A stretch of DNA of 64,000 nucleotides from Rhodovastum atsumiense (GTDB lineage Bacteria > Pseudomonadota > Alphaproteobacteria > Acetobacterales > Acetobacteraceae): contig NZ_OW485601.1 of NCBI RefSeq assembly GCF_937425535.1, forward strand, positions 5,377,501 through 5,441,500, in the 5' to 3' direction. Positions 1-64,000 of the stretch are shown here, one piece after another. The translations under genes were made by a program, and so were the position numbers. The number at the start of each line of letters is the position of its first letter. Position 1 is the first letter of the stretch. The notes under the pieces were generated by a model that ran no database searches, was not told where the DNA came from, and was given only the letters and a program-made list of their open reading frames with translations.

Positions 1-22
1 TGGCCCGGACGCCTGAAGAGTG

Positions 23-169
23 GCGGGGCGTTGCCCCGCGCCCCACCAGGAGGCTTTGCCTCCTGGACCTCCACCAAGGGCTTCGCCCTTGGAACCCATT
101 CCTTGCCGCGCAGCGCTTTTGGGGTGCAGGGGCCGTGTGGCCCCTGCCGGGTCCAGGGCAGCGCCCTGG
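23..169 (+). repeat. Modular palindromic repeat, copy A (five hairpins)
   Basis: Five perfect inverted repeats lie in series: 23-39 (GCGGGGC/GCCCCGC, loop GTT), 46-66 (CCAGGAGGC/GCCTCCTGG, loop TTT), 74-92 (CCAAGGGC/GCCCTTGG, loop TTC), 126-147 (GCAGGGGCC/GGCCCCTGC, loop GTGT) and 153-169 (CCAGGGC/GCCCTGG, loop AGC). The same modules recur at 14012-14054, 20265-20328 and 27451-27602. This copy begins right after the 3' end of the cupin gene on the minus strand. There is no T-run, so a simple intrinsic terminator is not evident. A REP/BIME-like or transcript-stabilising role is inferred. Confidence 0.85.
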
Positions 170-175
170 CCTTCC

Positions 176-637
176 TTACTTCCCGTCCAGGAACGCTGCC
201 ACCGCCGGATGCGCCCGCAACCCGGCAAGGTCCGCCTCGGTCGGCAGGCTCGGCCGGTCGCGTTCGCGGTTGACCATGCACAGGAAGCCCATCGGGGCCT
301 CGGTGGTGGCGCGGAACTGGTGCCAGGTCCAGGGCGGAATGGTGACCAGGTCGAACGGCGCCACCTTGCGCACCTCGGTTCCCAGCAGGCAGGTGCCGTG
401 GCCGCGCAGGATCATCACCCCGTGCATGTGCTCGTGGCGTTCCAGCGTGGAATACCCGCCCGCGTCCATCTCGAAGTAGCGCAGCTCGCAGGAGAGCGGG
501 GCCTCGTCGAACAGGATCTGGCGGGAGATGGCGCGGAACGGGGCGCTGCCGTCTTCCTTGTAGGGCCGGTGCTCCACCTCGTCCCAGCGATAGCCGTCCC
601 GGAAGGCGCGCAGGCGAGGGGGGATGGTCTCCGTCAT
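176..637 (-). CDS. Cupin protein, probable 1-methylthioxylulose 5-phosphate methylsulfurylase
   Basis: A 153-residue single-domain cupin. Metal ligands are visible as His68, His70 and His72 in the HEHMHG stretch, with His106 (TWHQF) in the second cupin motif. The start ATG overlaps the stop of the RuBisCO-like gene (ATGA), so the two are translationally coupled. In Rhodospirillum rubrum a cupin of this type works with the RuBisCO-like protein: it removes methanethiol from 1-methylthio-D-xylulose 5-phosphate and yields 1-deoxy-D-xylulose 5-phosphate, an isoprenoid precursor. The family and metal site are seen; the exact reaction is inferred from the partner gene. Another small-molecule cupin lyase or isomerase is the alternative. 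Confidence 0.75.
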   Translation of the reverse strand: MTETIPPRLRAFRDGYRWDEVEHRPYKEDGSAPFRAISRQILFDEAPLSCELRYFEMDAGGYSTLERHEHMHGVMILRGHGTCLLGTEVRKVAPFDLVTIPPWTWHQFRATTEAPMGFLCMVNRERDRPSLPTEADLAGLRAHPAVAAFLDGK

Positions 638-1734
638 GCGAAATACTCCACGACCGCGCGGTGGAAGACGGCGCCTTCCTCGGGGATGCGCTCGCGCGCC
701 AGCAGCAGGCTGCCGCCGATCAGCAGCATCACGTCGCGACCGAAGAAGTCCAGCAGTTCCGGCACGCGGGCGAGTTCCATGCCGCCGGCGGGGGTGGGCA
801 CCGCCGCGCGCTGGCGCGGGTTCGGCGCCAGTGCCAGTTCGCTCAGGCGGCGGCAGGTCTCCTGGCTGAAGCCGAAGCGCCCGCCGTAATTGGCGAAGAT
901 CAGCGCGTCCGCCCCCCACAGCCGGAACAGCTTGCCGAACAGCAGCTCCGGCGCGATCTGCCCGCCGCCGGTCATCGAGGGATGCGCCAGGATCGCCATG
1001 TCCGGCCATTCCCGCGCGATCGCCTGCAGCGTCGCCACGCCCGAGAGCATCGGCGCCATCATCACCGTGTCGATGCCTTCCTCGCGGGCGAGGCGCAGCT
1101 GCGCCTGCATGCGGCCCCAGTCGCCGCACAGCATCGGCACGTAGCGGGTGGGATGGCCGGTCACCGCCGCCGCCTGCCGCACCGCGGCCGCGATCGCCGG
1201 CACGCGCTGCATGAAGGGCGAGAACGCCTGGTCGGCGTGGCTGTGGTCGTCCTTGATGTAATCCAGCCCGCCCAGCGCCAGCTTGTGCGCAAGCTTCGCC
1301 AGCCGGTCCACCGGCATGCCCTGCGGCTTGATCGCGGTGCAGGTCAGCGGCCGTGCGCCGGCGCCGACGCGCGCGCGCAGCCCTTCGATGCCGTGGCGCG
1401 GGCCGCCGAAGGCCGCTTCGAACTCCGGTGCGATCTCGACATCGACCAGCGACACGCAGGCATGCATGGAGCTGTTGCCGAGGATCATGTTCAGCATCTG
1501 GCCGGCATCCTCGCCGACCGTCTCGACGGCGAGGGCCACGCGCACCTCGAAAGCGCCGGGCGTCAACTCGCGGATGCCGGCGACCTGGCCGACGATCTCG
1601 GCCATGACGCGCTCGTCCTCGATCGCGGCCAGCGGCATCTCGACGCTCTGCTCGACGGCGATGCCGCGGGCGCGGGCCTCGATCTCGGAGGCGGGGCAGG
1701 TGACGTGGTAGGTGGTGTGGAAACGTGCGGACAT
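634..1734 (-). CDS. RuBisCO-like protein (form IV), probable methylthioribulose-1-phosphate isomerase
   Basis: A 366-residue RuBisCO large-subunit-like protein. The first active-site motif reads TAIKPQG (Lys136) instead of the TxxKPKxG of true RuBisCO. The metal-site motif is IKDDH (Lys161, Asp162, Asp163, His164) where RuBisCO has KDDE. The lysine that becomes carbamylated is kept but the glutamate is replaced, as in the form IV proteins of the R. rubrum/DeepYkr type. That enzyme isomerises 5-methylthioribulose 1-phosphate to 1-methylthioxylulose 5-phosphate in the MTA-isoprenoid shunt. The coupled cupin and the neighbouring sulfhydrylase fit this pathway. CO2 fixation is very unlikely. MTA phosphorylase (mtnP) and MTR-1-P isomerase (mtnA) are not in the window. 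Confidence 0.85.
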   Translation of the reverse strand: MSARFHTTYHVTCPASEIEARARGIAVEQSVEMPLAAIEDERVMAEIVGQVAGIRELTPGAFEVRVALAVETVGEDAGQMLNMILGNSSMHACVSLVDVEIAPEFEAAFGGPRHGIEGLRARVGAGARPLTCTAIKPQGMPVDRLAKLAHKLALGGLDYIKDDHSHADQAFSPFMQRVPAIAAAVRQAAAVTGHPTRYVPMLCGDWGRMQAQLRLAREEGIDTVMMAPMLSGVATLQAIAREWPDMAILAHPSMTGGGQIAPELLFGKLFRLWGADALIFANYGGRFGFSQETCRRLSELALAPNPRQRAAVPTPAGGMELARVPELLDFFGRDVMLLIGGSLLLARERIPEEGAVFHRAVVEYFA

Positions 1735-1791
1735 GCGGCGGGCCTCCTCGCCCGTGCGATCGGATCTCAGGCGCGGGGCAGCGCGGAACGT

Positions 1792-3615
1792 CTAGCTGGA
1801 CGCGGCGTCGCCGAGGCCGGCGAGCGCCATGTCGAGGTCACGGATCAGGTCGTCCACCGCCTCCAGCCCGACCGAGAGCCGGATCACGTCCGGCCCCGCC
1901 CCGGCGGCGAGGCGCTGCTCGTCGGAGAGCTGGCGGTGGGTGGTGGACGCAGGGTGCAGGATCAGGCTGCGGGTGTCGCCGACATTGGCCAGGTGCGAGA
2001 ACAGGCGCACGCTTTCCACCAGCCGGATGCCGGCCTCGTAGCCGCCCTTGACGCCGAAGGTGAACACCGATCCGGCGCCCTTCGGCATGTATTTGCGGGC
2101 GAGCGCGTTGAAGGGGCTGTCGGCGAGCCCGGCATAGGACACCCAGGCCACCCGGTCATGTGCCTCGAGGAAGTCGGCCACCTTGCGGGCATTGGCGACG
2201 TGCCGCTCCATGCGGATGTGCAGGGTCTCGATGCCGGTGAGGGTGAGGAAGGCGTTCATCGGCGCGAGCGTCGGGCCGAAATCGCGCAGCGCCACCGCGC
2301 GCGCCTTGGTGGTGAAGGCGAAGTCGCCGAAATTCTCGAAGAAGTTCAGCCCGTGATAGGCGGGCTCCGGTCCGGCGAGCGAGGGGAAGCGGCCATTGCC
2401 CCAGTCGAAGCGCCCGGATTCCACCACCACGCCGCCGAGCGAGTTGCCATGGCCGGCCAGGAACTTGGTGGTGGAATGGCAGACGATGTCCGCGCCCCAT
2501 TCGATCGGGCGGCACAGGAAGGGCGAGGCCAGGGTGTTGTCCACCACCAGCGGGATGCCGGCTTCGTGCGCGATCTTCGCCACCGCTTCGATGTCGACGA
2601 TGATGCCGCCGGGATTGGCCAGGCTCTCGACGAAGATCGCCTTGCATTTCGGTGTCAGCGCCCGGCGGAAATTCTCCGGGTCGGTCGCATCGACGAAATG
2701 GCAGGTCCAGCCCAGCTTCGGGAAGGACAGGCCGAACTGGGTCAGCGACCCGCCATACAGGTTGCGCGAGGCGAGGAACTCGTCGCCGGGTTCCAGCAAG
2801 GTGAAGAAGGTCAGGAACTGCGCGGCATGCCCCGAGGCCGCCGCCACCGCCGCCCGCCCGCCTTCCAGTGCCGCCACCCGTTCCTCCAGCACCGAGACGG
2901 TGGGGTTCGACACACGGGTGTACAAGTGGCCGAAGCTGTGCAGGTTGAACAGCGAGGCCGCCTGGTCGACGTCGTCGAAGACGTAGCTGGTGGTCTGGTA
3001 GATGGGGGTGATGCGCGCGCCGGTGGTCGGATCGGGGGCGGCGCCGGCGTGGATGGCGCGGGTCTCGAAGGCGTAGTCCAGGTTGCGCGGCGGATGCGGG
3101 CGGTTGCTGGCGGCGCGCGCGGTCGGCGGTTCCGGGGCGCGGTTGCGGATCAGGCCGGTGTTCACCCCCGACCAGGACAGTTCGCCCCCGAGTCGGCCGT
3201 ATTCGATCTTCGGGCAGCGGTTCATCACCACCTCCAGCCCGGCCGCCTCGGCGCGGGAAGCGGCTTCGTCGTGGCGGATGCCGAGCTGCATCCACACCAC
3301 CCCGGCGCCGATGGCGATGGCATCCTCGACGATTCCCGGCACCGCCTCGGCGGCGCGGAAGACGTCGACCATGTCCACCTTGTCGGGGATGTCGCGCAGC
3401 GAGGCGTACACCGTCTCGCCCTGCAGGTGCTGGCCGGCGAGGCCCGGGTTGACCGGGATCACCCGGTAGCCTTTCTCCTGCAGGTATTTCATGACGAAGT
3501 AGCTCGGCCGGTTCCAGTTGGCCGAGGCGCCCACCAGGGCGATCGTGCGCACGCGCTGCAGGATGCCGCGCAGCTTGGCATCGGGATAGGCGATCGGCGC
3601 GAGGCTGCTGCTCAT
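1792..3615 (-). CDS. Fusion of CoA-binding domain and O-acetylhomoserine sulfhydrylase
   Basis: A 607-residue two-domain protein. Residues about 13-155 form a Rossmann CoA-binding domain of the YccU type (IALVGAS near residue 25). A Pro/Ala-rich linker (about 156-178) leads to a full Cys/Met-metabolism PLP enzyme (about 180-607) whose PLP lysine is Lys384 (HSTTKFLAGHG). The PLP part belongs to the O-acetylhomoserine aminocarboxypropyltransferases, which join sulfide or methanethiol to O-acetylhomoserine to give homocysteine or methionine. The gene lies 57 bp upstream of the RuBisCO-like gene on the same strand, so it may capture the methanethiol released by the cupin. The start MSSSLAP is preferred because the upstream extension is low-complexity and not domain-like. 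Confidence 0.85.
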   Translation of the reverse strand: MSSSLAPIAYPDAKLRGILQRVRTIALVGASANWNRPSYFVMKYLQEKGYRVIPVNPGLAGQHLQGETVYASLRDIPDKVDMVDVFRAAEAVPGIVEDAIAIGAGVVWMQLGIRHDEAASRAEAAGLEVVMNRCPKIEYGRLGGELSWSGVNTGLIRNRAPEPPTARAASNRPHPPRNLDYAFETRAIHAGAAPDPTTGARITPIYQTTSYVFDDVDQAASLFNLHSFGHLYTRVSNPTVSVLEERVAALEGGRAAVAAASGHAAQFLTFFTLLEPGDEFLASRNLYGGSLTQFGLSFPKLGWTCHFVDATDPENFRRALTPKCKAIFVESLANPGGIIVDIEAVAKIAHEAGIPLVVDNTLASPFLCRPIEWGADIVCHSTTKFLAGHGNSLGGVVVESGRFDWGNGRFPSLAGPEPAYHGLNFFENFGDFAFTTKARAVALRDFGPTLAPMNAFLTLTGIETLHIRMERHVANARKVADFLEAHDRVAWVSYAGLADSPFNALARKYMPKGAGSVFTFGVKGGYEAGIRLVESVRLFSHLANVGDTRSLILHPASTTHRQLSDEQRLAAGAGPDVIRLSVGLEAVDDLIRDLDMALAGLGDAASS

Positions 3616-3871
3616 GACGGCGGTTCCGGAACGGGGTGAGAAAGCTGCGGATATCGCACGCGGCCCGCGGGCCGCAACCCATGGGCAGGGCCGGGCAGGG
3701 GCGCGCGGGACGGGGGAGCGATGGCGATGCAAAGCATTTGAGAGCAATCAACTGCGTATTTATATTTTAATCCATAATCTTGACTTGCCGTGGTTTGTGC
3801 GGAGATTGGTCGGGCTGCAGATTTCATCTGCATTGGCGGCAGAACGCCATGACCCTCGTGGACAGAACGGC

Positions 3872-6800
3872 ATGGCCCTCGTGGACGGCGAACCGACCCG
3901 TGGACCGGAAGATAATCCCCGCGATCCGCGAGGGGGGGCGGCTGATCTGGTTGGCGATGGCCGGGGGCGCACGCGCTATATCGCCGGAGTGGCTTTCGCC
4001 TATGCCGGGTTAGCCGCGGCGTGGCTGCTGTTTTCCAATCGGCTGCTGATGGAAGTCGGGAATCCCGCCCTGGTGGCCTGGCTGGCGGCCGCCCAGGATG
4101 GGGTTTTCGTCGTGGTCAGCAGCGTGCTGGTGGCGCTGGCGCTGCGCGGGGTGCCGTCGCAACCGCCGCCGGCGCACCGGCAGGCGATGCGCCGGCGGGC
4201 GATGCGTCGGCCCTGGGCGTTGCTGGGTGCCTTCGCCCTGGTAACGCTGATCGTCTCGGCGATGGCGCTGCTTGTCTATCACGCCGCCCTGACCTCGCTG
4301 CAGCGGAACGCGGTGCGCCAGGTGCAGGCGGTGGCCCGCCTCAAGGCGACGGGGGTGGAGAACTGGATGGTCGAGCGGCGGGCGGAGGCCGCGGCACTCG
4401 GCGACGACCCGTTCCTGGCGGCGATCGTGGCGCGCGGACCCGACCGGATGGATACCGGGCAGGCCGGCATGCTGGCGCGGGCGCTGGCCGGGCTGGGCGC
4501 GGTAAAGGGGGTGCGTGGCGCCGCCCTGCTGTCCGCCACGGGCGGGTTCCTGCTCGGCACCAGCCTCCTGCCGGACGATCCGGCGCTGCAGGCGGCGGTG
4601 CGCGCGGCGGTGCGCACGCGGCGGGTCACGCTGCTCGACCTGCACCGCGACGCCGACGGATCCCTTCACTTCGGCTATGTCGCGCCGATCCGGCCGGGCC
4701 AGGATGGCGGGGCGTCCGCGGACGCGGTGGTGTTGCTCGACCTCGATCCCGCCGGCTTCCTGTTCCCCTACCTGCAGACTTGGCCCCTGCCTGGCCGGAC
4801 CGGCCAGAGCCTGCTGTGGCGATCGGAGGGAGGGGCGCGGGTGCTGCTGAGCCAGCCCCGCGGCGAGGCTGACCAGTTTGGATTGCGCTGGGCGCCTTCC
4901 TCGGACGGACGGGGCGGCGGGCGCCCTGTCCCGGCCGAGGAGGACGGGCGGATGCATCCGGATTTCCGTGGCGTCCCGGTGATCGCTGCCGATGCCACGG
5001 TGGCGGGCACGCCCTGGCTGGTGGTGGCGCAGCAGGACGACGCGGAGACGCTGCCCGACCTGCGCCGCCTGGTCGGCGTCATCGTCCTGGTGGCGCTGGC
5101 GATCCTGGCGGCCTCGCTCGGTGCGGTGGCGGTGCTTTGGCAGCGCCAGCGCCTGCGCATGGCCTTCGCCGAGATCGAACGTGGCCGGGCGCTGATGGCT
5201 GCCGAGACCCGGTTCCGCGCCACCTTCGAGCAGGCGGCGGTGGGCATCGCCCATGTCGGGCTGAACGGCCGCATCCTGCGTGCCAACCGGCGGATGGCCG
5301 AGACGGTGGGGCAGGCGCCCGAGCACCTGCCGGGCCTGGTGCTGGCCGAGATGATCGGGCCGGATGATCCCGCCGCCGCCTCGCTGCTGCCGCTGATGGC
5401 GGCGGGCCGCGCCGGATCCTGCACCTACGAGCGGCGGCTTGAAGGCCCGGAGGGTTGTATTTCCGAACTGCTGGTCACGGTCTCGCTGGTGCGGGCGGCC
5501 GAGGCCGAGCCGGATTACTTCGTGGTGGTGACGCAGGACGTGACCGCCCGCAAGCAGGCCGAGGCGGCCTTGCGCCGTTCGGAGCAGCGGTTCCGCAAGA
5601 TCTTCGATGCGAGCCCGCTTGGCATCGCCATCCTGGCCGGGCCGGAGCGGCGGATCGAGCAGGCCAACCGGGCCATGCGGGCGATGCTCGGCTATGCGGC
5701 GGCGGAGATGGTCGGGCGGCCGGCCAGCCAGTTGCTGCCGGCCGGTGATCCTGTGGGCTCCGCCGCCCATCCCCCGGACACGTTCGCCGCAGGCAGTGGC
5801 CCGGGGGCCGTGGACCGGTGCGTGGTGACGAAATCCGGGCGCGCCATCTGGATCCGCATCTCCCGTGCCCGCTTCGACGAGCCCGGCGATCCGTCGCCGT
5901 CGTCGTCGCTGCTGCTGGTGGTCGAGGACGTGACCGAGCGGCGGGCGCTGGAGGCGGCCCTGCGCCAGGCGCAGCGGCTGGAGGCAGTGAGCCAGCTCAC
6001 CGGCGGCGTGGCCCACGACTTCAACAACCTGCTCAACGTCATCATGCTGGAAGCCGAGGCGCTGGGCGGCTTGCCGGAAGGCGATCCACCGACGCTGCGG
6101 CCGGCGTCGGAGATCCTGAACGCGGCGCAGCGCGGCGCCGAGCTGACCCGCCGGCTGCTCGCCTTCGCCCGCCAGCAGCCCTTGCGCGCGCAGATGATCG
6201 ACCTCGTCACCCTGCTGCCCGACGTGGCGGAACTGCTGCGGCGCACGCTCGGGGGCAATATCGAGGTCGGGCTCGTGGTCGCGGCGGGGCTGTGGCCGAC
6301 CGAGGCGGACGCCTCGCAACTGCAGGACGCGTTGCTCAATCTCGCGATCAATGCCCGCGATGCCATGCCGCAGGGCGGGCGGCTGGACATCGCCGCGACG
6401 AATGCGCGGCTCGATGCGCTGGCGGCGCGCGCGGCCGAGCTGGCGCCGGGGGACTATGTCGCGCTGTCGGTAGCCGATACCGGCAGCGGCATGGCGCCGG
6501 AGGTGCTGGAACGGGCCATGGAGCCGTTCTTCACCACCAAGCCGCCCGGAGCGGGAACCGGGCTTGGCCTGTCGATGATCTACGGCTTCGTGCGCCAGTC
6601 CGGCGGGCAGCTCGAGCTGGCCAGCGCGCCGGGGCAGGGGACCACGGTGCGGCTGTTGCTGCCGCGCGCCGCGGCCGGGGTGACGGCACTGGCATCGACG
6701 GCGGAGGGGCAGGCCATGCCGCCGCCGTCGGGGCGCGGCCACATCCTGCTGGTGGACGACAACGCGGCGCTGCGCCAGGTGCTCACCCGCCAGTTGACGG

Positions 6801-7087
6801 CGCTCGGCTACCAGGTCCACCCGGCCGGCAGCGGCATGGCGGCGCTGGCGGTGCTGCGCGGCGGGGCGCGTTTCGACCTGCTGTTCACCGACGAGGTGAT
6901 GCCGGAGGGCATGAGCGGCAGTGCCCTCGCCGCCGTGGCGCGCGAGATCCAGCCCGGGCTGAAGGTGCTGTTCACCAGCGGCTTCCTCCATCTGGCCGAG
7001 GGGCTCGCCGACCGCCACCCTGTCCTGCCCAAGCCCTATCGACTCGCCGACCTCGCCGCCAAGCTGCGGGACGCCATGGCCGCCTGA
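3872..7087 (+). CDS. Membrane hybrid histidine kinase with two PAS domains and a receiver
   Basis: About 1071 residues. Two N-terminal membrane helices (about 36-53, 65-90) and a third (about 113-135) precede a periplasmic sensor region that ends at a fourth helix (about 402-425). Two PAS domains (about 445-555 and 570-690) lead to the HisKA box VAHDFNN (His715), an HATPase with GTGLGL, and a C-terminal receiver whose phosphoacceptor is Asp1007 (FTDEVMP). The ligand is unknown and no separate response regulator is adjacent. The start is uncertain: the frame is open far upstream. The ATG at 3872 was chosen because upstream sequence is low-complexity. A 16-base segment (CATGNCCCTCGTGGAC) around this ATG is duplicated 23 bp upstream in another frame. 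Confidence 0.85.
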
Positions 7088-7164
7088 ACCCGGCATCGCT
7101 TGCATTTTCCGCTGCCGTGCCGCCCTCTGGGCGGGCCATCGCCCCGCTTGCATTGGAGAAGGGG

Positions 7165-8523
7165 ATGTCCCCGCCTGCCCGACACCAGTCCCCGCCCGGC
7201 GGCCTGCTTCCCGACGGCCCGCCCCCTGGCGGCGAGCCGCCATCGCCGCTCGCCGCGCGGTTGCGGCCGCGCCGGCTGGAGGAGGTGGTCGGCCAGGACC
7301 ATCTGCTGGCCCCGGCGGAGGCGGGCGGCGGAGGCGGGACGCTGACGCGCATGCTGGCGCGCGGCTCGCTGGCTTCGCTGATCCTGTGGGGGCCGCCGGG
7401 GGTGGGCAAGACCACCATCGCCCGCCTGATCGCCGAGCGGGCCGGGCTGCATTTCGTGCAGCTCTCGGCGGTGTTCTCCGGGGTGGCGGATCTCAAGCGC
7501 GCCTTCGAGGAAGCGACGCGGCGGCGCGAGGCCGGCGCGGGCACGCTGCTGTTCGTCGACGAGATCCACCGTTTCAACCGCGCCCAGCAGGACGGCTTCC
7601 TGCCCGTGGTGGAGAACGGCGTGGTCACGCTGGTCGGCGCCACCACCGAGAACCCATCCTTCGCGCTGAACGGAGCGCTGCTGTCGCGCTGCCAGGTGCT
7701 GGTGCTGCGCCGGCTGGATGACGCCGCGCTGGAACTGCTGCTCGGCCGCGCCGAGGCGGAGGCTGGCCGCGCCCTGCCGTTGCAGCCGGAGGCGCGGGCG
7801 GCGCTGCGGGCCATGGCCGATGGCGACGGCCGCTACCTGCTGAACCTGGCCGAGCAATTGCTGGCGCTGCCGCCCGACCAGCCGCCGCTCGATCCGCCGG
7901 GGCTGTCGGCGCTGCTGGCGCGCCGGGCCGCGCTGTACGACAAGGACCGGGAAGAACACTACAACCTGATCTCGGCCTTGCATAAATCGTTGCGCGGCTC
8001 GGATCCGGACGCAGCTCTGTACTGGTATGCGCGCATGCTGGCCGGCGGCGAGGACCCGCGCTTCATCGCCCGTCGGCTGGTGCGCTTCGCCGTGGAGGAT
8101 ATCGGCCTCGCCGATCCCACCGCGCTGCCGCAGGCGCTGGCCGCCTGGGAGGCCTATGAGCGGCTCGGCAGCCCGGAGGGGGAACTGGCGATCGCGCAGG
8201 CGGTGCTCTACCTGGGCACCGCGCCGAAATCGAATGCCGCCTATGTGGCGTTCGGCGCGGCGCAGCGGGCGGCGCGGGCCACCGGCAGCCTGATGCCGCC
8301 GATGCATATCCTGAACGCGCCGACGCGGCTGATGAAGGACCTCGGCTACAGCGCCGGCTATGCCTATGACCACCAGCAGGAGGACGCGTTCTCCGGCCAG
8401 GATTATTTCCCGGACGGCATGGCGCGGCAGGAATTCTACCATCCGCGCGAGCGCGGATTCGAGCGCGAGGTGGCAAAGCGGCTGGCCTATTGGGCGCGGC
8501 TGCGGCAGGAGAGGCGATCATGA
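7165..8523 (+). CDS. rarA: Replication-associated recombination protein A (RarA/MgsA) AAA ATPase
   Basis: A 452-residue AAA+ clamp-loader-like ATPase. The Walker A GPPGVGKTT lies at about 76-84, Walker B FVDEIH at about 130-135, and the C-terminal half carries the typical MgsA tetramerisation region (HKSLRGSDPDAALYW). RarA acts at stalled forks, at DNA ends and gaps. The N-terminus is Pro/Gly-rich and longer than usual by about 25 residues. The start ATG follows a good ribosome site (GGAGAAGGGG). The stop overlaps the start of the pseudouridine synthase gene (ATGA), so the pair is probably co-transcribed. Confidence 0.93.
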   Translation: MSPPARHQSPPGGLLPDGPPPGGEPPSPLAARLRPRRLEEVVGQDHLLAPAEAGGGGGTLTRMLARGSLASLILWGPPGVGKTTIARLIAERAGLHFVQLSAVFSGVADLKRAFEEATRRREAGAGTLLFVDEIHRFNRAQQDGFLPVVENGVVTLVGATTENPSFALNGALLSRCQVLVLRRLDDAALELLLGRAEAEAGRALPLQPEARAALRAMADGDGRYLLNLAEQLLALPPDQPPLDPPGLSALLARRAALYDKDREEHYNLISALHKSLRGSDPDAALYWYARMLAGGEDPRFIARRLVRFAVEDIGLADPTALPQALAAWEAYERLGSPEGELAIAQAVLYLGTAPKSNAAYVAFGAAQRAARATGSLMPPMHILNAPTRLMKDLGYSAGYAYDHQQEDAFSGQDYFPDGMARQEFYHPRERGFEREVAKRLAYWARLRQERRS

Positions 8524-9536
8524 CCATCGCCACCCGCACCGTCACCGAGGACGAGGCCGATATCCGCCTCGACCGCTGGTTCCGTCGCCACTACCCCGGC
8601 ACCACCCAGGGCGTGATCCAGAAGCTTTGTCGCACCGGCCAGGTGCGCGTCGATGGCCGCCGCGCCGAGCCGGCCTCGCGCCTTGCCCCCGGCCAGACCG
8701 TGCGGGTGCCGCCGCTGCCGGTGGCGGCCCCGCCGAAGCCCGCGCCCGCCGCGCCCGACCCGAAGGTCGCGCGCGAGCTGGAGGCGATGGTGCTGTGGCA
8801 GGACGAGCAGCTCATCGTGCTGAACAAGCCGTCCGGCCTCGCCACCCAGGGCGGCCCGGGTATCACCCGCCACCTCGACCAGATGCTGGAAGCGCTGCGC
8901 CCGCCCGGCGGCGACAAGCCCCGGCTGGTGCACAGGCTGGACCGCGACACCTCCGGCGTGCTGGTGGTGGCGCGCACCGCCGGCGTGGCGGCGAAGCTCG
9001 CCGCCGCCTTCCGCGGCCGCGACGTGGAAAAGGTCTATTGGGCGGTGGTGGCCGGCCGGCCGGTGCCGGTGGAGGGGCGAATCGACCATCCGCTGACTCG
9101 CTCGGAGGACCTGCGCGCCGGGCGCATCGCCCTGGCGGAACCGGACGATCCCGATGCCGCGCGGGCTGTCACCGATTACCGCACGCTCGACCATGCCGGG
9201 CGCAAGCTCGCCTGGCTGGAGCTGCGGCCGCTGACCGGGCGCACTCACCAGCTCCGCGTGCATTGCACGGCGCTCGGCGCGCCGATCCTGGGCGACGTCG
9301 CCTATGGCCCGCCGCGTGGGCCGGCCGATCCGGACCGGGCGGGGGAGAACACCGCGCTGGTCGAGGGGCTGGAGGCGCGGCTGCACCTGCATGCGCGCCG
9401 GCTGGTGCTGCCGCATCCCGCCGGGGGGCGGCTGGTGGTGGAGGCCGAGCTGCCGCCGCACATGCAAGCGACGTTCCGCACGCTCGGCTTCACCGCCCCG
9501 CCGCCGGCTCCGCCGCAGGCGCCGCGGCGCAGGTGA
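8520..9536 (+). CDS. RluA-family 23S rRNA pseudouridine synthase (RluC/RluD-like)
   Basis: A 338-residue enzyme with an N-terminal S4-like RNA-binding region (about 14-65), a Pro/Ala-rich linker, and the RluA catalytic domain. The catalytic aspartate is Asp141 in HRLDRDTSG. The later TGRTHQLRVH motif is also intact. Family members convert specific uridines in 23S rRNA to pseudouridine; RluC is the nearest in layout, but RluD specificity cannot be excluded from sequence alone. The ATG overlaps the rarA stop. Confidence 0.9.
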   Translation: MTIATRTVTEDEADIRLDRWFRRHYPGTTQGVIQKLCRTGQVRVDGRRAEPASRLAPGQTVRVPPLPVAAPPKPAPAAPDPKVARELEAMVLWQDEQLIVLNKPSGLATQGGPGITRHLDQMLEALRPPGGDKPRLVHRLDRDTSGVLVVARTAGVAAKLAAAFRGRDVEKVYWAVVAGRPVPVEGRIDHPLTRSEDLRAGRIALAEPDDPDAARAVTDYRTLDHAGRKLAWLELRPLTGRTHQLRVHCTALGAPILGDVAYGPPRGPADPDRAGENTALVEGLEARLHLHARRLVLPHPAGGRLVVEAELPPHMQATFRTLGFTAPPPAPPQAPRRR

Positions 9537-9894
9537 GGTGCGTGCGTCCGGGAAAAGGCGTATAGCGTCTCCCTGAAACCGCGCCGCCGGCCGTGACCGG
9601 AGCGCGCGGCCCTGTTCCACGCCACCGAGACGATGCACCACGCTGTCCTTCCCGATCGTTTCGCCCAGCCGTTCGTGGTGCTGGCGGGCCGGCCGGGCGG
9701 GGCGGGCCAGCGCGTCCCGGCGGCGCGGAGCCGGCCTCGTGCCGTTCCCCACGCGTCCCGGCCGGACCGGCGAATGCCGCCGTGACCGGCCAACGGCTTC
9801 ACCTGGGCGTCAAGGCCAGGCATCCCCGCCGGCGGTGACGCCTCCGTCCCCGCACGTTACTGTCCCTCTGCTTCCGCTCGGAACCGTTCCCGCA
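9537..9894. other. Intergenic region, no gene identified
   Basis: This 358-bp GC-rich spacer separates the pseudouridine synthase gene from the AsmA gene. Short ATG frames exist (for example 9632-9784, 50 codons) but are Arg/Pro/Gly-rich and have no recognisable motif, so I did not call them. No clear terminator or promoter was seen. Confidence 0.5.
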
Positions 9895-12453
9895 ATGCCC
9901 CCCCGTCGCCGTCACAGGCATTCCCGCCTTTTCCCCATCCTGTTCCTGACCGTGCTGGCGCTGCTCTTGCTGCTGGTGCTGGCCGGGGCAGGGGTGCTGC
10001 TTTTCGTCGACCCCAATGCCTGGCGGCCGCGCATCGAGGCCGAGGTGCAACGCGCCACCGGCCGGGCGCTGCAACTGGGACAGTTGCGGCTGGTGCCGGC
10101 GCTGTCGCCGACGCTGGAAGCCGAGGATGTCCGGCTGGCCAACATGCCGGGCGGCTCGCGGCCGGAGATGCTGACGGTGGCGCAGGCGGAGGTGAAGCTG
10201 GCGCTGCTGCCGCTGCTCACCGGCCGCATCGAGGTGGCGCGGCTGCAACTGGTCCGTCCCGACATCCTGCTGGAAACCGACGCCGACGGGCGCCCGAACT
10301 GGCGCTTCGGCCCCACCGCGGAGAAGTCCGCCGCGGACAAGGCCGGGGACGCCGGCGCTCCGCCCGCCGCCGCGCCGGCCGCTTCCCCCGGGAGCGGGCC
10401 GGACCTGCTGGTGCGCTCGCTGCGGCTGGAGGACGGGCAGGTCACCTGGCGGGACGGCGCGACCGGCCGCGCCACCGTGCTGGCGGTGAAGCTGCTGAAG
10501 GCCGGTGCCGCCGGCGTCGGGGCGCCGGTCACGGCGAGCGCCGAGGGCAGGTTGGGTGACCAGCCACTGGTGCTGACCGCCGAGACCGGCCCGCTGGCGC
10601 GGCTGCTCGATCCCGTCGCGAGCGATCCCTGGCCGGTGGCGGCGACGCTGGAGATCCCGGGGGCACGGCTCGGCGTGACCGGCACGGTGACGCGGCCGCT
10701 GCAGGGGCGCGGCTATGCGCTGACGGTGGAAGGCGCGGCGGTGAACCTGTCGGCGCTGGAGGGCCTGCTCGGCCGGCCGCTGCCGCCGCTGCGCCAGGTC
10801 GCGGTGGCGGCCCGGGTCGAGGATGCCGGCACCGACATCCCGCGCATCAGCGGCATCGCCGTCCGCGCCGGCGAATCGGCGCTGGACGGATTCATCCCCG
10901 GCCTGCAGCTCTCGCGCATGGAGCTGTCGGCGGCGCGGCTGGAGGAACCGGTGCGGGCCGATGTCGAGGGCAGCCTGCGCGGCACGCGGCTGCGCGTCTC
11001 GGCCACGCTGGGCGCCCCGACGATGCTGCTGGCGGCGGCGGGCCCGTTCCCGATCGAGCTGGCGGCCGAGGCGGCGGGGGCCACGCTGGTGGCCAAGGGC
11101 GGGCTGGCGGCGCCGCTGGCCTTGTCCGGGCTCGACCTGGGCGTGACCGCCCGCATTCCCGATGTCGCCGCGCTGGCGCCGCTGGCCGGGCAGGCGCTGC
11201 CGGCGCTGCGGCAGGTAACGATGGATGCGCGGCTGCGTGACGGCAGCGGCGGGCTCGCCCGCGGCATCGCGGTGCGGGGCCTCGCCCTGACCGCGCCGCA
11301 GGCCGACCTGTCGGGCGAGGCCGAACTGAGCTTCGGCGACCGTCCGGCGGTGCAGGCGAATCTGACCTCGCGCCGGATCGACGCCGACGCGATCCTGGGG
11401 GCGTTGCCGGCCGGGGCCGGCGCGGAGGCGGCGCCGCAGGCGACTCCGCCGGCCGATCCGCCGGCCCCGGCCGCTTCACGGCCGGCGCGGCTGATCCCGG
11501 CGACGAAGCTGCCTTTCGCGGCGCTGGACCGGCTGGATGCCGACCTGCGCTTCGCGGTGGCCGAGTTGCGGGCCGGCGGCGTGCTCACCCGCGACCTGTC
11601 CGGGCATGCGGTGCTGCGCGAGGGAACGCTCGCGGTCGATCCGGTGACCGGCACGCTGCCGGGCGGGCGGCTGGAGCTGGCGCTGACCGCCGGGGGGCGG
11701 CAGAGCCCGCCGCCGGTGGCGCTGACCCTGCGGGCGCCGGGGATGTCGCTCGGGCCATTGCTGGCGGCCTTCGGGCTGCCGCAGGATATGGGCGGCACGG
11801 CCGAGCTGGATGCCGATCTGCGCGGGGCGGGCGAGACGCCGCAGGCGATCGCGGCGACGCTGAGCGGACGGCTCGGCGTGGCGATGGTCGATGCCGGGCT
11901 GGACAACCAGGTGCTCGGCCTGGTGCTGGGTGAGGTATTGCGCGCGGCGAAGCTGCCGGCGGAGGTGCTTGCCCCGGGCGGGGTGGGACAGGTGACGCTG
12001 CGCTGCCTCGCGGTGCGGGCCGACGCCGATTCGGGGCTGGTGCAGGTCGGGCCGCTGGTGGTGGATGCCGGGCGGTTGCTGGTACAGGGGGCGGGCACGG
12101 TGAATCTGCGGGATGAAGGGCTGGCGCTGCGGCTGCGGCCGATGCTGCGGGCCGGCACTTCAGTGGTGGTGCCGGTGCGTGTCGGCGGGACCTTGCTCGA
12201 GCCGAAATTCGGGCCTGATCCCGGCGGGACGGCAGGGGCGCTGGCCGGATTCGCCGCGGGGATGATCGCGGGGCGCAATCCGCAACTGGGAGCGTTGCTG
12301 GGCGAGCGGGGCGGCGATGCCTGCGGCCCGGCGCTGGCGGCGGCGCGCGGCGGGCGGGCCGGGGCCGAGCCGAAGACCGCGCCGCCGCAGGCCGGGCCGC
12401 TGGCGCCGCGCCTGCCCAAGCCGGCCGATCTGCTGCGGCAGTTGACCCGATGA
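9895..12453 (+). CDS. AsmA family envelope protein
   Basis: An 852-residue protein with one N-terminal membrane helix (about 13-37) followed by an AsmA_N region (FVDPNAWRPRIEAEVQ onward) and a long periplasmic body. AsmA-like proteins are inner-membrane anchored and are thought to move phospholipids to, or assemble, the outer membrane; the precise role here is not known. The C-terminal AsmA domain contains the typical SGRLGVAMVDAGLDN stretch. A Pro/Ala linker near residues 505-535 separates the two halves. The start was placed at the ATG immediately before the basic, membrane-spanning N-terminus. The stop overlaps the ATP12 gene start (ATGA). Confidence 0.88.
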   Translation: MPPRRRHRHSRLFPILFLTVLALLLLLVLAGAGVLLFVDPNAWRPRIEAEVQRATGRALQLGQLRLVPALSPTLEAEDVRLANMPGGSRPEMLTVAQAEVKLALLPLLTGRIEVARLQLVRPDILLETDADGRPNWRFGPTAEKSAADKAGDAGAPPAAAPAASPGSGPDLLVRSLRLEDGQVTWRDGATGRATVLAVKLLKAGAAGVGAPVTASAEGRLGDQPLVLTAETGPLARLLDPVASDPWPVAATLEIPGARLGVTGTVTRPLQGRGYALTVEGAAVNLSALEGLLGRPLPPLRQVAVAARVEDAGTDIPRISGIAVRAGESALDGFIPGLQLSRMELSAARLEEPVRADVEGSLRGTRLRVSATLGAPTMLLAAAGPFPIELAAEAAGATLVAKGGLAAPLALSGLDLGVTARIPDVAALAPLAGQALPALRQVTMDARLRDGSGGLARGIAVRGLALTAPQADLSGEAELSFGDRPAVQANLTSRRIDADAILGALPAGAGAEAAPQATPPADPPAPAASRPARLIPATKLPFAALDRLDADLRFAVAELRAGGVLTRDLSGHAVLREGTLAVDPVTGTLPGGRLELALTAGGRQSPPPVALTLRAPGMSLGPLLAAFGLPQDMGGTAELDADLRGAGETPQAIAATLSGRLGVAMVDAGLDNQVLGLVLGEVLRAAKLPAEVLAPGGVGQVTLRCLAVRADADSGLVQVGPLVVDAGRLLVQGAGTVNLRDEGLALRLRPMLRAGTSVVVPVRVGGTLLEPKFGPDPGGTAGALAGFAAGMIAGRNPQLGALLGERGGDACGPALAAARGGRAGAEPKTAPPQAGPLAPRLPKPADLLRQLTR

Positions 12454-13154
12454 AGCGGTTCTGGGACCGGGCCGGGGTCGAGGCGGAGGACGGGCAGTTC
12501 CGGGTGGTGCTGGACGGGCGGCCGGTGCGGCTGCCTGGCGGGGCCTCGCTGCTGGTGCCCTCGCGGGCGCTGGCCGAGGCGCTGGCGGCGGAATGGCAGC
12601 TTGCCGGCGGGGCGCGTGGCGGGGAAATGGGCTGGACCGATGTGCCGCTGACCCGGCTGGCCGGCACGGCGCAGGAGCGCATCGCGCCCGATCCGGAACC
12701 GGTGGTGCTGGAAATCGCCCGCTACGGCGAGACCGACCTGCTGTGCTATCGTGCCGATCGGCCGGAGAGCCTGGTGCGGCGCCAGCAGGAAAACTGGCAG
12801 CCCTGGTTGGACTGGACCGAGCGCACATATGGCGCGAGGCTGCGGGTGACCGCGGGGGTGGTGCACGTGGCGCAGGAGCCGCAGGCGCTGGCGGCGCTGG
12901 CGCAGGCGGTGGCGGCGCATGATCCCTGGGGGCTGGCGGCGCTGGGCATCGCGGTGCCGGCGCTGGGCAGCCTGGTGCTGGGGCTGGCGCTCGCCGCCTT
13001 CCGCCTCGATGCGGCCACGGCGCATGATCTGGCTGGCCTGGACGAGACGTTCCAGGAAGAATTGTGGGGACGGGACAACGAGGCGGCGCAGCGCCGCCGG
13101 CAGGTGGGAGAGGAGGTCGCCTTGGCGGGTCGTTTCCTGGAACTGTCGCGCTGA
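12450..13154 (+). CDS. ATP12 family F1-ATPase assembly chaperone
   Basis: A 234-residue protein beginning [15 protein letters not shown], with the [10 protein letters not shown] and WQPWLDW stretches typical of ATP12. In mitochondria ATP12 binds the F1 alpha subunit before assembly; alphaproteobacterial homologues are presumed to do the same. It is cytoplasmic with no signal sequence. It overlaps the asmA stop by four bases and the acylphosphatase start by three (TGATG), so asmA, this gene and acyP look like one transcription unit. The function is assigned by family only. Confidence 0.9.
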
Positions 13155-13429
13155 TGGCCGCGAAGCGCCTGGTCATTTCCGGTCGTGTGCAAGGGGTGGG
13201 GTTCCGTCACTGGATCACCCGTGAGGCGGGCCGGCTCGGGGTTTCGGGCTGGGTGCGCAACCGCCGCGACGGCCGAGTCGAGGTGCTGGTCGACGGCGAC
13301 ACGGCGAGCGTCGAGGAATTGCTGCGCCTGTGCCGGCTCGGTCCGCGGCTGGCCGAGGTGACGGAGATCGTCGAGGAACTGGTCGATACCTGTCCCGATC
13401 CCGGTTTCCGCTCGCTGCCGACCATCTGA
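13154..13429 (+). CDS. acyP: Acylphosphatase
   Basis: A 91-residue acylphosphatase, the usual length. The signature [11 protein letters not shown] gives the phosphate-binding loop with its catalytic Arg, and GWVRNRRDG carries the catalytic Asn. The enzyme hydrolyses acyl phosphates such as carbamoyl or 1,3-bisphosphoglycerate. Its start ATG overlaps the ATP12 gene stop (TGATG). Confidence 0.94.
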
Positions 13430-13450
13430 GATGGAGGCTGGGGCGCGCTG

Positions 13451-13951
13451 ATGGACGCGTTGGTGGCATTCGTGCAGGCGAATGCCGAATGGGCGGCGCC
13501 GATCGGGTTCCTGATCGGGTTCTTCAAGGCGCTGGCCTTCGTGTCGCTGGTGGTGCCTGGCCTGACCATCCTGGTGGCGATCGGGGCCCTGGTCGGGGCC
13601 TCCGACATCGCGTTCGTGCCGGTCTGGTTGGGGGTGAGTTGCGGCGCGGCGCTCGGCGACTGGGCGAGTTACGTGATCGGCTATCGCCTGAAGGACCGGG
13701 CGCGCGACATATGGCCGCTCAGCCGCAGGCCGGAGCTGCTGCCGCGGGCCGAGCGCTTCTTCGCGCGCTGGGGCACGATGAGCGTGGTGTTGTGCCGGTT
13801 TTTCAGTCCGATGCGGGCCACGGTGCCGTTGCTGGCGGGGATGTGCGAGATGCGGTTCTGGCCGTTCCAGATCGCCAACTGGGTGTCGGCGTTGTTGTGG
13901 GCCGGGGTCATGCTGGGTCCCGGCACGATGCTCGCGGACTGGCTTAGATAG
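13451..13951 (+). CDS. DedA family membrane protein
   Basis: A 166-residue, strongly hydrophobic protein with the DedA features: an N-terminal re-entrant region (FVSLVVPGLTILVAIGALVG), the GDWASYVIGY segment, and the conserved FSPMRATVPLLAGM stretch with its arginine. DedA proteins are inner-membrane transporters or scramblases, including undecaprenyl-phosphate flippases, that support membrane integrity. It is shorter than many homologues. It lies 21 bp after acyP, on the same strand, and ends at a repeat element shared with lipB. Confidence 0.88.
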   Translation: MDALVAFVQANAEWAAPIGFLIGFFKALAFVSLVVPGLTILVAIGALVGASDIAFVPVWLGVSCGAALGDWASYVIGYRLKDRARDIWPLSRRPELLPRAERFFARWGTMSVVLCRFFSPMRATVPLLAGMCEMRFWPFQIANWVSALLWAGVMLGPGTMLADWLR

Positions 13952-14011
13952 AAGGGATCCAAGGGCCTGTGGCCCGTCACGCGCCAGCGTGCCTGCGCAC
14001 GACATGGAGGT

Positions 14012-14054
14012 CCAGGAGGCAAAGCCTCCTGGTGGGTCCGGGGCAACGCCCCGG
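14012..14054 (-). repeat. Modular palindromic repeat, copy B (two hairpins, inverted)
   Basis: Two of the modules of copy A appear in opposite orientation: CCAGGAGGC/GCCTCCTGG with loop AAA (14012-14032) and CCGGGGC/GCCCCGG with loop AAC (14038-14054). The outer pair of the second module is C-G here and G-C in copy A, a compensated change. The element sits between the convergent dedA and lipB 3' ends, two bases from the lipB stop. A degenerate AAGGGCC/GGCCC segment at about 13960-13975 may be the remains of another module. Confidence 0.8.
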
Positions 14055-14055
14055 A

Positions 14056-14736
14056 TCAGCTGCCGAACACTTCCTTCCATGCTCCGATCAGCGCCGAATC
14101 GGCTTCGGCCATGGTGGCGGGGATGCCGAGGGCGTGCAGGCTGGTCACGCCGTGTTCGCGGATGCCGCAGGGCACGATGCCGCCGAAGTGTGACAGGTCC
14201 GGTTCGACGTTCAGGGCGATGCCATGCCAGCTCACCCATCGGGTGACGCGCACGCCGATGGCAGCGATCTTGGCTTCGGTGCCGGCGCTGTGGTCGGCCA
14301 CCCAGATGCCGACGCGGCCGTCGCGTCGTTCTCCCCGGACGTTGAACCGATCCAGCGCGCGGATCAGCCATTCTTCCAGGGCATTCACATACGCGCGTAC
14401 ATCACGTGCCGGCACGCTGCCATGGGGGCGGGCGAGGTCGAGCATGACATAGGCCACCCGCTGGCCGGGCCCGTGATAGGTCCATTGCCCGCCGCGGCCG
14501 GCGTCGTAGGTGGGGAAGCGGTCCGGATCCTGCAGGTCGGCGCGGGAAGCCGAGGTCCCGGCGGTATAGAGCGGCGGGTGTTCGACCAGCCAGACCAGTT
14601 CGCCGGCGGTGCCCGCCCGAATCGCGTTTACTCGGGTACGCATCGTGTCCAAGGCAAGGGGGTAAGGGGTGAGCTGATCGCTGACCCGCCATTCCGCAGA
14701 AATCGTCACGTCGTCCATTGATGCCGTCTGGTTCAT
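14056..14736 (-). CDS. lipB: Octanoyltransferase (lipoate biosynthesis)
   Basis: A 226-residue LipB. It moves the octanoyl group from acyl carrier protein to the lipoyl domains of 2-oxoacid dehydrogenases and the glycine cleavage system. The catalytic pair is visible as Lys156 ([10 protein letters not shown]) and Cys190 (GIVPCGI), and the [11 protein letters not shown] motif is intact. A later start (MDDVTIS, seven codons in) is possible. It is transcribed away from tRNA-Leu and maeB, and converges on dedA at a repeat element. Confidence 0.95.
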
Positions 14737-14764
14737 CCGCTATATCCCCGCGCCTCTACCACGT

Positions 14765-14850
14765 GCGGTCGTGGCGGAATGGTAGACGCGCAAGCTTGAG
14801 GTGCTTGTGGGGGAAACCCCGTGGAAGTTCGAGTCTTCTCGACCGCACCA
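14765..14850 (+). tRNA. tRNA-Leu (anticodon GAG)
   Basis: An 86-nt class II tRNA. The acceptor stem GCGGTCG (14765-14771) pairs with CGACCGC (14840-14846), followed by A and an encoded CCA. The anticodon stem CAAGC/GCTTG encloses the loop TTGAGGT, giving anticodon GAG (Leu, CUC/CUU codons). A long variable arm (GTGGGGGAAACCCCGT) is typical of leucine tRNA, and the T-arm GTTCGAGTC is present. Confidence 0.95.
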
Positions 14851-14960
14851 TCTCCCTGCTCCCGGCAGGGTGTGAACCGCGCCCGCTCCGGGCGCAACAC
14901 CCCCCCCGGTTGCTTCGCCATTCCGTTGCGCCGATCCTGTAAGAGAACGGCCCAGGGGAC

Positions 14961-17246
<2,286 letters not shown>

Positions 17247-17252
17247 CCCGCC

Positions 17253-17705
17253 ATGGTGTTCCTGCTGCTCGGCCTGATCGCGTTGCTGGTGTTCATGGGG
17301 GCGCTTGGCGCGTTCTCGCGGGCGCAGGTGGCCAGCATCAAGCAGTTGCTGATCTGGGTTGCCGCGATCGGCGGGCTGTTGCTGTCCGTGCTGCTGCTGT
17401 TCACCCGCGGGCCGGCCGGGCTCACCGTGCTGCTGCTGCTCGGCCCGCTGCTGTGGAGCTGGGTGGGGGAGGACTGGCTGCGCCAGCGGCGCTCCGCCGC
17501 TCGGGGCGGCCCGGCCGGGCGGACCGTCGGCGGGGCGATGAGCCGGCAGGAAGCCTATGCCGTGCTCGGCCTCGCCCCGGGGGCAAGCGATGCGGAGATC
17601 CGGGCCGCGCACCGGCGGTTGATGCGCGCGGCGCATCCCGATTCGGGGGGATCGGACTGGCTGGCCTCGCGCATCAACCAGGCCCGGGACGTGCTGCTGG
17701 GATAA
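17253..17705 (+). CDS. Membrane-anchored J-domain protein (TIM14-like)
   Basis: A 150-residue protein with hydrophobic helices at the N-terminus (about 1-20 and 33-78) and a C-terminal J domain starting MSRQEAYAVLGLAPG. The HPD tripeptide needed to stimulate DnaK is present (AAHPDSGG). It resembles the DnaJ-like/TIM14 proteins common in alphaproteobacteria, whose clients are mostly unknown. It begins six bases after the maeB stop, so co-transcription is likely. Confidence 0.85.
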   Translation: MVFLLLGLIALLVFMGALGAFSRAQVASIKQLLIWVAAIGGLLLSVLLLFTRGPAGLTVLLLLGPLLWSWVGEDWLRQRRSAARGGPAGRTVGGAMSRQEAYAVLGLAPGASDAEIRAAHRRLMRAAHPDSGGSDWLASRINQARDVLLG

Positions 17706-17940
17706 GGCCGGGCGAGAGGCGAAGAGTGCCCCCGCTTTCTTTCGTTGCTGGTCCGTTCCGTGCGTGCAACCGAAACCCCCGTGCCGACGAAACGTTGTGC
17801 GTTGCGACGAAGCGGGCTATGGCGCACCGCCCTTGCTTGCGAGCCAGGCTGGCGCGCGGCATCGGGGGATGCCACAATTCGGCCCTGCCGGCGTGCTCGG
17901 GTCGCCGAAGATGGAAAACCTGTCTGAGGATGCTCCGCTG

Positions 17941-18819
17941 ATGAAACCCCTGCGCAAGGCCGTCCTTCCCGTCGCGGGCCTGGGTACGCGCTTCCTGCCC
18001 GCCACCAAGGCGATGGCCAAGGAGATGCTGCCGGTCGTCGACAAGCCGCTGATCCAGTACGCGGTCGAGGAGGCGCGGGCGGCGGGCATCGAGCAGTTCT
18101 GCATGGTGACCGGCCGCGGCAAGACCGCGCTGGTCGAGCATTTCGACATCGCCTACGAGCTCGAGGCGACGCTGCGCGAGCGCGGCAAGACGGCCGAGCT
18201 GGAGGCGTTGAAGGAACAGCAGCTCCCGCCGGGCTCGATCGCCACGGTGCGTCAGCAGGAGCCGCTCGGGCTCGGCCACGCCATCTGGTGCGCGCGCGCC
18301 TTCATCGGCGACGATCCCTTCGCCATCCTGCTGCCCGACGACCTGGTGCTGGCCGAGACGCCCTGCACCAAGCAGCTCGCCGACGCCTATTACCAGACCG
18401 GCGGCTGCGTGGTGGCGGTGACCGAGGTGCCGCACGACCAGACCAACCGCTACGGCATCCTCGATGTCGCCTCCGACGACGGCAGGCTGGTCGAGGTGAA
18501 GGGGCTGGTCGAAAAGCCGAAACCCGAGGTGGCGCCTTCCAACCTGTCGATCATCGGCCGCTACGTGCTGCTGCCGCAGGTGCTGGAACACCTCTCGCGC
18601 ATGGAGCGCGGCGCCGGCAACGAGGTGCAGCTGACCGACGCCATGGCCAAGCTGATCGGCCACGTGCCCTTCCACGGGCTGCGCTACGAAGGCCGGCGCT
18701 TCGATTGCGGCGACAAGGCCGGTTTCCTGGAAGCCCAGATCGCCTTCGCGCTGAAGCGCCCCGATCTCGGCCCGGCCGTGCGCGCCTTCCTGAAGAACTA
18801 CGTCAGCGAAATCGCCTGA
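17941..18819 (+). CDS. galU: UTP-glucose-1-phosphate uridylyltransferase
   Basis: A 292-residue GalU. The nucleotide-binding motif [18 protein letters not shown] is near the N-terminus, followed by [11 protein letters not shown] and the later [13 protein letters not shown]. It makes UDP-glucose for polysaccharide and lipopolysaccharide synthesis. The start [11 protein letters not shown] is the usual one for the family and has GAGGA ten bases upstream; an in-frame ATG at 17911 would add ten residues. It is followed after 31 bp by the phosphomutase that supplies glucose-1-phosphate. Confidence 0.95.
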
Positions 18820-18850
18820 CCTTTTCCATTCCCGCGAGCGAGGCATCCGC

Positions 18851-20260
18851 ATGAGCTTCATACATTGCTTCGACCCGACCGTGCTCCGCGAGTACGACAT
18901 CCGCGGCATCGTCGGCCGGACGCTGCATGAGGCCGATGCCTTCGCGATTGGCCGCTGCTTCGGCACCATGGTGGCGCGCAGCGGCGGGACCACCGTGGCC
19001 GTCGGCTATGACGGCCGCGTCTCCTCGCCGCTGCTGGAGCCGCAGCTGGTGGCGGGGCTGAAGGCGAGCGGGATCGAGGTGATCCGCATCGGCCGCGGCC
19101 CCACCCCGATGCTGTATTTCGCCGCGGCGACGCTGGAGACGGGCGGGGCCATCATGGTCACCGGCAGCCACAACCCGCCCGACTACAACGGCTTCAAGAT
19201 GATGCTGGGCGGCAAGCCGTTCTACGGGGCGCAGATCGCGGCGATCGGCAGCATGGCGGCGTCCGGCGACGTGGTCGAGGAAGCCGAGGGCAAGGAACGC
19301 AGCGTCGACATCGTGCCGCAATATATCGCCCGGTTGGTCTCCGACTGGGACGGCGGCGACCGCACGCTGAACGTGGTGTGGGACAACGGCAACGGCGCCG
19401 CCGGCGAGGTGCTGCAGCGACTGGTCGGCTCGCTGCCGGGCAGCCATGTCGTGCTGTTCCCCGAGATCGACGGGACCTTCCCCAACCACCATCCCGACCC
19501 GACCGTGCCGAAGAACCTCGTGCAACTGATCGCCGAGGTGCGCCGGCGTGGCGCCGATATCGGCATCGCCTTCGACGGCGACGCCGACCGCATCGGCGTG
19601 GTGGACGACAGCGGCGAGGTAATGTTCGGTGACCAGTTGCTGGTGGTGCTGGCGCGCGACGTGCTGAAGCAGCATCCCGGCGCCACCGTCATCGCCGACG
19701 TCAAGGCGAGCCAGGTGCTGTTCGACGAGATCGCCAAGGCCGGCGGTCAGCCGCTGATGTTCAAGACCGGACACAGCCTGATCAAGGCGAAGATGGCCGA
19801 GATCGGCTGCCCGCTGGCCGGCGAGATGTCCGGGCACATCTTCTTCGCCGACCACTGGTACGGCTTCGACGACGCGCTGTACGCGGCGATCCGGCTGCTG
19901 GGCATCATCGCCCGCGGCGAGAGCACCCTCTCATCCGTGCGTGCCGCCCTGCCGCAGGTGATCAACACACCCGAGCTGCGCTTCGACTGCGACGATCGCC
20001 GCAAGTTCGAGGTGATCCGCGAGGTCGCCGCGCGGCTGAAGGCGGAGGGCGCGAAGCTGTCGGACATTGACGGCGTGCGCGTGCAGACGCCGGACGGGTG
20101 GTGGCTGCTGCGGGCTTCCAATACCCAGGCGGTGCTGGTGGCACGGGCCGAGGCGTCGAGCCCGGAAGGGCTGGAACGGCTGAAGGCGGCGCTGGTGGGT
20201 CAACTGACGCAGTCGGGCGTGGCGGCACCGGATTTCTCGGGCGAGAACGCCGGGCACTGA
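18851..20260 (+). CDS. Phosphoglucomutase/phosphomannomutase
   Basis: A 469-residue alpha-D-phosphohexomutase of the AlgC/PMM-PGM group. The phosphoserine is Ser106 (TGSHNPP), the metal loop is DGDADR, and the C-terminal phosphate-binding stretch is RASNTQ. It interconverts glucose- or mannose-6-phosphate with the 1-phosphates. Next to galU it would feed UDP-glucose synthesis; dual sugar specificity is usual in the group. It ends at a repeat element. Confidence 0.93.
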
Positions 20261-20264
20261 AAGG

Positions 20265-20328
20265 CCAGGGCTTCGCCCTGGACCCAGCAGGGGCCACACG
20301 GCCCCTGCACCCCAGGTGCGCTGCGCGG
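20265..20328 (-). repeat. Modular palindromic repeat, copy C (two hairpins, inverted)
   Basis: CCAGGGC/GCCCTGG with loop TTC (20265-20281) and GCAGGGGCC/GGCCCCTGC with loop ACAC (20287-20308) correspond to the last two modules of copy A in reverse orientation. They are followed by the shared linker ACCCC...GCGCTGCGCGGC. It lies between the convergent phosphomutase gene and the small membrane-protein gene at 20336. Confidence 0.8.
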
Positions 20329-20335
20329 CACGGGA

Positions 20336-20530
20336 TCAATCGTCGCGCCGCAGCAGCAGCGTGATCAGCACGGCCGCGAGGCCGAGCGTGACCACGACGC
20401 CCAGCACCATGGCGATGACGCCGTTGGTGCCGATCTGCGTCTCGCCGGCCAGGTTCCATCCGGTGACCATGTACCAGAGGGCGAAGGCCAGCAGCAGGAC
20501 AGCCGGCAGAATCAGAAGCAGCGTGCGCAT
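20336..20530 (-). CDS. Small two-helix membrane protein
   Basis: A 64-residue protein with two predicted membrane helices (about 3-22 and 37-60) and a charged RRDD C-terminus. I do not recognise the family. The ATG lies 34 bp downstream of the DUF4112 gene stop on the same strand, so the two may be co-transcribed. Confidence 0.6.
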   Translation of the reverse strand: MRTLLLILPAVLLLAFALWYMVTGWNLAGETQIGTNGVIAMVLGVVVTLGLAAVLITLLLRRDD

Positions 20531-20564
20531 GATGCACTGAAACTTTGCTTCGTGCCGGCGGGTT

Positions 20565-20978
20565 TCAGATCGTCCCGCGCCAGTGATGGCGCGTCGCGCG
20601 GCCGTCGAGATGGCGAGCCAGCAGCGCCACGTTGCGGCGGTTGGCGCGCCAGAACACGTCCAGGACATTGCCGGCCACGGGCACGGCGCTGACCACCGAA
20701 TCGAAGGCGATGTTGCCCAGCATACGCAGCAGCAAGGTCACGGGCACGCCCAGCCGCCAGGCCTCGCGCAGCAGCCAGGCCGAAAGCAGGGTGCTCGCCA
20801 GGTTGCCGATGCCCGGCACCAGGCCGAGCGCCGCATCGGCGCCGACCCGGATGCCGGTGCCCGGCACGCGCACCGCGCTGTCGAGGAACGTCGCGAACCG
20901 GTCGAGTCGCTCGAGCGTGGCACGATCGGACGACACGGAGGAGAACGGCGCGCTGCCGCGCCAGGTGGCCTGGGTCAT
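20565..20978 (-). CDS. DUF4112 membrane protein
   Basis: A 137-residue protein of the DUF4112 family. The family core is clear: LDSAVRVPGTGIRVG, LGLVPGIGN, LRMLGNIAFDSVV, and ANRRNVALL near the end. Two hydrophobic segments suggest membrane association. The function is unknown. A strong ribosome site (GGAGGG) precedes the ATG, which overlaps the end of a possible small upstream gene. Confidence 0.8.
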   Translation of the reverse strand: MTQATWRGSAPFSSVSSDRATLERLDRFATFLDSAVRVPGTGIRVGADAALGLVPGIGNLASTLLSAWLLREAWRLGVPVTLLLRMLGNIAFDSVVSAVPVAGNVLDVFWRANRRNVALLARHLDGRATRHHWRGTI

Positions 20979-21202
20979 GTGAACCCTCCAGACGTGAGGA
21001 TGCTGTCCTCGCAGGTGAAGGGCTCCGACATCGCGGTCGCATCAAGCCGCCAGAGGGTCCCGGAGCCGCCCAGGACCTGGGATGGCATCCGGCGTGGTTC
21101 AAGCCGCGGATGTTCAACGACGGCGACATTTTCCAGGGGCGGTGCCACGGCGCGAATCGGGCGGTTGACGATGGGGCCACGTCGGGGCTGGGATCGCGGC
21201 AT
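20975..21202 (-). CDS. Possible small protein upstream of the DUF4112 gene
   Basis: A 75-codon frame with mostly G or C at third positions, whose TGA overlaps the DUF4112 ATG (ATGA). Its ATG shares the CATG tetranucleotide with the ATG of the divergent cyclotransferase-like gene. No motif or family is recognised. It could be chance, because long open frames are frequent at this GC content. Confidence 0.3.
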   Translation of the reverse strand: MPRSQPRRGPIVNRPIRAVAPPLENVAVVEHPRLEPRRMPSQVLGGSGTLWRLDATAMSEPFTCEDSILTSGGFT

Positions 21203-21521
21203 GCGCCTGTTCCTCTATGGCACCCTGGTTGATCCGCGGCGTCTGGCGGGGTTCGCCGGACGGGCTCTGCCGCGCCTGCCTGCGCGGTTGCCGGGCTGGC
21301 GGCGGGTGGCCCTGCCGGGCGGACGCTGGCCGAGCCTGCGGCGCGGGCCGGGGGAGGTGGAAGGGGTGGTGGTGACGGTGGACGCGGCGACGCTCCGCCG
21401 CCTGACGGCCTATGAGGGGCCGGCCTATCGCCTCGTGCGGCTTTGGGTGCGCACGGCGCGCGGCGGCCTGCCCGCCTATGCCTGGATCGCCCCGGGAACG
21501 ACGCGCCGGCCCTGGCCGTGA
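21201..21521 (+). CDS. Gamma-glutamylcyclotransferase-like (AIG2-like) protein
   Basis: A 106-residue GGCT-fold protein. It has the substrate-binding loop FLYGTLVDP at the N-terminus and the likely catalytic Glu in TAYEGPAYRL. Members include gamma-glutamylcyclotransferases and gamma-glutamylamine cyclotransferases; the true substrate is not evident. It is short but covers the fold. It is convergent with the Sel1 gene, seven bases apart. Confidence 0.8.
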   Translation: MRLFLYGTLVDPRRLAGFAGRALPRLPARLPGWRRVALPGGRWPSLRRGPGEVEGVVVTVDAATLRRLTAYEGPAYRLVRLWVRTARGGLPAYAWIAPGTTRRPWP

Positions 21522-21528
21522 GCCCGGA

Positions 21529-22881
21529 TCAGCGGCCGCGCGATCCGCCGCGCCCCGGTTCGGATCGCCAGCTTTCCTCGGCGGTGCGGCGTACGCGGGC
21601 GGCTTCGCCCGGGTCGGCCGGCTTGATCCTGCCCGCGTCGAGATGCGCGGCCAGTTCGCGGGCGGCCTCGGCGTCCCCGAGGGCGGTGGCCCGGCGCATC
21701 CAGGTTCCCGCCTCGGTCGCCAGCTTCGCCGCCAGCGCGACGTTCGCCACCAGGCGGAGATCCGCCGCCTTGCCGGAGCGGGCGATCTCGGACAGCACTT
21801 CCTTGCCGCGCGCGACGATGACCGCGTCGCGCGAGGTCAGCATCAACTGCGCGGTTTCCGCCTTGTTCTTGGCCGAGGGGCCTATCCGCAGGGCGTTCTC
21901 GTAATCCCGGCGGGCCACCCGTTCCTCGCCCTTGCGGGCGGTCAGTACCGGATAGATGTCGCGCAGATAGGCATAGCGGCGGGCCGCGGCGGCATTGCCG
22001 TCCCGGGCGGCCTCGTTGTACCACCCGCTGGCCTTGGTGATGTTGCGGCCGACCCCGAGCCCTTCCTCGTAGCATTTGCCGGTCTGGTGCTTCGCCCGGG
22101 TGACCCCGAGCAGGGCCGCCTTCTCGAAATAAAGGAACGCCGTCGTCGGATGTTCCCGCACGCCGACGCCCTGGGCGTGGCAGAAGCCCAGCCACAGCGT
22201 GCCCTCGGGATGCCCCGCGGCGGCGGCGATGGAAAGGGCGGCAAAGATTTCGTCGCTGTCGCCATCGCCCCACAGCAGATGGCCCAGTTCGAAAGCTGCC
22301 TTGGGTCGTCCGGCGGCGGTGGCGGCGCGCAGCAGTTCCAGCGTCTCGGTGCGATGGCCGCCGCTGGTCGCCAGCATGACCCCCAGGCGCTCGGCCGCTT
22401 CCGGGGATCCGGCCGTGGCGGCGACCCGCAGCCAGTGTTCGCTTTGCTTCGGATCGGCGGGGACACCCCGGCCCGACCGCATGGCCTCTGCCCAGGCCAG
22501 CATGCCTTCGGTGTCACCGGCCTCGGCCGCGGTCCGGTACCACTGCGCTGCCCGGGCGTGATCCACGGGCACGAGGTTGCCGGCGGTCAGCATCGCCCCG
22601 GCGGCAAGCATCGCACTGACGATCCCCCCTGCGGCCGCGATCTCGAAATGCGTCAGGGCGCCTTCCGGATCCGGCGGTCCGCCCAGCCCGTCGCGCAGCA
22701 TGACGCCGGCCTGCTCCGCCGCCGTCAGCTTGCCTTCGGCGGCCAGGGTCAGGGCGAGACGCCGTGCGGCGATCTGGCCAAGCGAGGTCGCGTGTCCGTT
22801 CAGGCCAGGCCCATGCGAACCTGCCGCGCCGTTCGTGTGGGGCCGGGGGGAAGGCGGGGGCGCGTCGGCACGGCTTTGCAT
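21529..22881 (-). CDS. Sel1-like repeat protein
   Basis: About 450 residues with tandem Sel1/TPR-like helical repeats, for example AAQWYRTAAEAGDTEGM, SEHWLRVAATAGSPEAA, and AFLYFEKAALLGVTRAK. Such repeats bind other proteins, often in envelope or signalling complexes. No signal peptide is visible with the chosen start (MQSRADAPPP); an upstream extension of 61 codons is open but low-complexity. The partner is unknown. Confidence 0.75.
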   Translation of the reverse strand: MQSRADAPPPSPRPHTNGAAGSHGPGLNGHATSLGQIAARRLALTLAAEGKLTAAEQAGVMLRDGLGGPPDPEGALTHFEIAAAGGIVSAMLAAGAMLTAGNLVPVDHARAAQWYRTAAEAGDTEGMLAWAEAMRSGRGVPADPKQSEHWLRVAATAGSPEAAERLGVMLATSGGHRTETLELLRAATAAGRPKAAFELGHLLWGDGDSDEIFAALSIAAAAGHPEGTLWLGFCHAQGVGVREHPTTAFLYFEKAALLGVTRAKHQTGKCYEEGLGVGRNITKASGWYNEAARDGNAAAARRYAYLRDIYPVLTARKGEERVARRDYENALRIGPSAKNKAETAQLMLTSRDAVIVARGKEVLSEIARSGKAADLRLVANVALAAKLATEAGTWMRRATALGDAEAARELAAHLDAGRIKPADPGEAARVRRTAEESWRSEPGRGGSRGR

Positions 22882-23241
22882 CACGGGCAGCAACTCTCTT
22901 GGTCGTGCAAACAGTAGTTGGCTTTTCCCTCGCCTCCGGGGGGCCGCCCGCGGGGACTGCCGGGGATGAATACACGCGCAGGGTGAGAAATGCACGGCTT
23001 TGTTCAGCCGAAAATCTTGATTGTCAGATGTCACGTTTAAAATAAAAACCAAATCATATTGCAATATTTCTACGATTTCGATTTATATATCATCCCGGAC
23101 TGGTGGCGTTTTCGGATATATGAATACCAACATCACGACGATGATTTGTCATGATCCCGAATTCGGGTGAATATTCGGTCGTGGTCGACCGGTTGCCGAC
23201 GGGTCCCGCGACGGGCTCAACGCCGCGGGACCGAGGCCGAT
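22882..23241. other. AT-rich intergenic region, no gene identified
   Basis: A 360-bp spacer between the Sel1 gene start and the 3' end of the adenosyltransferase gene. The part at about 23025-23160 is clearly AT-rich compared with its surroundings and probably holds promoter elements for the Sel1 gene. No RNA gene or protein was recognised. Confidence 0.5.
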
Positions 23242-23817
23242 TCAGCGGATGCCGCGTGGCGCCCAAAGGTCGTCGCCGTTCCCGTTGTCGTTCAGCCGCC
23301 GTGCCAGGACGAACAGGAAATCGGACAGCCGGTTGAGGTAGCGCAGGATTTCGGGATTGACCGGCTCGGCGTGCGCCAGCGACACCACTCGCCGTTCCGC
23401 CCGCCTTGCCACGGCGCGGGCGAAATGCGCCAGTGCCGCCGCCTGCGTGCCGCCCGCCAGGATGAAATTGGCCAGTCGCGGCATCGCCGCGTCCATCGCC
23501 GCCAGCTCCTGCTCGATGCGCAGCAACGGCGCCTCCGTCACCGCCAGCGCGGCATCCTGCCCGGCCACGCCGTGCAGGTCGGCGCAGACATGGAACAGGT
23601 CGACCTGCACACGCCGCAGCATCGCCGCGACCTCCGCGTCCTCCGTCGCGCCGGCGCGCAGCATGCCGAGGATCGTGCCCAGCTCGTCGATCGCGCCGCA
23701 GGCTTCGACGCGGGCGGCGTCCTTCGGCACCCGTGCGCCGCCGCCGACCGAGGTTTCCCCACCATCGCCGCGGCGGGTCACCACCCGCGTCCCCCGCGCC
23801 GTTGCTTCTTCCGCCAT
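23242..23817 (-). CDS. PduO-type cob(I)yrinic acid a,c-diamide adenosyltransferase
   Basis: A 191-residue PduO-type ATP:cob(I)alamin adenosyltransferase. Characteristic stretches are TRRGDGGETSVGGG near the N-terminus (ATP binding), EACGAIDELGTILG, and the C-terminal PEILRYLNRLSDFLFVLAR. It attaches the adenosyl ligand to cobalt in corrinoids. It is the last of four minus-strand cobalamin genes, 44 bp after cobS. Confidence 0.93.
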   Translation of the reverse strand: MAEEATARGTRVVTRRGDGGETSVGGGARVPKDAARVEACGAIDELGTILGMLRAGATEDAEVAAMLRRVQVDLFHVCADLHGVAGQDAALAVTEAPLLRIEQELAAMDAAMPRLANFILAGGTQAAALAHFARAVARRAERRVVSLAHAEPVNPEILRYLNRLSDFLFVLARRLNDNGNGDDLWAPRGIR

Positions 23818-23861
23818 GAGAGATTTCCCCTTTTTTATAGTGAACCGGGACAGGCGGCCGC

Positions 23862-24611
23862 TCAGGCGGTCGCCAGCACTGCCAGCAGGATCGCCAGCTC
23901 CGTCACCTGCTGCGTCGCCCCCACGCAATCGCCCGTGTAGCCACCGATCCGCCCGCCGAACCACAGCACGCAGCCCAGCCAGACCAGGGCAGCCGCCCCG
24001 AGTGCCGGCAGCGGCACGCCAAGCAGGAATGGCGCCAGCCCCGTGGCCGCGGCCAGGGCCAGGCGCGGCGCGCTCTTCCGCCCCACCACCGGCCGCGCCC
24101 GGCTGCCCTCGCCGCGGGCGTAGGGCAGCACCGCCATCAGCGCCACCGCCCAGGCGCGGCTGGCGGCCTGCGCGGCCAGTACGGTGGCTGGCAGGATCGC
24201 CCCCGGCAGCGCCGCCATCGCCTGCCAGCGCAACCCCACCATCACCACCAGCCCTGCCATCCCGTAGCTGCCGACACAGGAATCCTGCATGATCGCCAAC
24301 ACGCGCTCGCGCGTGGCGCCGCCGCCGAAGCCGTCGCAGACATCGGCGAAGCCGTCTTCCTGCAGCGCGCCGGTCAGCAGCACGCCGACCGCCACTGCGA
24401 GCCCCGCCGCCACCGGCGCGGCCAGCCAGGGCCGCGCCGCCGCCCAGCACGTCCCCATCGCCGCGCCGACCACCAGCCCGATCAGGGGCCAGTAACAGGC
24501 GGCGCGGCGCAGGTCGGCGGCGTCCAGCAACGGCCGGCGCGGCACCGGCAGGCGGCTGAAGAATACCGCCGCCGCCAGGACCGCCCGCACCTCGGTGGTC
24601 AGCCGCTGCAT
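23862..24611 (-). CDS. cobS: Adenosylcobinamide-GDP ribazoletransferase (cobalamin synthase)
   Basis: A 249-residue polytopic membrane enzyme. The CobS signature EDGFADVCDGFGGG is present, followed by VLAIMQDSCVGSYG. It joins adenosylcobinamide-GDP and alpha-ribazole in the last assembly step of adenosylcobalamin. The start overlaps the end of cobT by 13 bases, so the two are coupled. Confidence 0.95.
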   Translation of the reverse strand: MQRLTTEVRAVLAAAVFFSRLPVPRRPLLDAADLRRAACYWPLIGLVVGAAMGTCWAAARPWLAAPVAAGLAVAVGVLLTGALQEDGFADVCDGFGGGATRERVLAIMQDSCVGSYGMAGLVVMVGLRWQAMAALPGAILPATVLAAQAASRAWAVALMAVLPYARGEGSRARPVVGRKSAPRLALAAATGLAPFLLGVPLPALGAAALVWLGCVLWFGGRIGGYTGDCVGATQQVTELAILLAVLATA

Positions 24612-25693
24612 GGCAGCACCACCTCGCGCCCGCTCACGCCGGCTTCGTCGAAGCTCGCCATCTCATCCAGCATGGCGACGGAGGCGCGCACCAGCGGCCA
24701 GGCCAGCGCCGCCCCGCTCGCTTCGCCCAGCCGCAACCCCAGGTCCAGCAACGGCCGCCCGCCCAGCGCCGCCACCGCATGCCGGTGCGGCCCATCGCCC
24801 GAGAGATGCGCGAACACGGCGTAGTCGCGTACGGCCGGCGCCAGCCGCGTCGCTGCCAGCATCGCCGCGGTGGCGATGACCCCGTCCACCATTACCAGCA
24901 TCCGCCGCGACGCCGCCTGCAGCATCGCCCCGGTCATCATCGCGATCTCGCAGCCGCCGAAGGCCGAGAGCGCCGCCAGCGGCGTGCGCGCGGCATGGTG
25001 GCGCCGCCAGACCTGCGCCAGCACGTCCTGTTTGCGGGCCAGCGCTGATCCCGCGCTGCCGGCGCCGATGCCGACGCATTCATGCAGCGGGCGTTCCAGC
25101 AGCGCCGCGTAGATCAGCGCCGCGGCCGAGGAATTGCCGATGCCTTTCTCGCCGGGCAGCAGGGCGTTGCAGCCCTGTGCCGCCAGCGCATCGACGACGG
25201 TGGCGCCGCGTTGCAGGCACAGCGTCACCTCGGCCGGGGTCAGGGCCGGTTCATGCAGTGCATTGCGGCTGCCCGCGCGCACCTTCATCACGATCAGGTC
25301 GGGATGCGGCGGCAGGTCCACCGCCAGCCCCGCATCCACCAGCTTCAGCGCCAGCCCCGCCTGCCGCGCCATCACCGCGCTGCCGGCATGGCCGGCCAGG
25401 ATGGCGCGCGCCACCTGCGCCGAGACTTCCTGGGGGAAGGGCGACACGCCTTCGGCCGCCAGCCCGTGGTCGCCGGCGAAGATTACCACCGTCGGCGCCA
25501 CCAGCCGCGGCTGCAGCGTGGCCTGCATCAGCCCCAGCCGCAGCGCCAGTTCCTCCAGCCGGCCGAAGGCGCCGCGCGGCTTGGTCTTGTCGTCGATGCG
25601 TTGCTGCAGCGCCGGTGCCAGGTGCCGCGCCAGCGGCGGGATCTCTGGCACTGTCCAGGCGGTGGGAGTGTCCGCCAGGGCCGCGGCGCTCAT
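24599..25693 (-). CDS. cobT: Nicotinate-nucleotide-dimethylbenzimidazole phosphoribosyltransferase
   Basis: A 364-residue CobT. It activates the lower ligand base by making alpha-ribazole phosphate. Visible features are the FAGDHGLAAEGVSPFP motif, PGEKGIGNSSAAAL, the central GIGAGSAG stretch, and the C-terminal catalytic Glu in MASFDEAGVS. It overlaps cobQ by four bases upstream and cobS by 13 downstream. Confidence 0.95.
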   Translation of the reverse strand: MSAAALADTPTAWTVPEIPPLARHLAPALQQRIDDKTKPRGAFGRLEELALRLGLMQATLQPRLVAPTVVIFAGDHGLAAEGVSPFPQEVSAQVARAILAGHAGSAVMARQAGLALKLVDAGLAVDLPPHPDLIVMKVRAGSRNALHEPALTPAEVTLCLQRGATVVDALAAQGCNALLPGEKGIGNSSAAALIYAALLERPLHECVGIGAGSAGSALARKQDVLAQVWRRHHAARTPLAALSAFGGCEIAMMTGAMLQAASRRMLVMVDGVIATAAMLAATRLAPAVRDYAVFAHLSGDGPHRHAVAALGGRPLLDLGLRLGEASGAALAWPLVRASVAMLDEMASFDEAGVSGREVVLPCSG

Positions 25694-27240
25694 CGGGCCA
25701 GCGCCAGCAGCGCATCCAGATCGAGATTGGCCTCGACATGATCGGCCAGTGCCTCGATCGCGGCTTCGGTGCGCGCCTCGAAATCCAGCGCCGCCGCTTG
25801 CGCGCCGACCCGATCGAGCCAGCGCGCGCGGAAGCCGTCGGCGCCGAACAGCCCGTGCACATAGGCACCGGTGACGCGGCCACAGCGCGACACCGCCCCT
25901 TCCGGACGCGGCGGCGCGCCGCTGCCGTCATCGAGCAGCAGCCAGGGACGTGCGAGACCGGGGCCGGTGGTGCGGCCCATGTGCATCTCGTAGCCGGTGA
26001 CGCGCTCGCCGCTGGCATGGTCGAGCATGTCGATCTCGATCAGGCGCTTCTCGCCGCCGATCTCGGTCTCGATGTCGAGCAGGCCAAGCCCCGGCGTCTC
26101 GCCGGGCGGGCCCTCGATACCGGTGGGGTCGCGCACCACGCGGCCGAGCATCTGGAATCCGGCACACAGCCCGACCACGCGGCCGCCGCCGCGTACATGC
26201 GCGAGGATATCCAGGTCCCAGCCCTCGCGTCGCAGCACATCGAGGTCGCTGCGCGTCGCCTTGGAGCCGGGCAGCACGATCACGTCGCTGTCGCGCGGGA
26301 TCGGATGGCCCGGATGCACCCAGCGCACCGAGACCCCCGGCTCGGCGCCGAGCGGGTCGAGATCGTCGAAATTGGCGATGCGCGAGAGATGCGGCACCGC
26401 CACCTTCAGCCCGCCCGCGCCGCCCGTGGCCGGGCGTTCCAGCGCCAGCGAATCCTCGGCCGGCAGTCGGTCCGCCTGCTCGAACCAGCGCAGCACGCCC
26501 AGGAACGGCCAGCCGGTGCGCTCGGAAATGATCTCGCAGGCCGGCTCGAACAGCGAGAAATCACCACGGAACTTGTTGACCAGATAACCCGCCACGCGGG
26601 CGCGGTCGGTGGAGGAGAGCAGGGCATGCGTGCCCACGATCGCCGCCATGGTGCCGCCGCGATCGAGGTCGCCCAGCACCACCACCGGCAAATCGAGCGT
26701 CTCGGCCAGGTGCATGTTGGTGATGTCGGAATTGCGCAGATAGAGCTCCGCCCCGCTGCCCGCGCCCTCCACCAGTACCAGGTCGGCCTCGGCGGCGAGG
26801 CGCTCGTAGCTGTCCACCACCGCCGGCATCAGCCCGTGCCGCATCTGGTGATAGATGCGGGCCGGGCAGTTGCCGAGCACCCGGCCACGCAGCACCACCT
26901 GCGAGCCGATATTGGTCTGCGGCTTGAGCAGCACCGGATTCATGTGAATCGAGGCCGGCACCCGGCAGGCCCGCGCCTGCAGCGCCTGCGCCCGGCCGAT
27001 CTCGCCGCGCGCCTCGGCCGGGGCGTCGGCATCACGCACCACGGCGGCGTTGTTGCTCATGTTCTGCGCTTTGAACGGACGCACCACCAGGCCGCGCCGC
27101 GTGTAGGCGCGGCACAGCCCGGCCACCAGCATGCTCTTGCCGACATCGGAGCTGGTGCCCTGGATCATCAGGGCGCGGGCGCGTCGCGGCAGGGAGACGG
27201 TGCGCGGGGTGAACACGATCGGGGCGAGCTGGTCGGTCAT
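25690..27240 (-). CDS. cobQ: Cobyric acid synthase (glutamine-hydrolysing)
   Basis: A 516-residue CobQ. The N-terminal dethiobiotin-synthetase-like domain has the nucleotide loop GTSSDVGKS (about 28-36) and KAQNMSNN. The C-terminal class I-like glutaminase domain has the nucleophile Cys359 in VGLCAGFQ and a conserved His near AYVHGLFG. It amidates four side chains of adenosylcobyrinic acid a,c-diamide. It is first in the cobQ-cobT-cobS-cobO run and lies downstream of bchE. Confidence 0.95.
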   Translation of the reverse strand: MTDQLAPIVFTPRTVSLPRRARALMIQGTSSDVGKSMLVAGLCRAYTRRGLVVRPFKAQNMSNNAAVVRDADAPAEARGEIGRAQALQARACRVPASIHMNPVLLKPQTNIGSQVVLRGRVLGNCPARIYHQMRHGLMPAVVDSYERLAAEADLVLVEGAGSGAELYLRNSDITNMHLAETLDLPVVVLGDLDRGGTMAAIVGTHALLSSTDRARVAGYLVNKFRGDFSLFEPACEIISERTGWPFLGVLRWFEQADRLPAEDSLALERPATGGAGGLKVAVPHLSRIANFDDLDPLGAEPGVSVRWVHPGHPIPRDSDVIVLPGSKATRSDLDVLRREGWDLDILAHVRGGGRVVGLCAGFQMLGRVVRDPTGIEGPPGETPGLGLLDIETEIGGEKRLIEIDMLDHASGERVTGYEMHMGRTTGPGLARPWLLLDDGSGAPPRPEGAVSRCGRVTGAYVHGLFGADGFRARWLDRVGAQAAALDFEARTEAAIEALADHVEANLDLDALLALAR

Positions 27241-27283
27241 GAAGGATCCGGTTGCGGGTGCGAGGAATCGGGGGCAGGGGGCA

Positions 27284-27439
27284 TCAGCGCGACAGGTACA
27301 GGATCACGCGTGCCAGCGCACGCCAGGCGCGGAACCAGGAATCGGGCGGATTGCCCGGACACGGGAAGCGGAACGAGGTCCAGATCGGGCGGTGCTGCTG
27401 CCGGCAATCATCCTCGGGCCATGGAAGCATCGCGTTCAT
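27284..27439 (-). CDS. Possible small basic protein between bchE and cobQ
   Basis: A 51-codon frame with a good ribosome site (AAAGGTG) eight bases before the ATG, 43 bp upstream of cobQ on the same strand. The protein is Pro/Trp/Arg-rich at the centre (PGNPPDSWFRAW) and ends in a short hydrophobic basic helix (ALARVILYLSR). No family is recognised. It begins just inside the repeat element, so its expression depends on read-through from bchE or a local promoter. Confidence 0.4.
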   Translation of the reverse strand: MNAMLPWPEDDCRQQHRPIWTSFRFPCPGNPPDSWFRAWRALARVILYLSR

Positions 27440-27450
27440 GTTGCACCTTT

Positions 27451-27602
27451 CGCGGGGCGTTGCCCCGGGCCCCACCAGGGGGCTTTGCCCCCTGGACCTC
27501 CACCAAGGGCTTCGCCCTTGGAACCCGATCTTTCTGTGCCGCGCAGCGCTTTTGGGGTGCAGGGGCCTTGTGGCCCCTGCCGGGTCCAGGGCAGAGCCCT
27601 GG
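27451..27602 (+). repeat. Modular palindromic repeat, copy D (five hairpins)
   Basis: All five modules of copy A recur in the same order and orientation: 27453-27467, 27475-27495, 27503-27521, 27559-27580 and 27586-27602. The second module is CCAGGGGGC/GCCCCCTGG here against CCAGGAGGC/GCCTCCTGG in copy A, a double change that keeps the pair. The loops of modules 4 and 5 differ (TTGT for GTGT, AGA for AGC) while the stems are unchanged. It lies just downstream of bchE. Confidence 0.85.
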
Positions 27603-27631
27603 CCTTTCTTGTTTCCAAAGCAGCCATCGCC

Positions 27632-29245
27632 TCACTCCGCCATTTGCTGGTCGCCGCCACCGCAGGCACGGATCTGCGCTGCCGCCGCCGCGGTGGTGGC
27701 GGCTTCCTGCTTGCGCCGGGGCGCGTTTTTCCAGGCTGCCGCCGATGCGGTCACGGTGGCCCCGGCGACGTCGCGGCGATCGTCGAAATGGAAGTCCACC
27801 TTCTTCTTCGACTGCGGGCCCCAGTAGCCGAACCGGCCGAGGTCGTAGAATTTCCGTTCGAACGCGCTCTTCAGATAGGCCTTCAGGCAGCCGAGCAGAT
27901 ATTTCCGCCGGTACGGGTCGCGCTGCCACGGATAGGAGAACAGCGACTTGTGCATGTAGAAGCGGCGGTAGTTGTGCATCACCCGGTCGAGCAGCTCGCC
28001 GCGCTCCATCGCCGCCGGCTTCATGATCGGGGTGACAAAGTTGTATTTCTCGAAGTCGAACACCTCGACCTTGTCGCCAAGCTCGCGGAACAGGTCGGAG
28101 AACGGCCAGGGGGTGAACATCGACCAGTTGGCCATGTCCGGATTCCAGTCCATGACCATCTGGTAGGTTTCTTCCAGCGTTTCCGCCGTCTCGTTCTCCA
28201 GCCCGACGATGAACTGCGCCTCGGTGACGATGCCGTTCTGGCGCAGCAGCGTGATCGCCTTCTTGTTGTCGGCGACAGTGGTTTCCTTGTTGAACAGGTC
28301 GAGCTTGAGCTGTGCCGCCGCCTCGGTGCCAAGCGAGATATGCACCAATCCGGCCTTGCGGTAAAATGGCAGGTCGGCCTCATCGCGCAGCACGTCGGTG
28401 ACACGCGTGTTGATGCCCCACTGGATCTTGTCGGGCAGGCCGCGGTCGATCAGTTCCTGGCAGAACTCGACGAACTTCTTCTTGTTGATGGTGGGCTCTT
28501 CGTCGGCGAGGATGAAGAAGCCGACGCCATGGTCGCGCACCAGCGTCTCGATCTCGTCCACCACCTTTTTCGGGTCGCGCACGCGGTAGTCGCGCCAGAA
28601 CTTCCACTGGCTGCAGAAGCTGCAGGTGAAGGGGCAGCCGCGCGCGAGGTTCGGCGTCGCCACCGGCACGCCGAGCGGGATGTAGATGTATTTCTTCCAG
28701 TCCAGGATGCTCCAGTCCGGGACGATGGTGTCGACATCGCGGATCGGCGGTTCGGCCGGGGTGGCGATCACCTGGGCGTCCTCGCGGTAGGCGATGCCGT
28801 TGACCTGGCCGCGTTCGGTCGGCCAGCGTCCCTGGTCGACCGCGCGCACCAGGTTCAGCAGCACCGCCTCGCCCTCGCCGCGGATGATCGCGTCGATCCA
28901 GGGCGCTTCCATCAGCACCGGCTGGTACATGAAGGTCGGGTGGATGCCACCGAGCACCGTGATGACGTTCGGATGCACCTCCTTGGCGATCTTCAGCACC
29001 CGTTCGGCGGTGTAGATCGCCGGGGTGATGGCGGCGGTGCCGACGATGTCGGGCGTCTCGGCGGCGAGCATGTCCCGCAGGGCTTCATCGGAGATGTCGT
29101 CGTTCATCGCGTCGATGAAGCGGATGTCGGCGTAGCCGGCCGCCTTCAGGTAGCCCGCCAGATAGGCGGCCCAGGCGGGCGACCACTTGCCGGCGATCTC
29201 GGCACCGCCGGAATGGTAATTGGGATGGATCAGCAGGATCCGCAT
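27632..29245 (-). CDS. bchE: Anaerobic Mg-protoporphyrin IX monomethyl ester cyclase (BchE)
   Basis: A 537-residue radical-SAM enzyme with an N-terminal cobalamin-binding-type domain. The iron-sulfur motif [10 protein letters not shown] gives Cys204, Cys208 and Cys211. Long stretches such as [32 protein letters not shown], and [14 protein letters not shown] are typical of BchE. It closes the isocyclic ring of bacteriochlorophyll without oxygen, using water as oxygen source and cobalamin as cofactor. The C-terminal 45 residues are Ala/Lys-rich and probably not catalytic. The start was chosen at MRILL, with CGGAGG ten bases upstream. A cobalamin riboswitch lies in its leader. Confidence 0.93.
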
Positions 29246-29457
29246 CGATGGCCTCCGCGCCAATGCGCCGCACCGCACCCGGCACGGCGGAGGGCAGGCC
29301 GTTGGGCGCCGCCTTTGGCTCCCACCGGTCCGAACCAGTGTCGGTCACGCCGGATCGTCACGGAGACGGGGTGGAGAGGGAGCGTCTGCGAAAACCGGAA
29401 CCGTCAGGCCCGTTCCAACGCAGTCGCACCACCGGGACACCCCGCCCGAGGACGTTC

Positions 29458-29640
29458 GACGGCCGTGGCAGGTCTCCTGGCTTGCGGGTCGTCGCCTCCG
29501 TCCTGGCCTTCCCGATGCCGTTCCGGCACCAGTGACGCAAATCGGATGATGGCTCGCCGCTCACAGTTGCGGGGGCAGCTCCGGCATGGTCGGCAGACGC
29601 ACCGGATTCCCTCTTAGCTTCTGCTTCCGGCAGATGGAAA
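29458..29640 (-). promoter_or_regulatory. Cobalamin riboswitch in the bchE leader
   Basis: Read on the minus strand, the region shows the cobalamin aptamer core in order: AGGGAATCCGGTGCG, then GAGCTGCCCCCGCAACTG (the B12-box region), then a TCACTGG stretch, then CGGGAAGGC, and finally GCCAGGAGACCTGCC. The aptamer ends about 215 bases before the bchE start, leaving room for an expression platform. Boundaries are approximate; the outermost stem was not resolved by eye. Confidence 0.9.
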
Positions 29641-29706
29641 CAGAAGAACCACGACACGAAACCCGTAGCTTTCGACAGGGCACTTTGTCAAGTGAGCAAG
29701 CGTGTG

Positions 29707-29721
29707 GCGGATGAAATCCGC
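29707..29721. terminator. Small hairpin downstream of the porin gene
   Basis: A perfect GCGGAT/ATCCGC stem with loop GAA lies 22 bp past the porin stop, next to a short direct repeat of CTACGTG. There is no T-run on the minus strand, so a terminator role is only a guess. Confidence 0.3.
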
Positions 29722-29742
29722 TCTACGTGCTACGTGCCTGCG

Positions 29743-31167
29743 TCAGAAGGTGATGGTGCTGCGCAGCCCGAAGATGGCGGCGTCGCCGATGCGCTTGGTG
29801 GGATCGAGCGGATCGGGCACGCCGCCGGCCGGGCGGAACACGTACTGGAAGTCCGGCTGCACGATCAGCCATGGCGTGACCTGCGCCTGGTAGGTCAGTT
29901 CCAGCACCGTCTCGCTGTTGCGGATCGGATAGGACGCATCGGTGAAATACGTCACGTCGCGATCGTAGCGGCGGGCCTTGGCACCGATATGGGCATAGCC
30001 GATGCCCAACCCGATCGTGTCGTTCTCGCGGGCGGGGATCGCCCCCTTCCAGGTGACGCCCACGTTCATGAAGAAGTTCACCGGATTGCGGTCATTGGTG
30101 GTGCCGGTGATGCGGCCGAACACGCCGATGCCCTGGTCCTTGGTGCCGGGCTTGCGCCAGACCATCTGGTCGGCCACGGCATAGAGGCTCCAGTTGTTGG
30201 TGCGGCCCAGCGCCACCCCGCTGCTCGACGGATCGGCGAGCAGCAGGCCGTCATTGGCATAGCGCTGGTCGGAGAACTGGTTGGAGTTGTACCAGCCACC
30301 GACCTTGTAGGTGCCGGGAAGCCCGGTCGCGTCCTCGCCGCCGTTGATGCTGTACTGCACCTCGCCGATGACGAAGACGCCGCGGTTCAGGGTGAACGAG
30401 GTGCCGGAGGGGTTGCGCACCTGCGGATCCGGATTCTCCCCGACCGGGGCGGGGTCGCCGCTGTAGACGCCGAGCAGGACAGCGAGATCCTCGCGCGGCT
30501 TCACCTTCAGCCGCACGCCGGGGGTGGCCAGCGGATAGGCCGGGCCGCCGGAGGGCAGGTCTACCGCCGCCAGGGTCGGCCAGCCGAACGATGCATTGAT
30601 GAACAGCCCGCCATACTGGGAAACCTGGAATTCCTGGTCGGCCGCCTGCTGGCCGACGCGCACCGAGACGCGGTCGTCGAACAGCGCCTGCTCGTACCAC
30701 AGCTCGAACAACCGGGTGGCGCGGGTGGCCTCGATGCCGCTGACGGTGTTGATGTTGCCGATGTTGTTGGAACTCAGGCCACGGCCGTGGATCTGGTAGG
30801 CGCTGGCGTTGAAGGTGCCGCCGGGCAGGCCGAACGCCTTCCCGGTATCGACCTGCACCCCCATCAGCGTGGCGCCCTCGTAGACCGCGCCCTGGCGGAA
30901 GCCGCCGCTGACATTGCCGAGCACCTCGCTGGTCTCCTGCAGGGTCAGGGTGACGCCGGCATCCTCCAGCCGGGAGCGCAGCCCGCCGGGATCACCGAGC
31001 ATGTGCTCGCGTTCCCAGAAGCCGGCCTCCGCGTCGGCGGCCTGCGCCGGCAGCGTCGCGGCACTCGCGAGTAACAGGGCGAGGGTGCCGCGCGGCAGGC
31101 AGGATCGCAGCGCATGGGGGCAGGCAGCAGCAGGAAAAGGCATTCGTAAGTTTCCGGTCAGTTTCAT
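29743..31167 (-). CDS. OprB-type carbohydrate-selective outer-membrane porin
   Basis: A 474-residue outer-membrane beta-barrel of the OprB family. A signal peptide is visible (hydrophobic LALLLASAATLPAQA, cleavage near residue 43) and the protein ends with a phenylalanine (STITF), as outer-membrane barrels do. The mature start GFWEREHMLGDPGGLRSRL is typical of OprB proteins, usually linked to sugar uptake. Its ATG overlaps the upstream exported-protein stop (ATGA), and both sit behind cbtB-cbtA. A role in cobalt or corrinoid passage is therefore a possibility but only by context. Confidence 0.85.
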   Translation of the reverse strand: MKLTGNLRMPFPAAACPHALRSCLPRGTLALLLASAATLPAQAADAEAGFWEREHMLGDPGGLRSRLEDAGVTLTLQETSEVLGNVSGGFRQGAVYEGATLMGVQVDTGKAFGLPGGTFNASAYQIHGRGLSSNNIGNINTVSGIEATRATRLFELWYEQALFDDRVSVRVGQQAADQEFQVSQYGGLFINASFGWPTLAAVDLPSGGPAYPLATPGVRLKVKPREDLAVLLGVYSGDPAPVGENPDPQVRNPSGTSFTLNRGVFVIGEVQYSINGGEDATGLPGTYKVGGWYNSNQFSDQRYANDGLLLADPSSSGVALGRTNNWSLYAVADQMVWRKPGTKDQGIGVFGRITGTTNDRNPVNFFMNVGVTWKGAIPARENDTIGLGIGYAHIGAKARRYDRDVTYFTDASYPIRNSETVLELTYQAQVTPWLIVQPDFQYVFRPAGGVPDPLDPTKRIGDAAIFGLRSTITF

Positions 31168-31793
31168 TGGCGATCAAAGCGGCATGGTCTTGCGGAAGCC
31201 GAACGGAGGACGGCCAGTGCCAGGACCGCCAGGACAATCAGGCCGGGCGTGCAGGGGAGCAGGCCTCTCCAGTCCGGATAAATCACGTCGGAGGTGTTGA
31301 ACGCTTCGCCGCTGTAGCGGCACAGCATCAGCGAGGCCTGCCGGGCCTGCATGGCGTCTTCGATTTCCGCGACGACGGCCTGCACGGCCGTGCGATCACC
31401 GGGCATGTCCAGCAGATGCAGGAGCAACGCCCGGGTCGCGGCCAGATAGGCATGGGCGCATTCGTTGAAGGGGCTGTCCTCGTCGGTCAGGCTGCCCGGC
31501 GCGAGGCCCCACAGGCATGCGCTGAACTGGATGTTGATGAAGCCCTGCAGCCGCCGCATCACCCGGTCGGTGGGAAACTGCTGTTGCGCCAGGGCCAGGA
31601 TCGCCCTCCGGTAAGCGGCCAGCACGAGCATTTCGCCATGCGTGACGGTGGGGATCGAAATCGCATCCTCCGGTGCCGGCGCGGAGCTTCCCTGCCGGTG
31701 GGCCCGGGCAGGGAACGCCGCGGCAATGCACAGCAGGATCCAAAGCGACAGGACACAGCAGAGCTCCCTGGATCGTCCGACCGGCATGTCCAT
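31164..31793 (-). CDS. Exported protein of unknown function with C-terminal membrane helix
   Basis: A 209-residue protein with a signal peptide (LSLWILLCIAAAFPARA), a soluble helical body and a C-terminal hydrophobic segment (LIVLAVLALAVL), followed by basic residues. This layout resembles periplasmic proteins anchored at the C-terminus. Four body cysteines (FSACLWG, FNECAHA, LMLCRYS, LLPCTPG) could form disulfides or bind metal. I do not recognise the family. It is 70 bp downstream of cbtA and overlaps the porin start, so it is probably part of the same cobalamin-controlled unit. Confidence 0.7.
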   Translation of the reverse strand: MDMPVGRSRELCCVLSLWILLCIAAAFPARAHRQGSSAPAPEDAISIPTVTHGEMLVLAAYRRAILALAQQQFPTDRVMRRLQGFINIQFSACLWGLAPGSLTDEDSPFNECAHAYLAATRALLLHLLDMPGDRTAVQAVVAEIEDAMQARQASLMLCRYSGEAFNTSDVIYPDWRGLLPCTPGLIVLAVLALAVLRSASARPCRFDRQ

Positions 31794-31863
31794 CCTGCGC
31801 CCCCGAGACCCTGCACGGCCGCGATCGTGGTGGGGCTGATGCGGCGGAACGACGGTATTCGGG

Positions 31864-32634
31864 TTACGAGGCCGCCAGCACGTGCCGTGCCGTCGCTTGC
31901 CGTCGCATGGCGTGCTCCGCCAGGGGACCGAAGGCCAGTCCCAGCGTGGTCCACAGGATCACCTGGGCGCCGACGGAGGCGATCCGGAATTGCCACAGCA
32001 GGTCGGCCGGGAATTGCTCGGGCACCTCGTTCACGGTCGGCAGGGCGAAGTTGGCAACGACGATGACGAGCAGATACGCCAGCCCGGCAAACAGCGATGC
32101 ATTCCAGGCGCCATGGCGGCCAACCAGCCGCCGGCGCAGCAGCACCGCCCCCAGCATCGCCACCACTGAAATCAGGATCATCGCAAAATAGAGCGCGGTG
32201 CGGATCTGGATGGTTTCGGGTTCGCCGACCGCGGGCGGGTTGGCTGGGTACTTGACGAAGGGAGCCAGATAGACCGTGACAAAGCCGATGGCGGCGAGGA
32301 TCGCGGCAGTGGCGCGTGGCCCGGTGGCGGCCAGTCGCCCGGAAGCCGAGGCGAAGACCAGCGCGAACAGGCCGCCAATGGCGGCGCCGAACACGACGAC
32401 GCCGGTGAACAGCCCGATGCCGGCCTGGACCGGCCGGCTGACCAGTTCGGGTTCTTCTTCCGCCGCCGGTGATCCCCCGGCCGCCTCGGTGGCGGCCTTG
32501 GCCTGCTCCATGCGGGCCTCGAAGGCGATGGCCCGATCGACCTGGGGCTCGCCGAAGACCTTCAGGAAGCCGAAGGCAAGCAATCCCGCGAGGATGCCGA
32601 CCAGCATCCCGCGGACGAGCAAATTCCTGACCAT
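31864..32634 (-). CDS. cbtA: Cobalt transporter subunit CbtA
   Basis: A 256-residue polytopic membrane protein of the CbtA family. The N-terminus MVRNLLVRGMLVGILAG and the FGEPQVDRAIAFE segment are typical. CbtA with CbtB forms a predicted cobalt uptake system found under cobalamin riboswitch control. It lies 16 bp after cbtB. The start was chosen at MVRNLL, which begins the conserved region; an ATG 54 bases upstream would overlap cbtB. Confidence 0.93.
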   Translation of the reverse strand: MVRNLLVRGMLVGILAGLLAFGFLKVFGEPQVDRAIAFEARMEQAKAATEAAGGSPAAEEEPELVSRPVQAGIGLFTGVVVFGAAIGGLFALVFASASGRLAATGPRATAAILAAIGFVTVYLAPFVKYPANPPAVGEPETIQIRTALYFAMILISVVAMLGAVLLRRRLVGRHGAWNASLFAGLAYLLVIVVANFALPTVNEVPEQFPADLLWQFRIASVGAQVILWTTLGLAFGPLAEHAMRRQATARHVLAAS

Positions 32635-32650
32635 GATGTCGACAGCCGGC

Positions 32651-32857
32651 TCAGTGGCAGGGGAAGCCGAGCAGGTGCCGCCCATCATGCACGAATTCGT
32701 GCACGTACATGCCGGATATCAACGAGGTGGCGCCTTCCTCGGCGCCGATGAAATACAGCGCGAGCAGCAACACGATGCCGAACAGCGCCCATGGCAGGAT
32801 GTCCCGAAGCGGGATCGGGGCCGGCGCGAAATCAGGGAGGAAGGTGGTGTCGGACAT
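32651..32857 (-). CDS. cbtB: Cobalt transporter subunit CbtB
   Basis: A 68-residue CbtB with one membrane helix (about 22-38) and the family's histidine-bearing tail (VHEFVHDGRHLLGFPCH), which probably binds cobalt. The ATG at 32857 is six bases from GAGGAG; a second ATG directly before it (32860) is an alternative. The gene follows a cobalamin riboswitch by about 40 bases. Confidence 0.93.
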   Translation of the reverse strand: MSDTTFLPDFAPAPIPLRDILPWALFGIVLLLALYFIGAEEGATSLISGMYVHEFVHDGRHLLGFPCH

Positions 32858-32895
32858 CATGGGCTCCTCGGGATGGCGCGTCCCAATGCAGCGAT

Positions 32896-32996
32896 GTGTC
32901 ACGGCTGGGTCTGACTCTCGACCGCTCCTGACAGGGAGCGGCGATTACAGTGGCGCGACCGTGCCGGGTTTGCACCGGCTTCCAGGAGCGTGACGA
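32896..32996 (-). promoter_or_regulatory. Cobalamin riboswitch upstream of cbtBA
   Basis: On the minus strand the compact cobalamin aptamer is readable: CTGGAAGCCGGTGCAAACCC, then GGCACGGTCGCGCCACTG, and then GAGAGTCAGACCC. The closing stem GTCACG (32989-32994) pairs with CGTGAC (32898-32903). The short distance of about 40 bases to cbtB suggests control of translation initiation or a very short terminator. This compact form differs from the longer aptamer in front of bchE. Confidence 0.88.
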
Positions 32997-33063
32997 TGGA
33001 GGCACCCTATTGGGTCCGGGGGGCGGTCGTCAATGCATCACCGGTGCGACCGTGGGCGGCGGC

Positions 33064-33927
33064 TCAGCCGGCGCAGACGATCGTCCGCTCCAGTCGGTCG
33101 GCAACCGCCGGCTGAGCCGGGGCGAGGGTATAGACCCCGCGTTCCTCGCCATAAGGCACAAAACGGTCGCACAGGCCGAGCACCGTCTCGGCGCCGCCGA
33201 GATAGAGCAGCCCATCCGGTGCCATCTGTCGCGCGATCGCTTCGAGCACGCAGGTCTTGGTGGGCGGATCGAAATAGATCAGCACGTTGCGGCAGAACAC
33301 GATGTCGAACCGGCCCAGCGGCCGCAAATCGTCCAGCAGGTTCCATTCACGAAACACGGTCATGTTGCGCAGTGCCGGGGCAATGCGCCACTGCGCGCCT
33401 TCCTTGCGGAAATGCCGCACCAGCATCTGCATCGGCAGGCCGCGCTGGATCTCGAACTGCGTATAGAGCCCGGCGCGGGCGCGGGCGAGCGGGGCGCGGG
33501 CGATGTCGGTGCCGAGGATCTCCACCCCGCGCCCGGTCAGCATCGCCTGGATCTCGCTGATGATCATGGCGAGCGAATAGGCTTCCTGCCCGGTGCTCGC
33601 GGCGGCCGACCACAGGCGCAGCCGCGTCCCTGCCGGCCGCGCGGCGTGCAGGCGCGGCAAGGCGTGGTCGCGCACATGCGCGAAAGGCCGGTCGTCGCGA
33701 AAGAAAAAACTTTCGTTGGTGGTCATCGCCTCGACCACGTCGCGCGCCAGCGTCCCGCATCCCGGCAGGCGCAGCCGCGCCGCCAGCGCATCCAGTCCGG
33801 GCAGTCCTTCCCGCCGCAGGATGGGCACCAGCCGCGTCTCCAGCAGGTAGGTCTTATCGGGACCAATGGCGAGGCCGGAGCCGTTGCGCAGCACCGTGGC
33901 GAAGACCTCGAAGCTCGCCGGGGTCAT
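33064..33927 (-). CDS. cheR: Chemotaxis protein methyltransferase CheR
   Basis: A 287-residue CheR: a short helical N-terminal domain (MTPASFEVFATVL) and a SAM-dependent methyltransferase domain (LRLWSAAASTGQEAYSLAM is the SAM loop; DIVFCRNVLIYFD is motif IV). It methylates glutamates on chemoreceptors. The start overlaps the cheB stop (ATGA). It is the last gene of the operon; no receptor gene is in the window. Confidence 0.95.
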   Translation of the reverse strand: MTPASFEVFATVLRNGSGLAIGPDKTYLLETRLVPILRREGLPGLDALAARLRLPGCGTLARDVVEAMTTNESFFFRDDRPFAHVRDHALPRLHAARPAGTRLRLWSAAASTGQEAYSLAMIISEIQAMLTGRGVEILGTDIARAPLARARAGLYTQFEIQRGLPMQMLVRHFRKEGAQWRIAPALRNMTVFREWNLLDDLRPLGRFDIVFCRNVLIYFDPPTKTCVLEAIARQMAPDGLLYLGGAETVLGLCDRFVPYGEERGVYTLAPAQPAVADRLERTIVCAG

Positions 33928-35048
33928 GGGCCTTTCCCCGCGTCGCGCAGCAGGTCCAGCACCCGCGGCGCGATCGCCGGCAGGGGCAGCACCCGGTGGC
34001 ACAGCCCCGCCTGCGCTACCGCCCCGGGCATGCCCCAGACCACGGAGCTGGCCTCGTCCTGCGCGAGCGCGGTGCCGCCGGCCTCGATCACGGCGCGGGT
34101 GCCCTCCCGTCCGTCATGGCCCATGCCGGTCAGCATCACCACCAGCACGCGGCCGCTACAGGCCAGGGTGGCGCTGCGCAGCATCGGATCGACCGAGGGG
34201 CGGCAGAAATTCTCCGGGGCTGCATCGGACAGGCGCGCCCGCAGCGCGCCGGGCCGGCCTTCCACCAGCAGATGCCGGTCGCCCGGCGCCAGGTAGATCC
34301 GTCCCGCCTCGATCGGCTCGCCGTCGCGCGCCTCGGCGCAGGGCGTGGCCCCGAGCCGGGTCAGGTGGTCGGCCAGGATCGGGGTGAAGGCCGCCGGCAT
34401 GTGCTGGGTGATCACCACCGGAACCTTCAGCCCGGTTCCAAGCCCCTGGACCAGAGTGAACAGGGCCTGCGGTCCGCCGGTGGAACTGCCGACCGCGACC
34501 AGCAGCGGCCGTTCCCGTGCCGCCGGCCGGACTGTCGTTGGCGCCGCCGCCGTGCCCATCACCGGCCGTGGCGCACCGGGCGGCGTCGCCGTCGCGACGG
34601 CATGGCGGCGCAGCCGGGCCAGGCCCTTCACCTTGGCCAGCAGCTCGCGGCGGAAGCTGTCATCGGCGATCGCGGCGACCGAGGGCTTGGGCACGTAGTC
34701 GGCCGCCCCCAGCCGCAGCGCCCGCAACGCGATATCGGCGCCGCGTGTGGTCAGGGTGCTGGCCATGATCACCCGCAGCCGGGGATCGGCGCGCAACAGC
34801 AGCGGCAGCGCCGTCAGCCCGTCCATCTCCGGCATCTCGATGTCGAGCACGGCGACGTCGAAATGTTCGCGCCCGACCGCCTCCAGCGCGGCGCGGCCGT
34901 TGGCGACGCGCGCGGCCACGTGGATGGTGGGGTCGGCGTTCAGCATGCGCGCGATCGCGCCGCGAATCACCGCCGAATCGTCGCAGAGCAGGACACGTGC
35001 GGCCTCGGGCGAAGGCCGGGCAAGCAGCGGCGCGAGAGTTTCGCTCAC
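33924..35048 (-). CDS. cheB: Chemotaxis response regulator protein-glutamate methylesterase CheB
   Basis: A 374-residue CheB. The receiver has Asp69 (AVLDIEMPEMDG). After a Pro/Ala linker the methylesterase domain shows the catalytic Ser189 (GSSTGG), His216 (TQHMP) and the Asp of LTGMGHDG. Phosphorylated CheB demethylates or deamidates receptors. It overlaps cheY upstream and cheR downstream by four bases each. Confidence 0.95.
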   Translation of the reverse strand: MSETLAPLLARPSPEAARVLLCDDSAVIRGAIARMLNADPTIHVAARVANGRAALEAVGREHFDVAVLDIEMPEMDGLTALPLLLRADPRLRVIMASTLTTRGADIALRALRLGAADYVPKPSVAAIADDSFRRELLAKVKGLARLRRHAVATATPPGAPRPVMGTAAAPTTVRPAARERPLLVAVGSSTGGPQALFTLVQGLGTGLKVPVVITQHMPAAFTPILADHLTRLGATPCAEARDGEPIEAGRIYLAPGDRHLLVEGRPGALRARLSDAAPENFCRPSVDPMLRSATLACSGRVLVVMLTGMGHDGREGTRAVIEAGGTALAQDEASSVVWGMPGAVAQAGLCHRVLPLPAIAPRVLDLLRDAGKGP

Positions 35049-35416
35049 AACAGCCCGGCCTGTGCGAACTTGCCCACCAGGATGGCCTCGTCGAACGGCT
35101 TCATGATGAATTCCTGTGCCCCCTGTGCGATCGCCTGCTTCACGAAGGTCATTTCGGTCTCGGTGGTGCAGAACACCACCGGTGGCCGCGCGCCGAATTC
35201 GCCCCGCAGCGCCTTGAGGAAATCCAGCCCGTTCATCACCGGCATGTTCCAGTCCAGCAGCACGCAGTCGGGCAGGGTGGCACGACAGGCGGCGAGGGCG
35301 GCCTCGCCGTTCCCGGCCTCGTGCACGGCGAAGCCCTGGGCTTCCAGGATGCGGCGGGCCAGCCGGCGCACGACGACGCTGTCATCCACCACCAGGCAAA
35401 GACGGCCGCCGGCCAT
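35045..35416 (-). CDS. cheY: Chemotaxis response regulator CheY-like
   Basis: A 123-residue single receiver domain. The acidic pair Asp11-Asp12, phosphoacceptor Asp55 (VLLDWNMPV) and the late lysine in FIMKPFD are in place. It lies between cheW and cheB and is probably the output regulator of the CheA in this operon. Confidence 0.93.
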   Translation of the reverse strand: MAGGRLCLVVDDSVVVRRLARRILEAQGFAVHEAGNGEAALAACRATLPDCVLLDWNMPVMNGLDFLKALRGEFGARPPVVFCTTETEMTFVKQAIAQGAQEFIMKPFDEAILVGKFAQAGLL

Positions 35417-35420
35417 CGTC

Positions 35421-35900
35421 TCAGGCCTCCGGCGCGAGCGTCAGCAGGCGGCCGACATCCAGCACCACCATCAGCCGGTCCTGCAGCCGGTGGATGCCCA
35501 GCGCATGCGCCGCCCAGGATTGCGGCAGGGTCGGCGGGATGCGTTCGAAGCCGTCGGCGGGCAGGCTGAGCACTTCGCTGACCTGGTCGACCAGCAACGC
35601 ATAAAGTTCGTTGCCCTGCTCGGCGACCACCGACATGCGCGGCGCGTCGGGCGCAGCATCCGGCAGGCCGAGTCGCCGGTGCAGGTCGATCGCGGTGACG
35701 ATGCGCCCGCGCAGGTTCAGGCTGCCGGCGATCTCCGAGGGCGCGAGCGGGATGCGCGTGATCGTCTGTTCGCTCAGCACATCGCGCACCGCCTCCACCG
35801 GGACGCCGCAGAGCTGGCCGGCGACGGTGAGGGTGACGAGCACATGCGTCTCCGCGCTGGCCGCCTCGGCGGCGCGCGGCGAGGTGGGGGTGGCCATCAT
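35421..35900 (-). CDS. cheW: Chemotaxis coupling protein CheW
   Basis: A 159-residue CheW-like domain with a short Ala-rich N-terminal tail. LNLRGRIVTAIDLHRRLGL is the family signature region. It links chemoreceptors to CheA. The frame begins with two adjacent ATGs; the first was used. Confidence 0.93.
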   Translation of the reverse strand: MMATPTSPRAAEAASAETHVLVTLTVAGQLCGVPVEAVRDVLSEQTITRIPLAPSEIAGSLNLRGRIVTAIDLHRRLGLPDAAPDAPRMSVVAEQGNELYALLVDQVSEVLSLPADGFERIPPTLPQSWAAHALGIHRLQDRLMVVLDVGRLLTLAPEA

Positions 35901-35922
35901 GGTTCTCTTTTTCTTCCTGTCC

Positions 35923-38577
35923 TCAGGCGGAGGTCACTGTCTCGCCCAGGCACTGGCGCAGGCTGGCCATCAGGGCAGGACGGTCGAACTTGCCGACATA
36001 ATCGGTGAAGCCGGCGGCGCGCCCGGCCGTCACCTCGGCATCGCAGACCCGCCCGCTGAGCGCGATCACCGGCAGGCTGGCCCAGGGGCCCTCGGCGCGG
36101 AGGCGGCGCACGAAGTCCAGCCCGTGCATGTCGGGCATTTCGATATCGGAGATGATGGCGTCGAACATCGCGCCGGCCTCGCGCAGTTGCAGCGCGCGGC
36201 TGGGGCCATCGCAGCCCACCACCTCGTAGCCTTCGGCCGAGAGGGCGGGGATCAGCAGGTTGCGGAAGAAGTCGCTGTCCTCGACCACGAGCAGGCGGCC
36301 GGCGCGCGCGACACCGCTGCCGTCATTGCGGAACCAGTCGCCGGCGGCGCGGGTGAGCCAGTAGGCGGTGTCGATCACGTCGGTGGCGCGGCCGGCCAGC
36401 ACGGCGGTGCCCAGCAGGCCCGGCCGGTCTCCCGACAGCTCGATGCTCATGCGGTCCTCGACCACATCAAGGATTTCGTCGACCACCAGCCCCATGCAGC
36501 GATCGCGGCCAAGCCCGCGATCGACATCGTTGAACACCAGCACGGCATGGCGCGGCTTCGTCCTGTCGAGCGCGCCGGCGAGCGGCACCAGCGGCATCAG
36601 CCGGCCGCGGTACTGCACCACCGGCTGGCCGGCGGAGATCTCGATGCGCTCGCTGGCGATGTCCTCCAGCCGCGACACCAGGCTGAGCGGCACCGCCTTC
36701 GGCTCGGGGCCGCCGGCACGGAACAGCAGCACGGCGATGCGCTGCCCGGACTGTGCCAGCACGGTGCCGGTCATCGCCTCCGGGCGCAGTTCACTGCCGG
36801 CGATGCCCTGGGCGCGGGCGATGCCGTTGGGATCGAGGATCATGATCACCGACCCGTCGCCCAGGATGGTGTTGCCGCTGAACATGGTGATGTGGCGCAG
36901 GATCGGCGCCACCGGCTTGACCACGATTTCCTCGGTGTCGAAGACGCGGTCGACGATGATGCCCAGCAGCGTGGCGCCGACCTGGGTGACCACGATGCTG
37001 CGGTTGCCGGCCTCCTGCGTGGGGTCGGGTTCGAGCCGCATCAGCTCGGCGAGCCCGACCAGCGGCAGCAGCCGGTCGCGCAGGCGCAGCACCGGGGTGC
37101 CGTCGATGCGCTCGATGCGGCTTTCGGTGCGCTGCTCGCCGCTGCCGTCCTTGCCCGTGGCCGTGCCGTCGCGCTCCGCCTCGGTGCCCGCACGCACCAG
37201 CTCGACCACGCTGAGCTGCGGGATGGCGAAGCGTTCCCGCCCGGCCTGCACGATCAGCGCCGAGACGATGGCGAGGGTGAGCGGGATCTTGACGACGAAG
37301 GTGGTGCCGTGACCGGGCTGGCTTTTCAGCTCGATGGTGCCGCCGATCTTCTCGATGTTGGTTTTCACCACGTCCATGCCGACGCCGCGGCCGGAGACGG
37401 CGGTGACGGCTTCGGCGGTGGAGAAGCCGGGGCGGAAGATGAAGCGCTGGATCTGCGCCTCGGTCATGGTGGCGAGTTCGGTTTCGGTGGCCAGGCCACG
37501 CGCCAGCACCTTGGCGCGGATCTTCTCGGTGGCGAGGCCGCGGCCATCGTCGCCGATCTCGATCAGGATGTGGCCGCCCTCGTGGAAGGCGTTGAGGGTG
37601 ATGCGACCGGTCTCCGGCTTGCCCGCGGCGCGGCGCTCGGCCGGGGATTCCAGCCCGTGATCGCCGGAATTGCGCACCATGTGCGTCAGCGGATCCTTGA
37701 TCAGCTCCAGCACCTGCCGGTCGAGTTCGGTGTCGGCGCCGTGCATGACCAGTTCGATGCGCTTGTCGAGGTCGCGGGCGAGGTCGCGCACCAGCCGCGG
37801 CAGCTTGTTCCAGGCATTGCCGATCGGCTGCATGCGCGTCTTCATCACCCCTTCCTGCAGGTCGGAGGTGATGTGCGACAGACGCTGCAGCGGCACCTGC
37901 AGCCCCGAATCCTCCTGACCGCGCGCAAGCTGCAGCAACTGGTTGCGGGTGAGCACCAGCTCGCTGACCAGCGTCATCAGGTTTTCCAGCACGTCGACGC
38001 CGACGCGGATGGTCTGGCCGGCGATGGTGGCCTCGGCCTCGCGCACGGCCTCCGCCGGTTCCGGCGGCGCTTCGTTCGCGGCCGGCGCGGCTGTCGAAAG
38101 GGACGCGGCATCGGGTCCGTCCGGCGCGGCGCCGGGCGGGGCGGGGGGCATGGCGGCAGGCGCTGCGGAGACCTGGGCAGCGGGCGTGGCGGCGGGCTGG
38201 CGGCCCTCGGCCACCTCGGTGAGGACGGCGACCAGGGCGCTGTCATCGCCGGCGGGCTCGGTGCCGGCGGCGGCGAGCCCGCCGACGATCTCCTTGATGC
38301 GGTCGAGCGCGAAGAGCACGGTGCTGATCACGTCCGGGGTGGCGGCGATGGCGCGCTCGCGCAGCCGCACCAGCACGTTCTCGGCCGCGTGCGCCACCTG
38401 TTCGAGCCGGGGCAGCCCCAGGAAGCCGCAGGTGCCCTTGATCGTGTGCATCAGCCGGAAAATCTGCGAGAGCGTCTGCTCGTCGTCCGGCGTGCGTTCC
38501 AGGCGCACCAGCGCCACGTCGAGCTCGGCCAGGCTCTCGTTGGTCTCGGTCAGGAAATCCGCCAGCAGATCGTCCAT
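35923..38577 (-). CDS. cheA: Hybrid chemotaxis histidine kinase CheA with a C-terminal receiver
   Basis: An 884-residue CheA. The P1 domain carries His44 (FRLMHTIKGTCGF). A Pro/Ala-rich linker replaces a P2 domain. P3 dimerisation (ENLMTLVSELVLTRNQL) and the P4 ATPase (GRGVGMDVVKTNI, GHGTTF) follow, then a CheW-like P5, a second CheW-like segment (about 605-745), and a receiver at about 765-884 (SDIEMPDMHG). The lack of a P2 and the presence of a second CheW-like segment and receiver distinguish it from the enterobacterial enzyme. The start MDDLLADF begins the P1 helix. Confidence 0.93.
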   Translation of the reverse strand: MDDLLADFLTETNESLAELDVALVRLERTPDDEQTLSQIFRLMHTIKGTCGFLGLPRLEQVAHAAENVLVRLRERAIAATPDVISTVLFALDRIKEIVGGLAAAGTEPAGDDSALVAVLTEVAEGRQPAATPAAQVSAAPAAMPPAPPGAAPDGPDAASLSTAAPAANEAPPEPAEAVREAEATIAGQTIRVGVDVLENLMTLVSELVLTRNQLLQLARGQEDSGLQVPLQRLSHITSDLQEGVMKTRMQPIGNAWNKLPRLVRDLARDLDKRIELVMHGADTELDRQVLELIKDPLTHMVRNSGDHGLESPAERRAAGKPETGRITLNAFHEGGHILIEIGDDGRGLATEKIRAKVLARGLATETELATMTEAQIQRFIFRPGFSTAEAVTAVSGRGVGMDVVKTNIEKIGGTIELKSQPGHGTTFVVKIPLTLAIVSALIVQAGRERFAIPQLSVVELVRAGTEAERDGTATGKDGSGEQRTESRIERIDGTPVLRLRDRLLPLVGLAELMRLEPDPTQEAGNRSIVVTQVGATLLGIIVDRVFDTEEIVVKPVAPILRHITMFSGNTILGDGSVIMILDPNGIARAQGIAGSELRPEAMTGTVLAQSGQRIAVLLFRAGGPEPKAVPLSLVSRLEDIASERIEISAGQPVVQYRGRLMPLVPLAGALDRTKPRHAVLVFNDVDRGLGRDRCMGLVVDEILDVVEDRMSIELSGDRPGLLGTAVLAGRATDVIDTAYWLTRAAGDWFRNDGSGVARAGRLLVVEDSDFFRNLLIPALSAEGYEVVGCDGPSRALQLREAGAMFDAIISDIEMPDMHGLDFVRRLRAEGPWASLPVIALSGRVCDAEVTAGRAAGFTDYVGKFDRPALMASLRQCLGETVTSA

Positions 38578-38681
38578 TACGCTCTCCGTGCGCCCCGTGC
38601 GTCCTGTGCCCCGTGGCGGGGCGATCGCGTCCAGGGTGCGCGCGCGAAGGCGAAGAAACGGTAAAGACGCGCCGGGGGCGT

Positions 38682-39335
38682 TCAGGCCGGATGCAGCAGC
38701 AGCGGTGCGGCGCCATCCCCGGGCACCGGCACCGGGCCGAGGCGCAGCCGCGCCCCGGCCGCATGTGCGAGCAGGGCGGTCAGCGGCCCCTGCAACTCCC
38801 GTGGCGTGGCGGTGCCGGCCGCCTGCCATGCCGCCCCGGGATCGGCGAGCCAATCGGGCAAACCGTCCGGCCAGGCGGCGCCGGCACCGTGCAGCGTGGC
38901 GCGCAGACCCTGCGGGCCCAGGCCGGCCAGCTCCAGCGTGCCGCCACGCGGCAGGCTGTCGGCGGCGAGCAACGCGACATTGAGCAGCAGCCGGCCGGTT
39001 CCGGCGGGAAAGCGGCGCCGTGGCCCGAGCCTTTCCAGGCGCAGGCCGATCCGCGGCAGCGCGGTGCAGATCCCCTGCAGCGCCGCGGCGTCCTCCGGCT
39101 CCGCGCCCCCCGCCCAGGCCGCGCGCAGCAGCCGCAGCCGCGCGGCCAGCACATCGGCCGCCTCGCGGCCGAGCGGCAGCGCCTCGGTGGCGCCGGGATC
39201 CGCCTGCGCCACCGCGATCGCGGCGGCGACGGTGGCGAGTGGGCCGCTGATTTCATGACATAGTCGTGCGGCCAGCAACCCGGTGAACCGGAGTCCGTCC
39301 TGCCATGGCGCCCCCGCGGTGCCGGATATGTCCAC
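38682..39335 (-). CDS. ChpT-like histidine phosphotransferase
   Basis: A 217-residue protein resembling the alphaproteobacterial ChpT/HPTransfase family. The phosphorylatable His lies in LLAARLCHEISGPLATV near residue 27, followed by a degenerate ATPase-like fold without obvious ATP-binding boxes. ChpT moves phosphate between receivers. Its position directly upstream of the hybrid cheA suggests it exchanges phosphate with the CheA receiver or CheY. This link is inferred; a relay to cell-cycle regulators is the other option. Confidence 0.75.
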   Translation of the reverse strand: MDISGTAGAPWQDGLRFTGLLAARLCHEISGPLATVAAAIAVAQADPGATEALPLGREAADVLAARLRLLRAAWAGGAEPEDAAALQGICTALPRIGLRLERLGPRRRFPAGTGRLLLNVALLAADSLPRGGTLELAGLGPQGLRATLHGAGAAWPDGLPDWLADPGAAWQAAGTATPRELQGPLTALLAHAAGARLRLGPVPVPGDGAAPLLLHPA

Positions 39336-39483
39336 GCGCCAGCCTCCCCGGTGATCCGGGCCGCATCGTTGCGGACGCTTGCGTCGCGACCGCGATACCA
39401 GGCCCGGTCACCCGGCATTACGATCCCGGCGCGGCGGCGTCGAGTCTTTTCGAGTTCGCACCAAAAGACGGAGGATGGATGCC

Positions 39484-39669
39484 ATGGCCATGCCACCGGC
39501 CGGATCGTCGCTGGAGCCGGGAATGTGGGTCCGCCATCCCGACCGCCCCGACTGGGGGCGCGGACAGGTGCAATCGGTGATCGGCCAGCGGGTCACCGTC
39601 AATTTCGAGGAAGCCGGCAAGGTCGTCATCAACGCCGCGGTGATCACCCTCGACCCCGTGCCGGACTGA
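39484..39669 (+). CDS. DUF3553 protein
   Basis: A 61-residue protein of the DUF3553 family, with the typical EPGMWVRHPDRPDWGRGQVQ and RVTVNFEEAGKVVI stretches. The fold resembles a small beta-barrel often attached to UvrD-type helicases, but it is free-standing here. Three in-frame ATGs occur (39475, 39484, 39490); 39484 is best spaced from GGAGG. Function unknown. Confidence 0.8.
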   Translation: MAMPPAGSSLEPGMWVRHPDRPDWGRGQVQSVIGQRVTVNFEEAGKVVINAAVITLDPVPD

Positions 39670-39711
39670 GGGAAAGGCCCGCCCCCTTGCGCGCGCGCCG
39701 CGGCCCGTCGA

Positions 39712-39732
39712 TATATTGTGGCCAATAATATA
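39712..39732. promoter_or_regulatory. Palindromic site upstream of moaA, possible Mo-box
   Basis: The arms TATATT and AATATA flank a nine-base centre (GTGGCCAAT), 20 bp before the moaA start, in otherwise GC-rich DNA. ModE binds TATATA-type half sites around a six-base spacer, so a molybdate-responsive operator is possible. The half sites are imperfect. Confidence 0.35.
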
Positions 39733-39752
39733 CCTGTATGCGGGGATGAGGC

Positions 39753-40751
39753 ATGGCGACGATGACGGATCCGTTCGGTCGGGCGATCACCTACCTGCGG
39801 GTCTCGGTCACTGACCGCTGCGACCTGCGCTGTGTCTATTGCATGGCCGAGGACATGACCTTCCTGCCCAAGGCCTCGATCCTCACCCTGGAGGAGCTTG
39901 ACCGGCTGTGCGGCGCCTTCATCGCGCTCGGCACCGGCAAGATCCGCATCACCGGGGGCGAGCCGCTGGTGCGGCGCGACGTGCTGACGCTGTTCCGCTC
40001 GCTCGGCGCGCGGCTGGGGGAGGGGGGGCTGCGGGAGCTGACGCTGACCACCAACGGCACCCGGCTGGCGCAGCATGCCGGGGCGCTGGCGGCGGCGGGG
40101 GTGCGGCGGGTGAATGTCAGCCTCGACACGCTCGATCCGCAGGCCTTCACCGCGATCACCCGGCGCGGGCGGATCGAGACGGTGCTGGAGGGCATCCGGG
40201 CGGCGCAGCAGGCGGGGCTCGCGGTCAAGCTGAACACGGTGGCGCTGCGCGGGGTGAACGAGGATGCCTTCGACGACATGCTGGCCTGGTGCGGGCGGCA
40301 TGGGATCGATCTCTGCCTGATCGAGACCATGCCGCTCGGCGATGTCGCGGGGGACCGCACCGACCAGTACCTGCCGCTGTCGCTGGTGCGCGCGCGGCTG
40401 CGGCGGCGCTGGACGCTGACCGAGACCGGGTACCGCACCGGCGGCCCGGCGCGCTACTACGACGTGGCCGAGACCGGGCGGCGGATCGGCTTCATCACGC
40501 CGATGACGCATAATTTCTGCGAAAGCTGCAACCGGGTGCGACTGACCTGCACCGGCAGGCTGTACATGTGCCTCGGGCAGGAGGACAGCGCCGATTTTCG
40601 TGCGCTGCTGCGCGGCGGTGCCAGAGATGCCGGGCTGGTGGCGGCGATCGAGGCCGCGATCGCGCGCAAGCCGAAGGGCCACGACTTCGTCATCGACCGT
40701 CGCCGCGACGCCCCGGCCCTGTCGCGGCACATGAGCGTCACCGGCGGCTGA
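39753..40751 (+). CDS. moaA: GTP 3',8-cyclase (molybdenum cofactor biosynthesis)
   Basis: A 332-residue radical-SAM enzyme. The N-terminal cluster motif is CDLRCVYC (Cys23, Cys27, Cys30) and the C-terminal second cluster lies in [12 protein letters not shown]. The protein ends in GG, as MoaA proteins need. It makes 3',8-cyclo-7,8-dihydro-GTP, the first step in molybdopterin formation. No other moa genes are in the window. Confidence 0.96.
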
Positions 40752-40818
40752 CCACCGCGGCCCTCTCCCGCTCCGGTGCCGGGGAGAGGGGCGCAGCGGC
40801 ATGATGGTCCGGACGATG

Positions 40819-41196
40819 TCACCCGGTCAGGATGGTGGTGCTGGAGAAAGACGCGTTTTGCGCGTCGCTCGATTGCCATGCGCTGGCGAAGCTTGCCCCG
40901 GAGACCTCCCCATGGGCGCCGGTGGCATGCCAGCTTGCCCGGACATTCGCGTTGCCGGTGAAATGCGTGACGATGTCGGTGGCGATGTTATGCCCGCTTG
41001 CTCCGGTCACGTGCCAGCTCAGCGTGCTGCCGCCGTGGCGGTCGCTCGCCAGCGTCAGGTTGGACGGAATGCCGCCGATGAACCGGATCGTGCCGAATTC
41101 TGCGCCATGGCGCAGAATTTGCACGGTGTCGCCGTGCCGGTTCAGTGTCAGTCCCTGTGTGCCTGGAAACTCGAAACGTCCTTCAGAGCTCGACAT
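40819..41196 (-). CDS. Orphan protein of unknown function
   Basis: A 125-residue frame rich in Ser, Thr, Gly and His, with repeated beta-strand-like segments (NLTLASDRHGGSTLSWHV, HNIATDIVTHF). It has no signal peptide. The style resembles pieces of secreted repeat proteins, but I do not recognise the family. Base composition is lower in GC than the neighbours, and it borders AT-rich DNA, so transfer or decay is possible. Confidence 0.45.
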   Translation of the reverse strand: MSSSEGRFEFPGTQGLTLNRHGDTVQILRHGAEFGTIRFIGGIPSNLTLASDRHGGSTLSWHVTGASGHNIATDIVTHFTGNANVRASWHATGAHGEVSGASFASAWQSSDAQNASFSSTTILTG

Positions 41197-41573
41197 GAAC
41201 GATAACTCCTCGATGGAAGGATGACGATTCTGTCTGCATCTGTCCGCGAGCAGATCCGGGCAGGTTTCATTTGTCCGGATGCAATCATTTGGGACTGCGA
41301 TGGTTTAAATAAACGACAAGATGGTTCCGTGATGGGATTCATAATTTATTGAATTCTTGCGAAGTTTCATTGAATTCCGGGGATATGTGGCCCCGTTCGA
41401 TCCTGTTGACAGGATCGACATGAAATATTGGTGTTGGGCAGGTCGCCGGCGGTGCTGAAAATGGTACTGGCGGCCATTTCTTTTGAAAGCGTTATTATAA
41501 CGAAGTTGGTTTTTTATTCACTTTTTCGTGATGGCAGATTATTCCATACACTCTTCACGATGTGGAGAGCGGC
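41197..41573. other. AT-rich intergenic region with a perfect palindrome
   Basis: A 377-bp low-GC stretch between the orphan gene and the transglutaminase-like gene. At 41490-41502 a perfect palindrome CGTTAT-T-ATAACG lies 71 bp before the start of the latter, a good operator candidate. No gene was recognised. Confidence 0.5.
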
Positions 41574-43580
41574 ATGGCCCGGCGTATCTCCGTTGTCCTC
41601 GGTCTGGCGGCAGCCTTGCTGCTGATTTATTTCGCCATCCTTGCGCATGCCGCCCGTGCTGCCACGCCGGTGGACGTGCTGCGTGCCTCCGACAGTTACG
41701 ATCTCGGCCGGGACGGCGCCGTCACCCGCATCTGGCGTGTCGAGATCCGTGTGGCCAATGCCGCTGCCGCCCGGCGCGAGGCGCAGCAGACCATGACCTA
41801 CAGCCCCGGCCTGGAGACCCTCGATCTGGTCGAGGCGGCGACGCGCAAGGCCGACGGGCGGGTGTTGCCGGCCGGCCCGGACGCGGTGGTCGAGCAGTTG
41901 CCGCGCGGCTCGCCCGAGCTCGACCGTTTCACCGACCGCCGCCAGAAGGTGGTGCTGCTGCCGGACGTGCAGGCCGGTGACACCGTGGTGGTGGCCTGGC
42001 GCAAGCTGCGGGCGCGACCGCTGCTGCCCGGCTTCGCCACCGCGCTCTACCGCCCCGTCGACCTGCCCTGGCGCGACCTGTCCCTGGTGGTGCGGGTCCC
42101 ACGCGGCACGGTGCTGCAGAGCGAGGTTCATGGCTTCCGCCACTCCGTCACCGAGGACGGGGAGGCGGTGGTGCATCGCTGGCAGGCCGATCCGGCCGCC
42201 GTCGCCGAGGATTCGGCGCTGGCTGCCTTCGATCGCCTGCCGCGCGTGTTCGTCTCGACCTGGCGCGACTGGGATGCGCTGGCGCGCGACTGGGCGGCAG
42301 CGGCACTGCCGAAGGCGCAGCCCACCCCGCAGATCCGCGCGCTCGCCGAGCGGCTGGTGGCGGGGGCGGCGGACCGACGCGAGGAAGCCCGCCGCATCTA
42401 TGACTGGGTCAGCGCCCGCATCCGCTATGTCGCGCTCTATGTCGGCGATGGCGCCCTGCTGCCGACGGATGCGGGGATAGTGCTGGCGCGTGGCTGGGGC
42501 GACTGCAAGGACCACGTGGCGCTGTTTCACGCGCTGCTGGCTGCCCGCAGTATCGCCGCGGAGATGGTGATGGTCAATCTCGGCGACGGCTATTCGCTGG
42601 CCGGGCCGCCGGGCTTCGCCCAGTTCGACCACCTGGTCACCTGGTTGCCGGAATTCGGGCTCTATGCCGACACCACCGCCGGCACCGCGCCCTTCGGTGT
42701 GCTGCCCTTCGCCGCCGCCGGTAAGCCGGTGCTGCACGCGGTGGCATCCGGCGCGCTGCGGCGGACCCCGGCGCTGGCGCCCGGGGGGGCCTCCGCCACC
42801 CTGGTCACCCAGGCGACGCTGCTCGCGGACGGGCGGATCCGTGGCACCACCCGCACCTCGGCCACCGGTCCCTTCGCCGGCGATCTGCGGCATTCCGCGC
42901 AATGGGCCGAGGGAATCGGCGACGGCGCTGCCGCGGCGCAGTTGCGCGCCCTTGGCCTGGATGGCGGCGGCAGCTTCAGCTTCGCCCCGCCCGAGACCCC
43001 CGGCAACGAGTACGAGGTCAATGGCCGCTTCGCCCTGATCGCCGATCCGGCCCTGCTGGAGGGCGCCGGCTTCGTGCCGACCCCCGGGCTGCGGCTGCTG
43101 GTGCGGCCGGGCGACATGTTGCTCGGGCCGCTGCGCCGCGACATCGGCGAGACCACCGCCGCCCCTTGCCATGCCGGACGGCAGAGCGAGCAGATCGTGC
43201 TGGACCTGCCGCCCGGGCGGCAACTGCAGCGTGTGCCCGCCGATCTGCGGCTGGAGACGGACTCGGTGAGCTATCTGGCGCAATGGCGGCTGGCCAATGG
43301 CCGGCTGACCATCACGCGGGAGCTGCTCTCCCGCTTCCCCGGCCCGGTCTGCGGCGGGACGGCGCGGCGGGAAGCGGCCGCGGCGCTGCTTGCCATCCGC
43401 CGCGAGCTGGCGACCCAGGTGGCCCTGGCCGACGATACGGCCCCCGGCGCCGGGGCGCCGGTGCAACGCAATCTGACCGTGGCGGTCGACCAGGACCGGC
43501 CCGGCGGCACCGGCCGGCGGGCCGGCCCTCAGCGGGAACGCGGCCCGATCGCTCCGACCGAGCCGGACGGGGGCGGATGA
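41574..43580 (+). CDS. Exported DUF3857/transglutaminase-like protein
   Basis: A 668-residue protein with an N-terminal membrane/signal segment (about 5-30), a DUF3857 region (about 40-220) and a transglutaminase-like domain. The catalytic triad is visible as Cys311 (GWGDCKDHVALFH), the His of QFDHLVTW and the Asp of LYADTTAG. Such proteins are exported in bacteria and of unknown substrate; peptidase activity is as likely as crosslinking. The ATG at 41574 is six bases from GGAG; a GTG 12 bases earlier is possible. The C-terminal 40 residues are disordered. Confidence 0.85.
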   Translation: MARRISVVLGLAAALLLIYFAILAHAARAATPVDVLRASDSYDLGRDGAVTRIWRVEIRVANAAAARREAQQTMTYSPGLETLDLVEAATRKADGRVLPAGPDAVVEQLPRGSPELDRFTDRRQKVVLLPDVQAGDTVVVAWRKLRARPLLPGFATALYRPVDLPWRDLSLVVRVPRGTVLQSEVHGFRHSVTEDGEAVVHRWQADPAAVAEDSALAAFDRLPRVFVSTWRDWDALARDWAAAALPKAQPTPQIRALAERLVAGAADRREEARRIYDWVSARIRYVALYVGDGALLPTDAGIVLARGWGDCKDHVALFHALLAARSIAAEMVMVNLGDGYSLAGPPGFAQFDHLVTWLPEFGLYADTTAGTAPFGVLPFAAAGKPVLHAVASGALRRTPALAPGGASATLVTQATLLADGRIRGTTRTSATGPFAGDLRHSAQWAEGIGDGAAAAQLRALGLDGGGSFSFAPPETPGNEYEVNGRFALIADPALLEGAGFVPTPGLRLLVRPGDMLLGPLRRDIGETTAAPCHAGRQSEQIVLDLPPGRQLQRVPADLRLETDSVSYLAQWRLANGRLTITRELLSRFPGPVCGGTARREAAAALLAIRRELATQVALADDTAPGAGAPVQRNLTVAVDQDRPGGTGRRAGPQRERGPIAPTEPDGGG

Positions 43581-43610
43581 CCCGCGCCGGGCCGGCACGC
43601 CGGTGGCGGG

Positions 43611-43766
43611 TCAGCGCGCGGGCGGCGTCACTACCACCGGGCCGGCATCGGGCGGCGGGGTGACCACCACCGGGGCGGGCTTGCGCGGTTCCTCGTGATA
43701 GCTGATGCAGGCGGCGGCCGGCAGCGTCAGGGCGGCGAGCAGGGCGGCGCGGACCAGGATTCGCAT
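43611..43766 (-). CDS. Small lipoprotein, second of a tandem pair
   Basis: A 51-residue lipoprotein with a clear lipobox (LPAAAC, Cys20), then ISYHEEPRKP and a Pro/Val-rich tail with repeated VVVTPP. It is similar along its length to the gene 12 bp upstream, so the pair is a tandem duplication. AGGAAG precedes the ATG. Function unknown. Confidence 0.7.
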   Translation of the reverse strand: MRILVRAALLAALTLPAAACISYHEEPRKPAPVVVTPPPDAGPVVVTPPAR

Positions 43767-43777
43767 GACCGGCTTCC

Positions 43778-43942
43778 TCACGGCGTGGTGCCCGGCCGCA
43801 CCAGGATGGGGGCGCTGCCCGCGGGCGGCGGGGTGATCACGACCGGCGCCGGCTCTTGCACCGGCACCTCGCGATAGGTGAAGCAGGCGGCCAGCGGCAG
43901 CAGGCAGGTGCCGAGCAGGGCGGCACGCAGCAACGTCGTCAT
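43778..43942 (-). CDS. Small lipoprotein, first of a tandem pair
   Basis: A 54-residue lipoprotein (MTTLLRAALLGTCLLPLAAC, lipid-modified Cys20), then FTYREVPVQE and the Pro/Val-rich VVITPPP tail. The ribosome site AAAGGA is good. It shares the plan xxLLRAALL...LxAACxxYxE...APVVxTPPP with its downstream paralogue. The function is unknown; short Pro-rich lipoproteins are often outer-membrane anchored. Confidence 0.7.
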   Translation of the reverse strand: MTTLLRAALLGTCLLPLAACFTYREVPVQEPAPVVITPPPAGSAPILVRPGTTP

Positions 43943-43993
43943 GGGCATTTCCTTTTGGGCGAAGCGGATCTGTCGCCGCCCATACGCAGCCGT

Positions 43994-44863
43994 TCAGCGA
44001 CGGTTCCGGCTCCGGTCCGGGTCGGCCAGCGCCTCGCCGAGTGGCACCTGGCCACTGCCGCGCGGCAGCGGCTGCGGCTGGCCCGGCGCGGGCGCCCATC
44101 CGGTCAGCACGGCCAGCCGCAGGGTTGCCCGCGCGCGCCCCTCCTGCCCGGGCAGGGCGGCGAGGGCGGCCGGGAACAGCGCGCGTGGCGGGATGCGCCG
44201 GTCGCGCAGCGCCACCGCATTGGCCTCCCCGGCCTCGCGCAGGTCGCGCAGCAGCCGCAGCGGGTCGGCATACAGCAGGGTGATGTCCTCGACATCGGCA
44301 ACCGGCAGGGCGAAGCCGGCGCGCTGCAGCAGGGCGGCGCAGTCGCGCAGGTCCGGGAAGGGCGCGACCCGCGGTGCGGCGCCGCCGGCGAGCGCCGCCT
44401 CGGCTTCGGCCAGGGCGGTGCGCAGCTCGGCGAGGGTGCCCCGCGCGGGCAGGCTGGCCAGCAGCAGCCCGTCCGGCCGCAGCGCCTGGCGGAGCTGGAT
44501 CAGCGCGCCCGGCAGGTCGTTGACCCAGTGCAGCGACAGGTTCGCCACCACCAGGTCGAAGCTGGCGGGGGCGAAGGGCAGCCATTCCGCGTCGGCGGCA
44601 ACACAGGGCGCCCCGGCACGGGCGGCCATGCGGGGGGAGAGGTCGCAGGCGACGACATCGATGCCGCGGGCGCGCAGCAGCGGGGCGACGATGCCCCGCC
44701 CGCCGAGATCAAGGGCACGGGTGAAGCGGCGCGTGGTGTCATCGAGGCGGTCGAGCAGGCGGTCGGCGGCGTCGCGCAGGATGTCGGCGACCCGGTCCAC
44801 CGTGGCGGCGGCGCGATCACGGTGGCGGCGCACGGCCATGCGGTCGAAGACCTGCGGTGTCAT
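43994..44863 (-). CDS. SAM-dependent methyltransferase of the BioC/NDUFAF5 type
   Basis: A 289-residue class I methyltransferase. It starts MTPQVFDRMAVRRHRDRAAA, like the alphaproteobacterial relatives of the mitochondrial complex I factor NDUFAF5. The SAM loop is ALDLGGRGIVAPLL, lacking the usual second glycine pattern, and motif IV is FDLVVANLSLHWV. It could be BioC (malonyl-ACP methyltransferase) or an assembly factor for NADH dehydrogenase. No biotin or nuo genes are adjacent. An upstream ATG (44929) would add 22 Pro/Ala-rich residues. Confidence 0.75.
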   Translation of the reverse strand: MTPQVFDRMAVRRHRDRAAATVDRVADILRDAADRLLDRLDDTTRRFTRALDLGGRGIVAPLLRARGIDVVACDLSPRMAARAGAPCVAADAEWLPFAPASFDLVVANLSLHWVNDLPGALIQLRQALRPDGLLLASLPARGTLAELRTALAEAEAALAGGAAPRVAPFPDLRDCAALLQRAGFALPVADVEDITLLYADPLRLLRDLREAGEANAVALRDRRIPPRALFPAALAALPGQEGRARATLRLAVLTGWAPAPGQPQPLPRGSGQVPLGEALADPDRSRNRR

Positions 44864-45164
44864 GGCCCCGCCTGCGGTGGGGGCGGCGTCGGGGATCGGG
44901 GGTGCGGGGTCCGGTGCGGCATTGGGCATGATGATCCAGCATGTGCCCGTGCCCGCGGTCGCTGCCAAGAGGGGCCGCCGTCATCGCGATTGGTGCGCTG
45001 CGAAATCACCGCCGCCCGTCTCGGGGATGCGCATTGCCGGTGCCGGCCGGCGGCGGCGACTGCAACTGCTGTGCGTGCTCGAGATCGTGAAAATCCATGC
45101 GCGTCGCCGGCTGCGGGCGCGCAAGGCGTGCACTGGGATGGCGGACATCGCATCGATGCCCTGA
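44864..45164. other. Intergenic region, no gene identified
   Basis: About 300 bp upstream of the methyltransferase start. Composition drops in GC toward the right-hand side, where a probable insertion-sequence end begins. No promoter or RNA feature was recognised with confidence. Confidence 0.4.
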
Positions 45165-45179
45165 TTTTCATGCGATTTG

Positions 45180-45380
45180 GTGAATAGCCTGCCGGAACGG
45201 GCAACTTTTCATTACTTGGGTGGGATTTTTGGCCTTCCTCGGGGAACCAGGTGGCGAGAACGCAAAAAGCGATCCAGTTGACAACGCCAAACGCCAGGTA
45301 AATGGTGATATGGTGTTAATGGTGACATGTCGAACTGGCCAAAGATTCCGCACTGCACAATAAGAGATTCCGCACTGCAA
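45180..45380 (-). mobile_element. Probable insertion-sequence end remnant (IS21-like)
   Basis: Two exact copies of AGATTCCGCACTGCA at 45343-45357 and 45365-45379 (22-bp spacing) flank a lower-GC block that shares no gene with its surroundings. On the minus strand the copies read TGCAGTGCGGAATCT. To my recollection such tandem GTGCGGAATC repeats mark the terminal transposase-binding sites of IS21-family elements, so this would be a left end lacking its transposase genes. The family call is from memory only. Confidence 0.35.
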
Positions 45381-45725
45381 AATATGTACTGCCAGTATGA
45401 CTCCATGGCTGCCATGCCAGCGGCCGCGCAATGCTCTTGGAAGAGTCTGCGCCTGGAAGTTCATGTGGCGTTAGCCAGTTCAAATGGCAGAACATGTGTG
45501 AAATCAACGGGGCTGTTGCCGCGTGGATGTTCGCGTGAATGGTCGGTTGATGGCTTTGTATTGACAGATGATCAAACAAATATCTACCATGATGACTTCG
45601 AACTGACCATAGTGGGGAACAAAATACGAAATACGTCACAAATTAAATTCAATTTCATTACCAAATTTACTTCAAATTACCATGTTATTTTTGAGGAAAT
45701 TGCTTACGATTCTGACTTCCACTGA
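45327..45725 (+). CDS. Possible orphan protein in a low-GC island
   Basis: A 132-codon frame with markedly lower GC than the genome average, especially in its second half (VDGFVLTDDQTNIYHDDFEL). No family is recognised. The first part overlaps the repeated element end, so the annotated start may be wrong; Met27 or Met30 are alternatives. It may be a transferred gene or the tail of one cut by the insertion. Confidence 0.35.
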   Translation: MSNWPKIPHCTIRDSALQNMYCQYDSMAAMPAAAQCSWKSLRLEVHVALASSNGRTCVKSTGLLPRGCSREWSVDGFVLTDDQTNIYHDDFELTIVGNKIRNTSQIKFNFITKFTSNYHVIFEEIAYDSDFH

Positions 45726-45730
45726 CAGAT

Positions 45731-46108
45731 TTGCTGCTCCATCGCTTGTCTTGGTCTTGCCTGCCACAAGGAAACGTCGTTCGGTTCGCCATGCCTTCAT
45801 GCCCGGCTCGTGGCCCGGCGTGGTGACCGCCACCGGGGGATGAAGCGCCGCCGTCCGGGAGCAACGAGAACAGAACAGCCACCCGGGACCAGCGTCCGGG
45901 CGTCGAGGAAACCTGCAGGAAATGCCTTCGGACAGCGCCGGCCCGCGCCGATCTCCGCAAGCCCCTTTTCCCGCTCATCGCACCGGCGCGCCGCTCCGGC
46001 GCGCCATGCCCCGTCACACCGGCAGGCCCGTCTCCGCCTCTGCCAGGCGGCAGGGGCGCGGCGCCGGCCCCGGGACACAGCTTCTGCCGTCCACAGGAGT
46101 TCAGACCC
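45731..46108. other. Upstream region of the aldolase gene with a GC-rich hairpin
   Basis: A 378-bp region without a recognised gene. GGCGCGCC occurs twice (45985-45992, 45998-46005), which forms a perfect eight-base stem with loop GCTCC. The aldolase ribosome site (CAGGAG) lies at the right end. Confidence 0.5.
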
Positions 46109-47029
46109 ATGCGCATCACGCCCGAGATCAGGAACATCCTCGATTGGTACGAGAGCGACAATCCCGGCACCAAGGCCAACCTGGCCCGCATCCTGATGGA
46201 AGGGCGGCTGGGCGGCACCGGCAAGCTGGTGATCCTGCCGGTCGACCAGGGCTTCGAGCATGGCCCCGCCCGCAGCTTCGCCCCCAACCCACCGGCCTAT
46301 GATCCGCGCTATCATTTCGAGCTTGCCGTCGAGGCGGGGCTGTCCGCGTACGCGGCGCCGCTCGGCATGATCGAGGCCGGCGCGGCGAGCTACGCCGGCG
46401 CCATCCCGACCATCCTGAAGGTGAACAGCTCCAACAGCCTCGCCACCACCAAGGACCAGGCGGTCACCGGCAGCGTCAGGGACGCGCTGCGGCTTGGCTG
46501 TGCGGCGATCGGCTTCACCATTTATCCAGGCAGCGAATACGCCTTCGCCCAGATGGAGGAACTGCGCGAGCTGTCGGAGGAAGCGAAGGCGGTCGGGCTC
46601 GCCGTGGTGGTGTGGAGCTATCCGCGCGGCCCGCTGCTCGACAAGGCCGGCGAGACCGCGCTCGATATCTGCGCCTATGCCGCGCATATGGCGGCGCTGT
46701 CCGGCGCGCACATCATCAAGGTGAAGCCGCCCACCGACGTGGTCAGCCTCGACGCCGCCAAGAAGACCTACGAAAGCCAGCATATCGACCGCTCCACCCT
46801 GGCCAAGCGGGTCCGGCACGTGGTGCAGTCGGCCTTCGCCGGCCGCCGCATCGTGGTGTTCTCGGGCGGCGAGGCGAAAAGCCTCGAAGGACTCTACGAA
46901 GAAGTGCGCGGCCTGCGCGACGGCGGCGCCAACGGCTCGATCATCGGCCGCAACACCTTCCAGCGGCCCAAGGAAGAAGCCCTGGCCATGCTCGACCGGA
47001 TCATCGCGATCTATCAGGGCAAAGACTGA
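46109..47029 (+). CDS. Class I fructose-bisphosphate aldolase (DhnA type)
   Basis: A 306-residue aldolase of the archaeal/DhnA class I type. PVDQGFEHGP near residue 44 is characteristic. The Schiff-base lysine is Lys204 or Lys206 in HIIKVKPP, and VFSGGEAKS and GRNTFQRP form the phosphate-binding loops near the end. It splits fructose 1,6-bisphosphate and heads a plus-strand run with a phosphofructokinase and GAPDH. Confidence 0.93.
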   Translation: MRITPEIRNILDWYESDNPGTKANLARILMEGRLGGTGKLVILPVDQGFEHGPARSFAPNPPAYDPRYHFELAVEAGLSAYAAPLGMIEAGAASYAGAIPTILKVNSSNSLATTKDQAVTGSVRDALRLGCAAIGFTIYPGSEYAFAQMEELRELSEEAKAVGLAVVVWSYPRGPLLDKAGETALDICAYAAHMAALSGAHIIKVKPPTDVVSLDAAKKTYESQHIDRSTLAKRVRHVVQSAFAGRRIVVFSGGEAKSLEGLYEEVRGLRDGGANGSIIGRNTFQRPKEEALAMLDRIIAIYQGKD

Positions 47030-47118
47030 CCCGACCGACGGGCGGGGCGGCGTCACCGTCCCCGCCCGGTCTGTTTCGTTGCGGCCTGTCCCCATCCTCA
47101 TCAACGGAGCATGCGGCT

Positions 47119-48330
47119 GTGTTGGAAGGAAAAGTGCTGGTAGCCCAGGGCGGTGGCCCGACCGCGGTGATCAACCAGTCATTGGTTGGCACGGTGCTGG
47201 AATCGCGGAAGTTCCGCAATGTCAGCCTGGTGTATGGCGCGCTGCACGGCGTGCGCGGCATCATCAACGAGGACTTCGTCGACCTGACGCAGGAGACCAC
47301 CCATAACCTGGAGATGGTCGGCGAGACGCCCTCCTCGGCGCTCGGCTCCTGCCGCGACAAGCCAGACCTGAAATACTGCCAGGAAATCTTCAAGGTCCTG
47401 CGCGCGCACGAGATCCGCTACTTCTTCTACATCGGCGGCAATGATTCCTCCGACACCACCCGCATCGTCGCCGAGGAAGCGCAGAAGGCCGACCATCCGC
47501 TCGTCTGCGTGCACATCCCCAAGACCATCGACAACGACGTGGTGCTGAACGACCACACGCCGGGCTTTCCCTCGGCCGCGCGCTTCGTCACCCAGGCCTT
47601 TCTCGGCGCCAACCTCGACAATCGCTCGCTGCCGGGCGTCTATATCGGCGTGGTCATGGGTCGGCATGCCGGGTTCCTGACCGCCGCCGCGGCGCTGGGC
47701 AAGAAGTTCCCCGATGACGGGCCGCACATGATCTACCTGCCGGAGCGCACCTTCCGGCTGGAGAATTTCATCGCCGACGTGAAAAGCGCCTATGACCGGT
47801 TCGGCCGGTGCGTGGTCGCGGTGTCGGAAGGCATCCATGACGAGGCCGGCGTGCCGATCGCGACGCAGCTCGCCAAGCAGGTCGAGCGCGATGCGCATGG
47901 CAACGTGCAGCTCTCCGGCAGCGGCGCGCTCGCCGAACTGCTGTGCAGCGAGGTCAAGGAGAAGCTCGGCCTCAGCCGCGTGCGCGGCGACACGCTCGGC
48001 TACCTGCAGCGTTCCTTCATCGGCTGCGTTTCCGACATCGATCAGCGCGAGGCGCGGGAGGTCGCCGAGAAGGCGGTGCAGTTCGCCATGTGGGGTGAGA
48101 CCAGCGGCTCGGTGATCATCGAGCGTACCGGCTATTACTCGGTGGATTATCGGCTGGTGCCGCTGGCGGCGGTGGCTGGCAAGACGCGCACCATGCCGGA
48201 TGAGTTCATCTCTGCGAGCGGCACCGACGTGACCGATGCCTACCGCTTGTATCTTCGCCCGCTGCTCGGCAAGTCGATGCCCGACCAGTACCGCCTGCGC
48301 CGGAACACCGTGGCGAAGATCCTGACGTAA
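47119..48330 (+). CDS. Phosphofructokinase, probably pyrophosphate-dependent
   Basis: About 403 residues. The N-terminal loop is GGGPTAVINQS, the second is GGNDSSDT (106-113) and the catalytic PKTIDND is at 134-140. The Asp in GGND, where ATP-specific enzymes have Gly (GGDG), and the Lys in PKTIDND both favour pyrophosphate as phosphoryl donor. Such an enzyme is reversible. The start is a GTG with GGAG nine bases upstream; the ATG at 47111 is out of frame. It follows the aldolase by 89 bp. Confidence 0.88.
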   Translation: MLEGKVLVAQGGGPTAVINQSLVGTVLESRKFRNVSLVYGALHGVRGIINEDFVDLTQETTHNLEMVGETPSSALGSCRDKPDLKYCQEIFKVLRAHEIRYFFYIGGNDSSDTTRIVAEEAQKADHPLVCVHIPKTIDNDVVLNDHTPGFPSAARFVTQAFLGANLDNRSLPGVYIGVVMGRHAGFLTAAAALGKKFPDDGPHMIYLPERTFRLENFIADVKSAYDRFGRCVVAVSEGIHDEAGVPIATQLAKQVERDAHGNVQLSGSGALAELLCSEVKEKLGLSRVRGDTLGYLQRSFIGCVSDIDQREAREVAEKAVQFAMWGETSGSVIIERTGYYSVDYRLVPLAAVAGKTRTMPDEFISASGTDVTDAYRLYLRPLLGKSMPDQYRLRRNTVAKILT

Positions 48331-48417
48331 ACCAGACCGGGACGGCGCCGGCCCGGGGCGAAGCGCCGGCGCAACAAGGCAAACAATCACGATCAGGCCG
48401 TAAGGGAAGACAACGTC

Positions 48418-49431
48418 ATGGCGGTGAAAGTCGCGATCAACGGGTTCGGGCGCATCGGGCGCCTCGTGCTGCGGGCGCTGGTGGAAAGCGGGCGCGAGGA
48501 CATCGAGGTGGTCGCCATCAACGATCTCGGCAGCCCCGACGCGAATGCGCACCTGCTTCGCTACGACAGCGTCCATGGACGCTTCCCGGGCGTGGTCGAG
48601 GTCGCGGGCGATACCATCACCATCCGTCGCGGCGGGCGGGTCTGGGGCCCGATCAAGGTTTCGGCCGAGCGCGACCCGACCAGGGTGCCGTACCAGGGCG
48701 TCGACATCGCCTTCGAGTGCACCGGCATCTTCACTTCCAAGGAGAAGGCGTCGGCCCTGCTGCAGGCCGGCGCGAAGAAGGTGCTGATCTCGGCCCCGGG
48801 CGAAGGGGCGGATGCCACCATCGTCTACGGCGTCAACCACAAGACGCTGACCCGCGACATGACCGTGGTGTCGAACGCCTCCTGCACCACCAACTGCCTC
48901 GCCCCGGTGGCCAAGGTGCTGCATGACAGCTTCGGCATCGAGCGCGGCTACATGGTGACGATCCATTCCTACACCGGCGACCAGCCGACGCTGGACACGC
49001 TGCACAAGGACCTGCACCGCGCCCGCGCCGCGGCGCTGTCGATGATCCCCACCACCACCGGTGCCGCCCGCGCGGTCGGGCTGGTGATGCCGGACCTGAA
49101 GGGCAAGCTGGACGGCACCGCCATCCGCGTGCCGACGCCGAACGTGTCGCTGGTCTCGCTCGACGTGGTGCTGAAGAAGCCGGCGACCAAGGAAGAGGTC
49201 AACGCCGCGGTGAAGGCGGCCTCCGAAGGCGAGCTGAAGGGGATCCTCGACTACAATACGGAGAAGCTGGTCAGCGCCGATTTCAACCACAGCCCGGCTT
49301 CCTCGACCTTCGATGCCACCCAGACCGCGGTCGTGGATGGCGCGCTGGTGCGGGTGATGAGCTGGTACGACAACGAATGGGGCTTCTCCAACCGCATGTC
49401 GGACACAGCCGCGTACTGGGGCCGGCTGTAA
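48418..49431 (+). CDS. gap: Glyceraldehyde-3-phosphate dehydrogenase, type I
   Basis: A 337-residue GAPDH. NAD-binding [12 protein letters not shown] and the catalytic Cys156 (SNASCTTNC) are present, with the IHSYTGDQ loop after it. The acidic residue after the nucleotide fold (INDLG) suggests NAD preference. It is 87 bp downstream of the phosphofructokinase. Confidence 0.96.
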
Positions 49432-49509
49432 CGGCGGCGATGTGCCAGCCCCCGACGCCAGGCGGCGGCGGGGGCGGCAGGAGCTGGGCATGATGGAATT
49501 GGGGATGGC

Positions 49510-50238
49510 ATGATGCGCACGGACGAAATCCTCTGGCGGCTGCGGGACCTGCCGTGTGCCGACCTGGACACCATCGCCGCCGGCACGGCGTTGATCCTGG
49601 CGCCGCATCCGGACGACGAAAGCCTGGGCTGCGGCGGCCTGATCGCTGCCGCCAGCGTCCGGGGCCGGCCGCCGGTGGTCGTCGTGCTGACCGATGGGAA
49701 CGAGCCGGAGGACGCCGTCGCCGGCGGTGCGCCGGTGCTGCTGCGGACACGGCACGAAGCCGAGACCCGCACGGCCACCGAACTGCTCGGCCTGCCGCGG
49801 GAGCGGTTGCATTTCCTCGGCCTGCCCAAGGCGCGGCTGCCGCAGTCCGGGCCCGGCTTCGACCAGGTGGTGGAGCAACTCGTCGCCCTGGCGCGCAGGC
49901 ACGAGGTGGATACGGTCTGCACCACGTGGCAGCACGATCCGCATGCCGATCATGCCGCCGCGTACTGGATCGGTGCCGCCGTCGCACGCCGCATCGGCGG
50001 CAAGCTGCGCAGCTATCCGGTCTGGATCTGGACGCAGCACACGCGACAGGACCTGGCGGTCGAGGACATCGCCGGGTGGCGCCTCGACATCACCGCCGAC
50101 CTCTCGCGCAAGCGTCGTGCCATCGCCGCGCATGCCTCTCAGTGTACGGCCCCGGCCGAGCCGGACGGGTGCCGGCTGTCCGCTGAAGTCATGCAGGTCT
50201 TCGACCGTTCCTTCGAGGTTTTCCTCCTGACTGAATGA
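49510..50238 (+). CDS. LmbE/PIG-L family deacetylase
   Basis: A 242-residue LmbE-like zinc hydrolase. The N-terminal metal motif is APHPDDESLGCGG and the later ligand motif is HDPHADH. Members deacetylate N-acetylglucosaminyl compounds. The substrate is not evident. It begins with two adjacent ATGs (49510, 49513). Confidence 0.87.
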   Translation: MMRTDEILWRLRDLPCADLDTIAAGTALILAPHPDDESLGCGGLIAAASVRGRPPVVVVLTDGNEPEDAVAGGAPVLLRTRHEAETRTATELLGLPRERLHFLGLPKARLPQSGPGFDQVVEQLVALARRHEVDTVCTTWQHDPHADHAAAYWIGAAVARRIGGKLRSYPVWIWTQHTRQDLAVEDIAGWRLDITADLSRKRRAIAAHASQCTAPAEPDGCRLSAEVMQVFDRSFEVFLLTE

Positions 50239-50263
50239 CAATGTCTGTTGCGGGAGATCATTC

Positions 50264-50569
50264 ATGAATGCAATGCTGTTGATGACGGCCAGTGGCTCGG
50301 TGGTCTATTTGACCTCCTATCCGAGCATCACCGATCCTGCGCTGATCCAGCGGCTGCACCGCAAGGGAATCGGCAAGTTCATCGCCTACGAGATTCCGGT
50401 CGAGCTGGTACAGCAGCGCTATGGCGGGCATTTCACCGTCATCAGGCAGACCCTGGAAGAGCAGAACGGCCTGCGCATGCTCGATCTCAACGGGCAGCGC
50501 GCCTTCAAGCTGTTCCGCTTCGAGGAGCTGAAGGGCCCGATCCTGCACGAAGGTGAACTGGTCGAGTGA
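50264..50569 (+). CDS. Conserved-looking small protein of unknown function
   Basis: A 101-residue soluble protein (DPALIQRLHRKGIGKFIAYE; LFRFEELKGPILHEGE). No family is recognised. It lies 25 bp downstream of the deacetylase gene with GGGAGA before the ATG, so the two may form a unit. Confidence 0.65.
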   Translation: MNAMLLMTASGSVVYLTSYPSITDPALIQRLHRKGIGKFIAYEIPVELVQQRYGGHFTVIRQTLEEQNGLRMLDLNGQRAFKLFRFEELKGPILHEGELVE

Positions 50570-50671
50570 GGCGGGTCGGGCAGGATTCCTCCCAGGGGTC
50601 CGCCCACGCGGGGGCTTGGTGACAAGCCACTCCGGCCTGCCTAGTCTTCGCCCAAAACGGAGGAGGCCTTC

Positions 50672-50737
50672 ATGAATGCTCCTGCTCCCGTGGCGGCGCG
50701 CAGCCCAGGCAGAATGCTCCCGGCGCCACGGCCATGA
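50672..50737 (+). CDS. Possible 21-codon leader ORF coupled to the rhodanese-like gene
   Basis: An ATG with a very strong ribosome site (GGAGGAGG) opens a 21-residue Pro/Ala/Arg-rich frame whose TGA overlaps the start ATG of the rhodanese-like gene (ATGA). The large gene has no good ribosome site of its own, so coupled translation is likely. Confidence 0.45.
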   Translation: MNAPAPVAARSPGRMLPAPRP

Positions 50738-52314
50738 GATCCATCGACGCCGCCACCCTGCGGGGCTGGATCACCGATCGCCGGGAACTGGCCATCCTGG
50801 ACGCACGGGAGGAAGGCGAATACGCCACCGGCCACCTGTTCTGGGCGGTGCCTTGCCCGTTGTCGCGCATGGAGATCCGCGCGCGGGCGCTGCTGCCCTC
50901 GCTCGCCACCCGCATCGTCTGCGTCGATGACGGACGGGAACTCGCCGTGCGCCTCGCCGGATGGCTGGAGAGCCTCGGCGCGGACGATGTGTCCGTGCTG
51001 GCGGGCGGCACGCCGGCCTGGCAGGCGGCGGGTTATCCGCTGTTCGCTGGCGTCAACCTGCCGTCCCGGGCCTTCGCCGCCTGGGTGGCGCGGCATGATG
51101 CCACCGAGGTCATCGCGGCGCCGGACCTCGCGCGCTGGCTGGAAACGCGCCACGACCTCGTGGTGCTGGACAGCCGCAGTCCCGAGGAATTCCGCCGCAG
51201 GGCGATCCCGACAGCGGTGAACGTGCCCGGGGGGGAGCTGGTCTACCGCATCGCCGACCTGGTGCCCGATCCGGACACGGTGGTCGTGGTCACTGCCGCG
51301 GCGCACACACGGGCAATCCTGGGGGCGGAGAGCCTGCGCCGGGCTGGCGTGCCCAACCGTGTGCTGGCACTGCGTGACGGCCTCATGGGCTGGGATCTGG
51401 CCGGCTTCGCGCTGGCGCAGGGCAGCGAGGCGCGCTTCCCGCCCGGCCGTCCCGCTTCCGCCGCGCTGGCGCTGGCGCGGGCGAAGGCATTTGCCGAGCA
51501 ATCGGGCGTCGGCGTGATCGGGCCGCTCGACCTGGCGCGGTTCGAGGAGGATCCCGGCCGCAGTTGCTATGTGCTGGACGTGCGCGACCCGGCCGAGTTC
51601 GCGGCGGGGCATCGTCCGGGCAGCCTGTCGGCGCCGGGCGGGCAACTGGTGCGGGCCACCGATGCCTGGATCGCGGTGCACAACGCCCGCATCGCGCTGA
51701 TCGACGACGACGGCGTGCGCGCCCGCATGGCGGCGGCCTGGCTGCGGCGGATGGGGCACCGCGACGTGTTCGTGGTGGAGGGCGGGCTGGACGAGGCCAC
51801 GGTGCGCGGTCCGGGCGCGATCGGCGTGCCGGAGCTGCAGGCGCGGGTGGATTCCATTGATGCCGACGCGCTGGCCGCCTGCGGCGATGCCACGGTGGTG
51901 GATCTGGCGCGCAGCGTCGATTTTCGCGAAGGCCATATTCCCGGCGCGCTGTGGGGGCTGCGCACCCGGCTGGATTTGCTGCAGGACCGGCTGATGATGG
52001 CGCGGCTGGTGGTGTTGACCTCGCCGGATGGGATGCTGGCGCGGCTGGCGGTGCCGGAGGCGCAGGGACTGACGGGTGCGCCGGTGCGCGTGCTGGAAGG
52101 CGGCACGGCGGCGTGGTCGAAGGCCGCCCTCAAGCTCGAGCGTGACCACGGCACGCCGTCCGACGTGGCCTGCATCGATGTCTGGCTGAGCCCCTGCGAC
52201 CGCAATGCCGGGGTGGCGGCGGCGATGCAGGAATTCCTGGAACAGGAGCGTGGCCTGGAGCGGGCGGCGGCACAGGACGGGACGGTGTCGTTCGGGCTTC
52301 CCGTGCCCGGGTGA
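50734..52314 (+). CDS. Four-domain rhodanese-like protein without catalytic cysteines
   Basis: A 526-residue protein of four tandem rhodanese-like domains (about 1-115, 120-240, 265-375, 385-500). Recognisable pieces are LDAREEGEYATGH, LDSRSPEEFRRR, LDVRDPAEFAAGH and LARSVDFREGH. In none of the four is the active-site loop cysteine present (the CxxG loops read VDDG, TAAAH, DDDG and SPDG). Sulfurtransferase activity is thus unlikely, and a binding or scaffolding role is inferred. Confidence 0.8.
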   Translation: MRSIDAATLRGWITDRRELAILDAREEGEYATGHLFWAVPCPLSRMEIRARALLPSLATRIVCVDDGRELAVRLAGWLESLGADDVSVLAGGTPAWQAAGYPLFAGVNLPSRAFAAWVARHDATEVIAAPDLARWLETRHDLVVLDSRSPEEFRRRAIPTAVNVPGGELVYRIADLVPDPDTVVVVTAAAHTRAILGAESLRRAGVPNRVLALRDGLMGWDLAGFALAQGSEARFPPGRPASAALALARAKAFAEQSGVGVIGPLDLARFEEDPGRSCYVLDVRDPAEFAAGHRPGSLSAPGGQLVRATDAWIAVHNARIALIDDDGVRARMAAAWLRRMGHRDVFVVEGGLDEATVRGPGAIGVPELQARVDSIDADALAACGDATVVDLARSVDFREGHIPGALWGLRTRLDLLQDRLMMARLVVLTSPDGMLARLAVPEAQGLTGAPVRVLEGGTAAWSKAALKLERDHGTPSDVACIDVWLSPCDRNAGVAAAMQEFLEQERGLERAAAQDGTVSFGLPVPG

Positions 52315-52437
52315 GTGCCGCCGCGCGGTATCCGGTGCCGCCCCGATTGCCTCCCGCCTTGCGCTGGGGCTTGATCGCGGCACCGAGGATGTGATCCGGG
52401 CCATGATCAGGCTGCCGCCCTGCCGGCGAGGTCGCCA

Positions 52438-52662
52438 ATGCCGGCGATGAACCCCGATCCCGACACGCGGGCGCGGCTGGGCGGGCTGTTCCTGCTCGGC
52501 CTGGTGCTGTTCCTGCCGCCGGTCATCGGCCTGCCCGGCGAGGCGACCCTGTTCGGCATCCCGGTGCTGTTCGTCGCCGTCTATGCGGGCTGGGCGGTGG
52601 TGATCCTGCTGCTCGGCGCCATTCTCCGGCGGGCGCGGCGGCGCGGCGGGGAGGGCGGATGA
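52438..52662 (+). CDS. Small membrane protein upstream of the transporter-kinase
   Basis: A 74-residue protein with two predicted helices (about 14-33 and 38-62) and a basic C-terminus (RRARRRGG). Small proteins of this plan commonly precede sodium-solute symporter genes. Its stop overlaps the start of the symporter-kinase (ATGA). A start at Met4 is possible. Confidence 0.7.
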   Translation: MPAMNPDPDTRARLGGLFLLGLVLFLPPVIGLPGEATLFGIPVLFVAVYAGWAVVILLLGAILRRARRRGGEGG

Positions 52663-55328
52663 GCGGGATCGGCGTGCTGCTGCCGCTCGCGGCCTATGGG
52701 GCCCTGCTGTTCGCGGTGGCGGCGATCGCCGACCGCAGCCGTGCGCGCCCCTCCGCCGCCGTCTACGTGCTCTCGCTCGGTGTCTACTGCACCTCCTGGA
52801 CCTATTACGGCTCGGTCGGCCGCGCCTCGGCGCGGGGGATCGACTTCCTGCCGATCTATCTGGGACCGACCCTGGTCTGCGTGCTCGGCTGGCCGGTGCT
52901 GGCGAAGATCCTGCGCATCAGCAAGGCGCACCGCATCACCTCGCTGGCCGACTTCATCGCCACCCGCTACGGGCGCTCGGCGCTGCTGGCGGGGCTGGTG
53001 ACGCTGATCGCGGTGATCGGCTCGGTGCCCTACATCGCCCTGCAGCTCAAGGCGGTGTCCGCCAGCCTGATGGTGGTGCTGGGCGGCGGGGCAGGGTGGA
53101 GCGGCGGGATCGCCGAGGGCACGCTGGCCTTCGGGGCGGCGCTGCTGCTGGCGTTGTTCGGCGTGCTGTTCGGCACCGCCCATATCGATCCCGACGAGCA
53201 TCATCGTGGCATGGTCGCGGCGATCGCGCTGGAATCGGTGGTGAAGCTGGTCTGCCTCGTCGCCGTCGGCCTGTTCACCGGGCTGGTGCTGTTCGAGGGC
53301 TTTCCGGATCTCTTCGCCCGCGCCGCCACTTTGCCGCAATGGCCGACCCTGGCCCGCCTCGCCACCCCGCCGGCGGAGTGGACCGGGCTGGTGCTGGTGG
53401 CGATGGCTGCCGCGATCTGCCTGCCGCGACAGTTCCACATGCTGGTGGTCGAGAACCGCGACGAGCGCCATCTCGCGCCGGCGATGTGGGGGTTCCCGCT
53501 CTATCTGTTCGTGATCAACCTGTTCGTGCTGCCGATCGCGCTGGCCGGGCTGCTGCTGCTGCCCGCAGGCAGCGACCGCGACATGGTGGTGCTGACCCTG
53601 CCGCTGTCGGCGGGGGCGCAGGCGCTGTCGGTGGCCGCGCTGATCGGCGGGTTGTCCGCCGCCACCGCCATGGTGGTGGTGGAGAGCGTCGCCCTCAGTA
53701 CCATGGTCTGCAATGACCTGGTCATGCCGCTGCTGCTGCGCTTCGCGCCGGCGCGCCAGCGCGACCTGACCCGGCTGTTGCTGGCGATCCGTCGTGCCGC
53801 CATCCTCGGCGTGGTGCTGCTCGGCTTCCTCTATATGCAGCGCATCGGCAATACCCATGCGCTGGTCTCGATCGGGCTGGTGTCCTTCGCCGCCGCGGCG
53901 CAGTTCGCCCCGGCGATCCTGCTCGGGCTGTTCTGGCGGCGGGCCAGCCGGCCGGGCGCGATCCTGGGGATCGGCGCGGGGTTCCTGGTCTGGATGTACA
54001 CGCTGTTCCTGCCGTCCCTGGCGCTGTCGGAGGTGCTGCCGCGCGACTTCCTCGAACGCGGCCTGTTCGGGCTCGACCTGCTGCGGCCACAGGCACTGTT
54101 CGGGCTGGCCGGGCTCGACCCGATCACGCACAGCCTGTTCTGGTCGATCCTGGCCAATGCGGGCCTGCTGGTGGCGGTCTCGGTGCTGCATCGTCCCACC
54201 GCGCTGGAGCGGGCGCAGGCCCGGGCCTATGTCGACGTGTTCGCCGTCCAGGCCACGCCCGGCCCCTGGCGCGGCGGGGCCCCGATCGCCGATCTCGCCG
54301 AACTGCTCGGCCGGTTCATCGGCCCCGAGCGGGCGCGCGAGCGGCTCGCCGCGGTGCTGCGCGCGCGCGGCGCCGACCCGCGCGCGCAGATGGCGGAGGC
54401 GGCGGTGGTGCAGGAGGTGGAGCGGTTGCTGGCCGGCATGATCGGCGGTGCCTCGGCCGGCGTCCTGGTTGCCTCGGTTGCCGGCGAGCGGCCGGTGGGC
54501 GTGGACGAGGTGATCCGGATCGTCGACGAATCCTCGCAGATCCGCGAGTACAGCCGCCAGTTGGAGCAGAAGTCGCGCGAGCTGGAAGCGACCACCGGGG
54601 AGCTGCGCCGCGCCAATGCGACGCTGCAGCAGCTCGACCGGCTGAAGGACGAATTCGTCAGCAATGTCAGCCATGAGCTGCGCACACCGCTGACCTCGAT
54701 CCGCTCCTTCTCGGAGATCCTGCTGGAAGAGCCCGATCTCGATCCGGCACGGCGGCAGGAATTCCTGGGCATCATCCTGCGCGAGAGCGAGCGGCTGACC
54801 CGGCTGATCACCGACATGCTCGACCTGGCGAAGATGCAGGCCGGCGAGCTGCACTGGAATTTCGCGCCGGTCGATCTGGCGGCGATCCTGCGCGATGCCG
54901 CGGCGGCGACGGGGCAGCTCTTCCGGGACCGCAGCATCATGCTGTCCTGCGAGATCGCGACGGGGCTGCCGGCGGTGCGGGCCGATGCCGACCGCATCGC
55001 GCAGGTCGTGATCAACCTGCTTTCGAATGCGGTGAAGTTCTCGCCGGCGGGGACGGGGCGGGTGCGGCTGGTGCTGCGGCGGGCCGAGGGCGGGCAGGCG
55101 ATCGAGGTGATCGACAATGGCCCGGGGATCGCGCCGGAGGACCAGGGAACGATTTTCGAGCGGTTCCGCCAGGCCGGCGGCGACACCCTGACGGGCAAGC
55201 CGGCCGGCACCGGGCTGGGGCTGGCGATCTGTCGTACCATCATGCAGCGGCACGCCGGCACGCTGGCGGTGGAAAGCCAGCCCGGTCGTGGGGCGATCTT
55301 CCGCGCGGTGCTGCCGGAGGACACATGA
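52659..55328 (+). CDS. Sodium:solute symporter-linked sensor histidine kinase (CbrA-like)
   Basis: An 889-residue protein. Residues 1 to about 490 form a multi-helix sodium:solute symporter domain (ITSLADFIATRYG is the family's second signature). A linker and coiled coil (about 605-640) lead to a histidine kinase: His672 in SNVSHELRTPL, the N box VINLLSNAVKFSP, and GTGLGLAICR. CbrA-type proteins sense or move amino acids and control nutrient use. No response regulator is adjacent. The small membrane gene upstream overlaps by four bases. Confidence 0.9.
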   Translation: MSGIGVLLPLAAYGALLFAVAAIADRSRARPSAAVYVLSLGVYCTSWTYYGSVGRASARGIDFLPIYLGPTLVCVLGWPVLAKILRISKAHRITSLADFIATRYGRSALLAGLVTLIAVIGSVPYIALQLKAVSASLMVVLGGGAGWSGGIAEGTLAFGAALLLALFGVLFGTAHIDPDEHHRGMVAAIALESVVKLVCLVAVGLFTGLVLFEGFPDLFARAATLPQWPTLARLATPPAEWTGLVLVAMAAAICLPRQFHMLVVENRDERHLAPAMWGFPLYLFVINLFVLPIALAGLLLLPAGSDRDMVVLTLPLSAGAQALSVAALIGGLSAATAMVVVESVALSTMVCNDLVMPLLLRFAPARQRDLTRLLLAIRRAAILGVVLLGFLYMQRIGNTHALVSIGLVSFAAAAQFAPAILLGLFWRRASRPGAILGIGAGFLVWMYTLFLPSLALSEVLPRDFLERGLFGLDLLRPQALFGLAGLDPITHSLFWSILANAGLLVAVSVLHRPTALERAQARAYVDVFAVQATPGPWRGGAPIADLAELLGRFIGPERARERLAAVLRARGADPRAQMAEAAVVQEVERLLAGMIGGASAGVLVASVAGERPVGVDEVIRIVDESSQIREYSRQLEQKSRELEATTGELRRANATLQQLDRLKDEFVSNVSHELRTPLTSIRSFSEILLEEPDLDPARRQEFLGIILRESERLTRLITDMLDLAKMQAGELHWNFAPVDLAAILRDAAAATGQLFRDRSIMLSCEIATGLPAVRADADRIAQVVINLLSNAVKFSPAGTGRVRLVLRRAEGGQAIEVIDNGPGIAPEDQGTIFERFRQAGGDTLTGKPAGTGLGLAICRTIMQRHAGTLAVESQPGRGAIFRAVLPEDT

Positions 55329-55388
55329 ACGACGCGGCGTGAATAGGGCTTGCGTCGCCGCCGCGCCTGCCGCGAGAGTCGCGGCGCA

Positions 55389-57245
55389 ATGGCATGGCAG
55401 CTTGCGCGCATGCGCCGATGGGCGGGCGGGGCGGCGCTGGTCCTGGCCTCGGCCACGATCCTCGCCTTTCTGCTGGTGCGTCCGCCATCCCCGCTCGCCG
55501 CCGCCGACCGGCTGTTCGACGCCGTGGCGTTCCGGCTGTTTGCCCCTCCGGAGCCGGCCGATCCGCGCGTTGTCATCCTCGCCATCACGCCGGAGACCCT
55601 GGCGGCCTTTCCCTATGTCGCGCCGATCGACCGCGGCTTCCTGGCCGGGCTGATCGACACGCTGGCCGGCGCCGGCGCCGCTGCCGTGGGGCTCGATGTG
55701 CTGTTCGACCGGCCGACCGAGCCGGAGAAGGACGCCGCGCTGCGCCAGGCGCTGGCCCGCCCCGACATCCCGGTGGTGGCGATCACGGTCGCGCCGGAGA
55801 CCGACCTACCGCCGGAGCAGCGGCGCTTCCTGGAGGGGTTCCTGGCGATGCGGCGCACGGCCCTCGCCAATCTCGGCCGTGACCGCTTCGACGACATGGT
55901 GCGCACCCATGTGCCGGTCCATCCCGCGACCGGCCAACTGAGCCTGCCGGCAAGCCTGGCCGCGGTCGTGGGGATGACGGTGCCCACCGCGCCGTTCCCG
56001 ATCCTCTGGCGGCCCGCCGGGACGCTGCCGGTCTATCCGGCCGAGGCCGCGGCGCTGCTGCCGCCGCACTGGCTCGCCGGGCGGGTGGTGCTGGTGGGCA
56101 GCATGATCCCGGGCATCGACGAGCACCGCACCCTGGCCTCCGCCTTCGGCCGGCCGAGCTTCGGGGTGGAAATCCATGCCGCGGTGCTGGCGCAGATGCT
56201 GGAAGGCCGTGCGGTGCCACCGGGGCCCTGCCCGGGTTGCGTCGCCACGCTCGCCGCCGCGACGCTGGGCACGGCGCTGGGGGGCATGCTCGCCGGTGCC
56301 GCCGCGGCGGCGGCCCTGACGCTGACGGTACTGTTGATTCCGGCGGCGGCGCTGGCCGCCGTCGCCGCCGGGCTGCCCGGCGTCTCCGTGGCCGCCCCCG
56401 TGCTGGCCTGCCTGCTCGCCGGGGCGCTCGCGCGCATCTGGCGCGGTCATGGCGAGCGGCGCGATCGGCGGACGCTGCGCGTGCTGTTCTCCCGCTTCGT
56501 CAGCGAGCCGGTGGTGGCGCAGATCCTCGCCCAGCGCGAGCTGTTCCTGGCCGGCGGCAGGCCGGTGCCGCAGCAACTGACCGCCACGGTGCTGTTCTGC
56601 GACGTGGCCGGCTTCACCTCGTTGTGCGAGCGCCTGCCGCCGGCGCCGCTGGTCGCCTGGCTCGATCGCTACATCGAGGCGATGGTGGCCGTCGTTGCCG
56701 CGCATGAGGGGGTGGTGTTGCGTTTCGTGGGCGACGGCATCCTGGCGGTGTTTGGGGCCCCGGTGCCGCGGCACGACGCCCCTGGCATTGCCACCGACGC
56801 GCGCAACGCGGTGCGCTGCGGGCTGGGCATGGAGGCGGAGATGGACCGGCTGAACGCGGCCTGGCGCGAGGCGGGGCTGCCGGCGGCGGGGCTGCGCGTG
56901 GGCATTCACACCGGTCCGCTGGTGGCCGGCAGCTTCGGCAGCGGCACGCACATGGAATTCTGCCTGCTCGGCGACACCGCCAACGTGGCGGCGCGGCTGG
57001 AGCAACTGGGCAAGCAGCAGGCGACCGGGCCATGCGGCTGCACCATCCTGGTGGGCGGGCCGACCTGGGAGCGTCTGGGCAAGGGCTTCGCCGGCCGCCC
57101 GGTGGGGGAGATCGCGCTGCGTGGCCGGCAGGCCGCCATTTCCGTCTGGCGGGTGGACCGCGCCGCGCAGGCGCAGGCGGAAGCGGAGGCGGCTACACTT
57201 CCGCTGCCGCGATGCTCTCCAGCATCTCCCGGTCGCGCAGGATGA
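55389..57245 (+). CDS. CHASE2-domain adenylate/guanylate cyclase
   Basis: A 618-residue membrane protein with an N-terminal helix, an extracytoplasmic CHASE2 sensor (about 30-270), hydrophobic helices (about 285-355) and a class III cyclase domain (about 380-600). Metal aspartates are in LFCDVAGFTS and FVGDGILAVFG, and the GDTANVAARLEQ helix carries the transition-state Asn/Arg. The product is probably cAMP. The 3' end overlaps the convergent Crp-type gene by 53 bp. Confidence 0.88.
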   Translation: MAWQLARMRRWAGGAALVLASATILAFLLVRPPSPLAAADRLFDAVAFRLFAPPEPADPRVVILAITPETLAAFPYVAPIDRGFLAGLIDTLAGAGAAAVGLDVLFDRPTEPEKDAALRQALARPDIPVVAITVAPETDLPPEQRRFLEGFLAMRRTALANLGRDRFDDMVRTHVPVHPATGQLSLPASLAAVVGMTVPTAPFPILWRPAGTLPVYPAEAAALLPPHWLAGRVVLVGSMIPGIDEHRTLASAFGRPSFGVEIHAAVLAQMLEGRAVPPGPCPGCVATLAAATLGTALGGMLAGAAAAAALTLTVLLIPAAALAAVAAGLPGVSVAAPVLACLLAGALARIWRGHGERRDRRTLRVLFSRFVSEPVVAQILAQRELFLAGGRPVPQQLTATVLFCDVAGFTSLCERLPPAPLVAWLDRYIEAMVAVVAAHEGVVLRFVGDGILAVFGAPVPRHDAPGIATDARNAVRCGLGMEAEMDRLNAAWREAGLPAAGLRVGIHTGPLVAGSFGSGTHMEFCLLGDTANVAARLEQLGKQQATGPCGCTILVGGPTWERLGKGFAGRPVGEIALRGRQAAISVWRVDRAAQAQAEAEAATLPLPRCSPASPGRAG

Positions 57246-57894
57246 TGATGCCGGAGGTGACGGCGATGGTGCCGTCCTCCCGCCACTCGCTCAGCAGCCG
57301 GTTGATGCTCTCGCGGGAGATGCCGATCAGGCTGCCGATCTGTTGCTGCGACAGCCGGATCTCGATGCGCATCCCGCCCGCGACCTCGCGGCCGAAGCTG
57401 TCGGCCAGGCGCAGCAGGCCGCGCGCCAGCCGCGACGGCGCCTCGCGGAACAACGTGTCTTCCAGGTGCTCGCTGGTCTGGCGCAGGCGCTGGCACAGCA
57501 CCGCGAACAGCCGGGCCATCAACTCCGGATTGCCGGCCAGGAACGGCATGAAGCGGTCGCGCTGCAGCACCAGCAATTCGGTCGGTTCCAGTGCCACGGC
57601 GTCGGCGGTGCGGGGCTGCCCGTCCAGCAGCGCGATCTCGCCGAACACGCCGCCGCGATCGATGATGTTCAGCACCAGTTCGCGACCTTCGGTGGAATAG
57701 CTGCAGATCTTCACCCGCCCGCGCAACACCGCCATCATGCTGTTGCCCGGATCGCCTTTCTGGAAGATGACCTCGCCGCCGCCACAGGTGATCACCGCCG
57801 CCCCGGTGGCCAGCCGCCGCAGTTCGTCCGCGTTCAGGTGCTTCAGCAGGAAATGACCGGCAAGGACGGCCTCGCGGCCGGCATGGGTCTGCAT
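57193..57894 (-). CDS. Crp/Fnr family transcriptional regulator
   Basis: A 233-residue regulator. The cyclic-nucleotide domain has the phosphate-binding cassette GEIALLDGQPRTADAV with Arg95-Thr96, compatible with cAMP binding. The C-terminal winged helix has LSQQQIGSLIGISRESINR. No N-terminal FNR-type cysteine cluster is present. The start MQTHAG was chosen because it begins the conserved region. Being tail-to-tail with a cyclase makes cAMP the likely ligand. Confidence 0.88.
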   Translation of the reverse strand: MQTHAGREAVLAGHFLLKHLNADELRRLATGAAVITCGGGEVIFQKGDPGNSMMAVLRGRVKICSYSTEGRELVLNIIDRGGVFGEIALLDGQPRTADAVALEPTELLVLQRDRFMPFLAGNPELMARLFAVLCQRLRQTSEHLEDTLFREAPSRLARGLLRLADSFGREVAGGMRIEIRLSQQQIGSLIGISRESINRLLSEWREDGTIAVTSGIIILRDREMLESIAAAEV

Positions 57895-57999
57895 CCGTGT
57901 TCCCCTCGGGTCGCGCCCGCGGCGCTGGCGACATCGCGCTGGCCGGGGATCTTCCTGGAAGATCAGCGCGAACAACAGCGCGTATTTGGGCGAACAGTC

Positions 58000-58014
58000 G
58001 TCGTGTCGCACAAC
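58000..58014. promoter_or_regulatory. Near-palindrome between the Crp-type and caspase-like genes
   Basis: GTCGTG-TCG-CACAAC is a 15-bp near-palindrome (one mismatch) in the divergent promoter region. It resembles a Crp-type operator only loosely, and its regulator is unknown. Confidence 0.3.
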
Positions 58015-58173
58015 CGTCCTCACATGCCACTTTGAATTGAAGAAGTTGCGCGTGGATTGGCATAGTTGTTGTCTTGCCAATGCCTTGCACTTGCACAACC
58101 CTTCCTCTTCCATGCTACGGGCGGAGGTGACGGGCCTGCCCGATCATGCCCGCCCGACCATGGAGGTGACGCG

Positions 58174-60510
58174 ATGCCCCGACGCCTTCAGGGCTGCCTG
58201 TCTGGTTTCGTCCTGGCCGTGCTGCTGGCCTGCGCCGTCCTGGCCTCGCCCTGGCCGGCCGCCGCGCAGCAGCAGGGGCGGATCGCCCTGGTGATCGGCA
58301 TCGGCACCTATCAGAACGCGCCGCCACTCACCAATCCGGTCAACGATGCGCGCGACATCGGCGACGCGTTGCGCCGGCTGAACTTCGATGTCGAGGAGCT
58401 GTACGATCCGGACTTCCGTACGCTGACGCGCGGGCTGCGGGCTTTCGGCATCCGTGCCCAGCGCGCCGAGGCCGCCGTGGTGTACTACGCCGGCCACGGC
58501 GTGCAGGTGGACCACGAGAACTACCTGCTTCCCGCCGATGCGCGGCTCGAGCGTGAACGCGACCTGCTGTACGAGGCGCTGCCGCTGTCGCTGATGCTCG
58601 GCGAGGTGGCGCAGGCCGGCCGGATCGGCATCGTGCTGCTCGATGCCTGCCGCAACAATCCCTTCGTCGAGCGCATTGCCCGCTCGATGCCGCTGGCCGG
58701 CCGTGCCATTGCCACGCCGACGGGGCTGGCGCGCGTCGACGACGTGCCGCGCAACACCATGGTGATGATGGCCACCCGCGCCGATACCATCGCCGAGGAC
58801 GGCACCGCCGGCCACAGCCCCTTCGCCGCGGCCTTGCTCGCGCATTTGCAGATCCCCGGGCTGGAACTCAGCCTGTTCTTCCGCAGCGTGCGCGACGCGG
58901 TGCTGAAGGCGACCGCCAACCGGCAGGAGCCCTATGCCTTTTCCTCGCTCGGGGCCGAGCCGTTCTACTTCTATCCGCGCCCGCCCAACCGTCCGCCCGT
59001 GATCGGCGCCATCCGCCCGCTGGAGGTGCCGGACAGCGCCGGCCCGACGCCGCTCGGCCTGCCGCGCCCGGTCGATCCCGACCAGGACCCGCTGAGCGTG
59101 CGGGTGATCGGCCTGCCGCGCAGCGGCGAGGTGCGGGTGGAAGGGCGCATCGTTGCTTCCGGCGAGGTGTTCTCGGTCGATCGCTTCATGACGGCGACCT
59201 TCAAGCCGGATGGCCGGGCGTTTGGCCCGGTCGGCACGCTTGACATCCTGGTGGAGGACGGGCGCGGCGGCGATCTCACCGCCAGCCTGCCGGTCGCGGT
59301 GCGGCCCGCCAACCGGCCCCCGGCGGTGGAGGCCCCGCGCACGCTGCGGCTTGCCCCCGCCGCGCTCGGCATCGGCGTGCCGAACGATCCCGACGGCGAC
59401 ACGCTGACCGTTACCATCAAGGCGCTGCCGCGCGGCGTGGTGCGGCTCGGCGGCACGGTGCTGAAGCCCGGCGACCGGCTGCGGCCGGAGGATCTGGCGC
59501 GGCTGAGCGTGATGCCGGAGGCCGGGCTGACCGGCAAGGCCGGCAGCCTGCGCTATCTCGTCGAGGATGGCCGCGGTGGGGCCGCCGAAGGCCGCCTCGA
59601 CATCGAGGTCGCCGAGGCACCGGAAGTCACGCCGAATGCCCCCGCTACGCCGGCAACAACGCAGCCGGCCCCGCCACCCGCCGCGCCGGTCGCCTCCGTC
59701 CCCGAGGCGCATCGGTCGGCCGGGCAACTGGCCCTGGCCCAGCCGCCGCCGGCCGCACCGGACCGCGCCGCTCCGGCCCCGGCTTCCGGCCCGGCGGCCG
59801 CCACGGCCTTCCAGGACTGCGCCGATTGCCCGTGGCTGCTGCATGTTCCGGAGGGCAGCTTTACCATGGGCCAGGGAGCCCGCGAGCCGGAGGCATCGCC
59901 GGCGCACCGCGTGCAACTGCGCGGCTTCGCGCTTGGCCAGTTCCCGGTGACCATCGGTGAGTGGAAGCGCTGCCAGGCCGATCAGGGCTGCCGCTTCCTG
60001 CCGCGCATGGCGGAGGCGGACGAATACGTGCCGGTGCACAACCTGAGCTGGGACGACACCTGGCAATACCTGTCCTGGCTGTCGCGCAAGACGGGCCGGA
60101 AATACCGGCTGCCGAGCGAGGCGGAATGGGAATACGCCGCGCGGGCCGGCACCACCACGCGCTACTGGTGGGGCAACGAGGTCGGCGTGTCCCTGGCCAA
60201 TTGCAGCGATTGCGGCGGACGGCAGGAGACTCATGCGCCGCTGCCGGTCACGAGCTTCCGGCCGAACGGCTTCGGGCTCTCCGGAATGCTGGGTGGGGTG
60301 GCGCAGTGGACGGCGGATTGCTGGGTCCCGAACTACCGGGGCGCGCCGGCGGACGGCAGTGCGCGCGAGGTCGCCGGTTGCCTCAAGCGGGTGCTGCGGG
60401 GCGGCTCCTTCCGCTCCGGCCGTGACGACATCACCGTGACCGCGCGCGGCAACTACGATGCGTCGGTGCGCTACATCGCCAACGGCTTCCGCGTGGCCCG
60501 CGACGAATGA
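58174..60510 (+). CDS. Secreted caspase-like protein with a C-terminal FGE-sulfatase-like domain
   Basis: A 778-residue exported protein. A signal peptide (about 1-32) precedes a caspase-fold peptidase (C14) domain with the dyad His108 (YYAGHGVQ) and Cys159 (LLDACRNNP). Two beta-rich tandem segments follow (about 270-490), each with DPDxDxL and VEDGRGG motifs as in cadherin-like repeats. After a Pro/Ala linker comes a formylglycine-generating-enzyme-like domain (about 550-778; YRLPSEAEWEYAARAG, VLRGGSFRSG). The ATG follows TGGAGG. It is divergent from the Crp-type gene. Confidence 0.88.
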   Translation: MPRRLQGCLSGFVLAVLLACAVLASPWPAAAQQQGRIALVIGIGTYQNAPPLTNPVNDARDIGDALRRLNFDVEELYDPDFRTLTRGLRAFGIRAQRAEAAVVYYAGHGVQVDHENYLLPADARLERERDLLYEALPLSLMLGEVAQAGRIGIVLLDACRNNPFVERIARSMPLAGRAIATPTGLARVDDVPRNTMVMMATRADTIAEDGTAGHSPFAAALLAHLQIPGLELSLFFRSVRDAVLKATANRQEPYAFSSLGAEPFYFYPRPPNRPPVIGAIRPLEVPDSAGPTPLGLPRPVDPDQDPLSVRVIGLPRSGEVRVEGRIVASGEVFSVDRFMTATFKPDGRAFGPVGTLDILVEDGRGGDLTASLPVAVRPANRPPAVEAPRTLRLAPAALGIGVPNDPDGDTLTVTIKALPRGVVRLGGTVLKPGDRLRPEDLARLSVMPEAGLTGKAGSLRYLVEDGRGGAAEGRLDIEVAEAPEVTPNAPATPATTQPAPPPAAPVASVPEAHRSAGQLALAQPPPAAPDRAAPAPASGPAAATAFQDCADCPWLLHVPEGSFTMGQGAREPEASPAHRVQLRGFALGQFPVTIGEWKRCQADQGCRFLPRMAEADEYVPVHNLSWDDTWQYLSWLSRKTGRKYRLPSEAEWEYAARAGTTTRYWWGNEVGVSLANCSDCGGRQETHAPLPVTSFRPNGFGLSGMLGGVAQWTADCWVPNYRGAPADGSAREVAGCLKRVLRGGSFRSGRDDITVTARGNYDASVRYIANGFRVARDE

Positions 60511-60644
60511 GGGGGCTGGTTTTGTGGGGTGTCGTCCGGGGCTCTCGGCACACCGCGATACGCTACGGGGCCGTCCACACAAGACTATCACCCAGATGCC
60601 CACATAGCGCCAGACTTCAATAAGACATCACTTGGTACAATAAT

Positions 60645-61796
60645 TCAAACGCTGATCTTTTCACCAACGCCGCATATTTGCTTCTGAAAGATTGTCAGCG
60701 CCTTTGCTACGGCCTGATCCATATTGTAATATTGATAGTTGCCAAGCCGTCCGCAAAAAATGACATCTGGTGCTTCCTTGGCTGCGAAATCACGATAACG
60801 GTTATAGAGATTTTGGTTATCATCCTGCGGGATCGGATAATAAGGAAGGCTAATGCCTGGTGTGTAGGCAGTGGGATATTCAATGGCGACTTTGGTCTTT
60901 CCTTCCCACTCATGGGTCATATGGCCCATTTCGGTGATTCTGGTAAAGGCGTGTTCATTTGGATAATTGACCTGAGCCACAGGCTGATGCCTGGATTGCG
61001 CATAAGTCTGGAACACGAAATCCAGGCTGCGGTAGGGAAGGGCTCCGAATTCGCAGCGGAAAAATTCATCAATTGGGCCAGTGAACACGATTTTTTTGTA
61101 AAATGAGCTATCCCGAACCGATGCCCAATCCGTGCCCAGTTCAACGTCGATGTTCTCATGGCTCAAGATTCGTTTGACCATATTGGTATAGCCGCCGACG
61201 GGCATGCGCTGGAAAGAATCGTTAAAGTAACGATCGTCATAACTGATATGAACGGGAACACGAGCCGTTACCGAGGGAGCCAGCATCTCAGGCGGCATGC
61301 CCCATTGCTTCAGGGTGTAACCAAAAAAAACATTATCAAATACAAATTGCGCTAAATCGCGCAATTCCCCTTCCGTGTTCTTCATCATGGACAGGATCGG
61401 CACCTTCGCCCCATAGCCGTAACGCCGTATCAGTGCCTCCTGCAGCCGCCCCGCTCTAGCGGCATCGAAACAAATCTGCAGCGATATCAAGTTGAAAGGA
61501 ATGGGAACCAGTCGACCATTGATCATACCTCGCACCCGGTGCTCGTAATCGTACCATTCTGTGAATCGAGAAAGATACGATACGACCATTTCAGAGTTTG
61601 TATGGAATATGTGCGGGCCATAATGGTGGTACAGAATACCATCGTCATCCCGGCCATCAAAAATATTGCCGGCTGGATGCGAACGACGATCGATCACGAG
61701 GACTTTCTTGTCCAGTACCGAAGCCAGTCGCTCGGCGATGACGGTCCCGGTCAATCCTGCGCCGACCACCAGCCAATCATATTTTTTCGCGGTCAT
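60645..61796 (-). CDS. glf: UDP-galactopyranose mutase
   Basis: A 383-residue FAD enzyme. The dinucleotide loop is VVGAGLTGTVIAERLA, followed by YGPHIFHTN. RVPVHISYDDRYFND and the final GRLGNYQYYNMDQ are strongly conserved in Glf. It converts UDP-galactopyranose to UDP-galactofuranose for surface glycans. Composition is lower in GC than most of the window. The start MTAKKYDW has CGGAGC upstream; a TTG 21 bases earlier is possible. Confidence 0.95.
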   Translation of the reverse strand: MTAKKYDWLVVGAGLTGTVIAERLASVLDKKVLVIDRRSHPAGNIFDGRDDDGILYHHYGPHIFHTNSEMVVSYLSRFTEWYDYEHRVRGMINGRLVPIPFNLISLQICFDAARAGRLQEALIRRYGYGAKVPILSMMKNTEGELRDLAQFVFDNVFFGYTLKQWGMPPEMLAPSVTARVPVHISYDDRYFNDSFQRMPVGGYTNMVKRILSHENIDVELGTDWASVRDSSFYKKIVFTGPIDEFFRCEFGALPYRSLDFVFQTYAQSRHQPVAQVNYPNEHAFTRITEMGHMTHEWEGKTKVAIEYPTAYTPGISLPYYPIPQDDNQNLYNRYRDFAAKEAPDVIFCGRLGNYQYYNMDQAVAKALTIFQKQICGVGEKISV

Positions 61797-61931
61797 CGCG
61801 ATGCTCCGATTTGCCAAAGAAAAATTGGGAATGCATCATGCGCTGTACATTCTCTGGCCGATGCCAGTGAACACAACAACATGCTGCTGCAGTACGGGCG
61901 CCCTTCTGCGTCCAGCGCCGAAGCAAGGCCG

Positions 61932-62951
61932 TCAGTCCTGGAAAACTTCACCAATATGCAGTTGGGCCAAGTCCTGGCCGTCGATGTAGGTGTTCCAGGC
62001 TGTCTGAACCATGTACGTAATGTCTTTGATCTCGGCAGTAAATCCAAGCACCTCACGTGCCCGGGCAGGGTCGGCGAACAGAACCGCCGGATCGCCGGGG
62101 CGACGAGGGGCAAGTCTGCGCGGAAGCGGCCGGCCAGTCACTCGCTCTACCGCCCTGATGATTTCCATCACCGACGTGGGTTGCCCTGTGCCTAGATTGA
62201 GGCGGCAATTTTTGCCACCTTTGAGCAAGTATTGTACAGCCTGAATGTGGGCCCTGGCCAGATCATTGACATGGATGTAGTCACGAATGCACGTGCCATC
62301 GGGCGTGTCGTAATCATCACCGAACACCTCAAGATGCGGGATCTGCCCGGTTACCGCCATGAATGCACGCGGGATCAGGTGGAATTCGGGGTCATGCCAC
62401 TCGCCGATCTCACCGTCCGGATCACTGCCGCAAGCATTGAAATAGCGTAACGCCGCATACTGAAACCCATATGCACTGGCATAATCCTCAAGGATCTGCT
62501 CAATCATCCACTTTGTGCGGCCATAGGGGTTGACGGGTGCCTGAGGCTCGGCTTCCCGAATAGGGCTGGTCTTCGGTTCCCCATAAGTGGCGCATGTACT
62601 GGAAAACACCATGGTCCGCAGATCGGTCCGCCGCATGGCTTCCAGTAAAGAAAGCGTGCCACTAACGTTATTAGTGTAATATTTCCCTGGGTCACGGACG
62701 GATTCACCGACATAGGCGAAAGCAGCGAAATGGATCACCGCGATCGGCCGGTACACGGCAAGGGCACGGTCAAGGGAATCGCCGTCGCCAATGTCACCGA
62801 CGACGAGAGGTCCCCATCTGACGGCTTTTTCATGGCCGAGCGCCAAATTGTCGAACGCCACAGGAATATAATTGGCTTTTGCCAGGGCCTTGCAGGCGTG
62901 ACTGCCAATATAGCCCGCACCCCCGGTTACCAGGACGTGGCGTCGTTCCAT
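61932..62951 (-). CDS. galE: UDP-glucose 4-epimerase
   Basis: A 339-residue short-chain dehydrogenase-type epimerase. GGAGYIGSHA is the NAD loop and the catalytic pair is Tyr143/Lys147 (NPYGRTK). It supplies UDP-galactose, which the next gene (glf) would use. The two are 135 bp apart on the same strand. Confidence 0.95.
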   Translation of the reverse strand: MERRHVLVTGGAGYIGSHACKALAKANYIPVAFDNLALGHEKAVRWGPLVVGDIGDGDSLDRALAVYRPIAVIHFAAFAYVGESVRDPGKYYTNNVSGTLSLLEAMRRTDLRTMVFSSTCATYGEPKTSPIREAEPQAPVNPYGRTKWMIEQILEDYASAYGFQYAALRYFNACGSDPDGEIGEWHDPEFHLIPRAFMAVTGQIPHLEVFGDDYDTPDGTCIRDYIHVNDLARAHIQAVQYLLKGGKNCRLNLGTGQPTSVMEIIRAVERVTGRPLPRRLAPRRPGDPAVLFADPARAREVLGFTAEIKDITYMVQTAWNTYIDGQDLAQLHIGEVFQD

Positions 62952-63158
62952 GTATTTTTCTCCGATGGAAATATTTCTGGTGGAATTGCTTAAAATAATA
63001 TCAGAATGACAAATTATCAGAGATTCAGCAAAATCTGATGTATCATATTCAATAGTGCAGCATCATAGATTTTGATGGAACCGGAATATTCCGGAGTGCT
63101 TCTGGTGAACTTCGGGGCGGGCCGCCTGGTTGCTCCGACCCGCCTCCGGCATCGATAA

Positions 63159-64000
63159 TTACGACGAAAGGTATTCCGTGACCTGAAGAATGCGCTGGTC
63201 CCATGCGTGCAGGGAATTCGTTCTTTTCAGTCCTTCCAATGCGATTTCTTCAAGTCTTCCGTGGTGCTCCGCGACAACGTCGGCAATATCATCGCCATTC
63301 TGTGCATAGCACAGGCAGGCTTCCGCATGGGGCAAAGCGGAAGTGGCGAAGCGATTGTGCTGGGTCAAGGAAACAGCTCCCGCCACCGCCGTATTGAACA
63401 CCCGATCGTGCACGCCGAAATCCCAATTGGGATCCACGTTGAGACCGAGGCGCGAACGTCGGAAGATCTCATGCTGATCTTCGTATTTTCGTGAGCCATG
63501 AATGACAAGACCGGGGATGTCACCGGCCAACTGATCCCATCCGGCGCCGAACGCATTGATCTTGTGACCGGAGAGCTTCCGGACAATCTGCAGGCGCCGG
63601 TAACGCTTGATCAAAGAATCTACGTCGACGCTGAGCTTCTGCCAACGCAGATCAAACAAAACATCCTCTGCCTTCAGATTGAACTCTTTCATCAGTTGCA
63701 GAGTCACGTTCCCGCTGGTCGGATTATTCAGAATCTCATTCACGACTGCTATCAGAGTTTCCAGAGAAACCATGCTGCTGTCGTAGCTGCGGAAGCTCTC
63801 TTCCACGGTCTCACGGATATGTTGGGCCGAGAGTTCCCTGCCGACATTGCCGAAAATGGAGATTTCCAGGTCACGCTCGGCCCAGGGGCGATCGCAGAGG
63901 TGAGGGGGCATCGCGCCGAACGGAAGGAACATTGTACTGACAGGCTTGCCGCGGCGCCGTGCCGCTTCACTCAACAGAGATTGATAATCCGCGTCGGGCA
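63159..64000 (-). CDS. Glycosyltransferase-like protein, 5' end cut by the window
   Basis: The frame is open to the right edge of the window, so the N-terminus is missing; about 280 C-terminal residues are seen. A late DPNWDFGVHDRVFNTAVAGA stretch resembles the C-terminal sugar-nucleotide binding part of GT-B glycosyltransferases (the DUF3880/Glyco_trans_1_2 type). No further specificity can be read. With glf and galE nearby it probably works in surface polysaccharide synthesis. Confidence 0.6.
   Translation of the reverse strand, partial: PDADYQSLLSEAARRRGKPVSTMFLPFGAMPPHLCDRPWAERDLEISIFGNVGRELSAQHIRETVEESFRSYDSSMVSLETLIAVVNEILNNPTSGNVTLQLMKEFNLKAEDVLFDLRWQKLSVDVDSLIKRYRRLQIVRKLSGHKINAFGAGWDQLAGDIPGLVIHGSRKYEDQHEIFRRSRLGLNVDPNWDFGVHDRVFNTAVAGAVSLTQHNRFATSALPHAEACLCYAQNGDDIADVVAEHHGRLEEIALEGLKRTNSLHAWDQRILQVTEYLSS

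Follow-up and report, generated by a model that had tools for sequence, protein, structure and literature searches.

Proteins in which a caspase domain is joined to an FGE-sulfatase domain are already known in print, and a survey of prokaryotic metacaspases counted such fusions in 33 of 671 sequences (PMC3501461). The authors of that survey speculated on formylglycine chemistry, for which the cysteine pair is missing in the protein described here; the word "cadherin" is absent from its main text, and the sections cited here name no HfaB-like lipoprotein. A second point of comparison is the export of surface fibres, as in the holdfast-anchor proteins HfaA, HfaB and HfaD of Caulobacter and the curli of E. 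coli (CsgG/CsgA). HfaA, HfaB and HfaD have a surface role; HfaB is said to resemble CsgG, and HfaA to resemble curlin and to need HfaB in order to be located at the surface (PMC6707917). Among the matches listed in our search of the open literature, outside which subscription papers lie, no report joined caspases with CsgG/HfaB-like export. Relatives of the locus analysed here appear to bring these two themes together. The locus lies in a stretch of 64,000 nucleotides from Rhodovastum atsumiense (contig NZ_OW485601.1), hereafter the window, and has the following features.

55410 to 57245, plus strand: CHASE2 sensor / adenylate-guanylate cyclase-type protein, convergent with the Crp gene
57193 to 57894, minus strand: Crp-type regulator of the cluster, 233 residues (Pfam, relatives' alignments, coding score)
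58174 to 60510, plus strand: gene for the predicted exported caspase / cadherin-like / FGE-like protein, an open reading frame of 778 residues
58174 to 58272, plus strand: hydrophobic N-terminal export segment, residues 1-33 (from the sequence; in all nine aligned orthologues)
58279 to 58950, plus strand: Peptidase_C14 (caspase) domain, residues 36-259 (Pfam, 104.8 bits, cut-off 21.4)
58495 to 58497, plus strand: catalytic His, H108, invariant in 9/9
58648 to 58650, plus strand: catalytic Cys, C159, invariant in 9/9
59020 to 59613, plus strand: two cadherin-like beta-sandwich domains, residues about 283-380 and 389-480 (Big_9, structure model, Foldseek)
59620 to 59808, plus strand: variable Pro/Ala-rich linker, residues 483-545 (alignment, low pLDDT)
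59836 to 60501, plus strand: FGE-like domain, residues 555-776 (nearest solved structure PvdO; FGE cysteine pair absent)

An earlier note on this DNA had proposed that 58174-60510 encodes a single exported chain joining these modules, and the predicted fusion is borne out by Pfam, by alignment and by the hydrophobic N-terminus. The caspase domain (PF00656) and the FGE-sulfatase domain (159.9 bits, cut-off 23.3) each score above the threshold of their Pfam family, in the latter case a fold family, and a hydrophobic segment opens every one of the nine full-length proteins that we aligned (the window protein, L033-L037 and L039-L041). The two cadherin-like segments of that note differ in their support. 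One is recognized directly by Big_9 at residues 403-477 (37.6 bits, cut-off 23.6), with Cadherin_5 at 20.4 bits falling under its cut-off of 26.5; the second has no Pfam match in the window protein and is indicated by a well-modelled beta-rich stretch at residues 281-480 (block pLDDT 70-90), by Foldseek matches to protocadherin repeats, and by orthologue L034, in which Big_9 scores two stretches. Because the whole-chain model is poor (mean pLDDT 53.3), the low TM-scores of the Foldseek matches are expected, and it is chiefly the cadherin-like part of the model that we relied on.

The earlier note had also described the His-Cys dyad as intact, and this holds in the alignment: H108 and C159 are unchanged in all nine full-length proteins. 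Two acidic residues, D58 and D157, are likewise invariant (9/9) and align with Asp residues of the MALT1 paracaspase, a eukaryotic immune-signalling protein that, among solved structures, comes closest to the caspase domain in sequence and also appears among the top Foldseek matches. In MALT1 we take these residues to form the S1 pocket that accepts Arg at P1, so that the window caspase is predicted to cut after Arg or Lys. The domain here differs from MALT1 in that it is predicted to be exported. As far as sequence can tell, then, the window protein is a caspase-fold protease of the orthocaspase/paracaspase type, with predicted activity.

Whether the C-terminal domain keeps the cysteines of FGE, a question raised in the earlier note, is answered in the negative. 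Alignment to SUMF1 (2aft, a Cys-to-Ser mutant) places S748 at the first FGE cysteine site, and ungapped extension past the printed alignment places I753 at the second. These are the positions that in FGE hold the copper-binding active-site pair; S748 and I753 are found in 9/9 proteins and neither position holds Cys. Formylglycine-generating activity was rejected on this ground. The domain does contain eight invariant cysteines (549, 552, 600, 606, 677, 680, 716 and 736), and its best solved relative is Pseudomonas PvdO (E 1.7e-32), an FGE-like protein that NCBIfam names dihydropyoverdine dehydrogenase and with which it shares a DCxDCP motif near the N-terminus and, further on, the cysteines of DCW...C. 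It differs from PvdO in being fused to a caspase and in scoring 135.4 bits where the equivalog cut-off is 500 (NF051459). PorK/GldK and a variable protein of T. denticola were also among the solved-structure matches, and in the nine-protein alignment the C-terminal residues are strongly conserved rather than diversified.

Comparison of orthologous loci gives the caspase-FGE gene a setting. Thirteen such loci, largely from related genera and hence not independent events, were readable on their upstream side, and in ten of them (L033-L038, L040, L041, L053 and L087) a gene for a lipoprotein of about 500 residues lies immediately upstream on the same strand, with 4 nt shared between the two genes in L033 and L087, among others; the window, L039 and L052 lack the lipoprotein gene at that position. 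DUF4399 genes follow downstream in all 12 loci readable there (in this genome, beyond an insert), usually as a pair and singly in L087; one of those in L035 matches Pfam at E 2.2e-36. Genes for curlin-like repeat proteins occur in 7 of the 13 stretches (L033, L035, L037, L038, L041, L053 and L087), and OmpA-type and DUF4384-type genes recur near the caspase orthologues. The full cluster thus comprises a CHASE2 cyclase, Crp, curlin-like repeat proteins, an OmpA-type protein, the lipoprotein, the caspase, DUF4399 genes and a DUF4384 protein, and most of this set lies within about 14 kb in L087, which belongs to a different family of the class. Several records were set aside in these counts: L007, L042 and L057 are one contig that ends upstream of a partial gene; L004 and L051 duplicate L037, L005 duplicates L052 and L006 duplicates L053; and L038, whose contig stops within the gene, does not enter the DUF4399 count. 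In one table, overlapping ORFs masked the lipoproteins of L035 and L040 together with some Crp and repeat genes, all of which were identified in other locus comparisons.

The lipoprotein resembles HfaB at a distance. Seven of eight lipoproteins match the NCBIfam HfaB model at E ≤0.1 (best 4.1e-9), and that of L033 scores 23.3 bits against a cut-off of 300; the same protein has a CsgG match under its cut-off (13.6 bits against 20.8, E 0.041), a weak peptidoglycan-binding match (E 0.032) and a DUF4384 domain well above threshold (73.5 bits, cut-off 27). A cysteine, C27, follows a hydrophobic segment and is invariant (8/8) in each of two alignments. The lipoprotein profile retrieved no solved structure at E ≤10, and the structure model was poor (mean pLDDT 51.9). 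Among the repeat proteins, six of the seven examined carry units of the form GGxNxNxAxGxxSxAxQ spaced 33-36 residues apart, L087 being an exception with looser repeats; the three that were scanned had no Pfam curlin match. The motif GRG between repeats is enriched in five of the seven (shuffle p <0.05) and not in L035 or L087, for which reason we kept it only as a hint of a cut site. Taken with the Hfa literature, the weak HfaB and CsgG matches and the curlin-like repeats lead us to liken the cluster to a curli or holdfast-anchor exporter, and the relatives' cluster looks like one in its working, at scores below the HfaB and CsgG family cut-offs. The likeness lies in an HfaB-resembling lipoprotein near secreted curlin-like repeat proteins. 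The cluster differs from the Hfa and curli systems in the DUF4384 domain added to its lipoprotein and in the presence of the caspase, the DUF4399 genes, Crp and the CHASE2 cyclase.

We compared this association with other caspase loci and other lipoprotein loci of the class. Eighteen other caspase loci (L069-L086), a non-random choice with unequal flanks drawn from 12 genomes and including five loci from G107, gave no hit to the lipoprotein profile at E ≤0.01; the same profile does detect the protein in L067 and L068, two loci chosen for carrying it and therefore not counted as controls. Among 385 sampled genomes of the class, eight have a long lipoprotein match (at least 320 profile positions), G413, with two short lipoprotein pieces and its caspases on other contigs, being left out. 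A caspase lies within 10 kb of the lipoprotein in four of the eight (G424, G166, G093 and G072), at an estimated chance adjacency of about 1% per locus for genomes with one to three caspases. This genome (G000), G417 and G368 have the lipoprotein with no caspase within 10 kb, and G303 has the lipoprotein and no caspase at all. Caspase-FGE proteins are present in G424 (L087) and G166 (L090). The caspases of G072 and G093 gave no match to the FGE profile, so that the recurring element there is the caspase and not the fusion. In eight further loci with the DUF4384 part only (L093-L100), a caspase was found in one, L100. A general association of caspases with CsgG was also considered from L055 (6844-8124), where a caspase paralogue is preceded by a lipoprotein-like gene that appears CsgG-like by eye; as a single sequence it gave a probability of 0.1% against the cluster-lipoprotein profile and had no Pfam match, and the case was therefore not used as support.

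The divergent Crp-type gene that the earlier note set beside the caspase gene is real, and its product has a DNA-binding HTH domain (Pfam). Its likely start is 57894 rather than 58113: three of five relatives match the long ORF no earlier than its residue 80, residue 74 being the ATG at 57894, the other two align from residues 57 and 70, and the coding score also places the start at 57894. The gene overlaps the 3' end of the CHASE2/cyclase gene by 53 bases. Its link to the caspase gene extends beyond this genome, as Crp and the cyclase both lie near the caspase orthologue in seven relatives' loci (L033-L037, L053 and L087); L039 has the cyclase alone, without Crp, and neither was found in the stretches of L041 and L052.

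The near-palindrome at 58000-58014, which that note placed between the two genes, did not hold up as a control site. It is self-complementary at 10 of 15 positions, and 494 of 500 shuffled versions of the intergenic region contained a 15-mer with at least 10, so that we rejected it as a Crp site. The best match to the CRP consensus between the caspase and Crp genes is 6/10, a value reached by 99% of shuffles. Upstream of the lipoprotein, a match at 9 of 10 positions was found in 9 of 14 regions scanned, or 9 of the 12 from relatives (L033, L035, L037, L038, L040, L041, L053, L087 and L068), where about 0.1 regions would be expected from shuffles that approximately keep dinucleotides; since several of the loci are related, these are not independent events, and the L087, L088 and L068 slices, whose limits were set by eye, include some coding sequence. 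The window, the second locus of this genome (L050), L034, L036 and L088 had no 9/10 match, and the regions between Crp and the repeat genes of L033, L035 and L037 had no CRP consensus (best 6/10). The sites upstream of the relatives' lipoprotein suggest that the window Crp may have regulated the caspase protein ancestrally.

In this genome the cluster has come apart. A second locus at 3.914-3.931 Mb, at a distance of 1.5 Mb from that of the window, carries the lipoprotein, the repeat genes, an OmpA and a DUF4384 gene, and another Crp (BLASTP identity to the window Crp 70%); tblastn (E ≤1) found no remnant in the window of the lipoprotein or of two repeat-type proteins. A Crp tree gave no resolved placement of the window Crp or of the L050 Crp. 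Downstream of the caspase gene is an AT-rich block of about 5 kb, from 60500 to about 65500 in window coordinates, with a GC content of 0.47-0.55 against about 0.65-0.75 around it; it holds glf (Pfam) and three genes that by eye resemble galE and other sugar genes. Past it are the two DUF4399 genes and a DUF4384-type gene cut down to 249 residues, compared with 382 in L037. With the lipoprotein and repeat genes elsewhere and an insert downstream, the window locus thus holds a portion of a cluster that has been both split and interrupted. The caspase protein itself remains 64-65% identical to its orthologues, with the dyad, the acidic residues and the domain order kept.

We propose that the protein is an envelope protease that assists a surface-fibre exporter under CRP control, a reading that, taken whole, we give about an even chance of being right; that the orthologues belong to an envelope cluster is much surer than what the caspase cuts. 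The CHASE2 cyclase would sense an envelope or extracellular cue and make cAMP or cGMP, and Crp would then turn the cluster on. The repeat proteins would be exported or anchored by the lipoprotein to form a surface fibre. The caspase, cleaving after Arg or Lys, may mature, trim or clear a protein that is exported or resides in the envelope, while the cadherin-like and FGE/C-type-lectin-like domains would act as binding modules that hold the caspase in place. We regard the caspase as an accessory part because in some genomes the lipoprotein occurs with no caspase nearby, or with none at all. The cluster of HfaB/CsgG-like lipoprotein and curlin-like repeats is accordingly named here as a candidate setting for the output of the peptidase. 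A narrower version, in which the caspase is the processing protease of the fibre exporter and cuts curlin-like subunits or anchors at an HfaB/CsgG-like pore, seems to us rather unlikely; it can be likened to the type IX secretion system, in which PorU is a caspase-fold sortase and PorK contributes FGE-fold ring proteins.

Other readings of the locus draw on the same evidence. The splitting of the locus, its interruption by the AT-rich insert, the shortening of the adjacent DUF4384-type copy and the lack of a CRP consensus upstream of the caspase gene would all be expected if the caspase-FGE gene had become detached from the fibre cluster here and now worked alone or on another envelope target. 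We think this unlikely, given the retention of the catalytic and acidic residues and of the domain order at that level of identity to orthologues, and the persistence of other cluster parts elsewhere in the genome. The FGE-like domain could instead carry out redox chemistry on a periplasmic target, as an enzyme of the FGE/PvdO kind, with the caspase processing that target as well. Its FGE-sulfatase score and its match to PvdO fit such a pairing, but S748 and I753 replace the cysteine pair in every aligned protein, the PvdO model stays far below its cut-off, FGE folds also have non-enzymatic uses, and PorK/GldK and the T. denticola variable protein are among the matches. Although coupled proteolysis and modification have been speculated for such fusions (PMC3501461), we consider an enzyme pair quite improbable here.

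The usual proposal for bacterial caspase homologues is a part in cell death (PMC3501461, PMC7475262), and an orthocaspase-type domain with an intact dyad could serve as a stress executioner that becomes active on damage and helps to dismantle the cell. The export segment predicted at the start of the protein and the envelope and regulatory character of its conserved neighbours argue against this, and we hold it to be distinctly doubtful. A role in conflict or defence is more doubtful still, and very unlikely in our judgement, whether as an FGE/C-type-lectin-like sensor coupled to a caspase effector, as in retroelement-diversified targets, or as a Pycsar-like cyclase/Crp system. Proposed systems of that sort use FGE folds for sensing and caspase-type peptidases for the effector step (PMC10907252), and PADLOC models match both the window protein (caspase, 2.9e-8) and the cyclase (PycC, 1.2e-23, covering the cyclase domain). 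However, the whole genome has no match to the reverse transcriptase family PF00078, the C-terminal residues are highly conserved in orthologues rather than diversified, the protein carries a putative export segment, Crp has a DNA-binding HTH domain in place of the toxic effector of Pycsar, and the cluster is conserved across families; with no reverse transcriptase found and the C-terminus conserved, we rejected the diversity-generating retroelement (DGR) and defence readings.

The role that we prefer is thus that of an envelope protease beside a surface-fibre exporter. Because the relatives keep this gene in a conserved cluster that resembles such an exporter, the caspase is more likely to act in the service of the cell surface than in cell death. 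What bacterial caspases do in nature has mostly been guessed at in terms of cell death, and if the processing-protease version were true, it would give bacteria a constructive cell-surface role for a caspase under cyclic-nucleotide control. With its identifiable candidate substrates, the cluster makes a role in envelope maintenance or in the processing of surface fibres directly testable in Roseicella or Dankookia relatives.

The caspase gene (window 58174-60510), which encodes the exported caspase/cadherin-like/FGE-like protein, is preceded in the window by the genes for a CHASE2 cyclase (55410-57245, + strand) and a Crp-type regulator (57193-57894, - strand), which are convergent with a 53-base overlap, and this convergent pair is retained in several relatives. 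The perfect palindrome GATCTTCCTGGAAGATC was observed at window 57948-57964, roughly 54 bases 5' of the start of Crp; its inner 15-mer scores 14, a score that 14 of 500 shuffles reached. Elsewhere in the window, the protein encoded at 50734-52314 contains four rhodanese stretches (Pfam 9.9e-45).

Other stretches of the R. atsumiense genome also encode caspase and FGE-type proteins. A second caspase (L055:6844-8124) comes immediately after a lipoprotein-like gene (L055:8131-9135), for which no relationship was detectable to the HfaB/CsgG-like lipoprotein encoded just upstream of the caspase gene in relatives. A stand-alone FGE-type protein of the genome (L054:7309-8247) shares 45% identity with the C-terminal domain of the window's caspase protein. 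Among relatives, the caspase-FGE gene at L053:4503-6934 is broken into two overlapping ORFs, reflecting either a sequencing error or a true break. At L056:6748-7656, a partial caspase domain is fused to a peptidoglycan-binding domain, next to genes that resemble type VI secretion baseplate genes.

Downstream, the caspase gene is separated from its conserved DUF4399 neighbours by one feature:

Window 60540-64000, extending by genome position to roughly 65500 (L103:1001-6000, in a stretch running past the window end): AT-rich block

The DUF4384-type gene adjoining the window locus (L103:7833-8582) is truncated, at 249 residues versus 382 in the relative's locus L037, and the copy at the second R. 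atsumiense locus (3.914-3.931 Mb) has 379. GC content in the block is 0.47-0.55, compared with about 0.65-0.75 in its surroundings, and it carries glf together with three more genes that resemble surface-sugar genes. The block between the caspase and DUF4399 genes is likely a foreign insertion.
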